Origin: Nitrospirae bacterium JdFR-85
Lineage (GTDB): Bacteria > Nitrospirota > Thermodesulfovibrionia > Thermodesulfovibrionales > JdFR-85
Reading direction: 5' to 3'
DNA: 64,000 bases
Assembly (NCBI GenBank): GCA_002011745.1
Contig: MTOU01000012.1
Coordinates: 62,001-126,000 of the forward strand
Shown here one piece after another: positions 1 to 64,000 of this stretch. The stretch's first letter is position 1. Each line of letters starts with the position of its first letter. The translations under genes and the position numbers were made by a program. The notes below the pieces were generated by a model that saw only the letters and a list, made by a program, of their open reading frames with translations, did no database searches and was not told the origin of the DNA.

Positions 1-2988
1 CCTTTTAAAAGAATGGGAAGGGACGAGATTGGTGAGATTGCATGGTCTTTCAACAGGATGGCAGAAAGGATGATACAGCATGAGAAGGCTATTGAAGAAT
101 CCAGAGCATATCTCAAGAATCTGTTTGATAATATCACTGATATGGTAGTTGTGATTGATCGTGAATATACCATCCAGTATATAAATGAGCCTACCTTAAG
201 ATATCTTGGTAAATCAGAAGATGAAGTGCTGGGCAATAAATGTTACAGAGTATTTCATAATGCTGAAAAACCCTGTTCTGAGACAGTTCCTGAAGAACAC
301 TGTGGTCTAAAAGAAGCATTCTCAGGCAAACAGGTACATACTGTGCATATGCATCATACCAAGGCAGGGAAAAGATGCTATTCTGTTAGATATCTACCTT
401 TTTACATGAATGAAGAAATACCTTATGTGATAGAAATTGCCACTGATATTACAGAGTCTCAGAGACTACAGAAAGAGATAAAGGTCTTTAAGGCCTATGC
501 AGAGGAGCTTCAAGGGATAAATACGCGTGAGGAATTTTTTGAAAGACTTGTAAGACTTGGAATAGAGGTTCTGGAAGCGGATGTATCCCTTGCTTCTCTT
601 ATAAATGGGCATAATGGTAAAATGCGTTTTCATAAAAAACTTACAGATAAGAGCAATGTTGAGAGAGACCTGAGAAGTATAGACCCTGAAGAGTGTATCT
701 CAGTGTTTGGTATAAAATCAGGGAAGCCTTTTGTGTCTGAAAGCCTTGAGGGTTTTCCTCAAAGTAGATTAAAAGAGGTTCTGAAGAGTTTAGGATTTGA
801 GACCTTGGTATCTATCCCTCTGAAAAGAACAGGGAAAGTGGTAGGAGTGTATAATCTTCTTTACAAAAAGAGAGGTATATTTAGAGAATCGGATAAAGAG
901 TTTTTGAATCTTCTCACTGAAAATATAAACACTGTAGCAGACAGAGTATGCCATTATGAAGACCTTAAATCCCAGACCGAGAGGCTTAATGCATTAATCA
1001 ATACTGTGGAAGTGCTTGCTGGTTCTGTAGAGCTGGATGATGTACTCAAGGCAATAGTATCCTCCACTGTAAAAATTCTTAAGCCCGATGTGGCTACTGT
1101 GATGCTCTATAATGATGAAAGAAATATATTGATCCCTGTTTCTGTCCACGGGATTGAAAAGGCAGTTTATGATGGATTGTATATACATCTTGATAAGATC
1201 GACTTAAAGTTTGACCCTAAAGACAATACTTTCAGCAGTCTAAATATATTCAATGAGAAAAAGTGGGCACCATTTCATGGTATTGCTTCCATGATAGAGA
1301 TGAAGTCTTTTTATGCAAGATGCTTTTTTAATAAGAAGGGTGAAAAGATGGGGGTATTAATTGGTTTGTGGAAGGAAGAACATCTACCAAGTTTTGACGA
1401 GATAGAACTATTTAATGCATTCAGTTCCTTTGCAGAGGTTGCCCTTGAGAAGGCTATTCTCATGAAACAGATCATCACAGAGCAGAAGCACTGGGAGGAG
1501 ACCTTTAATGCCTTTTCTGATCCTCTCTTTATTACTGATAGAGAATTCAAAATCCTCAAGGCCAATAAAGCCTTCTATGAGTTTTGTAAGATTAAAGAAG
1601 ATATTACAGACAAGAAATGCTATGAGATTGTTCACAAACAGGAAAACCCGCTGAAAGACTGTCCCCATTTTGAGACTATAGAGAAAGGAGAGACTGCTAT
1701 ACGTGAGATGGAAGATCGAGCAAGGGGGATAACCGTTCTTTACACTACCTCACCTATCTATGGTGAGACAGGGGAGGTTCAGAGCATAATTCATAATATC
1801 AAAGACATTACATTTGTAAAGAAGATGGAAAGAGAAAGAGAAGAACTCCATCAGCAACTCCTTCATGCCCAGAAGATGGAATCTATTGGTACACTCACCG
1901 GTGGCATAGCCCATGACTTTAATAATATACTTACTGCAATAATGGGTCATGCAGAGCTTGCAAGGCTGAAATCAAGAGACTCTTCCATAGAAGGTAATCT
2001 TGAGATGATAATAAGTGCTGCTGAAAGGGCAAAGGAGTTTACAACACAGCTACTTCTGTTTGGCAAAAAGGCTCCAATGGACAGAAGGGTTTCTGACCTG
2101 AATCATGTTATTGAAGAGTCGTTGAGGTTGCTTAAAAGAATCATAGGAGAGGATATTGTAGTGGAATTTAAAAAGGGAGAAGAACCTCTTTATGTTAATC
2201 TTGACAGAGCGCAATTTACACAGGTATTGATGAATCTATGTGTTAATGCAAGGGATGCTATGCCAGAAGGAGGTAGTCTAATAATAGAGACAGGCAGAAG
2301 GATTGTTCAGAGACCTCCATATGGGAAACGGAGTGGCGAATATATAATTTTAAAAGTCTCAGATACGGGCGTTGGAATACCAGAAGACATAAGAGACAGA
2401 ATATTTGAGCCATTCTTTACCACAAAACCAGAAGGCAAAGGAACAGGACTTGGCCTGAGTGTGGTTTACTCAGTGGTGGACGCCCATGATGGTTTTATAG
2501 AGGTGTACTCAACTGTGGGTAAGGGAAGTATTTTTGAGATATATCTACCAGGAGTTGATTTCTATGGAACGATTGCTGAGAAGGTGATAAAAGAGGAAAC
2601 CCTTCCAAGTGGTAATGAACATGTTCTTCTTGTGGATGACGAGGAGATGATAAGAGAAACAGGGGCAACTATTCTGAAGACTCTGGGTTATAGAGTAACA
2701 GTTGCCTCCTCTGGTGAAGAGGCATTACAGTTGTTCAAAGCAGACCCTGAAGAATATGATATTGTAATCTCTGACCTCATCATGCCAGGCATAAGAGGTT
2801 CAGAACTTTATGACGAGATAAGAAAGATCAAGGATGTACCCTTTGTTCTTATTACAGGATATGGAAGACACTTTCTAAAGGATGCCCAGATGTATAGTTT
2901 TAATGGAATAATAGAGAAACCTTTTAATGTAAAAGAGCTTGCCTACAGGTTGAGATATATACTCGATAGAATTAAAAGAAAATCGTAA
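1..2988 (+). CDS. Hybrid sensor histidine kinase, 5' end cut by window edge
   Basis: The reading frame is already open at base 1, so the true start and any upstream membrane or sensor region lie outside the window. Counting from the first in-frame ATG (base 13), I read: end of a HAMP domain (about 1-25, [13 protein letters not shown]), PAS (about 32-150), two GAF-like regions (about 165-320 and 330-490), a second PAS (about 500-615), HisKA with the phospho-accepting His in [11 protein letters not shown] (about 634), HATPase with N box near 745 and DTGVGI/GTGLGL motifs, and a C-terminal receiver (about 870-985) with the Asp in VISDLIMPG (about 921). Both PAS regions carry conserved-looking Cys residues (KCY near the start, further Cys after). 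It probably autophosphorylates and passes phosphate to its own receiver. There is no DNA-binding output and no partner regulator beside it, so the signal and target are unknown. It converges with the next gene, 4 bases away. Confidence 0.93.
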
Positions 2989-2992
2989 GTTT

Positions 2993-3763
2993 TTATTGTT
3001 TCTTATCTATGAGTTTTATTATCTGTTCTGCCTTTATTGCGCCGTTTACTACTCTTCCATCCCCAAATACAATAGTAGGTGTACTTCTGATTCCAAGCCT
3101 TTCGGCAAGCTTTATATTTTTGTCAATTGCATCTGTCTCACAGTCTGGCTCTGGAATAGACTTCTTTGCATATACATCTTCAAGGAGCTTTATCGCCTTT
3201 TCATTTGATTTCCGCTTTTCACAAACTATTGTCTTTGATTTACTGTACGCCTGAGGATGAATGCTTGTGAGGGGAAACATTTTTAGATAGAAAACAATAT
3301 CATCTCTCATCTCTAAAACCCTCTTCATCTCCTGATGAAGTTTAGCACAGTAAGGTCAGTCAGGGTCATCAAAGACAATTACCTTGTGCTTTGCCTCTGG
3401 ATTGCCCATTACAAGGGCATCATCAAGAGGAATTTGGGATACGTCTATTTTGTTTATCTCATTATATTTTTCCTTTGTAATATTTTTACGTGTCTGGAGA
3501 TCGATTATTGAGCCGAGGATGATATTTTTTCTCTTGTCATCCATATAGACAATAGACTTTCTCCCACTTACCTCAACCACTATCTCCCATAATCCATCAA
3601 CTACTGCCTTCTCTACTGACAACACCTTTGCACCAGGTACAAGTTTCTGCAGTACCTTTGTCGCCTCTTCGACAGTGAGATTATTTGCAGAATTAGTAGA
3701 GCTTACTCCATAAAAACCAAAAATTAAAATAACAAATAAAAAAATAGCTAATTTTCTCTTCAT
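2993..3763 (-). CDS. dsbC: DsbC-type protein disulfide isomerase with in-frame UGA (probable selenocysteine)
   Basis: Standard translation breaks this gene into two pieces at a TGA (3356-3358). Reading through gives one 256-residue DsbC-like protein: signal peptide (1 to about 26), N-terminal DsbC region (about 27-115, with GLWEIVVEVSGRK and GSIIDLQTRKNIT), then a thioredoxin fold whose active site is VFDDPD-U-PYC, with U at residue 136 and Cys at 139. After the TGA the frame keeps DsbC features: the cis-Pro loop STPTIVF and two further Cys (TIVCEK, PDCET) that would match the structural disulfide of DsbC. The start at 3763 is chosen over an upstream ATG (3811) because AGGAG lies 7 bases before it and a signal peptide follows at once. 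Expected role: periplasmic disulfide shuffling. A bSECIS-like hairpin follows the UGA, and selB lies 23 kb away in this window. It is the last gene of the minus-strand operon after hemH. The alternative is a pseudogene or base error. Confidence 0.88.
3313..3345 (-). promoter_or_regulatory. bSECIS-like hairpin just downstream of the UGA
   Basis: On the mRNA strand, 15 bases after the UGA, a perfect 7-bp stem CTTCATC/GATGAAG (3340-3334 with 3329-3323) closes an AGGA tetraloop (3333-3330). An outer 5-bp stem CTAAA/TTTAG (3345-3341 with 3317-3313) extends it across a 5-base bulge. Bacterial SECIS elements are expected to have a small apical loop with a G in its first two bases, roughly 16-37 bases after the UGA. 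Here the loop begins 22 bases after it and its second base is G. It would recruit SelB carrying selenocysteyl-tRNA. Confidence 0.75.
3356..3358 (-). other. In-frame UGA, predicted selenocysteine codon
   Basis: The minus strand reads GAC-TGA-CCT-TAC-TGT (D-U-P-Y-C). In ordinary DsbC proteins this position is the nucleophilic Cys of the CxxC active site. Replacement of a catalytic Cys codon by UGA, with family-like sequence on both sides in the same frame, is the standard signature of a selenoprotein. Confidence 0.85.
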
Positions 3764-3835
3764 TCGGTTTCTCCTTTCAGTTTTAATTTTACTAAAAATA
3801 AAGTCTAACATTCAAATATGAAAAAAATATGAATT

Positions 3836-4792
3836 CTAAGTTATTCTCTTATAAGCCTCCATAACCAGTTCTTTGAGTGTTGCTATAAGCAGCTTAGAGG
3901 TATTGAGAGACTCTGTTCTTTCCAGTGCAACACCATATCTGTCTGCTAACTCTCTGTAGAGGATGTCAATCTCATAAAGGGTTTCGATATGATCAGAAAC
4001 AAAGCTTATAGGTACAACCAGTATCTTCCTTATCCCTTCTTCAGCTGCCTCTACTATAACCTCGTCTGTTGAGGGTTCAAGCCATTTCATAGGTCCACTT
4101 CTGCTCTGAAAGGCGAGTCTATATAATAAGGCTCCATACTCCTTGGAGAGCCTTTTCATTACCAGTTCTGTGGTAGTTTTAATTTCATCCAGATAGGGGT
4201 CTCCCTCTTCAATAAACTTTACTGGAAGACCATGGGCACTGAATAAGATAAGAGTATCCCTATCTTGTTCTAATTTCGCTTTTATCTTCTCAACTAATGC
4301 TTCTATATAAAGGGAATGATTATGCCACGAGTCTATACCTGTGTATTTGAGTCCTTCCTTTATACATGCTCTTTTAAATACTGACATGGCAGAGTAGGTT
4401 GTGGCTCTGCTGTAATGAGGATAAAGACTCAATCCAATAAGCCTTTTACAACCCTCTTCTGAAGCTTTTTTTACGCTGTCTTCGATAAAAGGATGCCAGT
4501 ATCTCATTCCCACATAAACGGGAATATCTCCAATATCTGTTAGTTCTTTCTGGAGTGCCATTGCCTGTTCAGAAGTAATTTTCAAGATTGGGGAACCGCC
4601 TCCTATCAGAGAGTATGCCTTTTTTGTCTTTGGAGCCCTTAGAATGGATATCATCCATGCCAGAGGTTTCTGAAGGGGTTTTGGTCCCAAAGGAATTATA
4701 TCCCTATCTGAGAATAGATTGAAGAGAAAGGGTCTTACAGCATCAAGGCTATCAGGACCTCCAAGATTCAATAGCATCACTCCTGTCTTCAT
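3836..4792 (-). CDS. hemH: Ferrochelatase
   Basis: 318 residues, the usual length for HemH, which inserts Fe2+ into a porphyrin in the last part of haem synthesis. Family features visible: N-terminal MLLNLGGPDSLDAVRPFL, the SAHGLP motif with the conserved catalytic His (about residue 190), and FQSRSGPMKWLEP followed by an acidic stretch. No transmembrane tail is present, so it is probably soluble or peripheral. The start codon overlaps the mqnD stop as ATGA, implying translational coupling. A 72-base gap separates it from the downstream dsbC. Haem and menaquinone genes in one operon fit a respiring cell. Whether the substrate is protoporphyrin or coproporphyrin cannot be told from sequence alone. 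Confidence 0.95.
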   Translation of the reverse strand: MKTGVMLLNLGGPDSLDAVRPFLFNLFSDRDIIPLGPKPLQKPLAWMISILRAPKTKKAYSLIGGGSPILKITSEQAMALQKELTDIGDIPVYVGMRYWHPFIEDSVKKASEEGCKRLIGLSLYPHYSRATTYSAMSVFKRACIKEGLKYTGIDSWHNHSLYIEALVEKIKAKLEQDRDTLILFSAHGLPVKFIEEGDPYLDEIKTTTELVMKRLSKEYGALLYRLAFQSRSGPMKWLEPSTDEVIVEAAEEGIRKILVVPISFVSDHIETLYEIDILYRELADRYGVALERTESLNTSKLLIATLKELVMEAYKRIT

Positions 4793-5631
4793 TTAGCCTC
4801 CATAAAAATTCCTTCCTTAAATATGGGTATCAATCCTTCCTCTGATGCCTTCAGTAGCAGTCTCCTTATAGCCTCTTCACCTTCCTCACCAAGCTGAAGG
4901 GTGAAATCGTTTACATAGGTCTGAATGTGTTTGTCTATGACATCATCACTAAGTTCTTGAGCATAGGATTTTATATACTTCTTAAGACCAGGAGGATTGC
5001 TATAGGCGAATTGTATACTTTTTTTTATCAGATTCTCAATCTCCAGCATCTCGTCCTTAGGAATTGTACTCTTTACCATTATTCCTCCCAAAGGAATCGG
5101 CAGACCTGTTTCCTCTTCCCACCACTGGCCAAGATCAACAATGAGCCTTAATCCATACAGTGGATAAGTGAATCTGCCCTCATGGATGATTACCCCAGCA
5201 TCTACAACCCCCTTTTTTACACTCTCCATTATCCTGAAGAAGGGCATTTCAATGGTGTTCTTAATCAGGTCTTTGTTAAAAAGCCCCAGTAGCAGGGCTG
5301 CTGTGGTAAGTCTACCAGGTATCGCAATCCTTCTGCCAATTAGATCTTCTATATCAAACTCCTCTTTTACCACAATTAAAGGACCACAGCCTCTACCCAC
5401 TGCAGCACCTGACCTGAGAAGCTTATATTCCCTCAGCAGATAGCCAGTGGCATGTATTGAGACCTTTACCACATCCAGGTGTCCTTTCAATGCAAGCCTG
5501 TTCAGTGTCTCAATGTCTTCAATCCTCTCTCTGAATATGAACTTATTACTGCCTATCCCCCCTTTTATGAGACCATAAAATATGAAAGTATCATTTGGAC
5601 AGGATGAGAATCCTATATCCAGTTGTCTCAT
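4789..5631 (-). CDS. mqnD: 1,4-dihydroxy-6-naphthoate synthase (futalosine menaquinone pathway)
   Basis: 280 residues with the MqnD-type periplasmic-binding-protein-like fold: N-terminal SSCPNDTFIFYGLI, then VSIHATGYLL and a central VDAGVIIHEGRFTY. MqnD turns cyclic dehypoxanthinyl futalosine into 1,4-dihydroxy-6-naphthoate. mqnC and mqnE lie at 19055-21167; mqnA and mqnB are not in the window. Its start overlaps the lemA stop by one base (TAATG), and its stop overlaps the hemH start. MqnA belongs to a related family, but the N-terminal motif and length fit MqnD better. Confidence 0.9.
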   Translation of the reverse strand: MRQLDIGFSSCPNDTFIFYGLIKGGIGSNKFIFRERIEDIETLNRLALKGHLDVVKVSIHATGYLLREYKLLRSGAAVGRGCGPLIVVKEEFDIEDLIGRRIAIPGRLTTAALLLGLFNKDLIKNTIEMPFFRIMESVKKGVVDAGVIIHEGRFTYPLYGLRLIVDLGQWWEEETGLPIPLGGIMVKSTIPKDEMLEIENLIKKSIQFAYSNPPGLKKYIKSYAQELSDDVIDKHIQTYVNDFTLQLGEEGEEAIRRLLLKASEEGLIPIFKEGIFMEAK

Positions 5632-6206
5632 TAGAATTTGACCTTTGGTGTCTCTTTCTCAGCTTCAGGCACTTCATAATACTCTGCCTCAGAGACTCCT
5701 GCAAGAGAGGCAAAGAACCTTCCGAAGACTGTTCTACGGTAGGTGTTGAGCTCTCTTACAGCCTCATTATAACGTCTTCTCTCTACAGCTATACGGTTTT
5801 CTGTACCCTCAAGCTGGTCTTGGAGCTTTAGAAAAGACTCATTGGCTTTAAGTTCAGGATAGGCCTCTCTCAGGAGTAACAGTCTTGAGAGCACCCCTTC
5901 CAGTTCACGGGATGCCTTTATCTTGTCAGGTACTGTCTTTGCCTGGAAGTATTTTGTCCTTGCCTCTGCAATCTTCTCAAAGAGTTCTCTTTCGTGCTTT
6001 GCATATCCCTTCACTGTCTCAACAAGATTGGGTATCAAGTCATAACGTCTCTTCAGTTGATTCTCCACCTGTGCCCACTGGGCCTTCACCCTCTCATCCA
6101 TGGCAATAACCTTGTTATACTGACTTACTCCCCAGCCAATCACAGCAAAACCCAAAATTGCTATAACCACAAATACTATGAGAACACCCTTTAATGCATT
6201 GCTCAT
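5631..6206 (-). CDS. lemA: LemA family protein
   Basis: 191 residues, close to the family's usual length. One N-terminal membrane segment (about 7-28), then a mostly helical domain with the LemA hallmark region VKAQWAQVENQLKRRYDLIPN and later NRIAVERRRYNEAVRELN, in which NR..VERRRYN is the conserved core. The LemA fold is a helical bundle outside the membrane whose biochemical role is not settled. It sits 36 bases after a TPM-domain gene, a pairing seen in many bacteria, and its stop overlaps the mqnD start. Confidence 0.93.
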   Translation of the reverse strand: MSNALKGVLIVFVVIAILGFAVIGWGVSQYNKVIAMDERVKAQWAQVENQLKRRYDLIPNLVETVKGYAKHERELFEKIAEARTKYFQAKTVPDKIKASRELEGVLSRLLLLREAYPELKANESFLKLQDQLEGTENRIAVERRRYNEAVRELNTYRRTVFGRFFASLAGVSEAEYYEVPEAEKETPKVKF

Positions 6207-6242
6207 TTTATAACCTCCCTTAATTTATTTTTTAATTTAAGC

Positions 6243-7019
6243 TTACCAGCCACCAGAAGCACCCCCGCCCCCAAATCCACCTCCCCCACCTCCACCGAAT
6301 CCGCCAAAGCCTCCTCCACCAAAACCTCCACCAGAGTACCAGCCTCCTCTTCTACCAGTGCCAGACAGCAGTAGCATGAGCAGAAACAATCTGGGATGTC
6401 TTATAAAAAGCCAAGCTGCAATTATAAAAAATAGTACTCCTGCCACAGCCTCTAAAACACCCGCTTTCCTTTTCTGTACCTGGACAACCCTCATCCCTTC
6501 TGGAATACTCAAGGTCACGCCTTCGGAGCTTGCTATTCTTTCCGCTATTGTTATTGTAGCCTTTAGGATACCTTCAGAGAACTTTCCCTGTCTGAAATAG
6601 GGAACAAAGTATCTCCTTCCCAGAGTGCCTACAAAGCCATCAGGCAGTATCTCCTCTAAGCCATAACCTATCTCAAAACGGTACTTTCTGTCTCTGAGAG
6701 ATACAGTAATAATCACACCATTGTCTTTGTCCTTCTGACCAATCTTCCACTTTTCTGCCAGTCTAATAGAGAAATCTTCAATACTTTCACCCTCAAGGCT
6801 CAATATAGTGAGTATTACAATCTGGGCTGTGGTCTTTCTCTCAAGCTCGCCCAAGTAGAGATTAAGGGTCCTTTCTACATCTGGTGTGATGATATTGGCA
6901 AGATCCATAACATAGGCATATGGCCTTTCAGGCACCTCAGGCACTACTGCATCTGCAGTGTTTATAGTGAACAGAACAGAAAAGATAAAAAACAGGAGAG
7001 TCTTTCTAAGAAAGTTCAT
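6243..7019 (-). CDS. TPM-domain protein (YgcG type), membrane anchored, Gly-rich tail
   Basis: 258 residues from the chosen start at 7019. Signal peptide (about 1-24, ending TADA), TPM domain (about 30-160, with YVMDLANIITPD and DNGVIITVSLRDRKYRFEIGYGLE), a transmembrane segment (about 205-225), then an extreme Gly-rich tail ending GGGASGGW. TPM domains have been linked to phosphatase activity and to photosystem assembly in plants; the role of this type in non-photosynthetic bacteria is unclear. A longer frame from 7130 is less likely because the signal peptide begins at 7019. The start overlaps the end of the upstream nucleotidyltransferase gene by 14 bases. It pairs with lemA. Confidence 0.88.
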   Translation of the reverse strand: MNFLRKTLLFFIFSVLFTINTADAVVPEVPERPYAYVMDLANIITPDVERTLNLYLGELERKTTAQIVILTILSLEGESIEDFSIRLAEKWKIGQKDKDNGVIITVSLRDRKYRFEIGYGLEEILPDGFVGTLGRRYFVPYFRQGKFSEGILKATITIAERIASSEGVTLSIPEGMRVVQVQKRKAGVLEAVAGVLFFIIAAWLFIRHPRLFLLMLLLSGTGRRGGWYSGGGFGGGGFGGFGGGGGGGFGGGGASGGW

Positions 7020-7731
7020 CCACAATTCTGCCAAGCCTTTCTGTTGATATATAATATTCTTCAAAATACCTGTCAAGTTCATCTTTTCCAGGAGATATTC
7101 TCCCTTTCTTAAGCATAAATATCTTTTCATATATAAGACAGTTGACCTTTGTAATCTCTTCTAACTTTTTAATTACCTCCAGAGATGCCACAGGCACCTC
7201 CTCTCCAAAGAGTGATATAATTGCCCTGAAAAGGGGAATATATCCCTTTATAGAATTTTTCAGATTTTCAACAAGCAGTCTCCTATCACCCATTGTAGAA
7301 ATATAACCCTGCCTTAGCCAAATGAGTTTTGTCTTCAGTTCCCTCTCTACCTGAAGCCTCATATGTCTATTCTCAATAGAGAGGTCTTTCAGAAGATCTT
7401 CGCCATACACAGTCTCGTGTATAAGTTTGAAATTAAAGAACTCTATTGGAAAGACATCAAGAGAATTTTGTATATACTCTGGGGTCATTATTAAAGGTGC
7501 AGCAACACTTCTCTTTTTGTATTTTCTGCCAAGGGGAGCCAAAAACTCTACAAAACCGAGATTCATCTCTTTGAGAACCACTATTGAATTGATATCAGAG
7601 GTCTTTTCATCATAATCAGGAGTTAGACAGCTTCCCACAATATGGACAGAATGAATCTCCTCTCTGTAGGATTCTAGAATCTCCTTCAGAAAGGGTTCAA
7701 ATACCTTTTTTATACTCTCCCTCACAGCCAT
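7006..7731 (-). CDS. Nucleotidyltransferase-fold protein, function unknown
   Basis: 241 residues. Near residues 30-50 the sequence HIVGSCLTPDYDEKTSDINS resembles the GS...D.SDID signature of the polymerase-beta-like nucleotidyltransferase fold, with Asn replacing the last Asp. The C-terminal half is helical and may be a HEPN-like or substrate-binding module. The substrate is unknown. It is the first gene of the minus-strand operon running to dsbC. A near-consensus promoter (7740-7769) places the predicted transcription start at or next to this ATG, and I see no ribosome binding site. The changed acidic residue raises the possibility that it is catalytically altered. Confidence 0.75.
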   Translation of the reverse strand: MAVRESIKKVFEPFLKEILESYREEIHSVHIVGSCLTPDYDEKTSDINSIVVLKEMNLGFVEFLAPLGRKYKKRSVAAPLIMTPEYIQNSLDVFPIEFFNFKLIHETVYGEDLLKDLSIENRHMRLQVERELKTKLIWLRQGYISTMGDRRLLVENLKNSIKGYIPLFRAIISLFGEEVPVASLEVIKKLEEITKVNCLIYEKIFMLKKGRISPGKDELDRYFEEYYISTERLGRIVDELS

Positions 7732-7739
7732 AAAATTAT

Positions 7740-7769
7740 ATCATATTGGAGTTTCTATACTACTGTCAA
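7740..7769 (-). promoter_or_regulatory. Sigma-70 type promoter for the minus-strand operon
   Basis: On the minus strand, TTGACA (7769-7764), an 18-base spacer, then TATGAT (7745-7740). Eight bases later comes the ATG of the nucleotidyltransferase gene (7731), so the mRNA would have essentially no leader. Confidence 0.6.
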
Positions 7770-7800
7770 TACATTCTAAATTTTTAGCCCAGCTTTCTAT

Positions 7801-7830
7801 TTGTTAAAAAACCCTCTTTCAGGTTAAAAT
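7801..7830 (+). promoter_or_regulatory. Possible promoter for rluB-aspS operon
   Basis: TTGTTA (7801-7806), an 18-base spacer and TAAAAT (7825-7830). A second -10-like TATAAT (7831-7836) lies closer to the start. The ATG at 7840 follows by 9 or 3 bases, with no clear ribosome binding site. Confidence 0.4.
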
Positions 7831-7839
7831 TATAATTCT

Positions 7840-8565
7840 ATGGAAGAAAGAATTCAGAAAATTCTATCAAGAATGGGTATCGCCTCAAGGCGGAAGGCAG
7901 AGGAGATGATACGTGAGGGTAGGGTGACTGTAAATGGTCAGATCGCTACCTTAGGGATGAAGGCTGATCCTGACAGGGACCATATCAAAGTTGATGGAAA
8001 ACTTCTTATCAGACCAGAGCCAAAGGCATATATTATCATGAATAAGCCGAAAGGTGTTCTTACCACCCTTGAGGATCCAGAGGGAAGACCTACTGTTAAG
8101 GAATTGCTGAAAGGGGTGAAATTCAGGGTTTATCCTGTAGGCAGGCTGGATTTTAATTCTGAAGGACTGTTGATCTTTACAAATGATGGTGAGCTTGCAT
8201 ACAGGTTGATTCATCCCAAATTCAAGGTTCCAAAAACATATCTTGTGAAGGTAAAGGGTATTGTGGAGGAGAAGAAGCTTGATTTGCTGAGGAAGGGTAT
8301 TAAACTGGAAGAAGGTATTACAGCACCAGCAGATATTAAAAAGGTCTTTATGCCAAAAACAAAAAACAATACATGGCTTGAGATAACCATCTATGAGGGC
8401 AAAAAGAGACAGATCAGAAGGATGTTTGAGAAGATCAGGCATCCTGTGCTTAAGTTAAAGAGGATAAGGATTGATGGTATTGAACTGGGCAGACTCGAGC
8501 CTGGACAGTGGAGATATCTTACTCCCACAGAGGTTAAACGATTGAAGGCATCAGTTGGATTATAA
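7840..8565 (+). CDS. rluB: 23S rRNA pseudouridine synthase, RluB/RsuA family
   Basis: 241 residues. N-terminal S4 RNA-binding domain (about 1-60: RIQKILSRMGIASRRKAEEMI), then the RsuA-type synthase domain with NKPKGVLTT and the catalytic Asp in GRLDFNSEGLLIFTNDGE (about 105). The conserved GKKRQIRRM motif lies near 185-195. It isomerises a uridine in ribosomal RNA, most likely in 23S rRNA helix 89 as RluB does. RsuA or RluF specificity cannot be excluded by sequence alone. It appears to be the first gene of a plus-strand operon with aspS. Confidence 0.93.
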   Translation: MEERIQKILSRMGIASRRKAEEMIREGRVTVNGQIATLGMKADPDRDHIKVDGKLLIRPEPKAYIIMNKPKGVLTTLEDPEGRPTVKELLKGVKFRVYPVGRLDFNSEGLLIFTNDGELAYRLIHPKFKVPKTYLVKVKGIVEEKKLDLLRKGIKLEEGITAPADIKKVFMPKTKNNTWLEITIYEGKKRQIRRMFEKIRHPVLKLKRIRIDGIELGRLEPGQWRYLTPTEVKRLKASVGL

Positions 8566-8614
8566 TAAATGTTGAGGTTTATCTGACCTTAAGATATAAG
8601 AAGGAGGTGTCTTG

Positions 8615-10387
8615 ATGTACAGAGACAAGGGATGTGGTGAGGTAGAAGAGGCAGATATAGGTAAGATACTGACCCTTTCAGGATGGGTGTTCCGTAGAAG
8701 AGATCATGGAGGACTTATATTTATTGACCTGAGGGACCGTAGCGGGATATTCCAGGTAGTATTCTCTCCAGATGTATCAGGTGATGCACATGAGCTTGCC
8801 CATTCCCTAAGGGCAGAATATGTAATTCAGGTTAAGGGAGAGGTGAGGAGGAGACCAGAAGGTACTGAGAATCCAGATATACCAACAGGCAATATTGAGA
8901 TGTATGTCTCAGAATTAACAGTTCTCTCAAAAGCTGAGCCACTTCCATTTATGCTTGATGAGCCAAAGGAGGTCTCGGAGTCATTGAGGTTGAAATACAG
9001 GTATCTTGACCTGAGAAGACCTGAGATGCTCAGGAATTTACAGATGAGACATAGAGTGACAAAACTGATCAGGGATTTTCTTGACAGTAGAGGTTTTCTT
9101 GAAATAGAGACTCCCATGCTCACAAAGTCTACCCCTGAAGGGGCGAGAGATTATCTCGTGCCGAGTCGTGTCAATCCCGGGCATTTCTATGCCCTTCCCC
9201 AGTCTCCCCAGTTATTTAAACAGATACTGATGGTGTCTGGAGTGGAGAGGTACTTCCAGATTGTGAAATGTTTCAGGGATGAAGACCTGAGGGCTGATCG
9301 TCAACCAGAGTTTACCCAGATCGATATGGAGATGTCTTTTGTGGAGACAGATGATGTTATTGCAGTAGTGGAAGAGATGCTTTATTATGCTTTTAAAGAG
9401 GCATTGGGGGTAGAGATAGACATTCCTATGCAGAGGCTAACTTTCAGAGAAGCTATGGAGAGATACGGTACAGACAAACCTGACCTCAGATTTGGGCTTG
9501 AACTCGTAGAAATGGAAGACCTTGCAAAGGAGGGTAACTTTAAGGTGTTCCTCAATAGTCTTGAAGAGGGGGGACGTGTGAAGGCTATCTGCGGGAAGGG
9601 ACTGGCAGGGCTTTCAAGAAAGGAGATTGATCTTTTAACCGAAGAGGCACAGTCTTATGGTGCAAAGGGGCTTGCATGGATAAAGATAAAGGATGGATTT
9701 GAGTCTCCCATAACAAAGTTCTTCCCTCAGGGGGTGCTCGAGGAGATGGCCAGAAGACTCGGTGCTGAAGAGGGAGATATGATGCTTTTTGTTGCTGATA
9801 AGGAGGATGTGGTTCTTGATGTACTTGGCAGACTCAGGCTCTCCATTGCTAAAAGACAAGATCTGATAAAAGATGGATTCAGATTTGTATGGATTGTGGA
9901 TTATCCACTGCTTGAGTGGGATGATGAAGAGGACAGATTTCAGGCAATGCACCATCCCTTCACATCTCCCAAGGAAGAAGACATACCAAAGATGCTTAAG
10001 GGAGATATTGAGGACAAAGAGTTGCTTGCTTCGCTCAAGGCAAAGGCATATGATATTGTATTGAATGGGTATGAGATTGGTGGAGGGAGTATCAGAATCC
10101 ACAGGCCTGACCTGCAGAAAAGGATGTTTGAGATACTCAGAATCTCTGAAGATGAAGCCCAGATGAAGTTTGGTTTTCTACTTAATGCATTGAGGTTTGG
10201 GGCGCCACCTCATGGAGGAATAGCCCTGGGCCTTGACAGACTTATTATGTTGATGATAGGGGAGGACAGTATCAGAGATGTAATAGCATTTCCAAAGACC
10301 CAGAAGGCAGTATGTCTGCTCAGTGGTGCTCCATCACCTGTAGAGGAGAAGCAATTAAAGGAGTTACATATAAGGCTGGATATATAA
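8615..10387 (+). CDS. aspS: Aspartyl-tRNA synthetase
   Basis: 590 residues, the usual length for bacterial AspRS. OB-fold anticodon-binding domain (about 1-105), class II motif 1 (about 140-165, [22 protein letters not shown]), motif 2 with [18 protein letters not shown], the GAD insert (about 290-410) and motif 3 (GLDRLIMLM). It charges tRNA with Asp. The ATG at 8615 is chosen because AAGGAGG lies 7 bases upstream; a TTG directly before it (8612) would be too close. Only 13 bases separate it from the next gene. Whether it also charges tRNA-Asn (non-discriminating type) cannot be decided here. Confidence 0.97.
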
Positions 10388-10400
10388 AGTGAGGTGAAAG

Positions 10401-12173
10401 ATGGTAAAACTCAAGGATCCATTTACAATAACAAGAAATAAAGTAATATTTGATTACTCCACTCTTTACTGTGAGACTCCAGAGGCCCTTTTAAGGAGCA
10501 ACCTTTTTGAGGAGATTGTTAAGAGGTTTGTGGAGAAGAATGCAACAAAGGGGAGTTCTATCTTTGCCTTTCTGAGCGAATCATTACACTGGCTGTCAAG
10601 GGCTGATATACCTAAGGAACTTGTAAAGCTCTTCAGACTCCTTTTCAGTTATACCTCTGATGAAATATCCTCAATGCATGAGGAATACAGGCCTATCATG
10701 TCAGAAAAGGATCAGATGTATGAGCTTGTAGAAGAGCTCTATAACTACTGGAGAAGGTTTGAGAGGTTTTTCTTCATTGAGGCTCCTGAGAGGTCAAACT
10801 TTCCCAAAAGCAGTATCCATCATGCCCAGTTTATTAAGGCGAATGAGGAATTAAAGAATCTGGTCCTCTATGTATACAGACGTGTGAGTGAGCATATTAC
10901 AGGAAAGAATCCACGTGTTTACAGACAGCTACCCGCAGGAGCCAATATGGGGATGCTTCTTGAGAGGATTCAATGGGACTGTCCAGTAAGATATCTGCCC
11001 CTTACTGAAGTGCCTTTTATACGGCTTGCACTGATGGAACCCCCTCTTATTCTGTATCCTGAGATGAACAAGAGAAAGGGTAAATTTGTTGAGATACATG
11101 AGCCACCTAAGCTCCTCTCTGTAAATAAGAAAGAGTGGTTCTGTTTCCCTGCCAAGGTAGGAGAGTTGACAGCTTTTATCTACTTCCATCAGGACTTTAT
11201 ATCCCTTGGATTGTCACTCAGTAATCTCTTTGAGATTGCAGAGTATGAAGAGATATATTCAAAAAGGCCCGATCTTATTCTGGTATTTGGACTAAAGGAG
11301 AACTTGCCTTCAAAGACCGTCTTTTATGATGACAATGAAAGCAATATTATTATCGGATTCGTAGCACATGACAGAGAGGTTGATTACTTTGGCTATTTTA
11401 AGAAGATGACCCTTACCCTGCATAATATTGTGATGATAAAAAGGGGAAGGTTGCCTGTACATGGGGCAATGGTCTGTCTCAAACTGAAGGGTGGAGAAAG
11501 TGCAAATCTGGTTATTGTAGGTGATAGTGGTGCTGGCAAGTCGGAAACACTGGAGGCATTCAGAGTACTTGCTGAAGAGTATATATGTGAGATGAAGATT
11601 ATATTTGATGATATGGGCTCTATTGCTCTTGATCAACAAGGTAGGGTTGTGGGTTATGGTACAGAGATAGGTGCCTTTGTAAGGCTTGATGATCTTCAGC
11701 CAGGGTATGCCTATGAGGAGATAGACCGGAGTATCTTCATGAATCCTGATAAGACGAATGCCCGTCTGATTATACCCGTAACAAGGTATCACCATGTTAT
11801 TAAGGGTTATCCCCTTGATTTTATGTTATATGCAAACAATTATGAACAAGTGGATGATGACCATCCTCCAGTAGAGTTCTTTGATAGGGTTGAAAAGGCA
11901 CTGAATGTATTCCGCAGTGGTGCCAGACTTGCCAAGGGGACGACTGATGAGAAGGGTCTTGTCCATACATATTTTGCCAATCCCTTTGGTGCACCTCAGA
12001 GGGAAGAGGAACATGAGAGGCTTGCACAGTATTATTTCCAGTTGATGTTTGAGCAGGAGATTCGTGTGGGGCAGATAAGAACGAGACTCGGGATAGAGGG
12101 ATATGAACAGGAAGGTCCAAAATCTGCAGCCTTGGCCCTTTTTAATGTGATAAGACAGAAGGCAGGCTGGTAA
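10401..12173 (+). CDS. Unknown protein with HPr-kinase/PEPCK-like P-loop domain
   Basis: 590 residues with no signal peptide or membrane segment. The N-terminal 340 residues match nothing I recognise. The C-terminal part holds a P-loop, VIVGDSGAGKSETLEAFR (about 370-387), whose SGxGKSE core resembles HPr kinase/phosphorylase, then an acidic pair in IIFDDMG (about 403-408), as in the HprK/ATP-PEPCK superfamily. Farther on are RLIIPVTRY and GAPQREEEHE. I infer an ATP-dependent kinase or phosphotransferase of that superfamily; the substrate is unknown. The ATG follows GAGGTG by 4 bases. It lies between aspS and a RACo-type ferredoxin gene, with 12 bases to the latter, so the two are probably co-translated and may work together. 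Confidence 0.7.
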   Translation: MVKLKDPFTITRNKVIFDYSTLYCETPEALLRSNLFEEIVKRFVEKNATKGSSIFAFLSESLHWLSRADIPKELVKLFRLLFSYTSDEISSMHEEYRPIMSEKDQMYELVEELYNYWRRFERFFFIEAPERSNFPKSSIHHAQFIKANEELKNLVLYVYRRVSEHITGKNPRVYRQLPAGANMGMLLERIQWDCPVRYLPLTEVPFIRLALMEPPLILYPEMNKRKGKFVEIHEPPKLLSVNKKEWFCFPAKVGELTAFIYFHQDFISLGLSLSNLFEIAEYEEIYSKRPDLILVFGLKENLPSKTVFYDDNESNIIIGFVAHDREVDYFGYFKKMTLTLHNIVMIKRGRLPVHGAMVCLKLKGGESANLVIVGDSGAGKSETLEAFRVLAEEYICEMKIIFDDMGSIALDQQGRVVGYGTEIGAFVRLDDLQPGYAYEEIDRSIFMNPDKTNARLIIPVTRYHHVIKGYPLDFMLYANNYEQVDDDHPPVEFFDRVEKALNVFRSGARLAKGTTDEKGLVHTYFANPFGAPQREEEHERLAQYYFQLMFEQEIRVGQIRTRLGIEGYEQEGPKSAALALFNVIRQKAGW

Positions 12174-12185
12174 AAGGAGCTGATT

Positions 12186-14042
12186 ATGAAGATTACCCTC
12201 ACTGACGGTAGAGTTTTAGATATCAAAGAGGGAGAGACTCTGTATGAGGCATTCACCCGTCAAGAGGTCTATCTCACAGCCTCCTGTGGCGGGAAAGGGG
12301 TTTGTGGAAAATGTAAGGTGAGGATAATAGAGGGTGATTTTGAGTGTCGTAACTATGGAAAGCTAACACAGGAGGAGAAACAAGAGGGGATTGTTCTTGC
12401 CTGCCAAAGCGTTGTCCATTCTGATCTTTTCATAGAGATTCCCGAAGAGTCAAAACTGATTATCGGAGACAAGATTGCCATTTCCCGTACAAAGGATCTT
12501 TACAGAATACTGCAGGAGTATGGAGTGGAGCTCTCGCCGCTTGTCAGCAGATTGAGTCTTCAACTCCATCATCCCACTCTTGATGATAATCTGGGAGATC
12601 TTGAACGTATCAAGAGAGAGCTTCAGACTCATGGATTGTTGCTCAGGTTCCCAAAGAGGTTTGTGGATACCCTTGCAGAGCAGCTCAGAAGCAACAACTG
12701 GTCAGTTAATCTCTGCTGGCAAAAAGACAACAATGAGGCCCTTTATCTGGAGCCTCAAATACAGAAGAAGAGCTATGGCCTTGCAGTGGATATTGGTACC
12801 ACCACAGTTGTAGTTTATCTTGTAGATACAGAAACTGGAGAAGTCCTGGATGTGGGTTCTACATATAATTCTCAAATCCGTTATGGTGACGATGTGATCA
12901 CAAGAATAGTGAATGCAACAGAAGGGGGTCTGCTTTCAGAACTCAGACGTGCAGTGGTGACTGATATTAATGACCTGCTTGAGGCGATCCTGAAAAGAAA
13001 AGGGATCAGAAGAAATGAAGTGGAATCTATGGTTGTTTCTGGTAATACCACCATGAGTCATCTTTTCTGGGGATTCAATCCAGAGAATATAAGGCTTGAG
13101 CCCTATATACCTACTGTAAATATATTTCCTGTCTGGTATGCACGTGATGCAGGTGTGAAGATAAACCCTGATGCTCCTGTTTATACCCTCCCCTCTGTTG
13201 CCAGTTATGTAGGAGGAGATATTGTCTCAGGTGTGCTTGCCACAGGCATGCATCGTAGGGCTGAACTCTCTCTATTTATGGATATTGGAACAAACGGAGA
13301 GATTGTTGTAGGAAACAATGAGTGGCTGATGACTGCTGCCTGCTCTGCAGGACCTTGCTTTGAAGGCAGTGGTATAAAATATGGGATGAGGGCTACAGAG
13401 GGTGCGATCGAGTCTGTCAGTATTGATCCCGAGACATTGGAGCCAAAGATAAAGGTCATAGGAGACAGAAAGCCTATAGGAATCTGTGGTTCTGGAATGA
13501 TTGACGCAGTTGCTGAGATGCTTCTTAAGGGTGTAATAGACCAGAAGGGAAACTTACAGGATGCTCCAAGAGTGAGAGAGGGTGAAGAAGGGCCTGAGTA
13601 CCTCTTTTATGCTGACTCTGGCAAAGAGATTGTACTTACACAGGCTGACCTTGATAATCTTATCAGGGCAAAGGGGGCAATCTATGCAGGAGTTTCTCTT
13701 CTCCTTAAAGAGGTAGGATTGGATGTTGAGATGATTGAGAAGGTATATATTGCTGGAGGATTTGGAAATTATATTGATGTGAAAAAGGCGATAATAATGG
13801 GGATGCTTCCTGATATACCTGAGGAGAGGTTTCATTTTGTTGGTAATACCTCTGTGGCGGGTGCCTATCTCTGTCTTCTCTCAGAGGATATGAGGAAGGA
13901 GGCAGAGAGGGTGGCATCTATGATGACATATGTGGAGTTGTCAATGAAGTCCAATTATATGGATGAGTTTATGTCTGCCCTGTTTCTTCCTCATACGGAT
14001 ATATCCCTTTTTCCCTCTGTAAAAGAAAGGTTGAAAATATAA
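12186..14042 (+). CDS. ASKHA-domain 2Fe-2S ferredoxin (RACo/RamA-like reductive activator)
   Basis: 618 residues. N-terminal plant-type 2Fe-2S domain with Cys 34, 40, 43 and 73, followed by a linker and a large actin-like ATPase (ASKHA) region with LAVDIGTTTVVVYL (about 200), MDIGTNGEIVVG (about 366), GICGSGMIDAV and IAGGFGNYID. Proteins of this design use ATP to push an electron uphill and reactivate the Co(II) state of corrinoid proteins (RACo of Carboxydothermus, RamA of methanogens). No corrinoid protein is encoded in this window, so the client is unknown. AAGGAG precedes the ATG by 7 bases. It appears to close the rluB-aspS operon. Confidence 0.9.
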   Translation: MKITLTDGRVLDIKEGETLYEAFTRQEVYLTASCGGKGVCGKCKVRIIEGDFECRNYGKLTQEEKQEGIVLACQSVVHSDLFIEIPEESKLIIGDKIAISRTKDLYRILQEYGVELSPLVSRLSLQLHHPTLDDNLGDLERIKRELQTHGLLLRFPKRFVDTLAEQLRSNNWSVNLCWQKDNNEALYLEPQIQKKSYGLAVDIGTTTVVVYLVDTETGEVLDVGSTYNSQIRYGDDVITRIVNATEGGLLSELRRAVVTDINDLLEAILKRKGIRRNEVESMVVSGNTTMSHLFWGFNPENIRLEPYIPTVNIFPVWYARDAGVKINPDAPVYTLPSVASYVGGDIVSGVLATGMHRRAELSLFMDIGTNGEIVVGNNEWLMTAACSAGPCFEGSGIKYGMRATEGAIESVSIDPETLEPKIKVIGDRKPIGICGSGMIDAVAEMLLKGVIDQKGNLQDAPRVREGEEGPEYLFYADSGKEIVLTQADLDNLIRAKGAIYAGVSLLLKEVGLDVEMIEKVYIAGGFGNYIDVKKAIIMGMLPDIPEERFHFVGNTSVAGAYLCLLSEDMRKEAERVASMMTYVELSMKSNYMDEFMSALFLPHTDISLFPSVKERLKI

Positions 14043-14056
14043 AATGTTTTCGTATT

Positions 14057-14086
14057 TTGTCATTCTCTCTCCTGTTATGCTATAAT
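14057..14086 (+). promoter_or_regulatory. Extended -10 promoter for thyX
   Basis: TTGTCA (14057-14062), an 18-base spacer ending in TGC, then a perfect TATAAT (14081-14086). Only 7 bases separate the -10 box from the ATG at 14094, so the predicted transcription start coincides with the start codon. Confidence 0.65.
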
Positions 14087-14093
14087 CCCCTCC

Positions 14094-14828
14094 ATGAGGG
14101 AGGCCACCCTTAAAGTAATCCTTTTAAGACATACTCCTGAGCCAGAAGAGACGATTGCTATGGCAGCAAAACTCTGCTATAGCCCTTCAGATGTGGAGAC
14201 ATTAAAAGAAAGAATCAGAAGGAAGGACCAGAAAGAATTTGTAAAAAAACTTATGAAGATGGGACACCTAAGCCCTGTAGAACATGCCTCCTTTACCTTT
14301 GCCATAGAGGGGATTTCAAGGGCCTGCTCTCATCAGCTGGTCAGACATAGGATCGCCTCCTATAGTCAACAGTCCCAGAGGTATGTGAGTGAGACAGCAG
14401 GATTTGACTATATTGTGCCTCCCATAATAAAGGAGGATCCAGAACTTGAAAGGTATTTTCATAAATTTATGGAGAAGGCACAGGAGGCATATAACCATAT
14501 TGTGGAGAAATTAAATGAAAGAGGGATAAAAGGAGAGGCAGCCAACCAGGATGCGAGATTTGTATTGCCTAATGCATGTGAAACAAAGATTATGGTTACC
14601 ATGAATGCGAGAGAACTGCTGCATTTCTTTAGACAGCGATGCTGCCTCAGGGCACAGTGGGAGATAAGGAGACTGGCAGAGGAGATGTTGAAGATTGTAA
14701 AGGGCATTGCCCCCACAGTGTTTGAAAAGGCAGGACCTGCTTGTATCTCTGGTCCATGCCCTGAGGGAGAGTATTCTTGTGGAAAAATAAAAGAGGTGCG
14801 CAGAAGATATAAAACAGAATTTTCTTGA
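14094..14828 (+). CDS. thyX: Flavin-dependent thymidylate synthase
   Basis: 244 residues. The ThyX signature RHRxxSxxxxSxR is present as RHRIASYSQQSQR (about 84-96). The conserved region NARELLHFFRQRCCLRAQWEI lies near 165-185. ThyX makes dTMP from dUMP using FAD, NADPH and methylene-tetrahydrofolate and replaces ThyA in many anaerobes and thermophiles. The stop codon lies inside the -35 box of the next gene's promoter (14825-14830). No ribosome binding site is visible, consistent with a leaderless mRNA. Confidence 0.95.
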   Translation: MREATLKVILLRHTPEPEETIAMAAKLCYSPSDVETLKERIRRKDQKEFVKKLMKMGHLSPVEHASFTFAIEGISRACSHQLVRHRIASYSQQSQRYVSETAGFDYIVPPIIKEDPELERYFHKFMEKAQEAYNHIVEKLNERGIKGEAANQDARFVLPNACETKIMVTMNARELLHFFRQRCCLRAQWEIRRLAEEMLKIVKGIAPTVFEKAGPACISGPCPEGEYSCGKIKEVRRRYKTEFS

Positions 14829-14853
14829 CAAAAGCCTAAAAATGTTATATAAA
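14825..14853 (+). promoter_or_regulatory. Consensus promoter for the PilT-like gene
   Basis: TTGACA (14825-14830), a 17-base spacer and TATAAA (14848-14853), then 7 bases to the ATG at 14861. The -35 box overlaps the thyX stop codon. The geometry predicts a leaderless transcript; no Shine-Dalgarno sequence is seen. Confidence 0.65.
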
Positions 14854-14860
14854 GAAATTA

Positions 14861-16423
14861 ATGGCTAAGAAGACCCAGAGGGTGAAGCAACGTCTTGGAG
14901 AGTTGCTTGTGGAGGAGGGGTTAATAACTTCTAACCAACTTAAGGAGGCCCTCCGTAGACAGGCACAGGTAGGGGGTCAGATCGGCTCAATCCTTATCGA
15001 GATGGGTTTTATCACCACAGACCAGTTACTCGAATACCTGAGCAAACAACTGGGAGTCCCCTATGTGAATCTGATGAAGATAGATGTTGATCCTGAGATA
15101 CTGAAAATACTCCCCTTTGAAAAGATAAAGACAATGAAGGTACTTCCACTGGGGATAGACAAGGATGCTGTCACCCTTGCTATGGTTAATCCCCATGATA
15201 TGATGGCACTGAATGAGATAGAGTTTCTTCTCGGAAAGAAAGTGAATCCTGTGGTTGTCCCCTCCTCTCAGATGGAGGCAGCGATCAGAAGTCTCACATC
15301 CCGACCTGATAAAGGGTTGAAAAAGGAAGTAATTTCAGAGGAGGTCAAAAAAGAGAAGAAGAGAAAGGCTCCTGATCTCTTTTCTCTTCTCAAGTATCTC
15401 TCCAAGACCAGAGCCACAGATATGCTTTTAAGTGCGGGAGTGCCTCCTTCTATAAAGATACAGAATGAAGTGAGAAGGGCATCAATGGAGATACTCACAC
15501 CTGCTGAGTGTGAGGCTTATGCAAGACAGATGATGACAGAGGAACAGTGGGAATATTTCAGCAAAAAAGGTGATATAGATTTTGCTGTCACCTATCCAGA
15601 GATTGGTCGTTTCAGGGTTAATGTTTACAGACAGAGGCATTCTGTATCTATTACAATAAGGCATATTACTGATATTGTGCCTTCTCTGAAAGAACTGAAC
15701 CTGCCTGAGTGGTTAAAGGAGTATGCCTTAAAACCTTTTGGTCTGATCCTGATCTCAGGACCTGCAGGGCATGGAAAGACCACCACAATGGCTGCCCTTA
15801 TTGATATTATAAATACCCATAGAAAGTGTAATATTATTACTCTTGAGGATCCTATAGAGTATTTACATAAGCATAAAAACAGTAATGTAAATCAGAGAGA
15901 GATAGGGCTTGATACTGAGTCCTTTGCAGAGGGATTAAGATACATATTCCGTCAGGATCCTGATGTGATTGTGATAGGTGAGTTGAGAGATATGGAGAGT
16001 TTTGAGATTGCTATACATGCAGCAGACACAGGGCACCTTGTATTAAGTACTGTCCAAGCAAGTAACACCACTGCCACGATCGAGAGGATTATAAATGTAT
16101 TCCCTCCTTATCAGCAGAATCTTATCAGAACAAGACTTGCAGACTCTCTGCTTATAGTTTTCTCTCAGAAGCTCATTCCCATGAAACATAAGGACGCCAG
16201 GATAGTAGCTTATGAGTCTCTGGTAAATAGCTATCGGATAAAGAATCTGATACGTGAGGGCAAAACACATCAGATAAGGACTCAAATGCAGAGTGGTACT
16301 GAGGATTTTATCTCAATTGACATTTCTCTTGCTAATCTCTATAAGAAAGGTATTATCACTTTTGAGGATGGTCTTATGTTTGCTGATAATGAACAGTTTT
16401 ACAGGGAACTGACAGAGGCGTAA
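14861..16423 (+). CDS. PilT/GspE-family ATPase with N-terminal MshEN c-di-GMP-binding motifs
   Basis: 520 residues. Residues 11-34 (RLGELLVEEGLITSN, continuing to Gln 34) and 40-63 form two 24-residue MshEN motifs separated by exactly 5 residues, the arrangement known to bind c-di-GMP in MshE-type ATPases. After a linker (about 150-190) comes a secretion-type ATPase: Walker A GPAGHGKTTT (about 300), Asp box TLEDPIEY, Walker B VIVIGELRD and His box. The C-terminal half resembles PilT, including LIREGK, and lacks the Cys pairs of a PilB zinc motif. It therefore looks like a retraction-type motor with the N-terminal domain of an extension-type motor. Walker A has His where Ser is usual. No other pilus gene is adjacent; pilC lies at 60778. 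It could drive type IV pili or a related machine. Confidence 0.85.
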   Translation: MAKKTQRVKQRLGELLVEEGLITSNQLKEALRRQAQVGGQIGSILIEMGFITTDQLLEYLSKQLGVPYVNLMKIDVDPEILKILPFEKIKTMKVLPLGIDKDAVTLAMVNPHDMMALNEIEFLLGKKVNPVVVPSSQMEAAIRSLTSRPDKGLKKEVISEEVKKEKKRKAPDLFSLLKYLSKTRATDMLLSAGVPPSIKIQNEVRRASMEILTPAECEAYARQMMTEEQWEYFSKKGDIDFAVTYPEIGRFRVNVYRQRHSVSITIRHITDIVPSLKELNLPEWLKEYALKPFGLILISGPAGHGKTTTMAALIDIINTHRKCNIITLEDPIEYLHKHKNSNVNQREIGLDTESFAEGLRYIFRQDPDVIVIGELRDMESFEIAIHAADTGHLVLSTVQASNTTATIERIINVFPPYQQNLIRTRLADSLLIVFSQKLIPMKHKDARIVAYESLVNSYRIKNLIREGKTHQIRTQMQSGTEDFISIDISLANLYKKGIITFEDGLMFADNEQFYRELTEA

Positions 16424-16427
16424 TTTT

Positions 16428-17684
16428 TTACTCTAAGATAGGCTCTTTTTTGACTGTATAATAAAATTTATTCTTGAATTCAGTGGGCTTCATTCGTGCT
16501 ACAAGAGCAAGTTCTTTGAGTCTGTCTCCTTTGAAGTCTGACTTCTCAAGTCTTATCATATACTTTCTTGCTACCTGATAACCTTCTGATCTGATGCTTA
16601 CCTGTCTTATTCGGGTCTTGTCTGTGGCAGGGTCTACAAGATCCTTGAGAGGGATTGCCCTTAGATGACCATCATAGAGTACTATCATGGCACCTGAGCC
16701 TCCATTCAGCAGATATCTGACAGCTCCATAACCGAGATTTCTTGTATATTCTATATCAAATGGAATAGGGTCAGCAGCCCTGAGTTCATATCCTATGTTT
16801 TTGTCGACAATTGTAACCTTTATTCCTCTGGATTCAAGACTTTTCTTTACAAAGTGCTTCATGATTCTGCCCAGCTGTATTTCTGATAGTCTGATTCTGC
16901 CTGTCTCGTCCATTGTTATCTCCTCATACTTCTTAAGCTCATCCATCCTGAACTTGTAGGATATCCCTTCTGCAAGAACTGCTACTCCATGGTCTTTACC
17001 GAAGTAGAGTCTCTTTATTATTGCACCTTCAAGGATATCAGCCACCTTACGAATAGAGACCTTCCTTTCAGTAAACTCTTCTGGTATTAATGCGAGGGTC
17101 GCTCCTGCAGCCTTGCATATTCCGAGGGCAAGATGGCCAGTATATCTTCCCATTGTAGTTACGAAGTACCAGCGTCCCATTGTCCTTGCATCTTCCATGA
17201 GGTTTTTAACGAGCTGAACTCCCACATCCCTGGCAGTCTCATAGCCGAAGGTGGGCATACCTCCAGGCAGAGGAAGATCATTGTCTATGGTCTTAGGGAC
17301 ATGAACAATAGATATCCTTCCCATTGATTCCCGTTCTATAAGGCGGGCCATATAGGATGTGCCATCGCCACCAATTGTGATGAGATACCTTATGTTCAGT
17401 TCATAGAGAGTTTTCATAAGGGTCTTCATCCGGGTCTTAAGACGGCTTGGATAGTCCCTGGATGTTCTTAATATAGAACCACCTTCAGTATGAATACGGG
17501 ATACATCATCAATGTGGAGAGCTACTGCAGCAGATTTATCACCAACATAGAGTCTCTTAAATCCGTCTCTTATGCCTACTACCCTGAGTCCAGAGTTTAT
17601 TGCTTCAATGGTAGCTGCGCTTATAACACCATTTATCCCTGGAGCAGGGCCTCCTCCCACAATTATGCCGAGTGTTTCAGACAT
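16428..17684 (-). CDS. pfkA: 6-phosphofructokinase (ATP or PPi type uncertain)
   Basis: 418 residues. Family features: GGGPAPGINGVI at the N terminus, IGGDGTSYMA (Gly-Gly-Asp-Gly at 105-108), and PKTIDNDLPLPG (Lys 131). In ATP-dependent enzymes the fourth residue of the first motif is Gly; in PPi-dependent ones it is usually Asp. Lys before TIDND is typical of PPi enzymes but also occurs in some ATP-using long forms. The combination favours ATP use, without certainty. It lies 26 bases after enolase, so two glycolytic enzymes share an operon. It ends 4 bases from the convergent PilT-like gene. Confidence 0.9.
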   Translation of the reverse strand: MSETLGIIVGGGPAPGINGVISAATIEAINSGLRVVGIRDGFKRLYVGDKSAAVALHIDDVSRIHTEGGSILRTSRDYPSRLKTRMKTLMKTLYELNIRYLITIGGDGTSYMARLIERESMGRISIVHVPKTIDNDLPLPGGMPTFGYETARDVGVQLVKNLMEDARTMGRWYFVTTMGRYTGHLALGICKAAGATLALIPEEFTERKVSIRKVADILEGAIIKRLYFGKDHGVAVLAEGISYKFRMDELKKYEEITMDETGRIRLSEIQLGRIMKHFVKKSLESRGIKVTIVDKNIGYELRAADPIPFDIEYTRNLGYGAVRYLLNGGSGAMIVLYDGHLRAIPLKDLVDPATDKTRIRQVSIRSEGYQVARKYMIRLEKSDFKGDRLKELALVARMKPTEFKNKFYYTVKKEPILE

Positions 17685-17710
17685 CAGTTTATATTATAAC
17701 AAAAATCCTT

Positions 17711-19054
<1,344 letters not shown>

Positions 19055-19058
<4 letters not shown>

Positions 19059-20104
19059 AATAGTTTAAGTATTCTATAATAAGTGTCTCTCTGGGCAGGT
19101 CTGAAACCAGCACTTCTTATAGCCTCTATAATCTCCTCTTTATTGACTCTATAACTCACTCCTGCTGCTTTCACCACATTCTCTTCTATCATTGTGGAAC
19201 CGAAATCATTTGCTCCAAACCTGAGGGCCACTTGGGCCATCTTAAGCCCCTGAGTTACCCATGATGCCTGAATGTTTAAGAAATTGTCCAGGTATACCCT
19301 GGAAAGGGCTAAGACTCTTAAATAGTCTACAGCAGTGGCAGGACTGAGCCGGATATCACTGCGCGAAAGGAGTTCTGTATTGCCTGGCTGAAATGTCCAT
19401 GGTATAAAGGCTGTGAAGCCTCCTGTTCTGTCCTGAAGTGACCTTATCGCATCCAGATGCTCAATTATATCCTCTGGAGCCTCCACAGAACCGAACATCA
19501 TTGTTGCAGTAGTTTTCATCCCCAGTCTATGTGCCTCCTCCATAACCTTGAGCCATTGAGATGTCTTAATTTTCTTAGGGCTTATTATCTCTCTTATCCT
19601 ATCAGAGAGTATTTCTGCACCTCCACCAGGAATCGAGTCTAACCCCGCTTCTTTCAGTTTAATAAGGGTTTCTTGGATAGATATTCCCTCCCTTTCTGCA
19701 ATATACACTATCTCTGGAGGCGAGAATCCGTGTATATTTATAGCAAAGTGAGATTTAATAAATCTGAGCATATCTGTATAGAATGTAAGACCAAGATCAG
19801 GATGAAGTCCTCCTTGTAGTAGTATCTGTGTGCCCCCGAGATTTATGGTCTCCTCTATCTTCTGTTTGAGTTCATTCTTGGTTATCACAAATGCCTCAGG
19901 ATGGTCTTTATCCCTGTAGTATGCACAGAAGCGGCATCTGTTTATACATATGTTAGTGTAGTTTATATTCCTGTCTATTACAAAGGTGACGATTCCCTCA
20001 GGATGGAGATTACTTCTTATCTCATCAGCCATCTTGCCCAACTCTGTCAGCTCAGCTTCTTTATAGAGTCTCAGTGCCTCTTGCTTTGTTAGTCTACTCA
20101 TCAT
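19055..20104 (-). CDS. mqnC: Cyclic dehypoxanthinyl futalosine synthase (radical SAM)
   Basis: 349 residues. Radical SAM Cys cluster CINRCRFC (about 52-59, CxxxCxxC), QILLQGGLHPDLGL, IHGFSPPEIVY, and SIPGGGAEILSDR. MqnC cyclises dehypoxanthine futalosine in menaquinone synthesis. It overlaps the mqnE gene by 11 bases. ATG ATG stands at the start; either could be used, with AAAGG upstream. It is a paralogue of mqnE; QGGLHPDLGL and the GFTAFIPWTFQPGNT region favour MqnC. Confidence 0.93.
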
Positions 20105-21167
20105 ATACCTTTAAAGGGTTATAAAAACTATCCCTCTGTACAGGAACTTTGCCAGTCCTTTTTATAAGGTAAACAAGTTCTTCCTTTTTCATACCTTCTG
20201 CTGAGGTAGCTCCTGCAGAATGGGTTATCTTCTCTTCCAGAACCGTTCCCTCTAAGTCATCAGCACCAAAAAGGAGTGCTATCTGAGAGAGTTTCTCACC
20301 GAGCATTATCCAGTAGGCCTTTATATGGGGAATGTTGTCGAGGAATAGTCTGCTTATGGCAATAGTCTTCAGGTCATCAATACCAGATGCTATAGAACTG
20401 CTCATATTTGTATCTGTTGCATGATAGGCCAGAGGTATAAATGCCTGGAATCCCCCTGTTTCGTCTTGTAGCGCCCTTAACATTGACAGGTGTCTGATCC
20501 TGTCTTCTAAGGATTCGATATGACCATAAAGCATTGTGGCATTGGTTTTGATGCCCAGTGTGTGTGCTATTTTGTGAATTTCTAACCATCTGTCTGCCGA
20601 GATTTTTTCAGGACAGAGCCTCTGTCTTATATTATGAACGAGTATTTCTGCCCCTCCTCCTGGCATAAGATCAAGACCATTGTCTTTAAGTGCCATAAGG
20701 ACATCTCTTATGCTAAGACCACTTATTCTGGAGAAGTAGTCTATCTCAACAGCAGTAAATGCCTTGATCTGGATTGAGGGGAAGTGTTTTTTTATGCTCG
20801 TAAGTATTCTACAATAATGGTCAAAGCTCCAGTAAGGATGGAGTCCTCCTACAATATGTACCTCTGTAAGCAGTTCTTCTGAAGAACTGATTTTCTCTAA
20901 AATTTCTTCAATCGTTAATTCATAAGCACCCTCTTGTCCCCAGGATCTACTGAATGCACAAAAACGACATCTGTTTACACATATATTGGTGGGGTTTATA
21001 TGTCTGTTGACTATAAAGTAGGCATAGCTTCTGTTTATTCTTCTGTTTACAGTTTCTGCAGCCTTGCCCAGGGTGTGAATATCATCGCTTCTGTAAAGAA
21101 GCAGTGCCTCCTCTTCTGAGATCCTCTCTTTTTCCATTGACTTATTAATAATTTCTTCAAATTTCAT
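20094..21167 (-). CDS. mqnE: Aminofutalosine synthase (radical SAM)
   Basis: 357 residues. Radical SAM cluster CVNRCRFC (about 64-71), then HIVGGLHPYWSFDHY, KAFTAVEIDYF, LMPGGGAEILVHNIR and FIPLAYHATDTNM. MqnE joins a chorismate-derived enolpyruvyl benzoate to SAM to make aminodeoxyfutalosine. A -10-like TATAAT (21182-21177) lies 9 bases before the ATG without a clear -35 box. It is transcribed divergently from the SPOR-TPR gene across a 110-base gap. Confidence 0.93.
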   Translation of the reverse strand: MKFEEIINKSMEKERISEEEALLLYRSDDIHTLGKAAETVNRRINRSYAYFIVNRHINPTNICVNRCRFCAFSRSWGQEGAYELTIEEILEKISSSEELLTEVHIVGGLHPYWSFDHYCRILTSIKKHFPSIQIKAFTAVEIDYFSRISGLSIRDVLMALKDNGLDLMPGGGAEILVHNIRQRLCPEKISADRWLEIHKIAHTLGIKTNATMLYGHIESLEDRIRHLSMLRALQDETGGFQAFIPLAYHATDTNMSSSIASGIDDLKTIAISRLFLDNIPHIKAYWIMLGEKLSQIALLFGADDLEGTVLEEKITHSAGATSAEGMKKEELVYLIKRTGKVPVQRDSFYNPLKVYDE

Positions 21168-21210
21168 TATTAAACTATTATACTTAATAGGTTTCTGAGG
21201 AAGGAAGTTA

Positions 21211-21240
21211 TTGACTTAATAAAGGGAGATACTACATAAT
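21211..21240 (+). promoter_or_regulatory. Possible promoter for the SPOR gene pair
   Basis: TTGACT (21211-21216), an 18-base spacer, then CATAAT (21235-21240). A leader of about 30 bases follows with AAGGAGGGG before the GTG start at 21278. Confidence 0.4.
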
Positions 21241-21277
21241 TTTTTATATCCTGAAAAAGAGGAATAAAGGAGGGGAA

Positions 21278-22189
21278 GTGAAGAGATTTTTCCTCTTCAG
21301 TGTTTTATTCTTGTTATTAACTGATAACCTGTATTCCTCTCAAAATGAACTCTTTTTTACTATTCAGATAGGAAGCTATAAAAGACTTTCTCCTGCAGAG
21401 AGGACTTATGATGCTCTATCAAGGTATTTGAAGGAGAAGAATGATCTGGATCATCTCAGGATTGAGAAGGTGAAAGGATATTATACTGTCAGACTGGGAA
21501 AGTTTAAGGAGAGGGTTTTGGCAAAGGAGTTATTAAAAAAAATAAGGAATAAATATCCGGATGCAACGATTCTTTCAGCTTATGTGCTTGAGGAGAGAAT
21601 TGTAAAAATATATACTGAAGGTTCTTCTACAAAAGAGCTTTCTATTAGAGAGACAGACTTAATTAAAGAAGAAAGGGAGGGACTCAAGAAGTTTGATAAA
21701 GAAGCTGTTGAACAGAAGTTGGATTATCCAAAAGAGAGGGTATCACTTAAAGAGTTGATCCAGATAGTCAAGAGATTGATAGACAAAGGTCAGTTTACTG
21801 AGGCTATGGCACTGCTTGATATAGGATTGGAGAAATGGCCGAATAATGCAGAGCTGTTATGGCTGTATGGTTCAGCATTAATGAAAATGAGCAAACCTTC
21901 AGAGGCCCATGATTATTTTTCTCGAGCTGTAAAACTGGCTCCTAATAAGGCAGACTATCACAATGGTCTTGGTTATAGTCTCTTATATCTTGGCAAGGTT
22001 TTCAGCGCTATAAGTGAGTTTAGTAAGGCTATTCTGATAGATCCCCAACATGTGGATGCACTTGCAGGGTTAGTTATAGCTTACACAGAAGCAGATATGA
22101 GAGATATAGCACAAGAGTATTTTGATAAGTTAAAAAGACTGGATCCTGTTGTAGCAGAAAGTATTTCTCTGGTAATGAGAAAAAAATGA
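21278..22189 (+). CDS. Exported protein with N-terminal SPOR-like domain and TPR repeats
   Basis: 303 residues with a GTG start preceded by AGGAGGGG. Signal peptide (about 1-20), SPOR-like domain (about 25-105: FFTIQIGSYKRLSPAERTY and KGYYTVRLGKF), a charged linker (about 105-160), then three or four TPR-like helix pairs (about 165-295). SPOR domains bind glycan strands stripped of stem peptides, so this is probably a periplasmic peptidoglycan-associated scaffold. Its N-terminal half is paralogous to that of the next gene, whose start overlaps this stop as ATGA. Placement beside shape-enzyme homologues suggests a cell-wall role. Confidence 0.8.
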   Translation: MKRFFLFSVLFLLLTDNLYSSQNELFFTIQIGSYKRLSPAERTYDALSRYLKEKNDLDHLRIEKVKGYYTVRLGKFKERVLAKELLKKIRNKYPDATILSAYVLEERIVKIYTEGSSTKELSIRETDLIKEEREGLKKFDKEAVEQKLDYPKERVSLKELIQIVKRLIDKGQFTEAMALLDIGLEKWPNNAELLWLYGSALMKMSKPSEAHDYFSRAVKLAPNKADYHNGLGYSLLYLGKVFSAISEFSKAILIDPQHVDALAGLVIAYTEADMRDIAQEYFDKLKRLDPVVAESISLVMRKK

Positions 22190-23796
22190 AAAGATTTAAA
22201 GGATTTATTATTCTCTTCTTTATTTTATTGTGTATATCACCCTTACAGGCCTCAGAGGAATACTACACAATACAGGCTGGTAGCTTCAAGAGTATTCAAG
22301 AGGCAGAAAGGAAGTATGCATTATTAGAAGAGAAATTGTCTCCTGAGAAGAGAGACTTTCTGAGGATCGAGCTTGTTAAAGGTTACTATACCCTAAGGAT
22401 AGGTAAGTTTAATAGTTTCAAAGAGGCAAAGGTTCTATTGCCAGAGATAAAAGAGTTATTCCCTAGTTCTCTTATCCTTAAGGCATTTGTGCTTGATAAG
22501 AGGATAAAGAAACTCTACAGATACAAAGAGACAGAATCTGTTGCTGCTGTGCCTATTGAAAGAGAGAAGGTGCCTTTAAAGACAGAGGCAAAAAAGACAA
22601 AAGAACGACCTAAGTATGTAGAAGCAGATACCGAAAAGGTTGAGCCTGCTCCTACCGAGGTAAAGAGATATGCTCCTGTATCAAAGGTTGTACCTTTCAA
22701 GTTTATTCTTCCTGTTGTCTTTATTGTGGTTGTCGGGTTTGTAATATATTACAACAGAAGAAGAATTCTCATAATGATGGAAGAAATAACAGGAACCTCC
22801 AAAGGTGTGAGAAGGATACTTAAGAAGAGTGTAGACAAGGATTACAGGCATAGTTGTCTTGAAGCTCCACGTTATTTATCAAGTCTATTGGTCGAAAGGG
22901 TGAAGAATATCATGCAGGATACGGATATAAACAGAATAGATATGCCTGTGCAGATAAGAGTTGATAAACCCGTAAAAGACTCTTTATGGATATGTAAAGA
23001 ATTGAATAATACCTTGAAAAGGTCAACAGGAACAATAATGGTTTTAGATGATCTTGTTATTCCAGAAGGAGAGAAGGTTCTTGGAGAAATGCTGGTGAAG
23101 GGCGATGTGAAAGTATCTCGTACTGCTACGGTGAGGAGTATCGTATCTGAAGGAGAGATAAAAATAGGTAAGAGGGCGAAAATACTAAAGTACCTTGATG
23201 CTGATATGGGGATTAAGGCTGAGGATGGTTGTATATTAGGTGAAGCAGTATCCACTGAAAGGGAGCTATATATTGAAAAGGAGTGTCAGTTTACCTGTCT
23301 GTATGGTAAGCCTATAAGGACTTATAATTTTACAAGTACACTGAGAATGCATGAGACTGATAATCTAATAACACTCCAAGCCAAACACCTTAATGTGCCT
23401 GTTAAGTTTTTGAAAGATTCGCTACTTTTCACGAAGAAAGAACTGATAATTCCTGAGTTGATAAGAACAAATAAAAATGTTGTTACTACAGAGAGTCTCA
23501 CAATAAAAAAGGGTTGTGTAATAAACGGATATATAAAGGCACAGAAAGATATTATTATTCATGATGATGTGATGATAAATGGAGCAATATACTCTTATGG
23601 TAACTTGGTAATAGGAAGAAATGTAAAAGTATATGGGAGTATTAGCTCAGAGGGTAGAATAGTAATCGATTCAGGAGTAAGAATAGGTGGAAGAGACAAA
23701 GAAGTGAAGGTTTTTTCTAAAAAAGAGATCGAGCTTATGGAGAATGTAGAGATTTATGGGACAGTTTATGCAGAAGAGGGTGGAAGAGTTATTTAA
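22186..23796 (+). CDS. SPOR domain-transmembrane-bactofilin-like fusion protein
   Basis: 536 residues. Signal-like segment (about 1-22), SPOR-like domain (about 25-105: YYTIQAGSFKSIQEAERKY and KGYYTLRIGKF), a charged Pro-containing linker, a transmembrane segment (about 170-189), then NRRRILIMM, whose positive charges predict that the C-terminal half is cytoplasmic. From about 280 to the end are short repeats of alternating beta pattern (GDVKVSRTATVRSI; VMINGAIYSYGNLVIGRNV), as in polymer-forming bactofilins. This design would tie a cytoplasmic bactofilin-type polymer directly to septal or denuded peptidoglycan. Its stop overlaps that of the convergent Csd4-like gene by 4 bases. The topology is predicted by eye only. 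Confidence 0.78.
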   Translation: MKRFKGFIILFFILLCISPLQASEEYYTIQAGSFKSIQEAERKYALLEEKLSPEKRDFLRIELVKGYYTLRIGKFNSFKEAKVLLPEIKELFPSSLILKAFVLDKRIKKLYRYKETESVAAVPIEREKVPLKTEAKKTKERPKYVEADTEKVEPAPTEVKRYAPVSKVVPFKFILPVVFIVVVGFVIYYNRRRILIMMEEITGTSKGVRRILKKSVDKDYRHSCLEAPRYLSSLLVERVKNIMQDTDINRIDMPVQIRVDKPVKDSLWICKELNNTLKRSTGTIMVLDDLVIPEGEKVLGEMLVKGDVKVSRTATVRSIVSEGEIKIGKRAKILKYLDADMGIKAEDGCILGEAVSTERELYIEKECQFTCLYGKPIRTYNFTSTLRMHETDNLITLQAKHLNVPVKFLKDSLLFTKKELIIPELIRTNKNVVTTESLTIKKGCVINGYIKAQKDIIIHDDVMINGAIYSYGNLVIGRNVKVYGSISSEGRIVIDSGVRIGGRDKEVKVFSKKEIELMENVEIYGTVYAEEGGRVI

Positions 23797-25235
23797 CTTT
23801 TTGAAAGTCTTATCCAGAAGCGGGGAGCCTCCTTTCCCAGTCCTTCTACAACGACAGGATATAGAATCCCTTTTCCATTCTTAGAAAACTTTTTTACAAG
23901 TTTTTTGCTATTAATTGTTATCTTGATTCCTCGATCATCTCCTGTATTTACTGTTATCCCTGGAGGCACAAAACCTTTGAAGTTGATAGGATAATCTATA
24001 TTTGATGCACTGTCTCCAAATACCTTCAGGATCTCGATTTCGTCACCATCTTTTAAGTTTAAAATCTCTTCTGATAGAATAGCTTTTAGCTGTTTGTTTA
24101 CTCTTACAATAAAAACCCAATATCTTGCTTTGTTATTTTTTCTTATTTTGATGTCTACAGAACCAATCTTTATATTATCCTTTCTGAAGATTATCTTTGT
24201 ACTATGGGAAATTCTTAGAGGTTTGCGATAATCATTCACATCACCTATACCAAGTATATCACAGGATAAACCCCTTTCACAGTTAGATTCAATATGTGTT
24301 ACCATTATTTCCGATTCTGCCTCCAGAAAGACGGTTTCTCCATTTGTGACTATCAGCGGTCTTCCATTTATATTAAGCACCACATACTTCAGCACAGGTT
24401 TTATAAGGAGTACTCTCGGCTGTTCAGGCACTATCCCGAAAATCTTCATAAACTCATTTATCACATAATTATGGTGAAGAATCTTTAACTCTATATCTGG
24501 AAGATTTTTAGAAGTCTCGACACCAAATGCTAAAAGGCAATGATACTTAAGGGCATAGTAGGTAGCAGTTTTTTTCATCTCAGGGAAGGGTGTATCAGGT
24601 GCATCTGTTTTTGTATTCAGAAGATGCATATGGTATTTTTCTTCTTTTATCTTTTTGTTTACATTTTTAATTACTTGCTCTGCAATTTCTTTTAGACGGA
24701 GCTCTCTTCCGTTCTCGCAAGTATACACATCGGTGTCTATTATTATTGATTGACCAAATCTGTAAGGATTGTACAATTCATTAATATAAACAGGTCTGTA
24801 AAACCCATATCCATCATGGAGATTTAAAAATACATCAGCCTCTTTCATCAATCCCTTTATAATGGTTACAACTTTATCCATCATAGAATTGCCGTTTTCT
24901 TTATCAAAGATCCTGTTCATATCTCCATCTACACCACGTTTAAAAAGAATTATGGATTTAAAATTTGCCCTTGGAACTACTATTAGGTTGCCTTTTTCTA
25001 AGGTGAGTTCTGTGTACAGGTCTGCAGACAGAAACCCTCCTGGTTCGTCTCCCTGGATGCCGCCTATGATAAGCATGGTTTTACCAGGTTCTCTGCCATA
25101 TATCTTGTATACATGAAGTTCATAGGATGTTCCTTTTAGATACACTAAGTGTTCTGTTTTTGTCCTGTTTTTTGCTATTACACTAACAGGGAATATCAGT
25201 GTGAATAAAACTATAAGATGTAGTAACACTTTCAT
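23793..25235 (-). CDS. M14-family peptidoglycan carboxypeptidase, Csd4/Pgp1-like
   Basis: 480 residues from the ATG at 25235, which overlaps the upstream stop as ATGA; an ATG four codons earlier is less likely. Signal peptide (about 1-21). The zinc site reads GGIQGDEPGG (Gln 61, Glu 64), with the third ligand probably His in NLHDGYGF and the catalytic Glu in AFGVETSKN. Gln in place of the usual first His is the peculiarity of Helicobacter Csd4 and Campylobacter Pgp1, DL-carboxypeptidases that trim tripeptide stems to dipeptides and give helical shape. The C-terminal 200 residues form beta-rich domains, consistent with that family. It is encoded with a Csd6/Pgp2-like gene. I infer the same role; ordinary M14 amidases or succinylglutamate desuccinylases are less likely. 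Confidence 0.8.
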   Translation of the reverse strand: MKVLLHLIVLFTLIFPVSVIAKNRTKTEHLVYLKGTSYELHVYKIYGREPGKTMLIIGGIQGDEPGGFLSADLYTELTLEKGNLIVVPRANFKSIILFKRGVDGDMNRIFDKENGNSMMDKVVTIIKGLMKEADVFLNLHDGYGFYRPVYINELYNPYRFGQSIIIDTDVYTCENGRELRLKEIAEQVIKNVNKKIKEEKYHMHLLNTKTDAPDTPFPEMKKTATYYALKYHCLLAFGVETSKNLPDIELKILHHNYVINEFMKIFGIVPEQPRVLLIKPVLKYVVLNINGRPLIVTNGETVFLEAESEIMVTHIESNCERGLSCDILGIGDVNDYRKPLRISHSTKIIFRKDNIKIGSVDIKIRKNNKARYWVFIVRVNKQLKAILSEEILNLKDGDEIEILKVFGDSASNIDYPINFKGFVPPGITVNTGDDRGIKITINSKKLVKKFSKNGKGILYPVVVEGLGKEAPRFWIRLSKS

Positions 25236-26515
25236 AGTGGATTCCATCTTTCTACAACAATCTTATAATCTCCTGGGCATCCCTTTAAGACAAGTGTTTT
25301 TATGCCCTTATCCTTGAGAGTATCTGAACTGTACTCCTGTACGAAAGTGACTTTTACCAGAGAAGGTTTCAGAAGTCTAAAGGTAAGACCATTGAATTTT
25401 ATAAAATTAATACTTGTTGTTGAGAATATTCTCTCTTTGTATTCTTCCCATTCCTTAAGCCCGCCTCTTTCAAACTTAAAAGATTCGTCATAGAATTTAA
25501 TATATTTCATTATATCCTGAGTCTGCCATGTCTGGATCCACCTTTTTACAAAGTCTCTTATATAGGGAGCGATGGCTGTCATCACATTTTCAGGAAAGAA
25601 TTCCTCTGCAATAACCTTGTATTGATTACTTTTATTATCTGCTTCAAAATATATCCTTTTGATTCCATAGTCTATATACCGGTCAGAACAGTACAGTTGT
25701 TTGAACTGATACATTAATTCAGACGAATTCTCTTTAAAGACAATAAGGTCAGAGATTTTTAGCCTTCTTTTTTTATCAATAGCAAATATTTTTCTCTTTC
25801 TTTCAAGGTATTCCCTTAATCCCTCTCCAGAATTATTTCTGAATTTTGTGTAGAACCTGGAGGCAAAGGCTTCAAAATTTCCTTTCTCCCAATCTCTTAA
25901 AAAGGTTTTAAGGATACTGAATACTTCTTTCTTTTTTTTCATATACTCCTTTGGTGATAAGAATTCTACTTGTCGGGTTATTAATACAGGGGTATCTACT
26001 TCTATATGTTGTTTGAGATACAGGAATGCATCATTTGGAAGAGAGATGCAACCATTGGTTCTTCTGTTGTTATTGTAAATACCCCTTCCATGAAGCCATA
26101 TTCCATGTCCAGTTTTATTGTATATCCTGTCTACAATATTGGGGTAGTTAATAGGAAAGGCTCCGGCTCCATATAGATTTCTGTTTAATTTCCATTCAGG
26201 AATAAAACCTGTAACAAAATATATTCCTTCAGGAGTCCGACTATCACCCTCTCTTATTTTGTCTCCTTTGTTTTTACCAGTAAATACATTGTATGTATTT
26301 AATACAACAGGAATGTTATCAGTGATTCTAACAAAAAATAGTCTTTCTGTGTCCTTTTCCACCAGTATCACATTTTTATCATTATCTGAATACTCAGAGA
26401 AGATATTTCCGGGTATTTTCTCCTCAGCAAAGCAGATGCAAAGGAATGAAGAGGAGATTACAAGCACTGTTATAAACACAGATGCTGTATATAATTTTTT
26501 AGTTATAAGTCTCAT
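25232..26515 (-). CDS. YkuD-fold L,D-carboxypeptidase/transpeptidase with NTF2-like tail, Csd6/Pgp2-like
   Basis: 427 residues. Signal peptide (about 1-30), YkuD catalytic domain (about 45-180) with GIWLHGRG and RRTNGCISLPND (catalytic Cys 156), then two NTF2-like regions (about 195-300 and 310-427, each starting with a FLRDWEKGNFEAF or FVKRWIQTWQTQD type helix). YkuD plus NTF2-like tail is the build of Helicobacter Csd6 and Campylobacter Pgp2, which remove the terminal D-Ala from tetrapeptides. The product would be the substrate for Csd4/Pgp1, encoded immediately downstream with an ATGA overlap. A standard L,D-transpeptidase remains possible. Confidence 0.8.
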   Translation of the reverse strand: MRLITKKLYTASVFITVLVISSSFLCICFAEEKIPGNIFSEYSDNDKNVILVEKDTERLFFVRITDNIPVVLNTYNVFTGKNKGDKIREGDSRTPEGIYFVTGFIPEWKLNRNLYGAGAFPINYPNIVDRIYNKTGHGIWLHGRGIYNNNRRTNGCISLPNDAFLYLKQHIEVDTPVLITRQVEFLSPKEYMKKKKEVFSILKTFLRDWEKGNFEAFASRFYTKFRNNSGEGLREYLERKRKIFAIDKKRRLKISDLIVFKENSSELMYQFKQLYCSDRYIDYGIKRIYFEADNKSNQYKVIAEEFFPENVMTAIAPYIRDFVKRWIQTWQTQDIMKYIKFYDESFKFERGGLKEWEEYKERIFSTTSINFIKFNGLTFRLLKPSLVKVTFVQEYSSDTLKDKGIKTLVLKGCPGDYKIVVERWNPL

Positions 26516-26734
26516 CTTTCAGCCATTAAGAAGAGTTTTTATTGAATAGCCTTAAGTGAATTATTATTGGGAGATATTTTAATTTAGAAACCTTTATAAA
26601 TTCAAGTTTTTTGTGATTTGTGTGTGATTGCTATTTTAAAATGTCATATAGAGATAATAAAGACCTGCTCTGTCAATTTGTTGTTATTTTGATATTGTCT
26701 AATGTGACGCTCAATCTTTATATGGATCGGTAGC

Positions 26735-28645
26735 TTAAGGTTGTTTGGATTTTAAAAAATTGGGATGGGGTTTCCTCACATCTTCTACACGGAGGGTAAT
26801 TTTATTTGAATCGAGGTGTTCAAGAAATGGTAGGGCATACTTACGGCTTGTGTTGAGAAGATCTCTGAACTCACCCACTGTCATTCTATCTTTTTTCTGG
26901 AAGAAGTTTCTCAATCTCCGGAGCATTTCGTCGTAATGCTCCTTAGTAAGATAGAAGGTGTCATTTATCCTCTTAAGCACACCTTCTTCAACCATAAGTT
27001 TCAGGATATCGTCTACTTCACCTGTTTTGAGGGAAAAATACTCTGCCAGTTCCTCCCTGGAGAGAGGTTGATATGCCCTTTCAGTAAGTAGTCTAAGTGT
27101 TTCATCTCTTATCTGTCTATATCGGTCTGTCAGGGCTACTTTGAAATCTCTTAAGCGGATTATATCCTTTTCAACCTCTGTTTCTTGTGTAAGAGAGAGA
27201 ATTCCATCAAATATAGAGTGCGGGAGTCCGAAGAGTGACCTAAGGGTCTCTTTCTCCATTCCACTTTTGAGGGGATTGTTTTTGTGAAATCTTCTGAGGG
27301 TGTCAAGGATTTTTACTTTCAGTTTTTCATATATCTCTCTGTGTATGAGACTGCCATCATACTGAAGAATAACCCTTTCATTTTTTAAATTATCAATAGC
27401 CTTCTCTGTGTCTTTAGTTGTGGTATTGATCCATCCCTTCAGAGTATTTAAAGGTATACCCTTAAGGCCTGATTTAAGCACCTTCATAGAGAGCTTCTCT
27501 TTAAGGTTCCCTTTTTCATACACAATAAGGTCTTCTATACCCTCCTTTTTCTTTCTCTTTTTAGGATAAGGGTCGAGTATGATCCCTCCTCCGATTGTTT
27601 CAACAGGTGAGAACCTTCTTATCACAAATCTATCACCCGCTGAGGCCACCACAGGTGACTGAAGCCGGATCTGTGCATAACAGGTCTCACCAGGTTTCAG
27701 AGTTTCTTTATCATAGAGTATTACTCTTCCCACAGTCTCGGATGTATAGAGATGGAAATGAACAGGAGATTTGTTCTTGAGCTCTGGAGCATCCCTGAGC
27801 AGATGGAGTTTTACATCTACCGCCTGAGTAGGTCTGAAAATATCTGGTGTAAGGACCATATCGCCCCTTTTAAGGTCCTCTTTCTCCACTGCATGAAGGT
27901 TTATAGCCACTCTCTGACCGGCAATAGCATACTTTATAGGAGTTCCATGGCTCTGGAGAGTTCTTGCCTTAGTATGAATTCCTGCTGGAAGTATCTCCAC
28001 TTTGTCATCCACTGCCAGTCTACCTGAAACAGCAGTTCCTGTAACCACTGTCCCGAATCCCTTTAGTGTGAATACCCTGTCTATAGGAAGCCTAAACACT
28101 CCTTCCGCAGGCTTTGTGCTGACTTTTAAGGAGTATTCATGTATTTTATCTTTTAGAAGAGGTATATTCTCACCTGTTTTTGATGACACAGGCAGTATAT
28201 CAGCACCTTCGAGAAAAGTCCCCTTTATGAACTCTTTTATGTCATCTATAACTAATTGAAGCCATTCCTTGTCCACAAGGTCTATTTTTGTAACTACCAC
28301 AATACCGGATTTTATCCCCAGAAGATTGCATATAGCGAGGTGTTCCTTTGTCTGTGGCATTACTCCCTCATCTGCTGCAACAACCAAAAGAAGTAGATCA
28401 ATTCCTCCTGCTCCTGCAAGCATGTTTTTAACAAGTCTCTCATGGCCTGGTACATCAACAATACCTACCACTATACCATCAGAATATCGCAGATAGGCAA
28501 ACCCGAGATCAATTGTTATTCCTCGTTCCTTCTCCTCTTTAAGGCGGTCAGGGTCAATACCTGTTAGGGCCTTTACAAGGGCACTTTTGCCATGATCTAT
28601 ATGGCCCGCTGTACCAAGAATTATATATTTCTCTGTAGAAGGCAT
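26735..28645 (-). CDS. selB: Selenocysteine-specific elongation factor SelB
   Basis: 636 residues, close to the usual length. GTPase domain with [16 protein letters not shown] (about 14-29), [20 protein letters not shown] and TKIDL. Then EF-Tu-like beta-barrel domains (about 175-370) and a C-terminal array of winged-helix modules (about 390-630) that bind the SECIS hairpin in mRNA. It delivers selenocysteyl-tRNA to UGA codons. selA, selD and selC are not in the window, but a likely client is (dsbC, 2993-3763). It is the last gene after waaA (13-base gap), an unusual neighbourhood for selB. Confidence 0.97.
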
Positions 28646-28658
28646 GTTATAAATTATA

Positions 28659-29918
28659 TTACTTTCCCTTTAAAATCTTCATCAGAAGACCATAGGTTTT
28701 TGTTACAGCTCCCTGATGTTCTCTGAAAAGCATAAGGGCCTTTTTGCTCATCTCAGTAGAGAGTCTTCTGTCTTTTAGTATTTTCAAAAGAACTCTGTAG
28801 AGGTTTCTTGCATCGGTCTTTATAGCTGCCCTGGATCTGAAGAACTCCTCTGCCAGTGGAAAATTCTCCATGGAAGGACCACATATTATCGGTTTTGCCC
28901 ATGACGCGGCCTCGAAAAGGTTATGTCCTCCATGAGGAATGAAACTTCCTCCAATAATACAGACATCTGCACTGCCATATACAGAGGTGAGTTCTCCAAT
29001 TGTGTCAAGCAGTACCACAGAACTGTCTGTCCTGACTCCTTCAGTCTTTTTACTGAATCTTAATTTACTGTCTTTCAGGAGTCTTTCTACCTCTTGGAAC
29101 CTCTCAGGATGACGTGGTGCCAGTATAAGGGTTGCCTCAGGGAAGTCCTCTTTTAACCTCTTGAAGGTCTCCAGAATAATGTCCTCCTCGCCTTTATGGG
29201 TGCTTCCAGCTACTATAACAGGTCTTCTAAGGTGTTTACACCACCCAGGCACCTTATCCGAAGGTCTTACATCCATCTTAAGATTGCCTGTTATTTTTAC
29301 TTTCTTCTTAGGAGCACCAATACTAATGAGTCTTTTTGCATCTATGTCTGTCTGCATACAGTAAAGCGTGCCCTTTGATAGCATGCCCCTCATGAAGAAG
29401 CCTATTCTTTTGTAGCCCCTAAAAGAACTTTCAGATATCCTTCCGTTCACAACCACTATCGGAATTCCCTTCTGAGAGGCGATATAAAAGAGATTGGGCC
29501 AGAGTTCTGTCTCCATAATGATTATGAGATTGGGTTTAATAGTGCTTATAAATCTCTTTACAGAGAAAGAGAGATCGAAGGGTGCAAAAAGCACTTCTGC
29601 CTTGTCTTTTAAGAATTCTCTGGCCACTTTTTGGCCTGTATCTGTGACCGTGGTTACAAATAGCTCTGTTTCTTTAAGTAAGAGACTCATCAGCGGTCTT
29701 GCTGCGATGGCTTCACCTACAGAGACTGCATGTAGCCAGATTCTCTCCTTAGGAGGATTCTCTTTTGTTCTGTTGGAATTGATAAATCCAAACCTCTCTT
29801 TTAACCATCTCTTCCGTATCTCAGCAGGCTTCCGGAAGTAATAATAAGGGAGAATAAAAGGTAGAATAATAAAAAAAAGAAGATTATATAGAGGTCTCAA
29901 GAGCCTGAATCCTACCAT
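28659..29918 (-). CDS. waaA: 3-deoxy-D-manno-octulosonic acid (Kdo) transferase
   Basis: 419 residues. N-terminal membrane-anchoring helix (about 8-27), then a GT-B fold of the GT30 family: RIWLHAVSVGEAIAARPL, METELWPNLFY, VAGSTHKGEED, and IIGGSFIPHGGHNLFEAA. It adds Kdo to lipid A precursor at the inner face of the cytoplasmic membrane. It overlaps the end of lpxB by 7 bases, forming a lipid A/Kdo operon with gnnA, gnnB and lpxB. Whether it adds one or more Kdo residues is not evident. Confidence 0.95.
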   Translation of the reverse strand: MVGFRLLRPLYNLLFFIILPFILPYYYFRKPAEIRKRWLKERFGFINSNRTKENPPKERIWLHAVSVGEAIAARPLMSLLLKETELFVTTVTDTGQKVAREFLKDKAEVLFAPFDLSFSVKRFISTIKPNLIIIMETELWPNLFYIASQKGIPIVVVNGRISESSFRGYKRIGFFMRGMLSKGTLYCMQTDIDAKRLISIGAPKKKVKITGNLKMDVRPSDKVPGWCKHLRRPVIVAGSTHKGEEDIILETFKRLKEDFPEATLILAPRHPERFQEVERLLKDSKLRFSKKTEGVRTDSSVVLLDTIGELTSVYGSADVCIIGGSFIPHGGHNLFEAASWAKPIICGPSMENFPLAEEFFRSRAAIKTDARNLYRVLLKILKDRRLSTEMSKKALMLFREHQGAVTKTYGLLMKILKGK

Positions 29919-31048
29919 CCTGTCATCTCACCTACCATTTCCGCAACCCTTAATGAGGCATCATGCTTCTGGTACATCTGTCTTATCTTCTTAAAGGATT
30001 TCTGCATATACTCTATTGTATTGTCGTCATTAAGGGTCTTCTCCAGTTCTCTTACAACTCTTTCGGGCGTGGCATCCCACTGAATCAACTCCTTTACCAC
30101 CTCTTTCTGAAGCAGAAGGTTTACAAGGCTTATAAACTTAACATCCACCACTGCCTTGCCTATCAGGAATGTGAGGGGAAAGAGTTTATATACCACAACC
30201 ATAGGCGTACCAATAAGGGCAGCCTGTAGAGTGGCGGTGCCTGAGGCAATAAGGGCTGAGTCTGCCGCAGACAGTGCCTCTGTAGCCCTTCCTTTAAGTA
30301 TAACTGTGCCTTCTTCTTTAAGAGGGTTCAATTGGCCCAAGAATTCATTCTCATCAAGGTTAGGTGCAAAGGGTATTATATACTGAAGGTCTCTGTATTT
30401 CTGTTTAAGAATTCTAATAACCTTGGTATACAATGGAAGAAGTCTCTTAAGTTCACTTCTTCTGCTACCAGGCAATAGTGCCAAGACCCTGCCACGAGGA
30501 GAAAGTCCCAGTTCTTCACGAATATAACCTTTACTGCCCTTGATTGTTGTTATCTCTTCCATAATAGGGTGTCCTACAAACTCTGCCTCAATTCCCCTTT
30601 TTTTATAAAATTCTTCTTCAAAGGGTAGTATCACGGCTATTTTATCGCAGAGTTTTTTTATTTTTTTTACCCTTTTCTTTCTCCATGCCCATACCTGTGG
30701 ACTCACATAGTACAGCACTTTTGAACCAGAGGCCTTTGCCAGCTCAGCAACTTTGAGATTAAAATCAGGAAAGTCTATGAGTATTACAGTCTGGGGTAAC
30801 AGTTGTGATAGTTTCTCTTTGACTGTATTATAATTTTTTTTTAACATTCCCATATGGCTTAAAGTTTCGGTAAGTCCAAAGGCACCTGTAATATATCCAA
30901 AGAGTCTTACTCCTTCATTCTCCATTCTTTTACCACCAATGCCATAAAGTTCGATGTCTCTGTACAGTTGCTTTAGTCTTCTCGACAGGAGGGCACCGTA
31001 GAGTTCTCCAGAACTCTCTCCGGTAATTATAAAGACCCTCTTTGTCAT
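29912..31048 (-). CDS. lpxB: Lipid A disaccharide synthase
   Basis: 378 residues, GT19 family. N-terminal FIITGESSGELYGALLSRRL, YGIGGKRMENEGV, VLIDFPDFNLKVA, YYVSPQVWAWRKKR, and LLPGSRRSELKRLLP are all characteristic. It joins UDP-diacylglucosamine to lipid X to form the lipid A disaccharide. Its start overlaps the gnnB stop as ATGA. The genes upstream suggest that the donor and acceptor sugars carry an extra amino group at position 3. Confidence 0.96.
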   Translation of the reverse strand: MTKRVFIITGESSGELYGALLSRRLKQLYRDIELYGIGGKRMENEGVRLFGYITGAFGLTETLSHMGMLKKNYNTVKEKLSQLLPQTVILIDFPDFNLKVAELAKASGSKVLYYVSPQVWAWRKKRVKKIKKLCDKIAVILPFEEEFYKKRGIEAEFVGHPIMEEITTIKGSKGYIREELGLSPRGRVLALLPGSRRSELKRLLPLYTKVIRILKQKYRDLQYIIPFAPNLDENEFLGQLNPLKEEGTVILKGRATEALSAADSALIASGTATLQAALIGTPMVVVYKLFPLTFLIGKAVVDVKFISLVNLLLQKEVVKELIQWDATPERVVRELEKTLNDDNTIEYMQKSFKKIRQMYQKHDASLRVAEMVGEMTGW

Positions 31049-32145
31049 TGGACAACTCTTTTAATAACCTCACATATCTGTTCCTGTGTTTCTACAGATA
31101 ACTCAGGATAGATGGGAAGAGATACTACTTCATCACATGCCTTCTCTGCTTCAGGGAAGTCTCCTTTTTTATAACCCAAGTATCTTATCGCCTCCTGAAG
31201 ATGTATTGCTAAAGGATAGTATACCACAGCAGATATACCCTCTTTATGTAAGGCCTTCAGAATTCTATCCCTTAAGGGTGTTCTGATGGTATACTGGTGA
31301 TATACATGATAGTAGCCTTCCTTCTCTTTGGGACATTTAACATACTCCTTCAATTGTGTAGTATAAAATAAGGCTCGCTGTCTTCTTTTCTCATTGTACT
31401 CTTTAATTTTTCTCATTTTAATAAGGAGAAATGCTGCTTGTATTTCATCCAGTCTGCTGTTGTGTCCTATACATTTATGAAAATATCCTTCCTTAGAACA
31501 ATGGTTTCTCAGAGACCTTACCTTTTCTGCGATTTCTTCACTATCAGTTATTACCATTCCTCCATCACCGAAACCACCGAGGTTTTTACTGGGATAGAAT
31601 GAAAAGGTTCCAGCCAATCCAAAGCTTCCAACCTTTTTCCCTTTTATTTCTGCACCGAATGCCTGGGCACAGTCTTCTATCACGAGCAACCCATGCCGGT
31701 CTGCAATCTTCATTATCTCTTCCATATCCGCAGGCATACCAAAGATATGTACAGGCAGAATAGCCTTTGTTTTTGGCGTGATCACCTTCTCAAGTTGATA
31801 AGGGTCTATATTAAAAGTTTCTGGATCAATATCTACGAATTTTGGCAGTGCTCCTCGGTAGAGGATCGTTTCAACAGTGGCAAAGAATGTGAAAGGAGTG
31901 GTGATCACCTCATCTCCCTCCTTTATCCCTGCTGCAGAGAGGGCAAGATGCAGTGCATCAGTGCCTGAGGCCACGCCTACTGCAAATTTCACATTGTAGA
32001 ATTCTGCTACTCTTTTTTCAAACTCCTTTACCTTTGGTCCCAGCACATAACGGCCACTCTCAAGAACCTCTGTCAATGTTTTTATCACTTCATCTTTTAT
32101 CTCTCTAAAGGTTGCTTTTAGGTCTAACATGGGTACATTATCCAT
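31045..32145 (-). CDS. gnnB: DegT/DnrJ/EryC1 aminotransferase, probable GnnB
   Basis: 366 residues. PLP aminotransferase with SGTDALHLALSAAGIKEGDEV, the VIEDCAQAFGAEIKGKKVG segment, and the PLP-binding Lys in FSFYPSKNLGGFGDGG (about 190). Members of this family aminate nucleotide keto-sugars. Here it is encoded with a Gfo/Idh dehydrogenase directly before lpxB. In Acidithiobacillus ferrooxidans, gnnA and gnnB lie beside lpx genes and make UDP-GlcNAc3N for lipid A with four amide-linked chains. I infer that role from context. Aminotransferases for other surface sugars are the alternative. Confidence 0.8.
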   Translation of the reverse strand: MDNVPMLDLKATFREIKDEVIKTLTEVLESGRYVLGPKVKEFEKRVAEFYNVKFAVGVASGTDALHLALSAAGIKEGDEVITTPFTFFATVETILYRGALPKFVDIDPETFNIDPYQLEKVITPKTKAILPVHIFGMPADMEEIMKIADRHGLLVIEDCAQAFGAEIKGKKVGSFGLAGTFSFYPSKNLGGFGDGGMVITDSEEIAEKVRSLRNHCSKEGYFHKCIGHNSRLDEIQAAFLLIKMRKIKEYNEKRRQRALFYTTQLKEYVKCPKEKEGYYHVYHQYTIRTPLRDRILKALHKEGISAVVYYPLAIHLQEAIRYLGYKKGDFPEAEKACDEVVSLPIYPELSVETQEQICEVIKRVVQ

Positions 32146-33052
32146 TAGTTATCCTCCTTGATATTTCCAATGCTACTCTTAATGCCTCTCTTCCTTGTAT
32201 TGCGTTGACCTTTGGCGTTTTTCTTTCTTTTGTGGAATTTATGAAGTCTAATAACTCTTCTCTGAGGGGTTCCCTATATGAAGGGATAATAATCTCTTTT
32301 TCTATTATGCCCCTGCTGTTTTTGCTGTAAATGGTGATCTCGGTCTTTTGATAATCAATCTGAATCATTGCCGAGTTCTGAAATATCCTTAGGATTCTCT
32401 TCTTTTCTTCTGATAGTCTGCTGGCTGTTATTAGTGCCTGGGTGCCGTCTTCCATCTGGAGCCATGCCTTTGCTACATCCAGTGTATCTGTAAGAACCTT
32501 TGCCCCTGTGGCATATATCTCCTTGACCTTGCTCTGGGTAAGGGTGAGAATGATATCGATATCATGGATCATCAGATCAAGAGTTATATCTACATCTGTA
32601 CCCCTTGTAATAAAGGGAGACACCCTTGTTGACTCAAAAAAACTCGGTTTATCAATGAATCTTTCTGCCTCTGTTACTGCTGTATTGAATCTCTCAAGGT
32701 GTCCGACCTGTATAATTCTCTCCCTTTTTAGTCCCTCTTCGATAAGATGATCAGCCTCTTCCAAGGTACTTGTAAAGGGTTTCTCTACGAGGATATCCTT
32801 GTTCTCTCTAAGGCACTGCAGTGCTATCTCATAATGGGTCTTCGTAGGTGTTGCTATTATTAAAGCATCCGCAAGAGGCAAGAGTTCTCTGAAGTCTCTG
32901 AAAGGTCTGCATCCGTATCTGGAGGCGATACTCTCTGCCCGTTCCTTCACCACATCAGCCACGCCGATCAAGACCACATCCTCCATCTCACTCAGCACCC
33001 TGGCATGGTGACTGCCAAGGTACCCAACGCCTATTATTCCTATATTAAGCAT
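32138..33052 (-). CDS. gnnA: Gfo/Idh-family sugar dehydrogenase, probable GnnA
   Basis: 304 residues. N-terminal Rossmann motif GIIGVGYLGSHHARVL (about 5-20), ALIIATPTKTHYEIA, and the family motif ILVEKPFTSTLEEA (Lys about 95), followed by a C-terminal beta-sheet domain with DLMIHDIDIIL, where the His is the likely catalytic residue. It would oxidise the 3-hydroxyl of UDP-GlcNAc for transamination by GnnB. It overlaps gnnB by 8 bases and follows trpD after 61 bases, with AGGAG upstream of the ATG. The assignment rests on the gnnA-gnnB-lpxB order. Confidence 0.78.
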   Translation of the reverse strand: MLNIGIIGVGYLGSHHARVLSEMEDVVLIGVADVVKERAESIASRYGCRPFRDFRELLPLADALIIATPTKTHYEIALQCLRENKDILVEKPFTSTLEEADHLIEEGLKRERIIQVGHLERFNTAVTEAERFIDKPSFFESTRVSPFITRGTDVDITLDLMIHDIDIILTLTQSKVKEIYATGAKVLTDTLDVAKAWLQMEDGTQALITASRLSEEKKRILRIFQNSAMIQIDYQKTEITIYSKNSRGIIEKEIIIPSYREPLREELLDFINSTKERKTPKVNAIQGREALRVALEISRRITNG

Positions 33053-33113
33053 AGGACATTATTCTCCTGCAAAGTTTTTCTTCCCATAGTGTAATTTATG
33101 ACATGAGGTCTCT

Positions 33114-34124
33114 TCAGAGTTTGTTTGTTATTTCTATTATTTCTTCCAGCTTCTTTAAAGCCCTGCCTGAGTCAATTGCCTCAGAAGCAAGCTGGACAGC
33201 CTCCTTGGGGTCTTCTGTTTTGCCTGCAACCATCAGTGTTGCAGCAGAATTCATTAGCACAATATCTCTTCTTGGTCCTTTTTCTCCTTCAAGAATCTTT
33301 CTTGTTATCTCTGCATTCTTTTCTGCATCTCCACCAGCAATCTCTTCTGATGAGGCCTTCTGCAGACCAAAGTCCTCAGGAGAGAGAACAAACTCATCCA
33401 GTTTTCCACCTCTGTATCTACTCACCTTTGTCCCATCTGTTATGGTTATCTCATCGAGTCCATCCTCACCATGGAAGACCATTACATCCTCTGCACCAAG
33501 TCTGCCAAGTACCTCTGCCAAAGGGGTGGTTAGTTTTGAGGCAAAGACACCAAGGGTTTGTCTCTTTGCTCCTGCAGGGTTTGTGAGAGGGCCAAGTATA
33601 TTGAATATTGTTCTTATTCCTATCTGTCTTCTTGGTCCAATAGCATATTTCATAGCAGGATGAAACAGCGGTGCAAAGAGAAAACCAAATCCCGTTTCAA
33701 ATAGACATCTTTGTACCTTTTCAGGTTCAAGGTCTATCTTCACTCCCAGTGCTTCAAGCACATCAGCACTCCCTGAACGGCTTGAAACAGACCTGTTGCC
33801 ATGTTTTGCTACAGGCACTCCACAGGCAGCAACAACAACTGCCGTGGTGGTTGATATATTGAATGTGTATGCCATGTCACCGCCTGTGCCACAGGTATCC
33901 ACAACACCCTCAGGTGCATCTATTTTTGCTGCTTTCTCCCTCATTACCTTGACTGCAGCAGTAATTTCATCTACTGTTTCTCCTTTTATTCTCAATGCAG
34001 TGAGAAATGCCCCTATCTGTGCATCTGTGGCTCTACCCTCCATTATCTCTTCCATACACTGTCTCATCTCTGACTCACTCAGGTCTATTCCCTGTACTAC
34101 CATATTGATTGCCTCTTTGATCAT
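33114..34124 (-). CDS. trpD: Anthranilate phosphoribosyltransferase
   Basis: 336 residues from the ATG at 34124, chosen because it overlaps the trpG stop as ATGA and is preceded by GGAGG; an in-frame ATG four codons earlier is less likely. Motifs: [18 protein letters not shown] (PRPP and Mg binding), [33 protein letters not shown], and [12 protein letters not shown]. It joins anthranilate to PRPP. No trpC, F, B or A follows; the downstream neighbours are lipid A genes. Confidence 0.96.
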
Positions 34125-34708
34125 ACCTCCTCCCAAACAGGTTTTTTCAGTTTTAAAAAGTTTCTTAACAGATCCTTACCAACTGTTGTAAGGATTGACT
34201 CTGGATGAAATTGAACACCCTCAATCACATATTCCTTATGTCTCACTCCCATAATCTCTCCATCAGAGGTCCATGCTGTTATCTCAAGACAATCGGGCAG
34301 GTTCTGTCTTTTTATTACAAGAGAGTGGTATCTTGTTGCCTCAAAAGGATTCGGAAGACCTTTAAAGAGGATTTTTCCATCGTGGTATATAAGAGATGTT
34401 TTCCCATGCATCAGTTTTGATGCACCTATTATCTCTCCACCAAAGGCTGCTCCTATAGCCTGGTGGCCAAGGCATACCCCCAGTATAGGTTTCTTTCCTG
34501 CGAAGTGTTTTATCACCTCTACCGAGATTCCTGCCTCTTTCGGAGTACAAGGCCCTGGAGAGATAACAATCCTTTCAGGGTCCATTTTCTCAATCTCTTC
34601 AATACTGATCCTGTCATTCCTGAAGACCCTTATATCCTCTCCCAACTCACCAAAATACTGAACAAGATTGTATGTAAACGAATCATAGTTGTCTATCATC
34701 AGGAGCAT
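34121..34708 (-). CDS. trpG: Anthranilate synthase glutamine amidotransferase subunit
   Basis: 195 residues. Class I glutamine amidotransferase: [28 protein letters not shown], catalytic Cys in [15 protein letters not shown] (about 80), and [11 protein letters not shown] with His and Glu of the triad. It supplies ammonia to TrpE, encoded 7 bases upstream. In many bacteria the same subunit also serves PabB for folate synthesis; no pabB is present here. Confidence 0.96.
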
Positions 34709-34715
34709 ATATGTC

Positions 34716-36224
34716 TCAAGCCTCCAGCGCTGTCACTCTATTGTCACTATTTATTTTTTCCTCAGCCATAACTACTGCCTTCATCATACCCATTGCCTTG
34801 TTTACGGTCTCTTTATATTCCCTTTCTGGTATAGAGTCTGCCACTATTCCTGCACCTGCCTGAACATATATTTTACCATCTTTTATAAAGAGTGTTCTGA
34901 TGGTTATGCAGAAGTCCATGCTGCCTGTGTAGCTGAAGTATCCTACTGCCCCTGCATATGCCTCTCTATGTACAGGTTCAAGCTCATCGATGATCTCCAT
35001 AGCTCTTACCTTGGGTGCTCCTGTCACTGTGCCTGCAGGAAAGCAGGCTCTGAATAAGTCTATCCCGTCAAGACCATCCTTTAAAATTCCTTCAACATTT
35101 GAGACAAGGTGCATCACATGACTGTATCTTTCAACAGTCATTAACTCTGTTACTTTTACACTACCAATTTCTGCGACCCTACCTACATCGTTTCTGCCAA
35201 GGTCAACGAGCATTATATGTTCTGCTATCTCCTTAGGGTCTTCTCTGAGTTCTTTCTCCAATGCCCTATCTTCGTCCTCACTCCTCCCTCGACGACGTGT
35301 GCCTGCTATAGGCCTTAGAGTGATTTTTCTTCCCTCAAGACGGACAAGTATCTCTGGTGAAGATCCCACTATCTGGGTGTCTCCTGTATCAATATAGTAC
35401 ATGTATGGAGAAGGATTAATGATTCTCAGACAACGGTAGATATTAAAAGGATGCTCACTGCATGGTCTTTCGAACCTCTGGGATATAACTACTTGAACCA
35501 CATCTCCTGCAATAATGTATTCTTTGGCCTTTCTTACGGCATCCTCAAAATCGGTTTTGCTTCCAAAGGAGGATATAAATTCCTTCTGCTCTGCCTGTTC
35601 CTCTTGTCGTGTAATCGGTTGAGTAAGTTTGCCCTTAGTTAGTCTCTCAATTGTTTTTGTGATTCTCTTCTCTGCCTCCTCATATGCCCTTTCAGCAGAG
35701 CCCTCGATATATACGGGACATAAAACCTTGAGGGTGTGTTTCAGGTTGTCAAAGATAAGGATAAGTTCAGGGATCATCATATAAAAGTCTGGAAAACCTA
35801 AGGATGGTTTCTCTGAATAGGTGACCCTCTCAAAAAACCTGACAGCATCATAGCTTACAAAACCAACAAGTCCGCCAAAAAACCTGGGCATCTCTTCATA
35901 GAAGGCTACTTGGTACTTAGAAGCCTCTTTCTTTATAGCATCAATAGGGTCATCATAGTGTTCGGTCCTGACAGGATTACCACTCTCATAATATATCACC
36001 TTGTGTCCCTCTGCCTTGATTATTCGGTGTATGGATGTGCCTATAATGGAGTATCTACCCCATTTCTCCCCGCCCTCGACACTTTCAAGTAGAAATGAAG
36101 GTGTATCTGCAACCTTCAGATAGGCAGACACAGGAGTCTCAAAGTCTGCAAGGACTTCAGTGTAAACAGGAATGAGGTTTCCCTTCTGAGAGAGACTTAA
36201 AAATTCCTTCTTAGATGGTGTCAT
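34716..36224 (-). CDS. trpE: Anthranilate synthase component I
   Basis: 502 residues, the usual length. N-terminal feedback-type region with [17 protein letters not shown] (the LLES element associated with Trp binding), then the chorismate-binding domain with [37 protein letters not shown] and [18 protein letters not shown]. It makes anthranilate from chorismate with TrpG. Its promoter places the transcript start at the ATG, so no room exists for a leader peptide, attenuator or T-box; feedback inhibition through LLES is the control that the sequence supports. Confidence 0.96.
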
Positions 36225-36230
36225 CTTGAT

Positions 36231-36260
36231 ATTTTAATGTTTGTTTTCAAAGTTTTGCAA
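36231..36260 (-). promoter_or_regulatory. Promoter for trpE-trpG-trpD
   Basis: On the minus strand, TTGCAA (36260-36255), 18-base spacer, TAAAAT (36236-36231), then 6 bases to the ATG at 36224. It predicts a leaderless trp mRNA. It shares the 98-base intergenic region with the divergent tal promoter. Confidence 0.5.
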
Positions 36261-36285
36261 TTAATAGAAATCTTGAAAATTTTTG

Positions 36286-36294
36286 TGCTATAAT
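36286..36294 (+). promoter_or_regulatory. Extended -10 element for tal
   Basis: TGC followed by TATAAT (36289-36294) forms an extended -10 element; no good -35 box is found at the right spacing. A leader of about 20 bases with GGAGGAG (36314-36320) precedes the ATG at 36323. Confidence 0.5.
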
Positions 36295-36322
36295 TCCTTA
36301 AATTTTCTGTAGTGGAGGAGAT

Positions 36323-37459
36323 ATGAGTAAGAACCCTTTGATAATGCTCCAGAAGTATGGACAGAGCTTCTGGTATGACAACATAAGCAGAGATATTATC
36401 TTCTCTGGTGAGTTGAAAAGGATGATAAAAGAAGAGGGTTTAAGGGGAGTAACCTCTAATCCCACCATATTTCATAAGGCGATCCAGTCCTCTGATATTT
36501 ATAACGAGCAGTTGAGGGAGGTGCTTTCCAAAGATAGTGATATCTCTGACAAAGAGATATTTTATGAACTTGCTATTAAAGATATAAAGGATGCCTGTGA
36601 TCTGTTGATGGATGTGTATAAAGAGAGCGATGGTGATGATGGATATGTAAGCATAGAGGTTGATCCCCATCTCGCATATGATCCCGAGGAAACTATTAAG
36701 GAGGCCACTGAGTTATTTAAGAGGATATCACGTCCCAATCTTATGATAAAGGTACCTGCTACAGCAGAGGGTCTTAAAGCGATTGAAGAACTCCTTTTCA
36801 GAGGTATTAATGTTAATGTTACTCTTCTTTTTTCAATAAAGAGATATGAGGAGGTTGTGGATACCTACCTTAAGGCCCTTGAGAGGAGGGCATCAGAAGG
36901 AATGGATGTTAACAGGGTTGCTTCAGTGGCAAGTTTTTTTGTAAGCCGTGTAGATACACTGACTGACAGGTATCTCGAGGAGATACTGAAGCATACAGAA
37001 GATGAGAATGAAAGGAGAAGGATTCAGAGTTTGATGGGCAAGGCAGCAGTTGCCAATGCCAAGATGGCTTATCAGGTCTTCAAAAGGGGTTTTTCTTCTG
37101 ATAGGTTTCTTAAATTAAGACTCAAAGGTGCTAAGGTGCAGAGACTGCTGTTTGGCAGTACCAGTACAAAGAACCCTTCTTACAGTGATGTCCTTTATGT
37201 GGAGGAGTTAATCGGTCCTGGTACAGTGAATACCATGCCTGATAGCACCTGGCGTGCCTTTAAAAATCATGGCAAGGTTGCAAGGACCTTAGATGCGGAT
37301 GTACAAAAGGCCGAGGATATACTGAGAGAGATAGAATCCTTAGGGATCAGTCTGGATAGGGTTACAAAGGAGCTGGAGGATGAAGGAGTAAGGCTTTTTG
37401 TGGAGTCTTTTGATGCTGTACTGGATGTGATAGCTGAGAAGAGAAAGAGCATTAAATGA
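36323..37459 (+). CDS. tal: Transaldolase (long form)
   Basis: 378 residues, the length of the longer transaldolase class rather than the roughly 215-residue short forms. GLRGVTSNPTIFHKAI (about 37-52), LMIKVPATAEGLKAIE with the Schiff-base Lys (about 147), NVTLLFSIKRY and ASFFVSRVDTLTD. It transfers dihydroxyacetone units between sugar phosphates in the non-oxidative pentose phosphate route. GGAGGAG lies 2 bases before the ATG. Together with the aldolase-like, enolase and phosphofructokinase genes it indicates active sugar-phosphate metabolism. Confidence 0.94.
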   Translation: MSKNPLIMLQKYGQSFWYDNISRDIIFSGELKRMIKEEGLRGVTSNPTIFHKAIQSSDIYNEQLREVLSKDSDISDKEIFYELAIKDIKDACDLLMDVYKESDGDDGYVSIEVDPHLAYDPEETIKEATELFKRISRPNLMIKVPATAEGLKAIEELLFRGINVNVTLLFSIKRYEEVVDTYLKALERRASEGMDVNRVASVASFFVSRVDTLTDRYLEEILKHTEDENERRRIQSLMGKAAVANAKMAYQVFKRGFSSDRFLKLRLKGAKVQRLLFGSTSTKNPSYSDVLYVEELIGPGTVNTMPDSTWRAFKNHGKVARTLDADVQKAEDILREIESLGISLDRVTKELEDEGVRLFVESFDAVLDVIAEKRKSIK

Positions 37460-37487
37460 TCGAGATTATTAAAGGGTTGGGGGGAAG

Positions 37488-38198
37488 ATGAAGAGGGTTT
37501 TAATTATCTGTATCCTCTCGACGATCTTTATCTCCTGTGCTACATTATCCAAGAACGAAAAACTTCAAGAAGCCGAGGCACATTATAAGCTTGGCATATC
37601 CCATCTTAAGGAAGGGAAACTTCAGCCAGCCTTTGTGGAGTTGCAGAAGGTCATTTCCCTAAACCCCAAGGACAAAAGGGCCTATTATGTTCTCGGACTT
37701 ATATATCAAGAGTTTGGTGAATATAAAGAGGCAGAGAACTCTATTAAAAAGGCGTTGGAAATTGATCCAGAGTATTCTGAGGCATACAATAGCCTTGGTG
37801 TCCTTTATACAAGAACAGGCAGATGGGAAGAGGCTATTAGGGTATTCCATAGGGCACTCAACAACCCCCTTTATCTTAGCCCTGAAAAGGCATTAACAAA
37901 TCTTGGAATGGTATACTATAGACTGGGAAAATATAAAGAGGCAGAGGAGTATTTCCGTAAGGCCATAAGGCGCGTCCCTGACTTTCCAAGGGCCTTTTAT
38001 GGACTTGCACTCTGTTACAATGCGATGGGCAGGTATGGTGATGCTGCTGAGGCGATACAGAGGGCAATAGAGCTTGATCCTGTTATTGATGGTGATGTAG
38101 AACGGGCAAAGGAGCATTTTATAGAGATGAAACTGAAGGCCCTCAGTCCTGAAGAACAGCAGGATTATACAGATCTTATAGAAATTTTATATTATTGA
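37488..38198 (+). CDS. TPR-repeat lipoprotein, PilF/PilW-like
   Basis: 236 residues. Lipoprotein signal peptide with the lipobox IFISC (Cys 17), then about five TPR units from residue 30 to 205 (for example AYYVLGLIYQEFGEYKEAE and ALTNLGMVYYRLGKYKEAE). It would be anchored in the outer or inner membrane facing the periplasm. TPR lipoproteins of this size include PilF/PilW, which help assemble the type IV pilus secretin, but there is no pilin gene nearby. A more general scaffold or Bam-type role is possible. It follows tal by 28 bases with a G-rich Shine-Dalgarno sequence. Confidence 0.82.
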   Translation: MKRVLIICILSTIFISCATLSKNEKLQEAEAHYKLGISHLKEGKLQPAFVELQKVISLNPKDKRAYYVLGLIYQEFGEYKEAENSIKKALEIDPEYSEAYNSLGVLYTRTGRWEEAIRVFHRALNNPLYLSPEKALTNLGMVYYRLGKYKEAEEYFRKAIRRVPDFPRAFYGLALCYNAMGRYGDAAEAIQRAIELDPVIDGDVERAKEHFIEMKLKALSPEEQQDYTDLIEILYY

Positions 38199-38239
38199 GA
38201 TATTTATGAAACTAACTAACCTAAAGGGAGAGTTAGAGT

Positions 38240-38506
38240 ATGGGAAGTGTTGAGGTTACCATCCTTGGACAGCAGTATAAGATAAAAGGTGATGCACCTG
38301 ATGAATATATAAGAGAGCTTGCGACATATGTGGATAAAAAGATAAGGGATGTCCTTGAGAAGAGTCCGAATACTGCTCCACTGAAAGCGACTATACTGGC
38401 TGCTATAAGCATTGCTGATGAATTGTTCCGTTACAGAGAGGATCAGGAGAGATACAAGAAGGAGATAGAGGAGAAGACAGAAGAGCTCGTGAGACTTTTT
38501 GAATAA
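38240..38506 (+). CDS. zapA: Cell division protein ZapA
   Basis: 88 residues. N-terminal SVEVTILGQQYKIKGDAPDEYIREL (read as two parts: the beta hairpin and the DAPDEY turn), then AATYVDKKIRDV-type helix and a C-terminal coiled coil rich in Glu and Lys. ZapA cross-links FtsZ filaments in the cytoplasm. The length is typical. GGGAGAG lies about 8 bases before the ATG. In many bacteria 6S RNA follows zapA; here only 118 bases separate it from speE, and I see no convincing 6S fold. Confidence 0.9.
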   Translation: MGSVEVTILGQQYKIKGDAPDEYIRELATYVDKKIRDVLEKSPNTAPLKATILAAISIADELFRYREDQERYKKEIEEKTEELVRLFE

Positions 38507-38624
38507 GCAGATGGATATTTCAAAGTAACCAAACTATAGATCTGTTCCAAGTTTAAAATTTCTTTTTGGTAGCTTGAGATTCTGATGGTTGTATTAGAGT
38601 TAATATTTATGTAAGGAGGTGGCA

Positions 38625-39461
38625 ATGATAAAGTTTTTTGAGAAGGACCCTTATTCTCCAATACAGTATGTATATGACGTAGAAAAGGTGCTTTACAAGG
38701 GAAAATCACCTTTTCAGGATATTATGGTTATTGAGAACTCCTATTTTGGCAAGATACTCATACTTGATGGAGTGGTTCAGCTTACAGAGAAGGATGAGTT
38801 TTTCTATCATGAGATGCTTGTACATGTGATTATGCATTCACATCCAGAGCCCAAGAGGGTGGTTGTGATAGGTGGTGGTGATGGGGGTGCTGTTAGGGAG
38901 GTGCTTAAGCATGAGACAGTGGAGAGGATCTATTTTGTTGAGATAGACAGAGAGGTGACAGAGATATCAAAGAGGTTTTTTCCTACAGTCTCTTCTGGAG
39001 TGGACGATCCCAAGGTAGAGATACATAATATGGATGGGGCAGAGTTTATAAAGAGTAGAACAGAGGAGTTTGATGTAGTAATAGTAGATTCTACAGATAT
39101 TATAGGTTTTGCAAAGAGTCTATTTACAGTGGAATTCTTCAAAGCTGTTAAGGAAAGCCTTAGAGACAGAGGTATGTTTGTCACCCTCTCTGAGTCTCTC
39201 CATTTCCATAAGGATATGGTGGTAAATGTACAAGAAACAATGAGACTGGTCTTCCCCATAGTTGACCTATATACAACTCCCATAGCCACATATGCGGGTA
39301 ACTGGTGGACCTTCTCCTGTGCCTCTTTGTCCTTAGACCTTAGACAGATTAGAAGAGAATGTGTAAAAGATACGAGGTATTATTCAGAAGAGATCCATCA
39401 ACAGGCATTTCTCCCTTTGAGTCTCTACAAAAAACTGATGAACAAAGAGCTTGAGTGGTAA
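38625..39461 (+). CDS. speE: Spermidine synthase (polyamine aminopropyltransferase)
   Basis: 278 residues from ATG 38625, chosen because AAGGAGG ends 5 bases before it; an in-frame GTG two codons upstream overlaps that site. Motifs: ILDGVVQLTEKDEFFYHEML, VIGGGDGGAVREVLKH (decarboxylated SAM binding), VEIDREV, and DVVIVDSTDIIGFAKSLF. It transfers aminopropyl groups to putrescine or a related diamine. An ODC-fold decarboxylase lies two genes on, so this is a polyamine operon with one unknown gene between. SAM decarboxylase is not in the window. Confidence 0.95.
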   Translation: MIKFFEKDPYSPIQYVYDVEKVLYKGKSPFQDIMVIENSYFGKILILDGVVQLTEKDEFFYHEMLVHVIMHSHPEPKRVVVIGGGDGGAVREVLKHETVERIYFVEIDREVTEISKRFFPTVSSGVDDPKVEIHNMDGAEFIKSRTEEFDVVIVDSTDIIGFAKSLFTVEFFKAVKESLRDRGMFVTLSESLHFHKDMVVNVQETMRLVFPIVDLYTTPIATYAGNWWTFSCASLSLDLRQIRRECVKDTRYYSEEIHQQAFLPLSLYKKLMNKELEW

Positions 39462-39463
39462 GT

Positions 39464-40150
39464 ATGGAAGAGAGACTGATAGGTATTGATCTGTCTGTTG
39501 CATCCAAAGAGGTGATCTCCATGCTCCTTGATGACCCTCCTGATGGTTCTGTCTACTGGGAGATTTATAGGGCGAATCAACACAGACCAGAAGTTTTGAG
39601 GCTTATGTATGAGCATCCTGGAACTCCCTATGAAGTTCTTACAGAAGTCTCTAAGGCCCTTTCTCTTCCAGTGAAGTCAGAAACAGAGGTGGTCGAGGCG
39701 AGGAGGGATTATTTCAAAGAAGAGACACAAGAGGAGCGGGTTAGAAGCATATTTCAGAGAATACAGAGGCTATCTGTAGGAGAGAAGATACAGCTTGCCT
39801 TGAAAGGAGGTAAAGAGGTGAGAAGTATTCTTATAAGGGATGCGAATAAGGAGGTGGTACTTAAGGTTCTTGAGAATCCCAAAATTACTGAAAGTGAAGT
39901 GGAAATGGCGGCAAGGAATCCACAGTTGCCTCAGGAGGCATTGAGATTTATTGCTAAGAAGAGGGACTGGATTAGGAGATATCCTATTATGTATGCGCTT
40001 GTATCAAATCCAAAGACTCCACCGGGGATATCAACACAGTTTATAAGCCATTTAAGGAATAATGATCTTGTAATACTTGAGAAAAACAAGAGTATCCCTG
40101 ATGCAGTGAGGAATGCTGTTAAGAGATATCTGAAGATGAGGAAGAAGTAA
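39464..40150 (+). CDS. Conserved-looking protein of unknown function in polyamine operon
   Basis: 228 residues from ATG 39464; a GTG three codons earlier (39455) would overlap speE. I do not recognise the family. It is soluble and mostly helical, with short repeated helix pairs in the second half (LALKGGKEVRSILIRDANKEVVLKVLEN style, then ITESEVEMAARNPQLPQEALRFIAKKRDW), a pattern resembling leucine-rich-variant or HEAT-like repeats in which Asn-Pro turns recur. It overlaps the next gene by one base (TAATG). The ribosome binding site is weak, so it may rely on coupling to speE translation. No catalytic motif is visible. Confidence 0.75.
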   Translation: MEERLIGIDLSVASKEVISMLLDDPPDGSVYWEIYRANQHRPEVLRLMYEHPGTPYEVLTEVSKALSLPVKSETEVVEARRDYFKEETQEERVRSIFQRIQRLSVGEKIQLALKGGKEVRSILIRDANKEVVLKVLENPKITESEVEMAARNPQLPQEALRFIAKKRDWIRRYPIMYALVSNPKTPPGISTQFISHLRNNDLVILEKNKSIPDAVRNAVKRYLKMRKK

Positions 40151-41295
40151 TGCAGTACGAGATAAAGAGGGGGCATAAGTTTTTCCCGAAAAAGACATGG
40201 GAAAAGGTTCTCAACTTTCTTGCAAGGACTGATGAACCAACACCCTATCTACTGATGGATAGTGACCTTATAAGACAGTCCTGTCAGAAGATAGGTAGAG
40301 GCATAAAGAATTCAAAGGTCTTTTATGCAATGAAGGCTAATCCAGATATAGAGGTTGTCAAATTTATAATGCAGCAAGGACTAAGTTTTGAGATAGCCTC
40401 AGAGGGCGAATTGAGTGTCCTAAGGATGCTCAATGTGGGTCCTGATAGAATAATCTCAAGTAATCCTGTAAAAAGCCCCAGCTTTATCAGAGAGGCTTAC
40501 TCCTATGGTGTGAGACTGTTTGCCTTTGACTCGGAGCACGAGATAGAGAAACTGAGAATACTTGCTCCAGAATCAGAACTCTATGTAAGGGTATCTGTGC
40601 CCAACGAGGGCAGTGAGTGGCCATTGAGTAAGAAGTTTGGAGTAGAGCCTGATAGGGCTGTATCTCTGCTGTTGCTTGCTGCAGAAAGAGGACTTAATCC
40701 AGTAGGTATAACCTTTCATGTGGGTTCTCAATGTATGAATATCTATAATTGGAGTACAGCGATTGATAAGGTGTTGGGAGTGTGGAGAAAGGTTGAATCA
40801 GAGGGTATAAAACTTAGAGTTCTTAATATAGGTGGTGGTTATCCTATCCGGTACACAAGGGAGGTAGTGGATATAGAAAGTATCGAAAAGATGATCAATG
40901 AGACAATCTTTAGTCAATTTCCAGAGGATATAGAAGTCCATATTGAGCCTGGACGGGCTGTGGTGGGAGAGGCGGGTGTATTTATTACAAGGGTGATAGG
41001 CAAGGCGACAAGGTCAGATGAAAACTGGCTTTATATCGATGTAGGAGTATTTAATGGACTGATGGAGAGTATAGGTGGCATAAAATATACTATGATAGTG
41101 GGTAGCCGTGCAAAGCCCAAGCGATGGATAGTGGCTGGACCAAGTTGTGATAGCTTTGATGTGATTGCAAGAGATGTCCTTCTTCCAGAGCCTAATATAG
41201 GGGACTATCTTCTGATCCCTTCTGCAGGAGCATATACCATATCCTATGCATCAGAGTTTAATGGATTCCCCATTCCAAAAACTGTTCTTATATAA
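40150..41295 (+). CDS. Ornithine/lysine decarboxylase-like, PLP fold type III
   Basis: 381 residues. Alanine-racemase-like barrel with the PLP Lys in FYAMKANPDIEVV (about 58), THGVGS-equivalent FHVGSQCMNI, LNIGGGYPI, and EPGRAVVGEAG, then the C-terminal domain with AGPSCDSFDVIARD, where Cys and Asp belong to the active site across the dimer. That CDS..D pattern fits ornithine decarboxylase (and ornithine/lysine dual forms) better than diaminopimelate or carboxynorspermidine decarboxylases. With speE two genes upstream, it probably supplies putrescine. It overlaps the upstream stop by one base. Confidence 0.88.
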   Translation: MQYEIKRGHKFFPKKTWEKVLNFLARTDEPTPYLLMDSDLIRQSCQKIGRGIKNSKVFYAMKANPDIEVVKFIMQQGLSFEIASEGELSVLRMLNVGPDRIISSNPVKSPSFIREAYSYGVRLFAFDSEHEIEKLRILAPESELYVRVSVPNEGSEWPLSKKFGVEPDRAVSLLLLAAERGLNPVGITFHVGSQCMNIYNWSTAIDKVLGVWRKVESEGIKLRVLNIGGGYPIRYTREVVDIESIEKMINETIFSQFPEDIEVHIEPGRAVVGEAGVFITRVIGKATRSDENWLYIDVGVFNGLMESIGGIKYTMIVGSRAKPKRWIVAGPSCDSFDVIARDVLLPEPNIGDYLLIPSAGAYTISYASEFNGFPIPKTVLI

Positions 41296-41332
41296 ACCCT
41301 GGACAGGAATAGGAAAAGGGAGGTAAGAAGAG

Positions 41333-42757
41333 ATGAAGGAGGTATTTAGTACATCTCAACAGATGCAAGAAGCCCTTAAGGAGGTATTAAGCATTGGCGA
41401 AAAAGAGGTGAGTATCATTGATGAGAGGAGACTCTGTTCAGAGGCTATTGATAGGCTGGTATACACCGCTGTTTTCTCAGAAGAGGATAATCTCAGACAA
41501 CAGGCAAAGAGACTAATAAGACTTGCTGGAGAGGCTATTGGTGTTATGGCATCATCTATACACGACCTTTATATGGTGATGGGCAGGGGAGAGACACCTC
41601 AGTTTACAGTGCCTGCAATGAATATCAGAGGCATGACCTATGATGTGGCAAGAAGAGTGTTCAGGGTTGCTAATGAACTAAAGGCAGGGGCATTTATATT
41701 TGAGATAGCAAGGTCAGAGATGGGATATACAATGCAGAGTCCCTCTGAGTATGCCACCTCTGTGCTCGCAGCAGCAATCAAGGAAGGCTATAGAGGGCCT
41801 GTCTTTATTCAAGGAGACCATTTCCAGATAAACTCTAAACTTTTTGTTGAACAGAGAGAGAAGGAGTTAGAAAATCTCAAGACTCTTATAAAAGAGGCGA
41901 TAGCTGCAGGTTTTTATAATATTGATATAGATGCCTCTACAGTTGTTGACTACTCTAAGGCATCTCTATCAGAACAACAGTATCTAAACTATCTCTGTAC
42001 AGCTCAGCTTACTGCATTCATAAGAGAGATAGAGCCTGAGGGGATTACAGTTTCGGTAGGTGCTGAGATTGGTCATATTGGAGGGAAAAACTCTACTGTT
42101 GAAGAGGCAGAGGCATTCATGGAAGGGTTTCTGGAGCATCTCCGAAAGATTGGAACTTCTTTGCCCGGAATATCTAAGCTTAGTGTACAGACAGGTACTA
42201 CTCATGGAGGTGTGCCTCTGCCGGATGGAAGTATTGCAGAGGTGAGGTTGGATTTCTCGGTTCTTAGAGATATAGGTGGCCTTGTCAGAAGCAGATACGG
42301 CCTTTCAGGTACAGTTCAGCATGGTGCCTCTACACTGCCTGAGGAGTTCTTTGATCTCTTTCCTGAGAACAACTGCTCAGAGATTCACCTTGCCACAGGA
42401 TTCCAGAATATCATGTTCGAGTATGCCCCTGAGGAACTCAGAAAGGAGATATATGAGTTCTTAAAGAAGGAATACAGAGGAGAATGGAAGGAGGGTATGA
42501 CAGAGGAACAGTTTATTTACAAAACAAGGAAGAAGTCCTTTGGTCACTTTAAAAAACAGTGGTGGTATCTTGATAAGGCTGTTAAGGAGAGGATTCTGGA
42601 TATGCTTGAAGATAAGTTTAGAGTTCTGTTTCAGAAGCTGAGGGTGAAAGATACCAAAGAGATTGTGGAAAAATACACGACTCAGGTGAGAATAGGATAT
42701 CCCCTCTATGAAGATACAGAACCGTGGAAGGATATCTACGCTGAAGGGGATGATTGA
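41333..42757 (+). CDS. Class II fructose-bisphosphate aldolase-like protein (long form)
   Basis: 474 residues, well above the 285-360 of typical class II aldolases. Zn-binding and catalytic regions appear: VFIQGDHFQIN (GDH, about 168-172), VGAEIGHIGGKN, VQTGTTHGG and SGTVQHGAST. An extra N-terminal helical region (about 1-85) and a long C-terminal helical tail (about 370-474) have no counterpart in ordinary FbaA. It probably cleaves or forms a ketose bisphosphate, perhaps fructose or tagatose type; the exact substrate is unknown. AGGTAAGAAG precedes the ATG. The end overlaps the convergent rfbD gene by 22 bases. Confidence 0.83.
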   Translation: MKEVFSTSQQMQEALKEVLSIGEKEVSIIDERRLCSEAIDRLVYTAVFSEEDNLRQQAKRLIRLAGEAIGVMASSIHDLYMVMGRGETPQFTVPAMNIRGMTYDVARRVFRVANELKAGAFIFEIARSEMGYTMQSPSEYATSVLAAAIKEGYRGPVFIQGDHFQINSKLFVEQREKELENLKTLIKEAIAAGFYNIDIDASTVVDYSKASLSEQQYLNYLCTAQLTAFIREIEPEGITVSVGAEIGHIGGKNSTVEEAEAFMEGFLEHLRKIGTSLPGISKLSVQTGTTHGGVPLPDGSIAEVRLDFSVLRDIGGLVRSRYGLSGTVQHGASTLPEEFFDLFPENNCSEIHLATGFQNIMFEYAPEELRKEIYEFLKKEYRGEWKEGMTEEQFIYKTRKKSFGHFKKQWWYLDKAVKERILDMLEDKFRVLFQKLRVKDTKEIVEKYTTQVRIGYPLYEDTEPWKDIYAEGDD

Positions 42758-43599
42758 TTGAGTGCCTGAAGCATATTTTTAAGGGATTCTTTCCAGTCAG
42801 GAGGGACAAATCCTGTTGATACTTCGGTAAAGAAGGTATCAAGTACTGAGTAAGAAGGTCTTTGTGCAGGTGTGGGATATTCCTCTGTTTTTATAGGAAT
42901 AACCTCACAGTCTACCGAGGCATATTTAAGAATCTCTCTGGCAAATTCATACCAGCTTATTCCTCCCTCTGTTTTATCTGTTACATGGTGAATACCATAA
43001 TAGCCTGATTCGATTATTCTCTTAATGCCTCTGGCCAGGGTGACTGTCCATGTAGGAGAGCCTTTCTGGTCCGAGACCACTCTTAATTGATCTTTCTCCT
43101 TTGCCAGTCTAAGAATAGTCTTCACAAAGTTGTTTCCTTTCACTCCATACAACCAACTTGTTCTAACAATATAGAATCTCTTCATATTCCACTGTATATA
43201 TTTTTCACCGGCAAGTTTTGTCAATCCATAGAAGTTTACCGCTCGGGTAGGATCAAAGGGTGTATAGGCCCTCTGACTCTGACCATCGAAGACATAATCT
43301 GTACTTATATGGCAGAGGATGATATCCAATTCTGAACAGATCACTGAGAGATTGTATGCTCCTATTCCATTAACCATGAAGGCCTTTTGTCTTTCTGTTT
43401 CGGCAAGATCAACCTTGGTGTAGGCAGCACAATTAACAACAACCTCAGGTGATAGACTCTTAAGGGTATCTCTCAAAGAGGCTATATCGGTTATATCCAG
43501 TTGCTGTCTTGTGAGTCCTACTACATCATGCTCTGATGAGAGTATGGGTAGAAGATCACTGGCAAGCATTCCTGCGGCACCGGTGATGAGTATCTTCAT
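42736..43599 (-). CDS. rfbD: dTDP-4-dehydrorhamnose reductase
   Basis: 287 residues. Short-chain dehydrogenase: ILITGAAGMLASDLLPIL (NAD(P) binding), VVNCAAYTKVDLAE, STDYVFDG with catalytic Thr, YGLTKLAGEKYI (Tyr and Lys), and VRTSWLYG. It is the last enzyme of dTDP-L-rhamnose synthesis. The start overlaps the rfbB stop as ATGA. The 3' end runs 22 bases into the 3' end of the convergent aldolase-like gene. Confidence 0.94.
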   Translation of the reverse strand: MKILITGAAGMLASDLLPILSSEHDVVGLTRQQLDITDIASLRDTLKSLSPEVVVNCAAYTKVDLAETERQKAFMVNGIGAYNLSVICSELDIILCHISTDYVFDGQSQRAYTPFDPTRAVNFYGLTKLAGEKYIQWNMKRFYIVRTSWLYGVKGNNFVKTILRLAKEKDQLRVVSDQKGSPTWTVTLARGIKRIIESGYYGIHHVTDKTEGGISWYEFAREILKYASVDCEVIPIKTEEYPTPAQRPSYSVLDTFFTEVSTGFVPPDWKESLKNMLQALNQSSPSA

Positions 43600-44600
43600 T
43601 TGTCTGTCCAGAAACCTTTACTCTCCTTTTTTAGTCTCTCCTTCAGAGGTCTCCACCACCACTGATTCTCTCTATACCATCTTACAGTGATCTCAATACC
43701 TCTGTTGAAGTCAACCTGAGGAGCCCATCCCAATTGTCTGGATATCTTTGAGTAGTTGACTGAATAACGATAATCATGTCCTGGTCTATCAGGTACAAAC
43801 TCTATCTCTTTTTCATCCTTTTGCATCAATGATAGGACTGTTCTGACTACCTCTATATTTCTTTTCTCATTCCCTCCTCCCACATTGTATATTTCACCTA
43901 TTTTCCCCTTATGCAATACCATGTCAATGGCTCGGCATGTATCCTCCACAAAGAGCCAGTCTCTTATATTAAGCCCTTTACCATAAACAGGAACCTTAAG
44001 ACCATCTATGAGGTTTGTTACCATAAGGGGTATGAACTTCTCTGGCAACTGAAAGGGGCCATAGTTATTTGAAGGTCTGATTATTATTGCAGGAACTTCA
44101 TAGGTGATTATATAGGACCTTACAAGAAGGTCAGCAGATGCCTTTGAGGCAGCGTAGGGGGAGTTGGGTTTAAGGGGATCCTCTTCTGTAAACTCTCCTT
44201 CGTCAGTCTGGAAAGTGCCATAGACTTCATCAGTGGATATGTGGATGAATCTCTTGATGCCTGCATTCCTTGCGGCATCAAGCAAGACATGGGTTCCTAT
44301 GATATTAGTCTTCAGAAAGGGTTGTGCATCTACTATTGATCGGTCCACATGGCTTTCTGCTGCAAAATGCACTACTGCGTCTGCATCTTTTACCACCTCT
44401 TTTACTGTCTCTACATCTTCTATTCTGCCATGGATGAACCTATACCTTGGGAAGTCTTCCACATCATAGAGGTTCTCTCTATTTCCTGCATAAGTGAGGG
44501 CATCAATATTTATGATCTCATAGGAAGGATAATTTTTAAGAATATACCTTATAAAATTGGACCCTATAAATCCGCATCCACCAGTAACAAGTAGTCTCAT
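43596..44600 (-). CDS. rfbB: dTDP-glucose 4,6-dehydratase
   Basis: 334 residues. LLVTGGCGFIGSNFIRYIL, HFAAESHVDRSI, FIHISTDEVYG (Thr-Asp-Glu catalytic triple), YAASKASADLLVRSY (Tyr and Lys), and RPSNNYGPFQLPEKFIP. It converts dTDP-glucose to the 4-keto-6-deoxy sugar. The start overlaps the upstream epimerase-like gene as ATGA. All four rhamnose-pathway genes are in one operon. Confidence 0.96.
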   Translation of the reverse strand: MRLLVTGGCGFIGSNFIRYILKNYPSYEIINIDALTYAGNRENLYDVEDFPRYRFIHGRIEDVETVKEVVKDADAVVHFAAESHVDRSIVDAQPFLKTNIIGTHVLLDAARNAGIKRFIHISTDEVYGTFQTDEGEFTEEDPLKPNSPYAASKASADLLVRSYIITYEVPAIIIRPSNNYGPFQLPEKFIPLMVTNLIDGLKVPVYGKGLNIRDWLFVEDTCRAIDMVLHKGKIGEIYNVGGGNEKRNIEVVRTVLSLMQKDEKEIEFVPDRPGHDYRYSVNYSKISRQLGWAPQVDFNRGIEITVRWYRENQWWWRPLKERLKKESKGFWTDK

Positions 44601-45064
44601 TCTGTCTCCAATTTAAAGGGGCTGTTAGGGTCATCCTCATGCCTTATCTCGTCCACTTCTTCCTTTCTGCCCCAACCTCTGTATAGTCTGTCTGGAAGGT
44701 TTATCACAAGTGCATCCTCAGTCCCGGAGTTTCTGTAAGCATGAACAACACCTGCAGGTACAAGAACAATCTTTTGGTTTGCCTTTATGACTGTTCTATT
44801 TCCATAGGTAGGGGAATGGGGTCTGTTGTCCCATAGGAAGAGGTCAAAGTCTCCAAGAAAGCAGAAGTAATCTGTCTGATGTCTATGTTCATGAGGGCCT
44901 CTGGCAACTCCAGGATGTGTGAGAGATACATAGGCCATTACGGGACAGAATCCTTCTGGGAGTTCGTCCTCTCTAAAAAGCTCTGTAAGCCATCCCCTGT
45001 TGTCACTGAAGATTTTCATATCTTTGATTATAACTCCATCAATAGCTCCTTCTCTGAACTCCAT
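44597..45064 (-). CDS. rfbC: dTDP-4-dehydrorhamnose 3,5-epimerase-like protein (short)
   Basis: 155 residues, shorter than the usual 180-190 for RmlC. Cupin fold with FSDNRGWLTELFRED and YVSLTHPGVARGPHEHRHQ, where ARGPHEH stands in place of the usual RGLHYQ around the catalytic His. VLVPAGVVHAYRN follows. Position between rfbA and rfbB and the absence of another rfbC argue that it performs the 3,5-epimerisation. The changed loop and short C terminus leave open a different dTDP-sugar epimerase or isomerase. It starts immediately before the rfbB-overlapping end and directly abuts rfbA. Confidence 0.78.
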   Translation of the reverse strand: MEFREGAIDGVIIKDMKIFSDNRGWLTELFREDELPEGFCPVMAYVSLTHPGVARGPHEHRHQTDYFCFLGDFDLFLWDNRPHSPTYGNRTVIKANQKIVLVPAGVVHAYRNSGTEDALVINLPDRLYRGWGRKEEVDEIRHEDDPNSPFKLETE

Positions 45065-46132
45065 CTATACCTCCACTACTGTATCATCTCCGATCATCAG
45101 CCTTAGAGCCTTATGCTTTTTATTATTTTTTACTACCCTTGCATTCCTTCCTATGAGGCTGTCTTCAAGCCTGTCAACTCCCTCTACAATAGAGTTGTTA
45201 AGGATTACAGAATGTTCAATGACAGAGTTTCTAATTGTTACGCCCTCTCCAATACTGGTATAAGGTCCTATAAAGGAGTTCTCCACTTTAGTGCCTTTGC
45301 CAATCTTTATAGGGCCTCTTAAGATGGATTTTTTTACAGTGGCTCCCTCCTCTATCTCTACCCTTCCTACCAGTTGGGATGCCCCATCCACATTTCCCTT
45401 AACAGACCGTTTTATATATTCATCAAGCACAATTGTGTTCGCCTCAAGCAGGTCATCTTTCTTACCAGTATCAAGCCACCATCCTTCTAAGATCTCGCTC
45501 TTTACTGTATAACCCATATTGATCAATTCCTGTATTGCATCCGTGATCTCTAATTCACCCCTATGGGATGGTTTAATCTTTGATATCGCCTCATGAATAT
45601 GTGCAGAAAAGATATACACCCCCACAAGGGCAAGATTTGATGGAGGTTCTTTCGGCTTTTCTATTAGTCTTAGAATATTACCTGAACTGTCAAGTTCAGC
45701 TACCCCAAACCTTGTGGGATCATCCACTTCTTTTAAATATATAAGAGCATCGGGTCTTTCCTGTAAAAATCTTTCTACAGCTCCTTTCACTCCGTAACTG
45801 AGAAGATTGTCACCGAGATACATTACAAAATCATCGGCTCCGAGAAACTCCTTTGCAGTAAACACTGCATGGGCAAGTCCAAGGGGCTTTTCTTGGAGGA
45901 TATACTCAATACTAAAGTTCCATCTCTTTCCATCACCCAGATAGTTTTTTACCTCATCTCCTGTCTCTGGTGAGATTATAACACCAACCTCTTTTATCCC
46001 AGCCTCTGAGATATGATTCATCACATAACCGAGGATAGGGGTACCTGCTACAGGCACAAGCTGTTTAGCCATTGTATGTGTTAGAGGCCTCAGTCTGGTA
46101 CCTTTACCACCGCTTAGAACAAGTGCCTTCAT
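45065..46132 (-). CDS. rfbA: Glucose-1-phosphate thymidylyltransferase, long form with LbH tail
   Basis: 355 residues. Nucleotidyltransferase domain (about 1-240) with LVLSGGKGTRLRPLTHTMAKQ and YLGDNLLSYGV, then a left-handed beta-helix of hexapeptide repeats (about 245-350: GRVEIEEGATVKKSILRG and later IGEGVTIRNSVIEHS). Short RmlA proteins (about 290 residues) lack this tail; long forms like this are common in archaea and some bacteria. It starts the dTDP-rhamnose route from glucose 1-phosphate and dTTP. GGAGAG lies before the ATG. It is transcribed divergently from the glycosylphosphotransferase gene. Confidence 0.93.
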   Translation of the reverse strand: MKALVLSGGKGTRLRPLTHTMAKQLVPVAGTPILGYVMNHISEAGIKEVGVIISPETGDEVKNYLGDGKRWNFSIEYILQEKPLGLAHAVFTAKEFLGADDFVMYLGDNLLSYGVKGAVERFLQERPDALIYLKEVDDPTRFGVAELDSSGNILRLIEKPKEPPSNLALVGVYIFSAHIHEAISKIKPSHRGELEITDAIQELINMGYTVKSEILEGWWLDTGKKDDLLEANTIVLDEYIKRSVKGNVDGASQLVGRVEIEEGATVKKSILRGPIKIGKGTKVENSFIGPYTSIGEGVTIRNSVIEHSVILNNSIVEGVDRLEDSLIGRNARVVKNNKKHKALRLMIGDDTVVEV

Positions 46133-46265
46133 AATCTCTCCTATGTCTTAGAATAGTATACACCGTAAGTAGAGGATTTTGCTTATTTGAGTGGATTCTA
46201 CAGTAAATAGCATCAACTATCCGGTATTTTATATAATTAAACTTTAATTAGTATACTTTTTAATT

Positions 46266-47690
46266 ATGAAAAATGCAATACAGATTTTAGCAGTAATAGT
46301 GATTGACCTTCTTGCCTACTATCTCTCACTGTTTCTCGGGATAGAGATAAGGACCTCTGTACTGCCTCTTTTTATTGAGAAACTTCCAGAATTTCCTTTT
46401 TCTTATCTTTATTTTGTAAAACTCTTCTGGATTCCTGTTATTTTTATATTCTTCATAGCCAATGAACACCTTTATACCATTAAAGTCCCTTTTTGGGATG
46501 AATCCAAAAAGATGCTAAAGGCGATAACCATATCCACTCTTGTGGTGATGAGTATTATAACCCTTGGCAAAATGAGCGATAGGGTTTCAAGGGTGGTACT
46601 CAGCTCACAATGGTTTCTCTCACTTATGATATTTCCATTCTTTAGGTTTTGGGGTAAGAGATTTTTATACAACATAGGGATATGCAGAGAGAAGGTATTA
46701 ATTCTGGGGGCAGGTAAAGCAGGCAGGGCTGTTCTCCAGTGGCTTATGAGAGAAAAACATATTGGTTATGATGTGGTAGGTTTTTTGGATGATGATCCAG
46801 ACAAGATAGGCACCTATGTGGAGGGCAAAAAGGTCTTTGGTAAGCTAAAACATTACAAAAAGTTTATAAAAGAAATAGGTATTCAGACAGTTATTATCTC
46901 AATACCTTCTATGGAAAGCAAGAAACTCTCTCAACTTGCTTCTGATATCCAGAAGTATGTTAAGCATACAATGGTTGTACCTGAACTACATGGTATTGCC
47001 TTGCTTAATACAGAATTGTTACATCTGTTTTATGAAGAGATCTTTCTTCTTAATATCCAGAACAATCTTAAGTCAACCTTAAATAGGGTTATAAAAAGGC
47101 TCTTTGATATTACAGTAAGTCTCTTATTACTCCCCTTTCTACTATTTCTGATGGTTATTATAGGGATTATTATAAAAATCGAAAGCCCAGGACCTGTGAT
47201 ATACTCTCATTACAGGATAGGTAGAAAGGGGAAGATATTTAAATGCTATAAGTTCAGGACAATGCAGAAGGATGCTGAGGAGAAGCTACAGGAGCTTCTG
47301 CAGAAGGACAGTTCAGCACGTCTTCAGTGGGAACAGTACTGGAAACTGATTGATGATCCAAGGGTGACCAGGGTGGGAAGATTCCTTAGAAAGACATCTT
47401 TAGATGAGCTACCCCAGATACTCAATGTCCTGAAAGGAGAGATGAGTCTTATTGGGCCAAGGCCCTATCTGTTACGGGAAAAAGATGCTATTCAGGATAA
47501 GCTTGAGATAATAACCTCTGTAGCTCCTGGTATTACAGGGCTGTGGCAGGTAAGTGGAAGAAATGATATTACCTACCAGCATAGGATCAAGCTGGATGTA
47601 TGGTATATAATGAACTGGTCTTTATGGCTTGATATTTACATCCTTATCAAGACAATCAAGGTAGTGCTTGGTATGAGAGGTGCAAGATGA
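46266..47690 (+). CDS. Undecaprenyl-phosphate glycosylphosphotransferase (WbaP/WcaJ type)
   Basis: 474 residues. Four or five N-terminal membrane helices (about 5-135), a CoA-binding-like cytoplasmic domain with LILGAGKAGRAVLQWL (about 140-260), another membrane helix (about 278-300), then the catalytic PglC-like domain with YKFRTMQKDAEE, RVGRFLRKTSLDELPQILN, and LIGPRPYL. It moves a sugar-1-phosphate onto undecaprenyl phosphate to start surface polysaccharide. It faces the rhamnose operon, whose product its glycan may contain. A -10-like TATACT (46252-46257) lies 8 bases before the ATG, with no ribosome binding site. Confidence 0.92.
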   Translation: MKNAIQILAVIVIDLLAYYLSLFLGIEIRTSVLPLFIEKLPEFPFSYLYFVKLFWIPVIFIFFIANEHLYTIKVPFWDESKKMLKAITISTLVVMSIITLGKMSDRVSRVVLSSQWFLSLMIFPFFRFWGKRFLYNIGICREKVLILGAGKAGRAVLQWLMREKHIGYDVVGFLDDDPDKIGTYVEGKKVFGKLKHYKKFIKEIGIQTVIISIPSMESKKLSQLASDIQKYVKHTMVVPELHGIALLNTELLHLFYEEIFLLNIQNNLKSTLNRVIKRLFDITVSLLLLPFLLFLMVIIGIIIKIESPGPVIYSHYRIGRKGKIFKCYKFRTMQKDAEEKLQELLQKDSSARLQWEQYWKLIDDPRVTRVGRFLRKTSLDELPQILNVLKGEMSLIGPRPYLLREKDAIQDKLEIITSVAPGITGLWQVSGRNDITYQHRIKLDVWYIMNWSLWLDIYILIKTIKVVLGMRGAR

Positions 47691-48307
47691 TAAGGACGGC
47701 TACAGTTGTATTGATACTGTTTATATTATCAGCTTTGGTGGAGACCGTGGAGTCAACAATAGTATTTGAATATTTAACAAACAAACTTCAAGGGACCTAC
47801 ACTATTAAAGGAACCTTCAGACAGACAGTTCATATAAGGGATATAGATTCAAAGAGGACATACAAGGGAGAATTTATTCTCAAAAAGCCAGACAAGCTTA
47901 AATGGCAGTACCTTGAGGGAAGCAAAGACACGCTTTATATAAATGGCAGAGACGCTTACCTTTACCAACCCTTAGAAAAACAGGTGTTTATCTATCCTGC
48001 AGAGGGGATTAAAGGAGGAGTTTCTCTGCTACTCTGTTTATGGGATAAAGAAGCCCTTAAGAGGGAATTCAGGATTAATGAAAGGGAAGGAGTACTTCTC
48101 TTGGAACCTACGAGTAGAAGTTTGTCATTGAGATGGATCAAGATTTATGTCTCAAAAGAAGAATTCCCTGTGAAAAGACTTGCTTTTGAAGATACCTATG
48201 GTAATAGGACAGAGATTGAATTTCTGGATTCAGAGATTAATGCTCCTGTTGACAATAGTATATTTCAGTTTATCCCTCCTGAAGGGGTCACAGTAATAAG
48301 TGAGTAA
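47687..48307 (+). CDS. lolA: Outer-membrane lipoprotein carrier protein LolA
   Basis: 206 residues. Signal peptide (about 1-22), then the LolA fold: IKGTFRQTVHIRDIDSKRTYKGEFILKKPDKLKW is represented by a TFRQ motif and a KPDKLKWQY strand, followed by DAYLYQPLEKQVF and C-terminal strands. It ferries lipoproteins across the periplasm from LolCDE to the outer membrane. It overlaps the upstream gene as ATGA and lies 5 bases before tsaD. LolB, if present, is elsewhere. Confidence 0.88.
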   Translation: MIRTATVVLILFILSALVETVESTIVFEYLTNKLQGTYTIKGTFRQTVHIRDIDSKRTYKGEFILKKPDKLKWQYLEGSKDTLYINGRDAYLYQPLEKQVFIYPAEGIKGGVSLLLCLWDKEALKREFRINEREGVLLLEPTSRSLSLRWIKIYVSKEEFPVKRLAFEDTYGNRTEIEFLDSEINAPVDNSIFQFIPPEGVTVISE

Positions 48308-48312
48308 GACAG

Positions 48313-49323
48313 ATGGGAGAGATTGTAATACTCGGCATAGACACCTCCTGTGATGATACATCTGCTTCTGTGGTAGTAGATGGTAGACGGATCCTCTCCA
48401 ATGTAGTATCATCCCAGACAGAAATACACAGGTTCTATGGTGGAGTTGTGCCAGAGCTTGCCTCCCGCAGACATATAGAGATGATAATACCTGTAGTCCA
48501 AGAGGCTCTGAGCAGGGCTTCAGTAGAGTTAAAAGACCTTTCAGCCATTGCTGTATGTTATGGTCCTGGCCTTGTAGGTTCCCTACTTGTGGGTTGTTGT
48601 TTTGCAAAGTCAGTCAGTTATGTAGAAGGGGTCCCTTTGATTGGAGTGAATCATCTTGAGGGCCATATATTCTCTGCCTTTCTTCTGGAAGAGGCTCCTC
48701 AGTTCCCCTTTCTATGTCTTGTTGTTTCAGGAGGGCATACAAGCCTGATAAGAGTTGATGGAGTGAGGCAGTACAGAGAGGTGGGTAGAACCAGGGATGA
48801 TGCCGCAGGAGAGGCATATGATAAGGTAGCAAAACTTCTTGGATTGGGTTATCCAGGAGGTCCTATAATTGACCGCCTTTCAGAGGAAGGCGATCCTGAA
48901 ACAGTGACTCTTCCCAGAGGACTTATGCATGAAGGATTTGATTTTAGTTTCAGCGGGTTAAAGACAGCCGTAAGGAATCTCATAGAAAAGATTCCTAAGC
49001 CTATCAGCTCAGACACTCTAAGGAACCTCTGTGCATCTTTTCAGGAGGCAGTGATTGATGTGCTTGCAAGAAAGACCTTCAAAGCTCTTGAATCTGAAGG
49101 GCTTCAGAGGCTGGTCCTTGCAGGAGGGGTTGCAGCAAACAGGGCCCTAAGGGAGAGGATGGCCCTGGAGGCTGACAGGAAGGGGATTACACTTTATCTT
49201 CCACCTCCTCAGTTATGTACAGACAACGGAGCCATGATCGCCTCTGCAGGATACTTTCACTATCTACAGAAGAATTTTGCAGGGATTGATCTCACTGCCA
49301 AAGCCTATTTGCCAGTAGGCTGA
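48313..49323 (+). CDS. tsaD: tRNA N6-adenosine threonylcarbamoyltransferase
   Basis: 336 residues. ASKHA-type ATPase with GIDTSCDDTSASVVVDGR, PELASRRHIEMI, the metal-binding HLEGHIFSAF (HxxxH), VVSGGHTSLI and DDAAGEAYDKVAKLLGL. With TsaB, TsaC and TsaE it forms t6A37 in ANN-reading tRNAs. The length matches the bacterial family. It is the last gene of the set with the glycosylphosphotransferase and lolA. Confidence 0.97.
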   Translation: MGEIVILGIDTSCDDTSASVVVDGRRILSNVVSSQTEIHRFYGGVVPELASRRHIEMIIPVVQEALSRASVELKDLSAIAVCYGPGLVGSLLVGCCFAKSVSYVEGVPLIGVNHLEGHIFSAFLLEEAPQFPFLCLVVSGGHTSLIRVDGVRQYREVGRTRDDAAGEAYDKVAKLLGLGYPGGPIIDRLSEEGDPETVTLPRGLMHEGFDFSFSGLKTAVRNLIEKIPKPISSDTLRNLCASFQEAVIDVLARKTFKALESEGLQRLVLAGGVAANRALRERMALEADRKGITLYLPPPQLCTDNGAMIASAGYFHYLQKNFAGIDLTAKAYLPVG

Positions 49324-49324
49324 A

Positions 49325-49354
49325 TTGACAATTAACCTCTCTATATGCTAATGT
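49325..49354 (+). promoter_or_regulatory. Promoter for the OMP-degP-tat operon
   Basis: Perfect TTGACA (49325-49330), an 18-base spacer ending in TGC, then TAATGT (49349-49354). The ATG at 49361 follows after 6 bases, predicting a leaderless mRNA. No Shine-Dalgarno sequence is present. Confidence 0.6.
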
Positions 49355-49360
49355 CTTGGT

Positions 49361-50161
49361 ATGTCAATTCTTAAAGTCAGGGGTATAATAATATCAATCT
49401 TTTTTCCTTCTGTACTTCTCTTTTTATATCTCCCTGCTGAAGCAATGGATGAGAATAAGTTTATGCCTGTTCAACCACTGGGGACTTTCTCGACATTGAG
49501 TTCCTATACCTTTGGAGAGGATAGATTAGGGGCCATGTTGGGAATAGAAAAGGTTATAGATCCTGAATTTACCCGTTTCAGTTTATCTGTTGAGTATGGA
49601 TTAACCGAGAATACAGATGTTTTGTTGAATATACCATATGTGGTTGATTACTTCCAAAACAGTGGATTTCAGGATGTTAGCATAGGATTCAAACAGAGAA
49701 TAATACCTGAAAAATATATAAGTCCTTCTCTCTCCTATCTAATTGGTGTCACAATTCCTGGCAGCAGAGGCATATCAACAAGAGGGAGTATAGGAGGAGG
49801 TCTTTTAATAAGCAAGAAGGTAGGACCTTTCTCTGGTAATATAAATCTATTCTACTTCCTGCCTGCAGAGTCTGGACTGGATGATGAGATACAGTTTAAT
49901 ATGGGTTTTGTTCTTTCGGTTGCTCACAATTTTGATATTATTACAGAGATGATAATAAAGGATAGCCACTTCTCTCAGAAGGTAGACCTTGTGGAGGGAA
50001 GACTGGGCTATAGAGTGCAGCTCTCCAGTGGGGCTTTTGGGGCAGTAGGAATTGGATATGATTTTAAGAATAGAGACCCTGAATGGAGAGTACTCTTTGG
50101 TATTAGCATCACCTATCCTGAACAGAAGAGAAGTATAAGGAGGATATATGAAGAGGAATAG
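49361..50161 (+). CDS. Predicted outer-membrane beta-barrel protein
   Basis: 266 residues. Signal peptide (about 1-29, ending PAEA), then repeated amphipathic strands alternating with turns (for example RFSLSVEYGLTENTDVLLNIPY, of which the strand-turn pattern continues through VSIGFKQRI and AVGIGYDF). The layout recalls small transporter or MetA-pathway barrel proteins, but I cannot name a substrate. It is first in the operon with degP and tat genes; degP starts 14 bases before its end. Confidence 0.75.
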   Translation: MSILKVRGIIISIFFPSVLLFLYLPAEAMDENKFMPVQPLGTFSTLSSYTFGEDRLGAMLGIEKVIDPEFTRFSLSVEYGLTENTDVLLNIPYVVDYFQNSGFQDVSIGFKQRIIPEKYISPSLSYLIGVTIPGSRGISTRGSIGGGLLISKKVGPFSGNINLFYFLPAESGLDDEIQFNMGFVLSVAHNFDIITEMIIKDSHFSQKVDLVEGRLGYRVQLSSGAFGAVGIGYDFKNRDPEWRVLFGISITYPEQKRSIRRIYEEE

Positions 50162-51494
50162 GGTGGTGTGGACTGTTTTTCTTGTGGTTGTCCTCTATAT
50201 TCCCATGAGCATAGAAGCCAGAATGGTACCAGAGTCCTTTTCTGAGATAGTGAAATTGAGGGCAAAGACAGTAGTGAATATTAGTAGTACCAGGGTTATC
50301 AGTGAAGATGTTATTCCTATGCCAGGGCTGCCCTTTCCAGACAGTGAGAAGAGGTTTAAGAGACACTCTCTTGGATCAGGATTTATTATTGATAGTGAGG
50401 GATATATATTGACCAGTTTTCATGTAGTAGAAAGGGCTGAAGATATCAGAGTGACTCTTTGGGATGAATCTGAGTATATAGCCAAGATTGTTGGTAAGGA
50501 TGAAAAAACAGATATTGCTCTTATAAAGATTGAGACCCAGAAGCAACTACCTGTAGCGCCTCTTGGTGATTCGGACACCCTTGAGGTAGGTGATTGGGTT
50601 CTTGCTATAGGGAATCCCTTTGGTTTGGGACATACTGTTACTGCAGGGATTGTGAGTGCTAAAGGCAGGGTGCTTGGTGCAGGTCCATACGACGATTTTA
50701 TCCAGACCGATGCTGCTATTAATCCAGGCAACTCAGGTGGCCCCCTTTTTAATCTGGATGGGGAGGTGGTGGGTATAAACACCGCGATATTCTCACCTTC
50801 AGGCGGTAATATCGGGATAGGCTTTGCTATCCCAATTAATATTGCAAAGGAGATCCTTCCCTCTCTTAAACAGAAGGGATATGTAGAGAGGGGATGGCTG
50901 GGTGTTACTGTTCAGAAGGTGACTCCAGAGATAGCTAAGACCTTTGGACTCCAAGAGCCTCGTGGAGCACTTGTGGCGGATATCACCAAGGGATCTCCAG
51001 CAGAGAAGGCTGGTATAAAAAGAGGTGATATTATTGTTGAGTATAACGGGAATGAGATTGCTGATATACATGAACTACCGAGACTTGTTGCAAATACTCC
51101 TATAGGTTCAGAGGTCTCTATTAAGGTTTACAGGGACGGAGGGTATGTAGAATTAAAGGTCCGGATTGAGAAGTTAAAAGAAGGAATAGCAACACCGGAG
51201 CAGTTTATTGAGAAGTTGATTGGTATAAAAGTGAAGACTCTCCATCCTGCTATAGCAGAGCAATTCGGGGTTAAGGATGGAGGAGCTGTTATAGTGGTTG
51301 ATGTGATAAGGGGTTCGCCTGCCTCTAAAATTAATTTACGCAAAGGTGATATAATAGTGGAGATAAACAGACAGCGTGTAACTTCTGTAGAAGAGATGGT
51401 TTCTGTTCTGAAGGAGGTACAGAAAGGAGATACAGTGTTGCTACTGTTACGTAGAAGCAGAGGGTATGTATATATGAGTCTTGTGTTGGAATAG
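50148..51494 (+). CDS. degP: DegP/HtrA-type periplasmic serine protease with two PDZ domains
   Basis: 448 residues. Signal peptide (about 1-24), trypsin-like domain (about 30-240) with His in LTSFHVVERA, Asp in EKTDIALIKI and Ser in NPGNSGGPLF, then PDZ1 (about 255-345) and PDZ2 (about 360-445, GSPASKINLRKGDIIVEIN). It degrades or refolds damaged envelope proteins. Start overlaps the barrel-protein gene by 14 bases. Two PDZ domains place it with DegP/DegQ/MucD rather than DegS. Confidence 0.95.
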   Translation: MKRNRVVWTVFLVVVLYIPMSIEARMVPESFSEIVKLRAKTVVNISSTRVISEDVIPMPGLPFPDSEKRFKRHSLGSGFIIDSEGYILTSFHVVERAEDIRVTLWDESEYIAKIVGKDEKTDIALIKIETQKQLPVAPLGDSDTLEVGDWVLAIGNPFGLGHTVTAGIVSAKGRVLGAGPYDDFIQTDAAINPGNSGGPLFNLDGEVVGINTAIFSPSGGNIGIGFAIPINIAKEILPSLKQKGYVERGWLGVTVQKVTPEIAKTFGLQEPRGALVADITKGSPAEKAGIKRGDIIVEYNGNEIADIHELPRLVANTPIGSEVSIKVYRDGGYVELKVRIEKLKEGIATPEQFIEKLIGIKVKTLHPAIAEQFGVKDGGAVIVVDVIRGSPASKINLRKGDIIVEINRQRVTSVEEMVSVLKEVQKGDTVLLLLRRSRGYVYMSLVLE

Positions 51495-51496
51495 AG

Positions 51497-51856
51497 ATGT
51501 TTGATCTGGGAGTACAGGAATTAATAGTAATCTTTGCTGTTGCATTGATTGTATTTGGGCCTAAGAAATTGCCTGAATTGGCTAAGGCTATGGGCAAGGG
51601 CATGGCAGAGTTGAGGAGATCACTGCAGGGAGTAAAAGAACAGATAGATGAGGAGATGCAGGATATTGAGAATCCTGTAAAAGAGGAGTTAAAAGAGGTG
51701 ACAGAAGATCTTCCAAAGTTTGACAATATTGCAGGACTGGATGATATAGACATATTCGATGAGAAGACAGATACAGATGGTGATAAAACCGTAGAGAAAG
51801 AGAAGGAGATAAAAAAATCTGAGACAGATAAGGGGGAAAAAGGGGTAGATGGATGA
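51497..51856 (+). CDS. tatA: Sec-independent translocase TatA/TatB-type subunit
   Basis: 119 residues. N-terminal membrane helix (about 5-22), hinge FGPKKLPELAKAMGKGMAEL, an amphipathic helix, then a long acidic and lysine-rich tail. Only one such gene lies beside tatC, so it may act as TatA alone or do both jobs. The length and acidic tail lean towards TatB; the FGPKKLPEL hinge is compatible with either. It lies 2 bases after degP and overlaps tatC by 8 bases. Confidence 0.9.
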   Translation: MFDLGVQELIVIFAVALIVFGPKKLPELAKAMGKGMAELRRSLQGVKEQIDEEMQDIENPVKEELKEVTEDLPKFDNIAGLDDIDIFDEKTDTDGDKTVEKEKEIKKSETDKGEKGVDG

Positions 51857-52631
51857 AAAACTCCCCTTTACTGCCCATCTTGAGGAACTCCGTCAGAGGC
51901 TCATAAAATCCCTGATAGCCGTAGTTGTAGGTTTCATTGTCTCCTTCAGTTTTTCTGAGAAGATATTTCAGGTGCTTATCCTTCCGTTAAAGAAAGACCT
52001 TCATCTTAAGACAGAATACCCCTTTTTTGAATTAATACCAAAGGCACACCCTATTGAGAAACTTGTCTTTTTAGCACCTGCAGAAGCATTCTGGATGCAT
52101 ATAAAGGTTTCCATAGTTACAGGAATAATTCTATCGCTTCCTATAATTCTCTATCAGGTATGGAAATTTATAGCTCCAGGGCTTTTACCTTCAGAGAAGA
52201 AGTACATAGGCCCATTTATTGTGGCAGGTACAGGGCTCTTTCTCTTAGGAGACCTCTTCTGTTTTGCAGTAATTCTTCCCTTTGCAATGGGATTCCTTCT
52301 CACTTATAAAACAGGTTCCCTTACTCCTATGATATCAGTAGGTAGTTATATAGATTTTACTTTGAAGTTTTTACTTGCCTTTGGTGCAGTATTTGAATTG
52401 CCAATAATTATTCTATTTTTGACAAAAATGGGACTCATTACACCAAAAACCCTTGCGAAGAATAGAAAGTATGCAGTACTTATAGCCTTTGTACTTGCAG
52501 CCATTCTCACTCCTACCCCTGATGCTTTTAATCAGACACTCATGGCAGGTCCTATCTTAATTCTCTATGAGGTTGGTATAATAATTTCTAAGATATTTTC
52601 GAGGAAGAAAGATGAAGGGGATCAGGGGTAA
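51849..52631 (+). CDS. tatC: Sec-independent translocase TatC
   Basis: 260 residues with six predicted membrane helices. N-terminal PFTAHLEELRQRLIKSL, the cytoplasmic signal-recognition region, and LPIILYQVWKFIAPGLLPSEKKY are characteristic. A short insert after helix 1 (about 55-75) precedes the second helix. It recognises twin-arginine signal peptides and exports folded, often cofactor-bearing proteins. It overlaps tatA by 8 bases and the next small gene by 20. Confidence 0.96.
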   Translation: MDEKLPFTAHLEELRQRLIKSLIAVVVGFIVSFSFSEKIFQVLILPLKKDLHLKTEYPFFELIPKAHPIEKLVFLAPAEAFWMHIKVSIVTGIILSLPIILYQVWKFIAPGLLPSEKKYIGPFIVAGTGLFLLGDLFCFAVILPFAMGFLLTYKTGSLTPMISVGSYIDFTLKFLLAFGAVFELPIIILFLTKMGLITPKTLAKNRKYAVLIAFVLAAILTPTPDAFNQTLMAGPILILYEVGIIISKIFSRKKDEGDQG

Positions 52632-52890
52632 GAGTGTAAAGTCAATAGTCTTTGATATTGCGGAGGGATATGTTACAGTGAATCCCTTATTCCTCAAGCC
52701 TCTGGATACAGAAACGATAAAAGAATTATACCACGAGATTCGAATGGTGCAGAACGAGATTAGGGGAGGGCAGTTTCCTCACGGAGATGTGAAGGCTATT
52801 AGACAACGGAATATGAAGCTTCAAAGGCTACATACAGCAGCAATGATAATAAAAAATTATATGAGAACAACAAGAAGAATTTTTATTTAA
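52612..52890 (+). CDS. Small unknown protein encoded between tatC and HEAT-repeat gene
   Basis: 92 residues, basic, no signal peptide or membrane helix. Two predicted strands near the start (IVFDIAEGYVTV) lead into two long helices (about 35-55 and 62-85, QRNMKLQRLHTAAMIIKNYM). I do not recognise the family. GAGGAAGAAAG lies before the ATG. The 20-base overlap with tatC and 2-base gap to the next gene show it is a real part of the operon. It may partner the HEAT-repeat or HD-GYP protein that follows; that is inference from position only. Confidence 0.7.
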   Translation: MKGIRGKSVKSIVFDIAEGYVTVNPLFLKPLDTETIKELYHEIRMVQNEIRGGQFPHGDVKAIRQRNMKLQRLHTAAMIIKNYMRTTRRIFI

Positions 52891-52892
52891 TT

Positions 52893-54527
52893 ATGGCGGC
52901 TGTGGAGGAATTAAAAGATTTTATCAATCATTTAATTAAGGCCAAGAAGAATATTCGCCTTTATCCTGAAAACAATCCAGTCTATATGAAGACCTTAGAA
53001 GAGATCTATTCTTATTTAAAGAATCTTTTAGAGGAAGAAGAAGACCTGGTATTTCATATAAAACAGTTCGAGATCCTACATGATGGAGAAGTAATATACA
53101 AGAATGAAGACAAAGACGAGAGTTTAGCGCTTTTTTTCTTTAAGGATGGTATAAGAGAACTGAGGTTTAAAAAAGGGATTCCTCTGGATGAGGTTGAAGA
53201 CTTTCTTAAAATTATATCAACTGACTTTGAGAGACAGATGGTCGATGATGATATTGTTACACTAATGTGGGAGAGAGATTTTCAGTATATACAGTATGTG
53301 GTAGATGATACGATTCTGATTGAGGATGAGACATATGAAGAAGAGGCAGTAAGACAGGTAAAGAAGGCTGTTTCAGGGGCTGATGTTCTGAAGGCCTATC
53401 AGGAGGCTTTTGGTATAGAGAAACCTTCTGAGGTAAGTATCGTGCCCCTTACTAATGAAGATATAAAGAACATTGTCCAGCAGATTGAAGAAGAGGATGA
53501 GGATAAGTCTCTTAAGTTAATTCATCTACTCTTTGAAATGCTTTTTTATGCATCAGGCAAGGGTGAGTATGAAGAACTGGTAAGGTATATAAAAGAGACT
53601 TTTAATTATGCGATAGGCCGAGGCAATATTGAGACTGTTATATATGGCTTAGAGAAGTTAAGACAGTCTCTGCAGGAGAGGATATATCCTCCAGAGATAA
53701 ACTCTCTGTTAAAAGGAGTGGAGTATTATATAAATTCATCCCAATTTATAAGGCTCTTTGGTGAAACTCTTGATGCAGGAGTAGAATTTGAAGAGAAAGA
53801 TCTCTATAGATTGGCATCTCTTATGAGTAAAGAGTCTATTCCACATTTAATCGCTATTCTGGGTGAATTGCAGAATATTTCCTCGAGAAAGACTGTAATA
53901 AGAATTCTCACGGAGATAGGTAAAAAAGATCTCTCACTTCTTGCCAAAGGACTACATGATAGGAGATGGTATGTAGTGAGGAATATTATTTATATAATGA
54001 GGCAGATAGGCAATAGGAGGATTATTGATTATATAACTCCTTTAATTAGACATCCTGACAAGAGAGTCAAAAAAGAGGTGCTTTCCGCACTGGGTGAACT
54101 TGGTTCTGCAGGTACAGTACAGCTACTTAAGGATTGTCTCTATGATGAGGATGAGACTGTAAGAATAACCGCTGTCAGGTCAATTGGAATGTTGGATTCT
54201 CCTCTTTCTAAGAAGGTCATCTTAGAGACGATACAGGATAAGAGATTTAAAGACCGTAGTGTGGCTGAGAAAAAGGAGTTTTTTAAGGTCCTCTCCAGAT
54301 GGAGAGATACTGATACTGTGGACTATCTAATTAGTCTCTTGAAGAGGAGGTCGTTTTTCAGAAAGACAAGAGTTGAAGAGATGAAGGCTATGGCAGCCTA
54401 TGCACTTGGGCTGATAGGGGCCAAAGAGGCGAAAGAATTGCTTGAGAAATATAGAAACTCTAAAAATCCTCTTTTAAGGGAAAATATAGAATTTGCGCTG
54501 ACAAGGATAAAGAATGATGTGGGATGA
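52893..54527 (+). CDS. HEAT-repeat protein with N-terminal domain shared with the next gene
   Basis: 544 residues, cytoplasmic by prediction. N-terminal module (about 1-150) with RLYPENNPVYMKTLEEI and FHIKQFEILHDGEVIY, a charged linker, then helical repeats; from about 310 to 544 these are clear HEAT units (for example LLAKGLHDRRWYVVRNIIYI and VQLLKDCLYDEDETVRITAV). HEAT arrays usually bind proteins. The N-terminal module aligns by eye with residues 15-150 of the HD-GYP protein downstream, so the two probably sense or dock the same thing. Overlaps that gene by 14 bases. Function unknown; a scaffold or adaptor is likely. Confidence 0.8.
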   Translation: MAAVEELKDFINHLIKAKKNIRLYPENNPVYMKTLEEIYSYLKNLLEEEEDLVFHIKQFEILHDGEVIYKNEDKDESLALFFFKDGIRELRFKKGIPLDEVEDFLKIISTDFERQMVDDDIVTLMWERDFQYIQYVVDDTILIEDETYEEEAVRQVKKAVSGADVLKAYQEAFGIEKPSEVSIVPLTNEDIKNIVQQIEEEDEDKSLKLIHLLFEMLFYASGKGEYEELVRYIKETFNYAIGRGNIETVIYGLEKLRQSLQERIYPPEINSLLKGVEYYINSSQFIRLFGETLDAGVEFEEKDLYRLASLMSKESIPHLIAILGELQNISSRKTVIRILTEIGKKDLSLLAKGLHDRRWYVVRNIIYIMRQIGNRRIIDYITPLIRHPDKRVKKEVLSALGELGSAGTVQLLKDCLYDEDETVRITAVRSIGMLDSPLSKKVILETIQDKRFKDRSVAEKKEFFKVLSRWRDTDTVDYLISLLKRRSFFRKTRVEEMKAMAAYALGLIGAKEAKELLEKYRNSKNPLLRENIEFALTRIKNDVG

Positions 54528-55920
54528 TAAGGGAGAAGAGTATATCAAAGAATCACAGCATCTTATAAATCAGCTTGCTGTGCTTATAAGAACATGTCTT
54601 ATTCATAGTACTGAAAATGTTGCGGTGTTAAAGGCGATAGAGCGTTTTCTTGAAATTATTCATTCATTTTTGCAAGAGAATGAGTCACTAAGAATCGATC
54701 TTATTGGTGAGTTTTTCTATATAAATGAGACAAGGGTAAAATACCCTCTCGAGTACCTCTTAAATTTTGATTATCTTAGTAGAGAATTCAGGCGGAGGGA
54801 ATTAGGGACGGTGGTCTTTTATCCAAATGTTACAAAAGAGGCGATTAAGACATTCATCTCTGCCTTTATCAAATCAGGATACTCCAATACACCTTATGAG
54901 TCTCTTGAGGCATATCTTGAGAAGACAGACTCAATACATATAGAGAGACTAAAAAAGATACAAGAAGAGGGTGAGATAGACAGAAGACGTATTGTGAAGA
55001 AGACATATTTCAATGCTGTTTCATTCACAAGGGGTGTTATGAATAAACTTAGGGCAGGTGAGAAGGTGAGTATAAAGAAGGCGAAGAGAATTATTGAATC
55101 AATGGTGGATATGATCCTTCAGGAAGAGCCTCTCCTTATAGGAATGACTGCTATTAAAGACTATGATGATTATACCTATCACCATTCCGTAAATGTTAGT
55201 ATTCTCTCAATAGCAATAGGTCAGAAGATAGGACTGCATAAGAAGGCATTAACAGAGCTTGGACTGGTGGCACTGTTTCATGATATTGGGAAGATGGAGA
55301 TACCAAAGGAGATACTGAATAAACCTACACCTTTTACAGAGGAGGAATGGCAGATAGTAAGACGGCATCCTTATTGGGGTGCACGCACAATTCTCAAATT
55401 AAAGGGCCTTGAAAAGTCTTCTATCCTGGGAGCTATCGTAGCCTTTGAACACCATATGTATTATGATCATTCTGGATATCCTAAGGTTAGAGAGCCAAAG
55501 GCACTTGACTTCTATAGCAGAATTGTTGCTATTGCAGATCAATATGATGCAATGACCTCTTCAAGGGTATATGCGAGGGTTCCTCTTCCACCAGACAAAG
55601 CATTGAGTGTTATGATGGAAAGGGCGGGGACCCAGATTGATCCTGTGCTATTTAAATTCTTTGTGAATATGGTAGGTGTATATCCTGTAGGTTCTCTGGT
55701 GCTTCTTGATACAAAAGAGATGGGACTTGTGTATGAGTGTAATCCACTTTTTGCTGACAGACCGAGGGTTATGATCATTGTTGACAGCAGAGGTAACAAG
55801 ATTGATGGATATATAGTTGATCTCACGGAAAAGGATGACTCAGGCAGATATATACGGAGTATAGTTAAGACACTTGATCCCAACAGATATAAGGTAAACC
55901 TGGCAGAGTATTTACTCTGA
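54514..55920 (+). CDS. HD-GYP domain protein, probable cyclic-di-GMP phosphodiesterase
   Basis: 468 residues. N-terminal module of unknown function (about 15-150), then the HD-GYP domain (about 215-400) with YHHSVNVSILSIAIG, LFHDIGKMEIPKEIL (HD, about 255), RRHPYWGA, EHHMYYDHSGYP (GYP, about 313-323) and IADQYDAMTS. A C-terminal PilZ-like or beta-rich tail (about 400-468) has YPVGSLVLLD. It would hydrolyse c-di-GMP to GMP. Metal ligands look intact. It is the last gene of the operon and overlaps the convergent phosphatidyltransferase by 9 bases. Confidence 0.9.
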   Translation: MMWDDKGEEYIKESQHLINQLAVLIRTCLIHSTENVAVLKAIERFLEIIHSFLQENESLRIDLIGEFFYINETRVKYPLEYLLNFDYLSREFRRRELGTVVFYPNVTKEAIKTFISAFIKSGYSNTPYESLEAYLEKTDSIHIERLKKIQEEGEIDRRRIVKKTYFNAVSFTRGVMNKLRAGEKVSIKKAKRIIESMVDMILQEEPLLIGMTAIKDYDDYTYHHSVNVSILSIAIGQKIGLHKKALTELGLVALFHDIGKMEIPKEILNKPTPFTEEEWQIVRRHPYWGARTILKLKGLEKSSILGAIVAFEHHMYYDHSGYPKVREPKALDFYSRIVAIADQYDAMTSSRVYARVPLPPDKALSVMMERAGTQIDPVLFKFFVNMVGVYPVGSLVLLDTKEMGLVYECNPLFADRPRVMIIVDSRGNKIDGYIVDLTEKDDSGRYIRSIVKTLDPNRYKVNLAEYLL

Positions 55921-56487
55921 GCCTCCTCCTGTCTGCCTCATTACATGTAGGATTCTCTGTAGTACTGTTAGATGTGAGAGTATAAAGAGTGCCCAGAGAA
56001 AGGGGCTGAGATAGGTAGTAATACATCCAATTGCAGTAAGAATTACTCTCTCTGGTCTTTCCATTAGTCCTGTATGACAATCTATTCCTACTGCCTCTGC
56101 TCGTGCCCTGGTATAACTTATTAAAAAGGCACCAACAAGGGTTCCGAGACTAAGTCCTACGCCAGTATAATCTCCAATCCTATACATATAGATGGCTATA
56201 GCCAGAAATACAAAGGCATCAGAATACCTGTCAAGGACTGAATCAAGGAAGGCTCCAAAGTCTGTCACTTTACCATTTGTTCTTGCCACTACTCCATCAA
56301 TTACATCAAAGGCTCCTCCAACTAGGATAAGAATACCTCCTGTCCGTAAATTGAAAGGAATAGTGGCTGCAGCTACAGTACTTATAACAAAGCCCATTAC
56401 TGTGAAGAAGTTTGGATTTATCTTTATCCTCTTTACAACAGGTTCAAGAGGTTTATCAAGAAAATGCCCCCATCTTGCACTGAGCAT
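55912..56487 (-). CDS. CDP-alcohol phosphatidyltransferase (PI-phosphate synthase-like)
   Basis: 191 residues with about five membrane helices. The family motif DGxxARxxxxxxxxGxxxDxxxD is present as IDGVVARTNGKVTDFGAFLDSVLD (split: DGVVAR near 62-67, GAFLDSVLD near 76-84). The later stretch TRARAEAVGIDCHTGLMER resembles phosphatidylinositol-phosphate and archaetidylinositol-phosphate synthases more than PgsA. It joins an alcohol or sugar-alcohol phosphate to CDP-diacylglycerol. The substrate is not certain. It is last in a minus-strand operon, one base after hsp20. Confidence 0.85.
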   Translation of the reverse strand: MLSARWGHFLDKPLEPVVKRIKINPNFFTVMGFVISTVAAATIPFNLRTGGILILVGGAFDVIDGVVARTNGKVTDFGAFLDSVLDRYSDAFVFLAIAIYMYRIGDYTGVGLSLGTLVGAFLISYTRARAEAVGIDCHTGLMERPERVILTAIGCITTYLSPFLWALFILSHLTVLQRILHVMRQTGGGSE

Positions 56488-56488
56488 G

Positions 56489-56926
56489 TTACTCTACCCT
56501 TATCTGTTTTGGTTCTGGTGTCTTCTTTGGTATAGTTATTTTGAGTATTCCGTCCTTAAGCACAGCCTTAATAGAATTTTCTTCTATGGGGTCTGTCAAG
56601 AGAAAGGACCTCTGGAAGTTGCCATAACTGCATTCAATTCTATGGTACTTCCCGGTTCTGTCTTCAGAAAATTCAGGATAAAGAGGCCTATAACCTTTAA
56701 TAGTAAGAATATTGTCTGAAAGTCTGATCTCTATATCTGACTGTTTTACTCCAGGCACTTCTGCTTCAACCACATACTCTTTGTCTGTCTCATATATATC
56801 AACCACTGGTGACCATGTGGGAGGAGAGACAGCCTCTCTTGAGCCAGACATCACCTCTTCAAATAGCTTATTTACCCTTTCATGAATGGACAAAAGATTT
56901 CTCACTTCTTCCCATCTCCTTAGCAT
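56489..56926 (-). CDS. Small heat-shock protein, Hsp20/alpha-crystallin family
   Basis: 145 residues. Alpha-crystallin domain (about 45-135: SPVVDIYETDKEYVVEAEVPG, of which the core is DIYETDKEYVVEAEVPG; then DNILTIKGYR) ending with AVLKDGILKITIPK and a short C-terminal IxV-like tail (KQIRVE). It is an ATP-independent holdase in the cytoplasm. The gene has TAGGA close to the ATG. It lies 16 bases after recO; no heat-shock promoter element is obvious. Confidence 0.93.
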   Translation of the reverse strand: MLRRWEEVRNLLSIHERVNKLFEEVMSGSREAVSPPTWSPVVDIYETDKEYVVEAEVPGVKQSDIEIRLSDNILTIKGYRPLYPEFSEDRTGKYHRIECSYGNFQRSFLLTDPIEENSIKAVLKDGILKITIPKKTPEPKQIRVE

Positions 56927-56942
56927 ATCCTATCTTTTTATT

Positions 56943-57656
56943 TTAAAATCCCACAATAGATATATCCACTGTATAGTTTATATGAGATGTTATAAGTTCC
57001 TCAAGTCTATTCTCTAAGTCACGGTCTATCTTTATTCTATTAAGAACATCAGGATTAGACCTCCATAAGAATAAATAGAGGTTCTTTAATGCCTTGGTTA
57101 TCTCCATATGTTCTTCAGCAATATCAATACAATTGCTACAGAGGGTACTGCCTTCTGAGAGATAAAACTTGTCAGCCGAGCCATTACATCTTGCACACCT
57201 GTCAATCATAGGTGAAAAGCCTGATATGCTTAGAAGTTTTATCTTATAATAGATAAGAGGGATTCTACTTTCTGGTCTTTTTTCAAGCACCTTTAATGTA
57301 TTCAGCATAAGTGGGAAAAGGGTTTTCATAGGCTGTCCTTCAGGTATTAATTTCATGGTAAGCCTAACAATCTCAGAAACCTTGATGAAGGTCCTGTAGC
57401 ACTCCCTTAACTTCTGGAAAGGTGTTAGAATGTCTGCCTGTACAAGTCGGGGTAGATTGGATTGTTCCTTCCCAATAAAGGCTATTTTTGAGTATGTTAG
57501 AGGTTCAAGACTGCTTCCAAATCGACTTTTCACCTTACGAGGGCTTTTGGCATATACACTGATAATCCCATAATCCTTGGTGAGATAGTTTACTATGAGA
57601 TCAGCCTCTACATAGGTTCGGGTTGTCAGAACAATCCCTTCGGTTCTTTTATACAT
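56943..57656 (-). CDS. recO: DNA repair protein RecO
   Basis: 237 residues. N-terminal OB fold (about 1-80: TEGIVLTTRTYVEADLIVNYL), helical middle, and a four-Cys zinc site CARCNG ... LCSNC (about 155-180). RecO loads RecA with RecR and anneals single strands. It lies between the DUF151 gene (1-base gap) and hsp20, and follows era in the operon; an era-recO neighbourhood is common in bacteria. Confidence 0.93.
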   Translation of the reverse strand: MYKRTEGIVLTTRTYVEADLIVNYLTKDYGIISVYAKSPRKVKSRFGSSLEPLTYSKIAFIGKEQSNLPRLVQADILTPFQKLRECYRTFIKVSEIVRLTMKLIPEGQPMKTLFPLMLNTLKVLEKRPESRIPLIYYKIKLLSISGFSPMIDRCARCNGSADKFYLSEGSTLCSNCIDIAEEHMEITKALKNLYLFLWRSNPDVLNRIKIDRDLENRLEELITSHINYTVDISIVGF

Positions 57657-57657
57657 T

Positions 57658-58110
57658 CTACATTATATTCCCAAAATCTTCTGGTTTCAGATTTCTTAGC
57701 CACTCTTCCAGTTCATCTGTATGTTTTCTCTCTAAGATCCCTTCATCTACAAATATAGGGGCATTTACTCGAAGGGCAAGAGCAACTGCATCCGAGGGTC
57801 TTGAATCAATTGCCAGTTCTCTGTCCCCATCCACAAGATACAGTATTGCATAATAGGTGTTATCAATTATGTCTGTGACAACAACTCTTGAGACCTCGAT
57901 ATCAAGTGCATTAAGGATATTTTTCATAAGATCATGAGTGAGTGGACGAGGTGTTGCAACTTTTCCCAGTGCAAGGGCTATTGAGTCAGCTTCTGGTTTG
58001 CCGATCCATATAGGCAGTGTCTGGGTCCCATCTATCTCTTTAAGAAGAAGAATATACATTCCACTTCTCGGATCAAAAAGCAGCCCCTCTACCTTCATCT
58101 GAATAAGCAT
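57658..58110 (-). CDS. Bifunctional nuclease family protein (DUF151)
   Basis: 150 residues with the compact DUF151 fold: MKVEGLLFDPRSGMYILLLK, LPIWIGKPEADSIALAL, RPLTHDLMKNIL and SRPSDAVALALR. Members have been reported to act as metal-independent nucleases in plants and fungi and are common in bacteria; the bacterial role is unsettled. Overlaps era stop by one base. Length is typical of the bacterial form without the UvrC-like tail. Confidence 0.9.
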   Translation of the reverse strand: MLIQMKVEGLLFDPRSGMYILLLKEIDGTQTLPIWIGKPEADSIALALGKVATPRPLTHDLMKNILNALDIEVSRVVVTDIIDNTYYAILYLVDGDRELAIDSRPSDAVALALRVNAPIFVDEGILERKHTDELEEWLRNLKPEDFGNIM

Positions 58111-59051
58111 TATTGATAACCCAGTTCCCTCAGGACTCCCGGCTTTTTACGCCAAGCCTCCTTTACCTTAACCCAAAGTTCAAGATACACCTTGGTGCCC
58201 AGCAGGCCTTCTATCTCTTTTCTCGCCTCTGTCCCTATACTCTTCAGTTTGGCCCCCTTCTTACCTATTATAATACCTTTTTGAGTATCTTTTTCAACAT
58301 ATATATTAGCACTTATAATTATTATACCCTCTTTCTCCTCCCATTGTGTCACCTCTACTGCCACAGAGTAGGGTATCTCATCCTCGGTCAGATTCATTAT
58401 CTTCTCTCTTATGATTTCAGATACCATAAATCTCTCTAACTGATCGGTGACTATATCATCAGGATAGTATTTAGGTCCTTCTGGAAGATACTCCACAACC
58501 TTCTGAAGCAGTATATCCAGGCCATCCCCTTTTAGTGCAGAGATTGGGATTATCTCTGAGAAGTCCATTAACTTAGAGTATTCATCTATTACCGGGAGGA
58601 GTTCTGCTTTCTTAACTGTATCAATCTTATTTATTACGAGGATTACAGGAAATCGAAACTTGTTTCTGCTTGTTTTTACCACATCTATGAGTCTTTCATC
58701 TGCAAGTTCAGGAACTCTTGGCTCCACTATTACTATAGCCAAGTCTATATCTTTAAGTGCAAGAGTTGCCTCTTTTACCATAAACTCTCCCAGCCTCTCC
58801 CTTGGTTTATGAATACCAGGTGTATCAATGAAAACAATTTGTGCATTGGGAAGATTCTTGATCCCTCTAATTCTATTTCTCGTGGTCTGAGGTTTAGGGG
58901 TAACAATGGCTACTTTCTCTCCGAGCAAACTATTCAGCAGGGTGGATTTACCCACATTGGGACGCCCAATGATCGAGACATATCCAGACTTGAAGACCTC
59001 TCTCTCACTGGAGTTTTTCAATTGCTTGTCCAATTCTTCTAATTCCCTCAT
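58110..59051 (-). CDS. era: GTPase Era
   Basis: 313 residues. GTPase domain with GRPNVGKSTLLNSLLG (about 29-44), DTPGIHKP, NKID; C-terminal KH domain with IIGKKGAKLKSIGTEAR (about 270-286). It binds the 3' end of 16S rRNA in 30S assembly. The ATG at 59051 has AAAGG 5 bases upstream, so the 47-base overlap with the aminotransferase gene is likely real. Confidence 0.97.
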   Translation of the reverse strand: MRELEELDKQLKNSSEREVFKSGYVSIIGRPNVGKSTLLNSLLGEKVAIVTPKPQTTRNRIRGIKNLPNAQIVFIDTPGIHKPRERLGEFMVKEATLALKDIDLAIVIVEPRVPELADERLIDVVKTSRNKFRFPVILVINKIDTVKKAELLPVIDEYSKLMDFSEIIPISALKGDGLDILLQKVVEYLPEGPKYYPDDIVTDQLERFMVSEIIREKIMNLTEDEIPYSVAVEVTQWEEKEGIIIISANIYVEKDTQKGIIIGKKGAKLKSIGTEARKEIEGLLGTKVYLELWVKVKEAWRKKPGVLRELGYQ

Positions 59052-60195
59052 GTAGCCTTTCCATTGAGGTTGCGTAGGAGAGTCTTATATAACCCTCGGC
59101 ACCAAAGGCTTCACCAGGCACAAGGGCAACATGGGCTTCTTCCAGAAGATACATGGCAAGATCGGAGGAGCTGTTAATTCTTCTACTGCCGCTGGTTGTT
59201 CCTTTAAGTCCACTTACATTTGCAAAGACATAAAAAGCACCTTTTGGCATGGTGCATCTGAAGCCTTTCAGTCTGTTGAGTTCTTCAACGAGAAACCTTC
59301 TTCTTCTGTCGAACTCTCTCAGCATCTCTTCCAGTGCATCCTGGGGGCCTTTGAGTGCTTCAATAGCAGCCCACTGAGCAATTGAGGTGGGATTTGATGT
59401 GGACTGGCTTTGAATCTTTGTCATTGCTGAGATTATCTCTGAGGGGCCTGCTGCATATCCTATCCTCCATCCGGTCATGGCATGCGATTTTGAGAGGCCA
59501 TTAACCACTATCGTCTTTGATTTTATATCTTCTGACAGGGAGGCTATGCTTATATGGGTATTATTGTCATATATTAGCTTTTCATATATCTCATCAGAGA
59601 TTATATAGAGGTTGTGTTTTAGGGCTATATCAGCAATCGCCTCAAGAGAACCCTTGTCGTAGATCTGGCCTGTAGGATTTGAGGGTGAGTTTATTATAAT
59701 AGCCTTTGTCTTATCAGTGATCTTCTCCTCCAGCATATCGGGATTCAGTCTGAAATCGTCCTTTTCAGAGGTTTCCACAAACACAGGCACTCCATCATTC
59801 AGGAGCACCTGTGCAGGATAGGATACCCAGTAGGGTGCAGGGATAATAACCTCATCTCCAGGGTCAAGAAGTGCCTGTGCAATATTATAAAGGGTATGTT
59901 TGGCTCCACAGGATACGATGATCTCTTCTCTTTTGTATTTGAGTCCATTGTCTCTTTCGAGCTTCTCAACTATTGCATCCTTCAATTCAGGAATCCCTCC
60001 CACGGGGGTGTATTTTGTCTTACCTTCTTTTAATGCCTTTATGGCTGCTTCCTTTATATTGTCTGGAGTATCAAAGTCAGGCTCTCCCACACCAAAGCTG
60101 ATCACATCTATTCCTTCTGCTTTCATCTCTTGAGCCTTTGCATTCATCTGGAGAGTGGGTGAGGGTTTTACCCTTGTAGCCCTGGATGAGATCAT
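59005..60195 (-). CDS. aspC: Class I aminotransferase (aspartate aminotransferase-like)
   Basis: 396 residues. PLP aminotransferase class Ib: SFGVGEPDFDTPDNI, VSCGAKHTLYNIAQAL, PAPYWVSYPAQV, NSPSNPTGQIYD, and the PLP-binding Lys in VVNGLSKSHAMTGWRIGY (about 235). Class Ib enzymes transaminate aspartate and sometimes aromatic or prephenate substrates; specificity is not clear from sequence. Its start overlaps the Nudix gene stop as ATGA. Confidence 0.92.
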   Translation of the reverse strand: MISSRATRVKPSPTLQMNAKAQEMKAEGIDVISFGVGEPDFDTPDNIKEAAIKALKEGKTKYTPVGGIPELKDAIVEKLERDNGLKYKREEIIVSCGAKHTLYNIAQALLDPGDEVIIPAPYWVSYPAQVLLNDGVPVFVETSEKDDFRLNPDMLEEKITDKTKAIIINSPSNPTGQIYDKGSLEAIADIALKHNLYIISDEIYEKLIYDNNTHISIASLSEDIKSKTIVVNGLSKSHAMTGWRIGYAAGPSEIISAMTKIQSQSTSNPTSIAQWAAIEALKGPQDALEEMLREFDRRRRFLVEELNRLKGFRCTMPKGAFYVFANVSGLKGTTSGSRRINSSSDLAMYLLEEAHVALVPGEAFGAEGYIRLSYATSMERLHEGIRRIGQAIEKLQ

Positions 60196-60707
60196 CTTTG
60201 CCTCCTTTCAGAAGTATATTCTATGTATCGCTGAAGTTCTTCTTCAAAATTGTCACTTAATATACCCTTTCCAACCACTTCTTGAAGTTCAGAGATTGAC
60301 CAGAATCTTAGGTCATCTATTTCTTCCTTGTTATGTTTAAAAGGTCCATTGTAGGTACATTTAAAGGTATAGACAAGCTCTGATTCATAAGGATTTGTAT
60401 GTATGTAAGAATAGAGAAAGGTGGTATCTTTTACTGAGATGCCCAGCTCCTCTTCCATCTCTCTCCTTAAAGCTTCCTCAAGTGTCTCTCCTACGCCTAC
60501 GTGGCCTCCCACAGAGGTGTCCCATTTGCCTGGAGCCACGTCTTTAGTCATTGAGCGTTTCTGAAGCAGAATCTCACCTTTTGAGTTAAATACCAGCAGG
60601 TGTACTACCCTGTGCAAAAGCTGATTATTGCCATGTATTTCTGACCTCTTTGCAGTCCTGATAACCTCACCCTTTTCATTTACTATCTCAAGCAGCTCTT
60701 CACCCAT
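60192..60707 (-). CDS. Nudix hydrolase (YfcD-like)
   Basis: 171 residues. Nudix box GHVGVGETLEEALRREMEEE continuing LGI (about 66-88) matches GX5EX7REUXEEXGU in full. The N-terminal EIVNEKGEVIRTAKRSEIH and RVVHLLVFN regions resemble isopentenyl-diphosphate isomerase relatives such as YfcD. It hydrolyses a nucleoside-diphosphate-type substrate, not identified. AAGGAG lies before the ATG. It is first in the operon reaching the CDP-alcohol transferase. Confidence 0.9.
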   Translation of the reverse strand: MGEELLEIVNEKGEVIRTAKRSEIHGNNQLLHRVVHLLVFNSKGEILLQKRSMTKDVAPGKWDTSVGGHVGVGETLEEALRREMEEELGISVKDTTFLYSYIHTNPYESELVYTFKCTYNGPFKHNKEEIDDLRFWSISELQEVVGKGILSDNFEEELQRYIEYTSERRQR

Positions 60708-60760
60708 TGGTACTCCTTACTGTTTTTGTGATATTGCTATATTCAGTCTCCCAAAGTTAT

Positions 60761-60768
60761 ATTATACT
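60761..60768. promoter_or_regulatory. Overlapping divergent -10 elements (Nudix operon and pilC)
   Basis: The sequence ATTATACT reads TATACT on the plus strand (60763-60768), 9 bases before pilC, and TATAAT on the minus strand (60766-60761), ahead of the Nudix operon. Neither has a clear -35 box. Polymerase probably cannot occupy both at once. Confidence 0.4.
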
Positions 60769-60777
60769 ACAAATAAG

Positions 60778-61944
60778 ATGCCTGAATTCAGATACATTGG
60801 GTATAACAGAAAGGGCAGAAGAGTTAAGGGGACTGTTGTTGCAGATACCATAGATGATGTTTTACAGAGACTAAGGTCTAAGGATATCTACCCTGACACA
60901 GTTGAGCCTCTGCCTGTAAAGAGGTCTTTTCTAAGAATAAGCACAAACAAAGAGAGACTTGCCCTTTTTAGCAGACAACTGTCGATTCTTCTCTCATCAG
61001 GTGTTCCTCTTTCAGAGGCACTCAGAAGTATCTCTGGTGAGTTTTCGGGTGACTGGAAGAGAATGATCAATAGAATATCAGAGAGAGTTCAGGAAGGTGC
61101 CTCTCTATCAAGGACCTTAAAAGACTACAACCCGGTCTTTCCGGAGTACTACTCCTCCATGATTGAGGCAGCAGAACAGAGCGGTAATCTGCCAGAGGTG
61201 CTTGACATGTTGGCTGAATTTATTGAGGTTGAGAGGTCTATAAATTCAAAAATCACAGGAGCACTTCTTTATCCAATGTTTATGGTGATTATTTCAGTAT
61301 TTGTGCTCTCATTTGTCTTTACCTTTGTGGTACCCAAGATTATTAGAATCTTTGATGCTTCAAAGGCCTCGCTGCCTTTTGTCACGAAAGTTCTTATCAA
61401 GGTTAGTCACATCATGCAGGGTTATTGGTGGTTGATAGGAGTGATTGCCCTTGCAGTAGGTTATCTCCTCTGGAAAATACACAAGGCTTATCCACAGCTA
61501 CTTCATGGTCTTCTTTTGAGGTTTCCCCTGTTCAGAAGTCTTTATTATAGTCGTTTCACCGGGACATTCGGATTTCTGCTTAAGGGAGGAGTTCCAGTAA
61601 TCAAGGCACTTGAACTTTCATCAAGGTCTTCTGGCAATTCAGTCCTTCAGAAACACTGTACAGAGGCTATACAGAGAGTATCTGAAGGCGCTTCAATCTC
61701 CTCATCTATAGAGGGGATATCGCCGGTTCTTAGGCAGTTGATATCCACTGGAGAGCAGTCAGGAAGCCTCTCTGAGCTTATGCTCAAGGCATCTGGTTCT
61801 TATAGGGAGGAGTTTCTCAGGGCCACCGAGAAGATTACCACATTAATCGAGCCCGTGATAATTCTGATTATGGGTTTTATGGTCGGGATTATTGTTTTTG
61901 GGGTTCTTCTGCCCATCTTCCAGCTCAATCAATTGATACATTGA
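60778..61944 (+). CDS. pilC: Type II secretion/type IV pilus inner-membrane protein PilC/GspF
   Basis: 388 residues from ATG 60778; the frame extends upstream to 60628 but family similarity begins at MPEFRYIGYNRKGRRVKG. Two T2SF domains (about 55-180 and 260-385) with LALFSRQLSILLSSGVPLSEAL and FTGTFGFLLKGGVPVIKALEL, and three membrane helices (about 160-185, 215-235, 365-385). It is the platform protein for a pilus or secretion machine. No pilin, PilB or secretin gene is adjacent; the PilT-like ATPase at 14861 may serve it. Confidence 0.92.
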   Translation: MPEFRYIGYNRKGRRVKGTVVADTIDDVLQRLRSKDIYPDTVEPLPVKRSFLRISTNKERLALFSRQLSILLSSGVPLSEALRSISGEFSGDWKRMINRISERVQEGASLSRTLKDYNPVFPEYYSSMIEAAEQSGNLPEVLDMLAEFIEVERSINSKITGALLYPMFMVIISVFVLSFVFTFVVPKIIRIFDASKASLPFVTKVLIKVSHIMQGYWWLIGVIALAVGYLLWKIHKAYPQLLHGLLLRFPLFRSLYYSRFTGTFGFLLKGGVPVIKALELSSRSSGNSVLQKHCTEAIQRVSEGASISSSIEGISPVLRQLISTGEQSGSLSELMLKASGSYREEFLRATEKITTLIEPVIILIMGFMVGIIVFGVLLPIFQLNQLIH

Positions 61945-62019
61945 GAAATATCCCCAAATTGTTTTTTTTAAGCCTTCTTGGATAGAATTAAATAAAAAAA
62001 TTACTTGAAGGAGGTAGCA

Positions 62020-63009
62020 TTGGATAGGGTACTCAGTGGAATGCAGCCAAGTGGATATCTCCATCTGGGAAATCTTATGGGAGCCCTTAGAAACTGGGTT
62101 TCCCTACAGGACAAATATGATTGTTTCTACTTTGTGGCAGACTGGCATGCTCTTACAACTAACTATTCCACTCCTTCAATTATAAAGGAATATACAGAAG
62201 ACTTGTTGCTGAATTTTCTTGCAGCAGGGCTTGATCCTAAAAGGTGCACCATATTTGTGCAGTCAAGGGTGCTTGAACATGCTGAACTACATGTGCTTTT
62301 AAGCATGATTACCCCTTTAGGCTGGCTGGAAAGGGTGCCTACTTATAAGGAGAAGAAAGAGGAGATAAAGGATAGGGATATTGGTACATATGGATTCTTA
62401 GGGTATCCTGTGCTCCAGTCCGCAGATATACTGATATACAGGGCAAAGTATGTGCCTGTAGGAATTGATCAGGTTCCACACCTTGAGATTACAAGAGAGA
62501 TAGCAAGAAGGTTTAATTATCTTTATAAGAAAGAAGTACTTCCTGAACCAGAGCCCCTTTTAGCAGAGTTTCCAAAGGTTACAGGTCTTGATGGGAGAAA
62601 GATGTCCAAGAGTTATGATAATGCTATATATCTGAATGACCCGCCAGAGGTGGTTGAGAAGAAGATACTCACTATGGTGACAGACACACAAAGGGCAAGA
62701 AGAACAGACCCTGGAGACCCTGAAAGATCACCCGTATTTCAACTGCACAAGGTCTTCTCTACTGAAGAGGAGAGAAGGGAGATAGCATCAGGGTGTAGAA
62801 CTGCATCCATAGGATGTATAGAATGTAAAAGGGTGTTGATAAAGAATGTTTTTGCTGTACTGGAGCCGATCTGGAAGAAGAGGGATGAGATGAGAAGAAA
62901 TCCTGATATCCTTAAGGATGTGGTGAATGATGGTATAAAAAGGGCTACAGAGGTTGCTCGTGAGACAATGCAGATGGTCAGAGATACTCTTGGAATGTAT
63001 TTTATCTGA
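62020..63009 (+). CDS. trpS: Tryptophanyl-tRNA synthetase
   Basis: 329 residues. Starts with TTG at 62020, because AAGGAGGT ends 4 bases before it and the protein then begins MDRVLSGMQPSGYLHLG as in other TrpRS. An upstream in-frame TTG (62005) precedes that site and is unlikely. HIGH-type motif PSGYLHLGNL, then YPVLQSADIL, VGIDQVPHLEITREIA, and KMSKS in GRKMSKSYDN (about 192-201). It charges tRNA-Trp. It lies 75 bases after pilC. Confidence 0.96.
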   Translation: MDRVLSGMQPSGYLHLGNLMGALRNWVSLQDKYDCFYFVADWHALTTNYSTPSIIKEYTEDLLLNFLAAGLDPKRCTIFVQSRVLEHAELHVLLSMITPLGWLERVPTYKEKKEEIKDRDIGTYGFLGYPVLQSADILIYRAKYVPVGIDQVPHLEITREIARRFNYLYKKEVLPEPEPLLAEFPKVTGLDGRKMSKSYDNAIYLNDPPEVVEKKILTMVTDTQRARRTDPGDPERSPVFQLHKVFSTEEERREIASGCRTASIGCIECKRVLIKNVFAVLEPIWKKRDEMRRNPDILKDVVNDGIKRATEVARETMQMVRDTLGMYFI

Positions 63010-63011
63010 AG

Positions 63012-63041
63012 TTGACAATAGAGGTTTAAAACAATTATTAT
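63012..63041 (+). promoter_or_regulatory. Promoter for clpC
   Basis: Perfect TTGACA (63012-63017), an 18-base spacer, and TATTAT (63036-63041), followed by a leader of about 63 bases with AGGAG (63101-63105) before the ATG. I see no CIRCE or CtsR-type inverted or direct repeat. Confidence 0.5.
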
Positions 63042-63111
63042 TTTTTAGAAGGTCCTTAAAGTGGCTGATAAGAAAGGCACAGGTTTTTTAAAATTCATAG
63101 AGGAGTAAAAT

Positions 63112-64000
63112 ATGTTTGAAAAATTTACAGAGAGAGGAAGGAAGGTAATAATATATGCTAAGGAGGAGGCGGAGAGGAGACAGAATGATTATCTTGGTAC
63201 TGAGCATCTGCTACTTGGAATAATAAGAGAACCTGATGGACTTCCTGTTATAATTCTCAAAAAGATGGGTATCTCCATTGAGCAGGTAAGAATGGAGGTT
63301 GAGAGAAATCTTCCTCCTGCTACAAATGTCCTTTCCTTTGGAGATATCCCCTTTACTCCACGGGCTAAGAAGGTTCTTGAACTGGCTATAGAGGAGGCAA
63401 GACTACTTGGGCATAATTATATAGGAAGTGAGCATCTTCTTCTTGGACTGATAAGAGAGGATGAAGGGATTGCTGGGAAGATCCTGAGAAACCTTGGTGC
63501 AAACCTGCTTGGTGCCAGACAACTTACTATAAACCTCTCCATGTCCATGGGAACACAGCAGTCCCGTATGCGGGAAAGAAAGACTCATACACCTGCCCTT
63601 GATGAGTTTGGTAAGGATCTGACAGATCTGGCCCGTAAGGGTAAACTTGATCCTGTAATTGGTAGAGAACGAGAGATTGAAAGGGTTTTACAGGTGCTTG
63701 GAAGAAGGATGAAGAATAATCCTGCTCTTATTGGAGAGCCTGGTGTTGGTAAGACAGCTATTGTGGAGGGTCTTGCTCAGAAGATAGTGGCTGGTGATGT
63801 GCCTGATCAGTTACTTGGTAAAAGGATTATCTCTCTTGATCTGGGGGCACTAATTGCAGGCACCAAATATAGGGGTCAGTTTGAGGAACGCCTTAAGGCG
63901 ATAATGAGAGAGATTACCCAGTCAGACAATATAATCCTCTTTATAGATGAGCTTCATACCCTGATCGGAGCAGGTGCTGCTGAGGGGTCCGTGGATGCAT
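63112..64000 (+). CDS. clpC: ATP-dependent Clp protease ATPase subunit ClpC, 3' end cut by window edge
   Basis: 296 residues seen; the gene continues past the window. Two N-domain repeats (about 1-75 and 80-145: [33 protein letters not shown] and [14 protein letters not shown]), then the first AAA+ domain with [18 protein letters not shown], Walker [10 protein letters not shown] (about 207-215) and Walker [15 protein letters not shown]. The N-domain repeat form and short linker fit ClpC rather than ClpA or ClpB. It unfolds substrates for ClpP. AGGAG lies 6 bases before the ATG. mcsA/mcsB and ctsR are not upstream. Confidence 0.94.

Follow-up and report, generated by a model that had tools for sequence, protein, structure and literature searches.

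A DsbC-type protein encoded in the window (the whole 64,000-nt stretch of DNA analysed here) is very probably an exported, homodimeric disulfide isomerase/reductase whose nucleophile is a selenocysteine (Sec) inserted at an in-frame UGA, with the selenoprotein reading strongly supported by comparison of homologous sequences. The bacterium appears to place this rare amino acid at the working site of a periplasmic protein-repair enzyme, with relatives across the phylum alternating between Sec and Cys at the same site.

The position of the gene, 2993-3763, was given correctly by a previous sequence-only reading of the window, with the strand now to be specified as minus; the plus strand of this interval translates to nonsense. 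Translated with TGA as U, the gene contains a single in-frame TGA, at residue 136 in the context VFDDPDUPYCAKLHQE, a position that coincides with the first Cys of the DsbC CxxC motif (UPYC), as that reading had proposed, and the frame past the UGA retains both the cis-Pro loop (STPT) and the structural residues C181 and C208 (Table 1). The splitting of the gene by automatic calling is also reproduced, with mechanical ORF listing yielding 3811..3356 and 3328..2993, and a whole family is divided in two in this manner. By the same mechanical criterion, a TGA flanked on both sides by open sequence in one frame occurs at eight places in the window, none of which, besides the dsbC-type gene, was seen to resemble a gene, so that an in-frame TGA alone proves nothing and it is the homologues that settle the case.

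Table 1. Features of the dsbC-type locus and of selB, in window coordinates.
Feature	Position	Strand	Basis and remarks
dsbC-type gene, read-through CDS	2993..3763	minus	256 codons + TAA stop; translation with TGA=U
Shine-Dalgarno-like AGGAG	3771..3775	minus	Read in sequence; 5' of the ATG at 3763
Predicted signal peptide, ~residues 1-27	3683..3763	minus	Inferred from sequence reading (KRK, then hydrophobic stretch); model confidence low there
DsbC_N dimerisation-type domain, residues 33-96	3476..3667	minus	PF10411, 46.7 bits, over cut-off
Thioredoxin-fold domain, residues 123-251	3011..3397	minus	PF13098 Thioredoxin_2, 77.4 bits, over cut-off
UGA codon = selenocysteine 136, first residue of UPYC active site	3356..3358	minus	Translation and homologue alignment
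Cys139 codon, second redox-pair residue (UxxC)	3347..3349	minus	Translation and homologue conservation
SECIS hairpin CUUCAUC-AGGA-GAUGAAG	3323..3340	minus	7 bp; starts 15 nt past UGA, loop 23-26 nt past UGA
Structural Cys181	3221..3223	minus	Invariant across 63 homologues; matches the second disulfide of Salmonella DsbC in alignment
Structural Cys208	3140..3142	minus	Invariant in 63 homologues
cis-Pro229 (STPT loop)	3077..3079	minus	Invariant in 63 homologues
hemH, ferrochelatase	3836..4792	minus	NCBIfam TIGR00109, 330.5 bits; 72 bp upstream of dsbC-type gene, co-oriented
selB, selenocysteine-specific elongation factor	26735..28645	minus	NCBIfam TIGR00475, 395.3 bits, over cut-off

Alignment at residue 136 reveals both Sec and Cys homologues, with TGA at the matching codon of 22 of 25 loci from the genome collection and Cys in the other three. 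A search of 396 Nitrospirota genomes gave matches in 176, the best of which were fetched to yield 144 distinct copies from 102 genomes; among these best matches, codon 136 is TGA in 83 and TGT or TGC in 61, with no other codon observed. The Sec form, supposed rare by the sequence-only reading, is common across Nitrospirota. Counting best matches only, so that the figures are partial, 29 of the 102 genomes hold a single Sec copy and no other, 13 hold two and two hold three, with 22 holding one Sec and one Cys copy, 33 one Cys copy and three two Cys copies. The Desulfobacterota copies read have TGA in three cases and Cys in the remainder, and the copy from a Syntrophaceae genome has Sec.

The hairpin following the UGA, reported by the sequence-only reading to lie at the right distance, has the features of a bacterial SECIS element, with a G in its apical loop (AGGA) and the usual spacing. 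Single-sequence folding of the window hairpin is unremarkable compared with shuffles (z -1.03). All six outer stem pairs are retained in 82 of the 83 TGA genes compared with one of 61 Cys genes, and the Cys-gene rows pair at shuffle level, indicating that the hairpin is unconstrained there. The Leu codon of the hairpin is CTT in 83 of 83 TGA genes compared with 15 of 50 Cys genes (Fisher p 1e-20), and its Lys codon is AAG in 83 of 83 compared with 26 of 60 (Fisher p 8e-17), values that overstate independence since the copies are related; elsewhere in the same genes CTT is used at ~31% and AAG at 52-59%. Among 57 distinct TGA rows the stem pairs in 99.7% of cells, with compensatory changes from U-A to C-G at two stem pairs, one of which (in locus L242) turns Lys into Glu. 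Confining the comparison to supported branches leaves just four independent pairs, where the hairpin tracks Sec in 3.6 on average and opposes it in none.

The genes for Sec decoding are all present in the window genome, with SelA, tRNA-Sec (SelC, anticodon TCA) and SelD located in addition to SelB, whose gene does lie in the same window as the sequence-only reading had stated. SelD of this genome (L207, G000:C13:6948-7868) is itself UGA-coded, with a hairpin after that UGA. We propose that SelB and Sec-tRNA would insert Sec at the UGA of the dsbC-type gene under the direction of the hairpin that begins 15 nt past this codon, and that the exported homodimer would act as a disulfide isomerase/reductase through the Sec nucleophile. 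SelA occurs in 64 of 66 Sec-bearing genomes, and its near-universal presence leaves co-occurrence with the Sec form (p 0.18) little power, for which reason this was dropped as proof of Sec use. SelA was not found in genomes G140 and G215, with no SelB over cut-off in the former and only a partial SelB-like match in the latter, gaps that likely reflect sequence missing from draft assemblies. G140, rated 99% complete, carries two UGA copies (L091 and L168) with intact hairpins.

Three other accounts of the UGA were weighed. The TGA lies one base from both TGT and TGC, and the assembly consists of 47 contigs, such that one might suspect an error in the sequence, or a Cys gene in decay whose codon was disabled by mutation; this has next to no chance of being correct, being refuted by the homologues, where 83 copies from many genera carry TGA at this very codon, the downstream codons are constrained and the remaining frame is intact and conserved. 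Furthermore, no separate intact Cys copy of dsbC was found in the window genome, the sole paralogue (L066:6004-6759, contig C14; 52% identical) having TGA likewise. The genome is thus without a Cys backup and shows no sign of decay, in contrast to the situation named earlier as a refutation, in which a separate intact dsbC would accompany decay of this copy in close relatives. Read-through without selenium, whether by insertion of Trp, near-cognate suppression, or a changed code, is very improbable as an alternative to the predicted Sec: the other residue seen at the site is always Cys, the full selA, selB, selC and selD set is present, the hairpin occurs only with TGA, and several homologous genes terminate at TGA as a stop. 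Sec insertion and termination compete in known bacterial systems, and a short UGA-terminated product could on this ground be the main one, read-through then being either a minor event or a regulatory selenium switch. We consider this improbable too, if a little less so, as the short product would be without the entire catalytic motif, and conservation across 63 homologues is no lower 3' of the UGA than in the remainder of the protein and extends to C139, C181, C208 and the cis-Pro.

Inserted Sec would stand at the nucleophilic position of a protein with the features of the DsbC family, namely PF10411 and a thioredoxin domain, cis-Pro229, and the second structural disulfide C181/C208. The top PDB sequence matches of the window protein are the DsbC proteins of Salmonella and E. 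coli, with which it shares the DsbC_N domain and thioredoxin fold, the structural disulfide and the cis-Pro, whilst differing in having Sec as the predicted nucleophile where they have Cys (UPYC versus CGYC). Its score against the curated DsbC equivalog NF008129 (87.1 bits) does not reach the 215-bit cut-off, placing it in the DsbC family but outside that equivalog. An AlphaFold monomer model built with 63 homologues as input has a mean pLDDT of 92.7, and its best PDB match is again E. coli DsbC (1eej, E 2.6e-14), with TM-scores near 0.5 and a large rmsd suggesting that the domains of the model are probably arranged differently. The domain content and modelled fold point to a putative isomerase, which would act as an exported homodimer.

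In E. coli, the DsbD alpha domain keeps DsbC reduced. Profile search of the window genome found no DsbD_N (DsbD alpha) domain (PF11412), and its only DsbD_TM protein is of the stand-alone CcdA type, with 244 residues. Given the lack of a DsbD alpha domain, our best guess is that the enzyme would be reduced by this CcdA-type membrane protein, directly or through another thioredoxin, and the system allows one to ask how a periplasmic selenoprotein stays reduced without DsbD. The dsbC-type gene follows a menaquinone-synthesis gene and hemH, all in one direction. Among homologues no conserved gene partners were found, the commonest neighbour groups lying at scattered positions and strands, and so no operon partner accounts for the reduction. 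Long upstream frames, considered as possible fusions, mostly look like non-coding read-through, with an in-frame RdgB-like protein in only two related genomes (L116 and L124), where the RdgB-like pyrophosphatase frame continues without a stop through the signal peptide and the rest of the Sec dsbC-type gene. No relative of the dsbC-type gene was found in viral contigs.

A CxxCH motif of the haem c type, often GGCExDCxKCH, is present in 116 of 144 homologues just past the signal peptide and ahead of DsbC_N. Neither the window copy nor the rest of its clade has the motif, which is present in the paralogue of the same genome and also in most of the Desulfobacterota copies read. No association of the motif with Sec is evident among the 144 homologues, with CxxCH present in 62 Sec and 54 Cys forms and absent from 21 Sec and seven Cys forms. 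Haem attachment is possible given the five cytochrome c assembly proteins of the window genome. CxxCH homologues gave no cytochrome Pfam match, the segment has low confidence in the structure model, and the motif may instead be a metal-binding site or an additional thiol pair. It is conceivable, if rather improbable, that most members of the family (the window copy not among them) carry covalent haem c at CxxCH and exchange electrons with the UxxC/CxxC site, which would make these proteins haem-wired disulfide isomerases that link periplasmic disulfide repair with the pool of cytochromes in place of DsbD.

A further alternative concerns function only, and holds that the protein, while a selenoprotein, is in the main a reductase, whether of thiols in the maturation of c-type cytochromes or of another kind, and not a general isomerase. 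The position of hemH directly upstream, the cytochrome c assembly proteins, the missing DsbD alpha domain and the frequency of CxxCH among homologues are all in keeping with such a role, which we hold to be possible but unlikely: the neighbours are not conserved among homologues, and an isomerase is favoured both by the dimerisation domain DsbC_N and by the DsbC fold.

In comparing the candidate Sec isomerase with known selenoproteins, we take the domain model cd02953 to be that of the DsbD gamma domain. A selenoprotein group named 'thiol disulfide interchange protein' has been assigned to cd02953 (PMC2398784), and a thiol:disulfide interchange selenoprotein has been reported from Syntrophus and from two species of Geobacter (PMC1794560). 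Selenoprotein inventories list a 'thiol:disulfide interchange protein' with PF13098 and UxxC (example WP_011366075.1; PMC13188914, PMC9312934), a family credited to Kryukov and Gladyshev 2004. Compared by description only, this family has PF13098 and UxxC in common with the window protein; in contrast, the DsbC_N domain, Nitrospirota-wide use and CxxCH paralogues are undescribed in the literature found. One inventory also includes a 'DsbG-like' selenoprotein, NF041057 (UxxC; PMC13188914), which by description has Sec at the first CxxC Cys and a DsbC/DsbG-related fold, as here, with the NF041057 profile giving no matches to 63 family members at E up to 0.001. A Prx-like selenoprotein fused to 'DsbC' Pfam11412 (PMC9402790) shares the name alone, PF11412 being the DsbD N-terminal domain model and a different family. 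With UxxC thiol:disulfide interchange and DsbG-like selenoproteins already published (2004-2026), the kind of selenoprotein is known. The DsbC_N-bearing Sec variant and its phylum-wide spread are undescribed in the literature searched; no paper on a Sec-DsbC in Nitrospirota was found there, and none of the NCBIfam models matched (2026 library) names the family as a selenoprotein. Also new are the observations of CxxCH in most homologues and of a genome having a stand-alone CcdA-type conduit only, with no DsbD alpha domain.

The homologues form a large natural set, with 83 Sec and 61 Cys forms, both in some genomes, which is suited to testing the benefit of selenium in an enzyme of an oxidising compartment. 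Parsimony gives ~23-24 Sec/Cys changes across two trees, counted without direction, of which the supported branches force only 11 and 4, few forks being firmly supported. Four genomes (loci L109, L138, L151, and L134) have Sec and Cys dsbC-type copies within ~1-4.5 kb of one another. Additionally, one copy with TGT (Cys) at the active site (L100:6331-6372) retains the exact complete hairpin sequence, as if recently converted from Sec to Cys.
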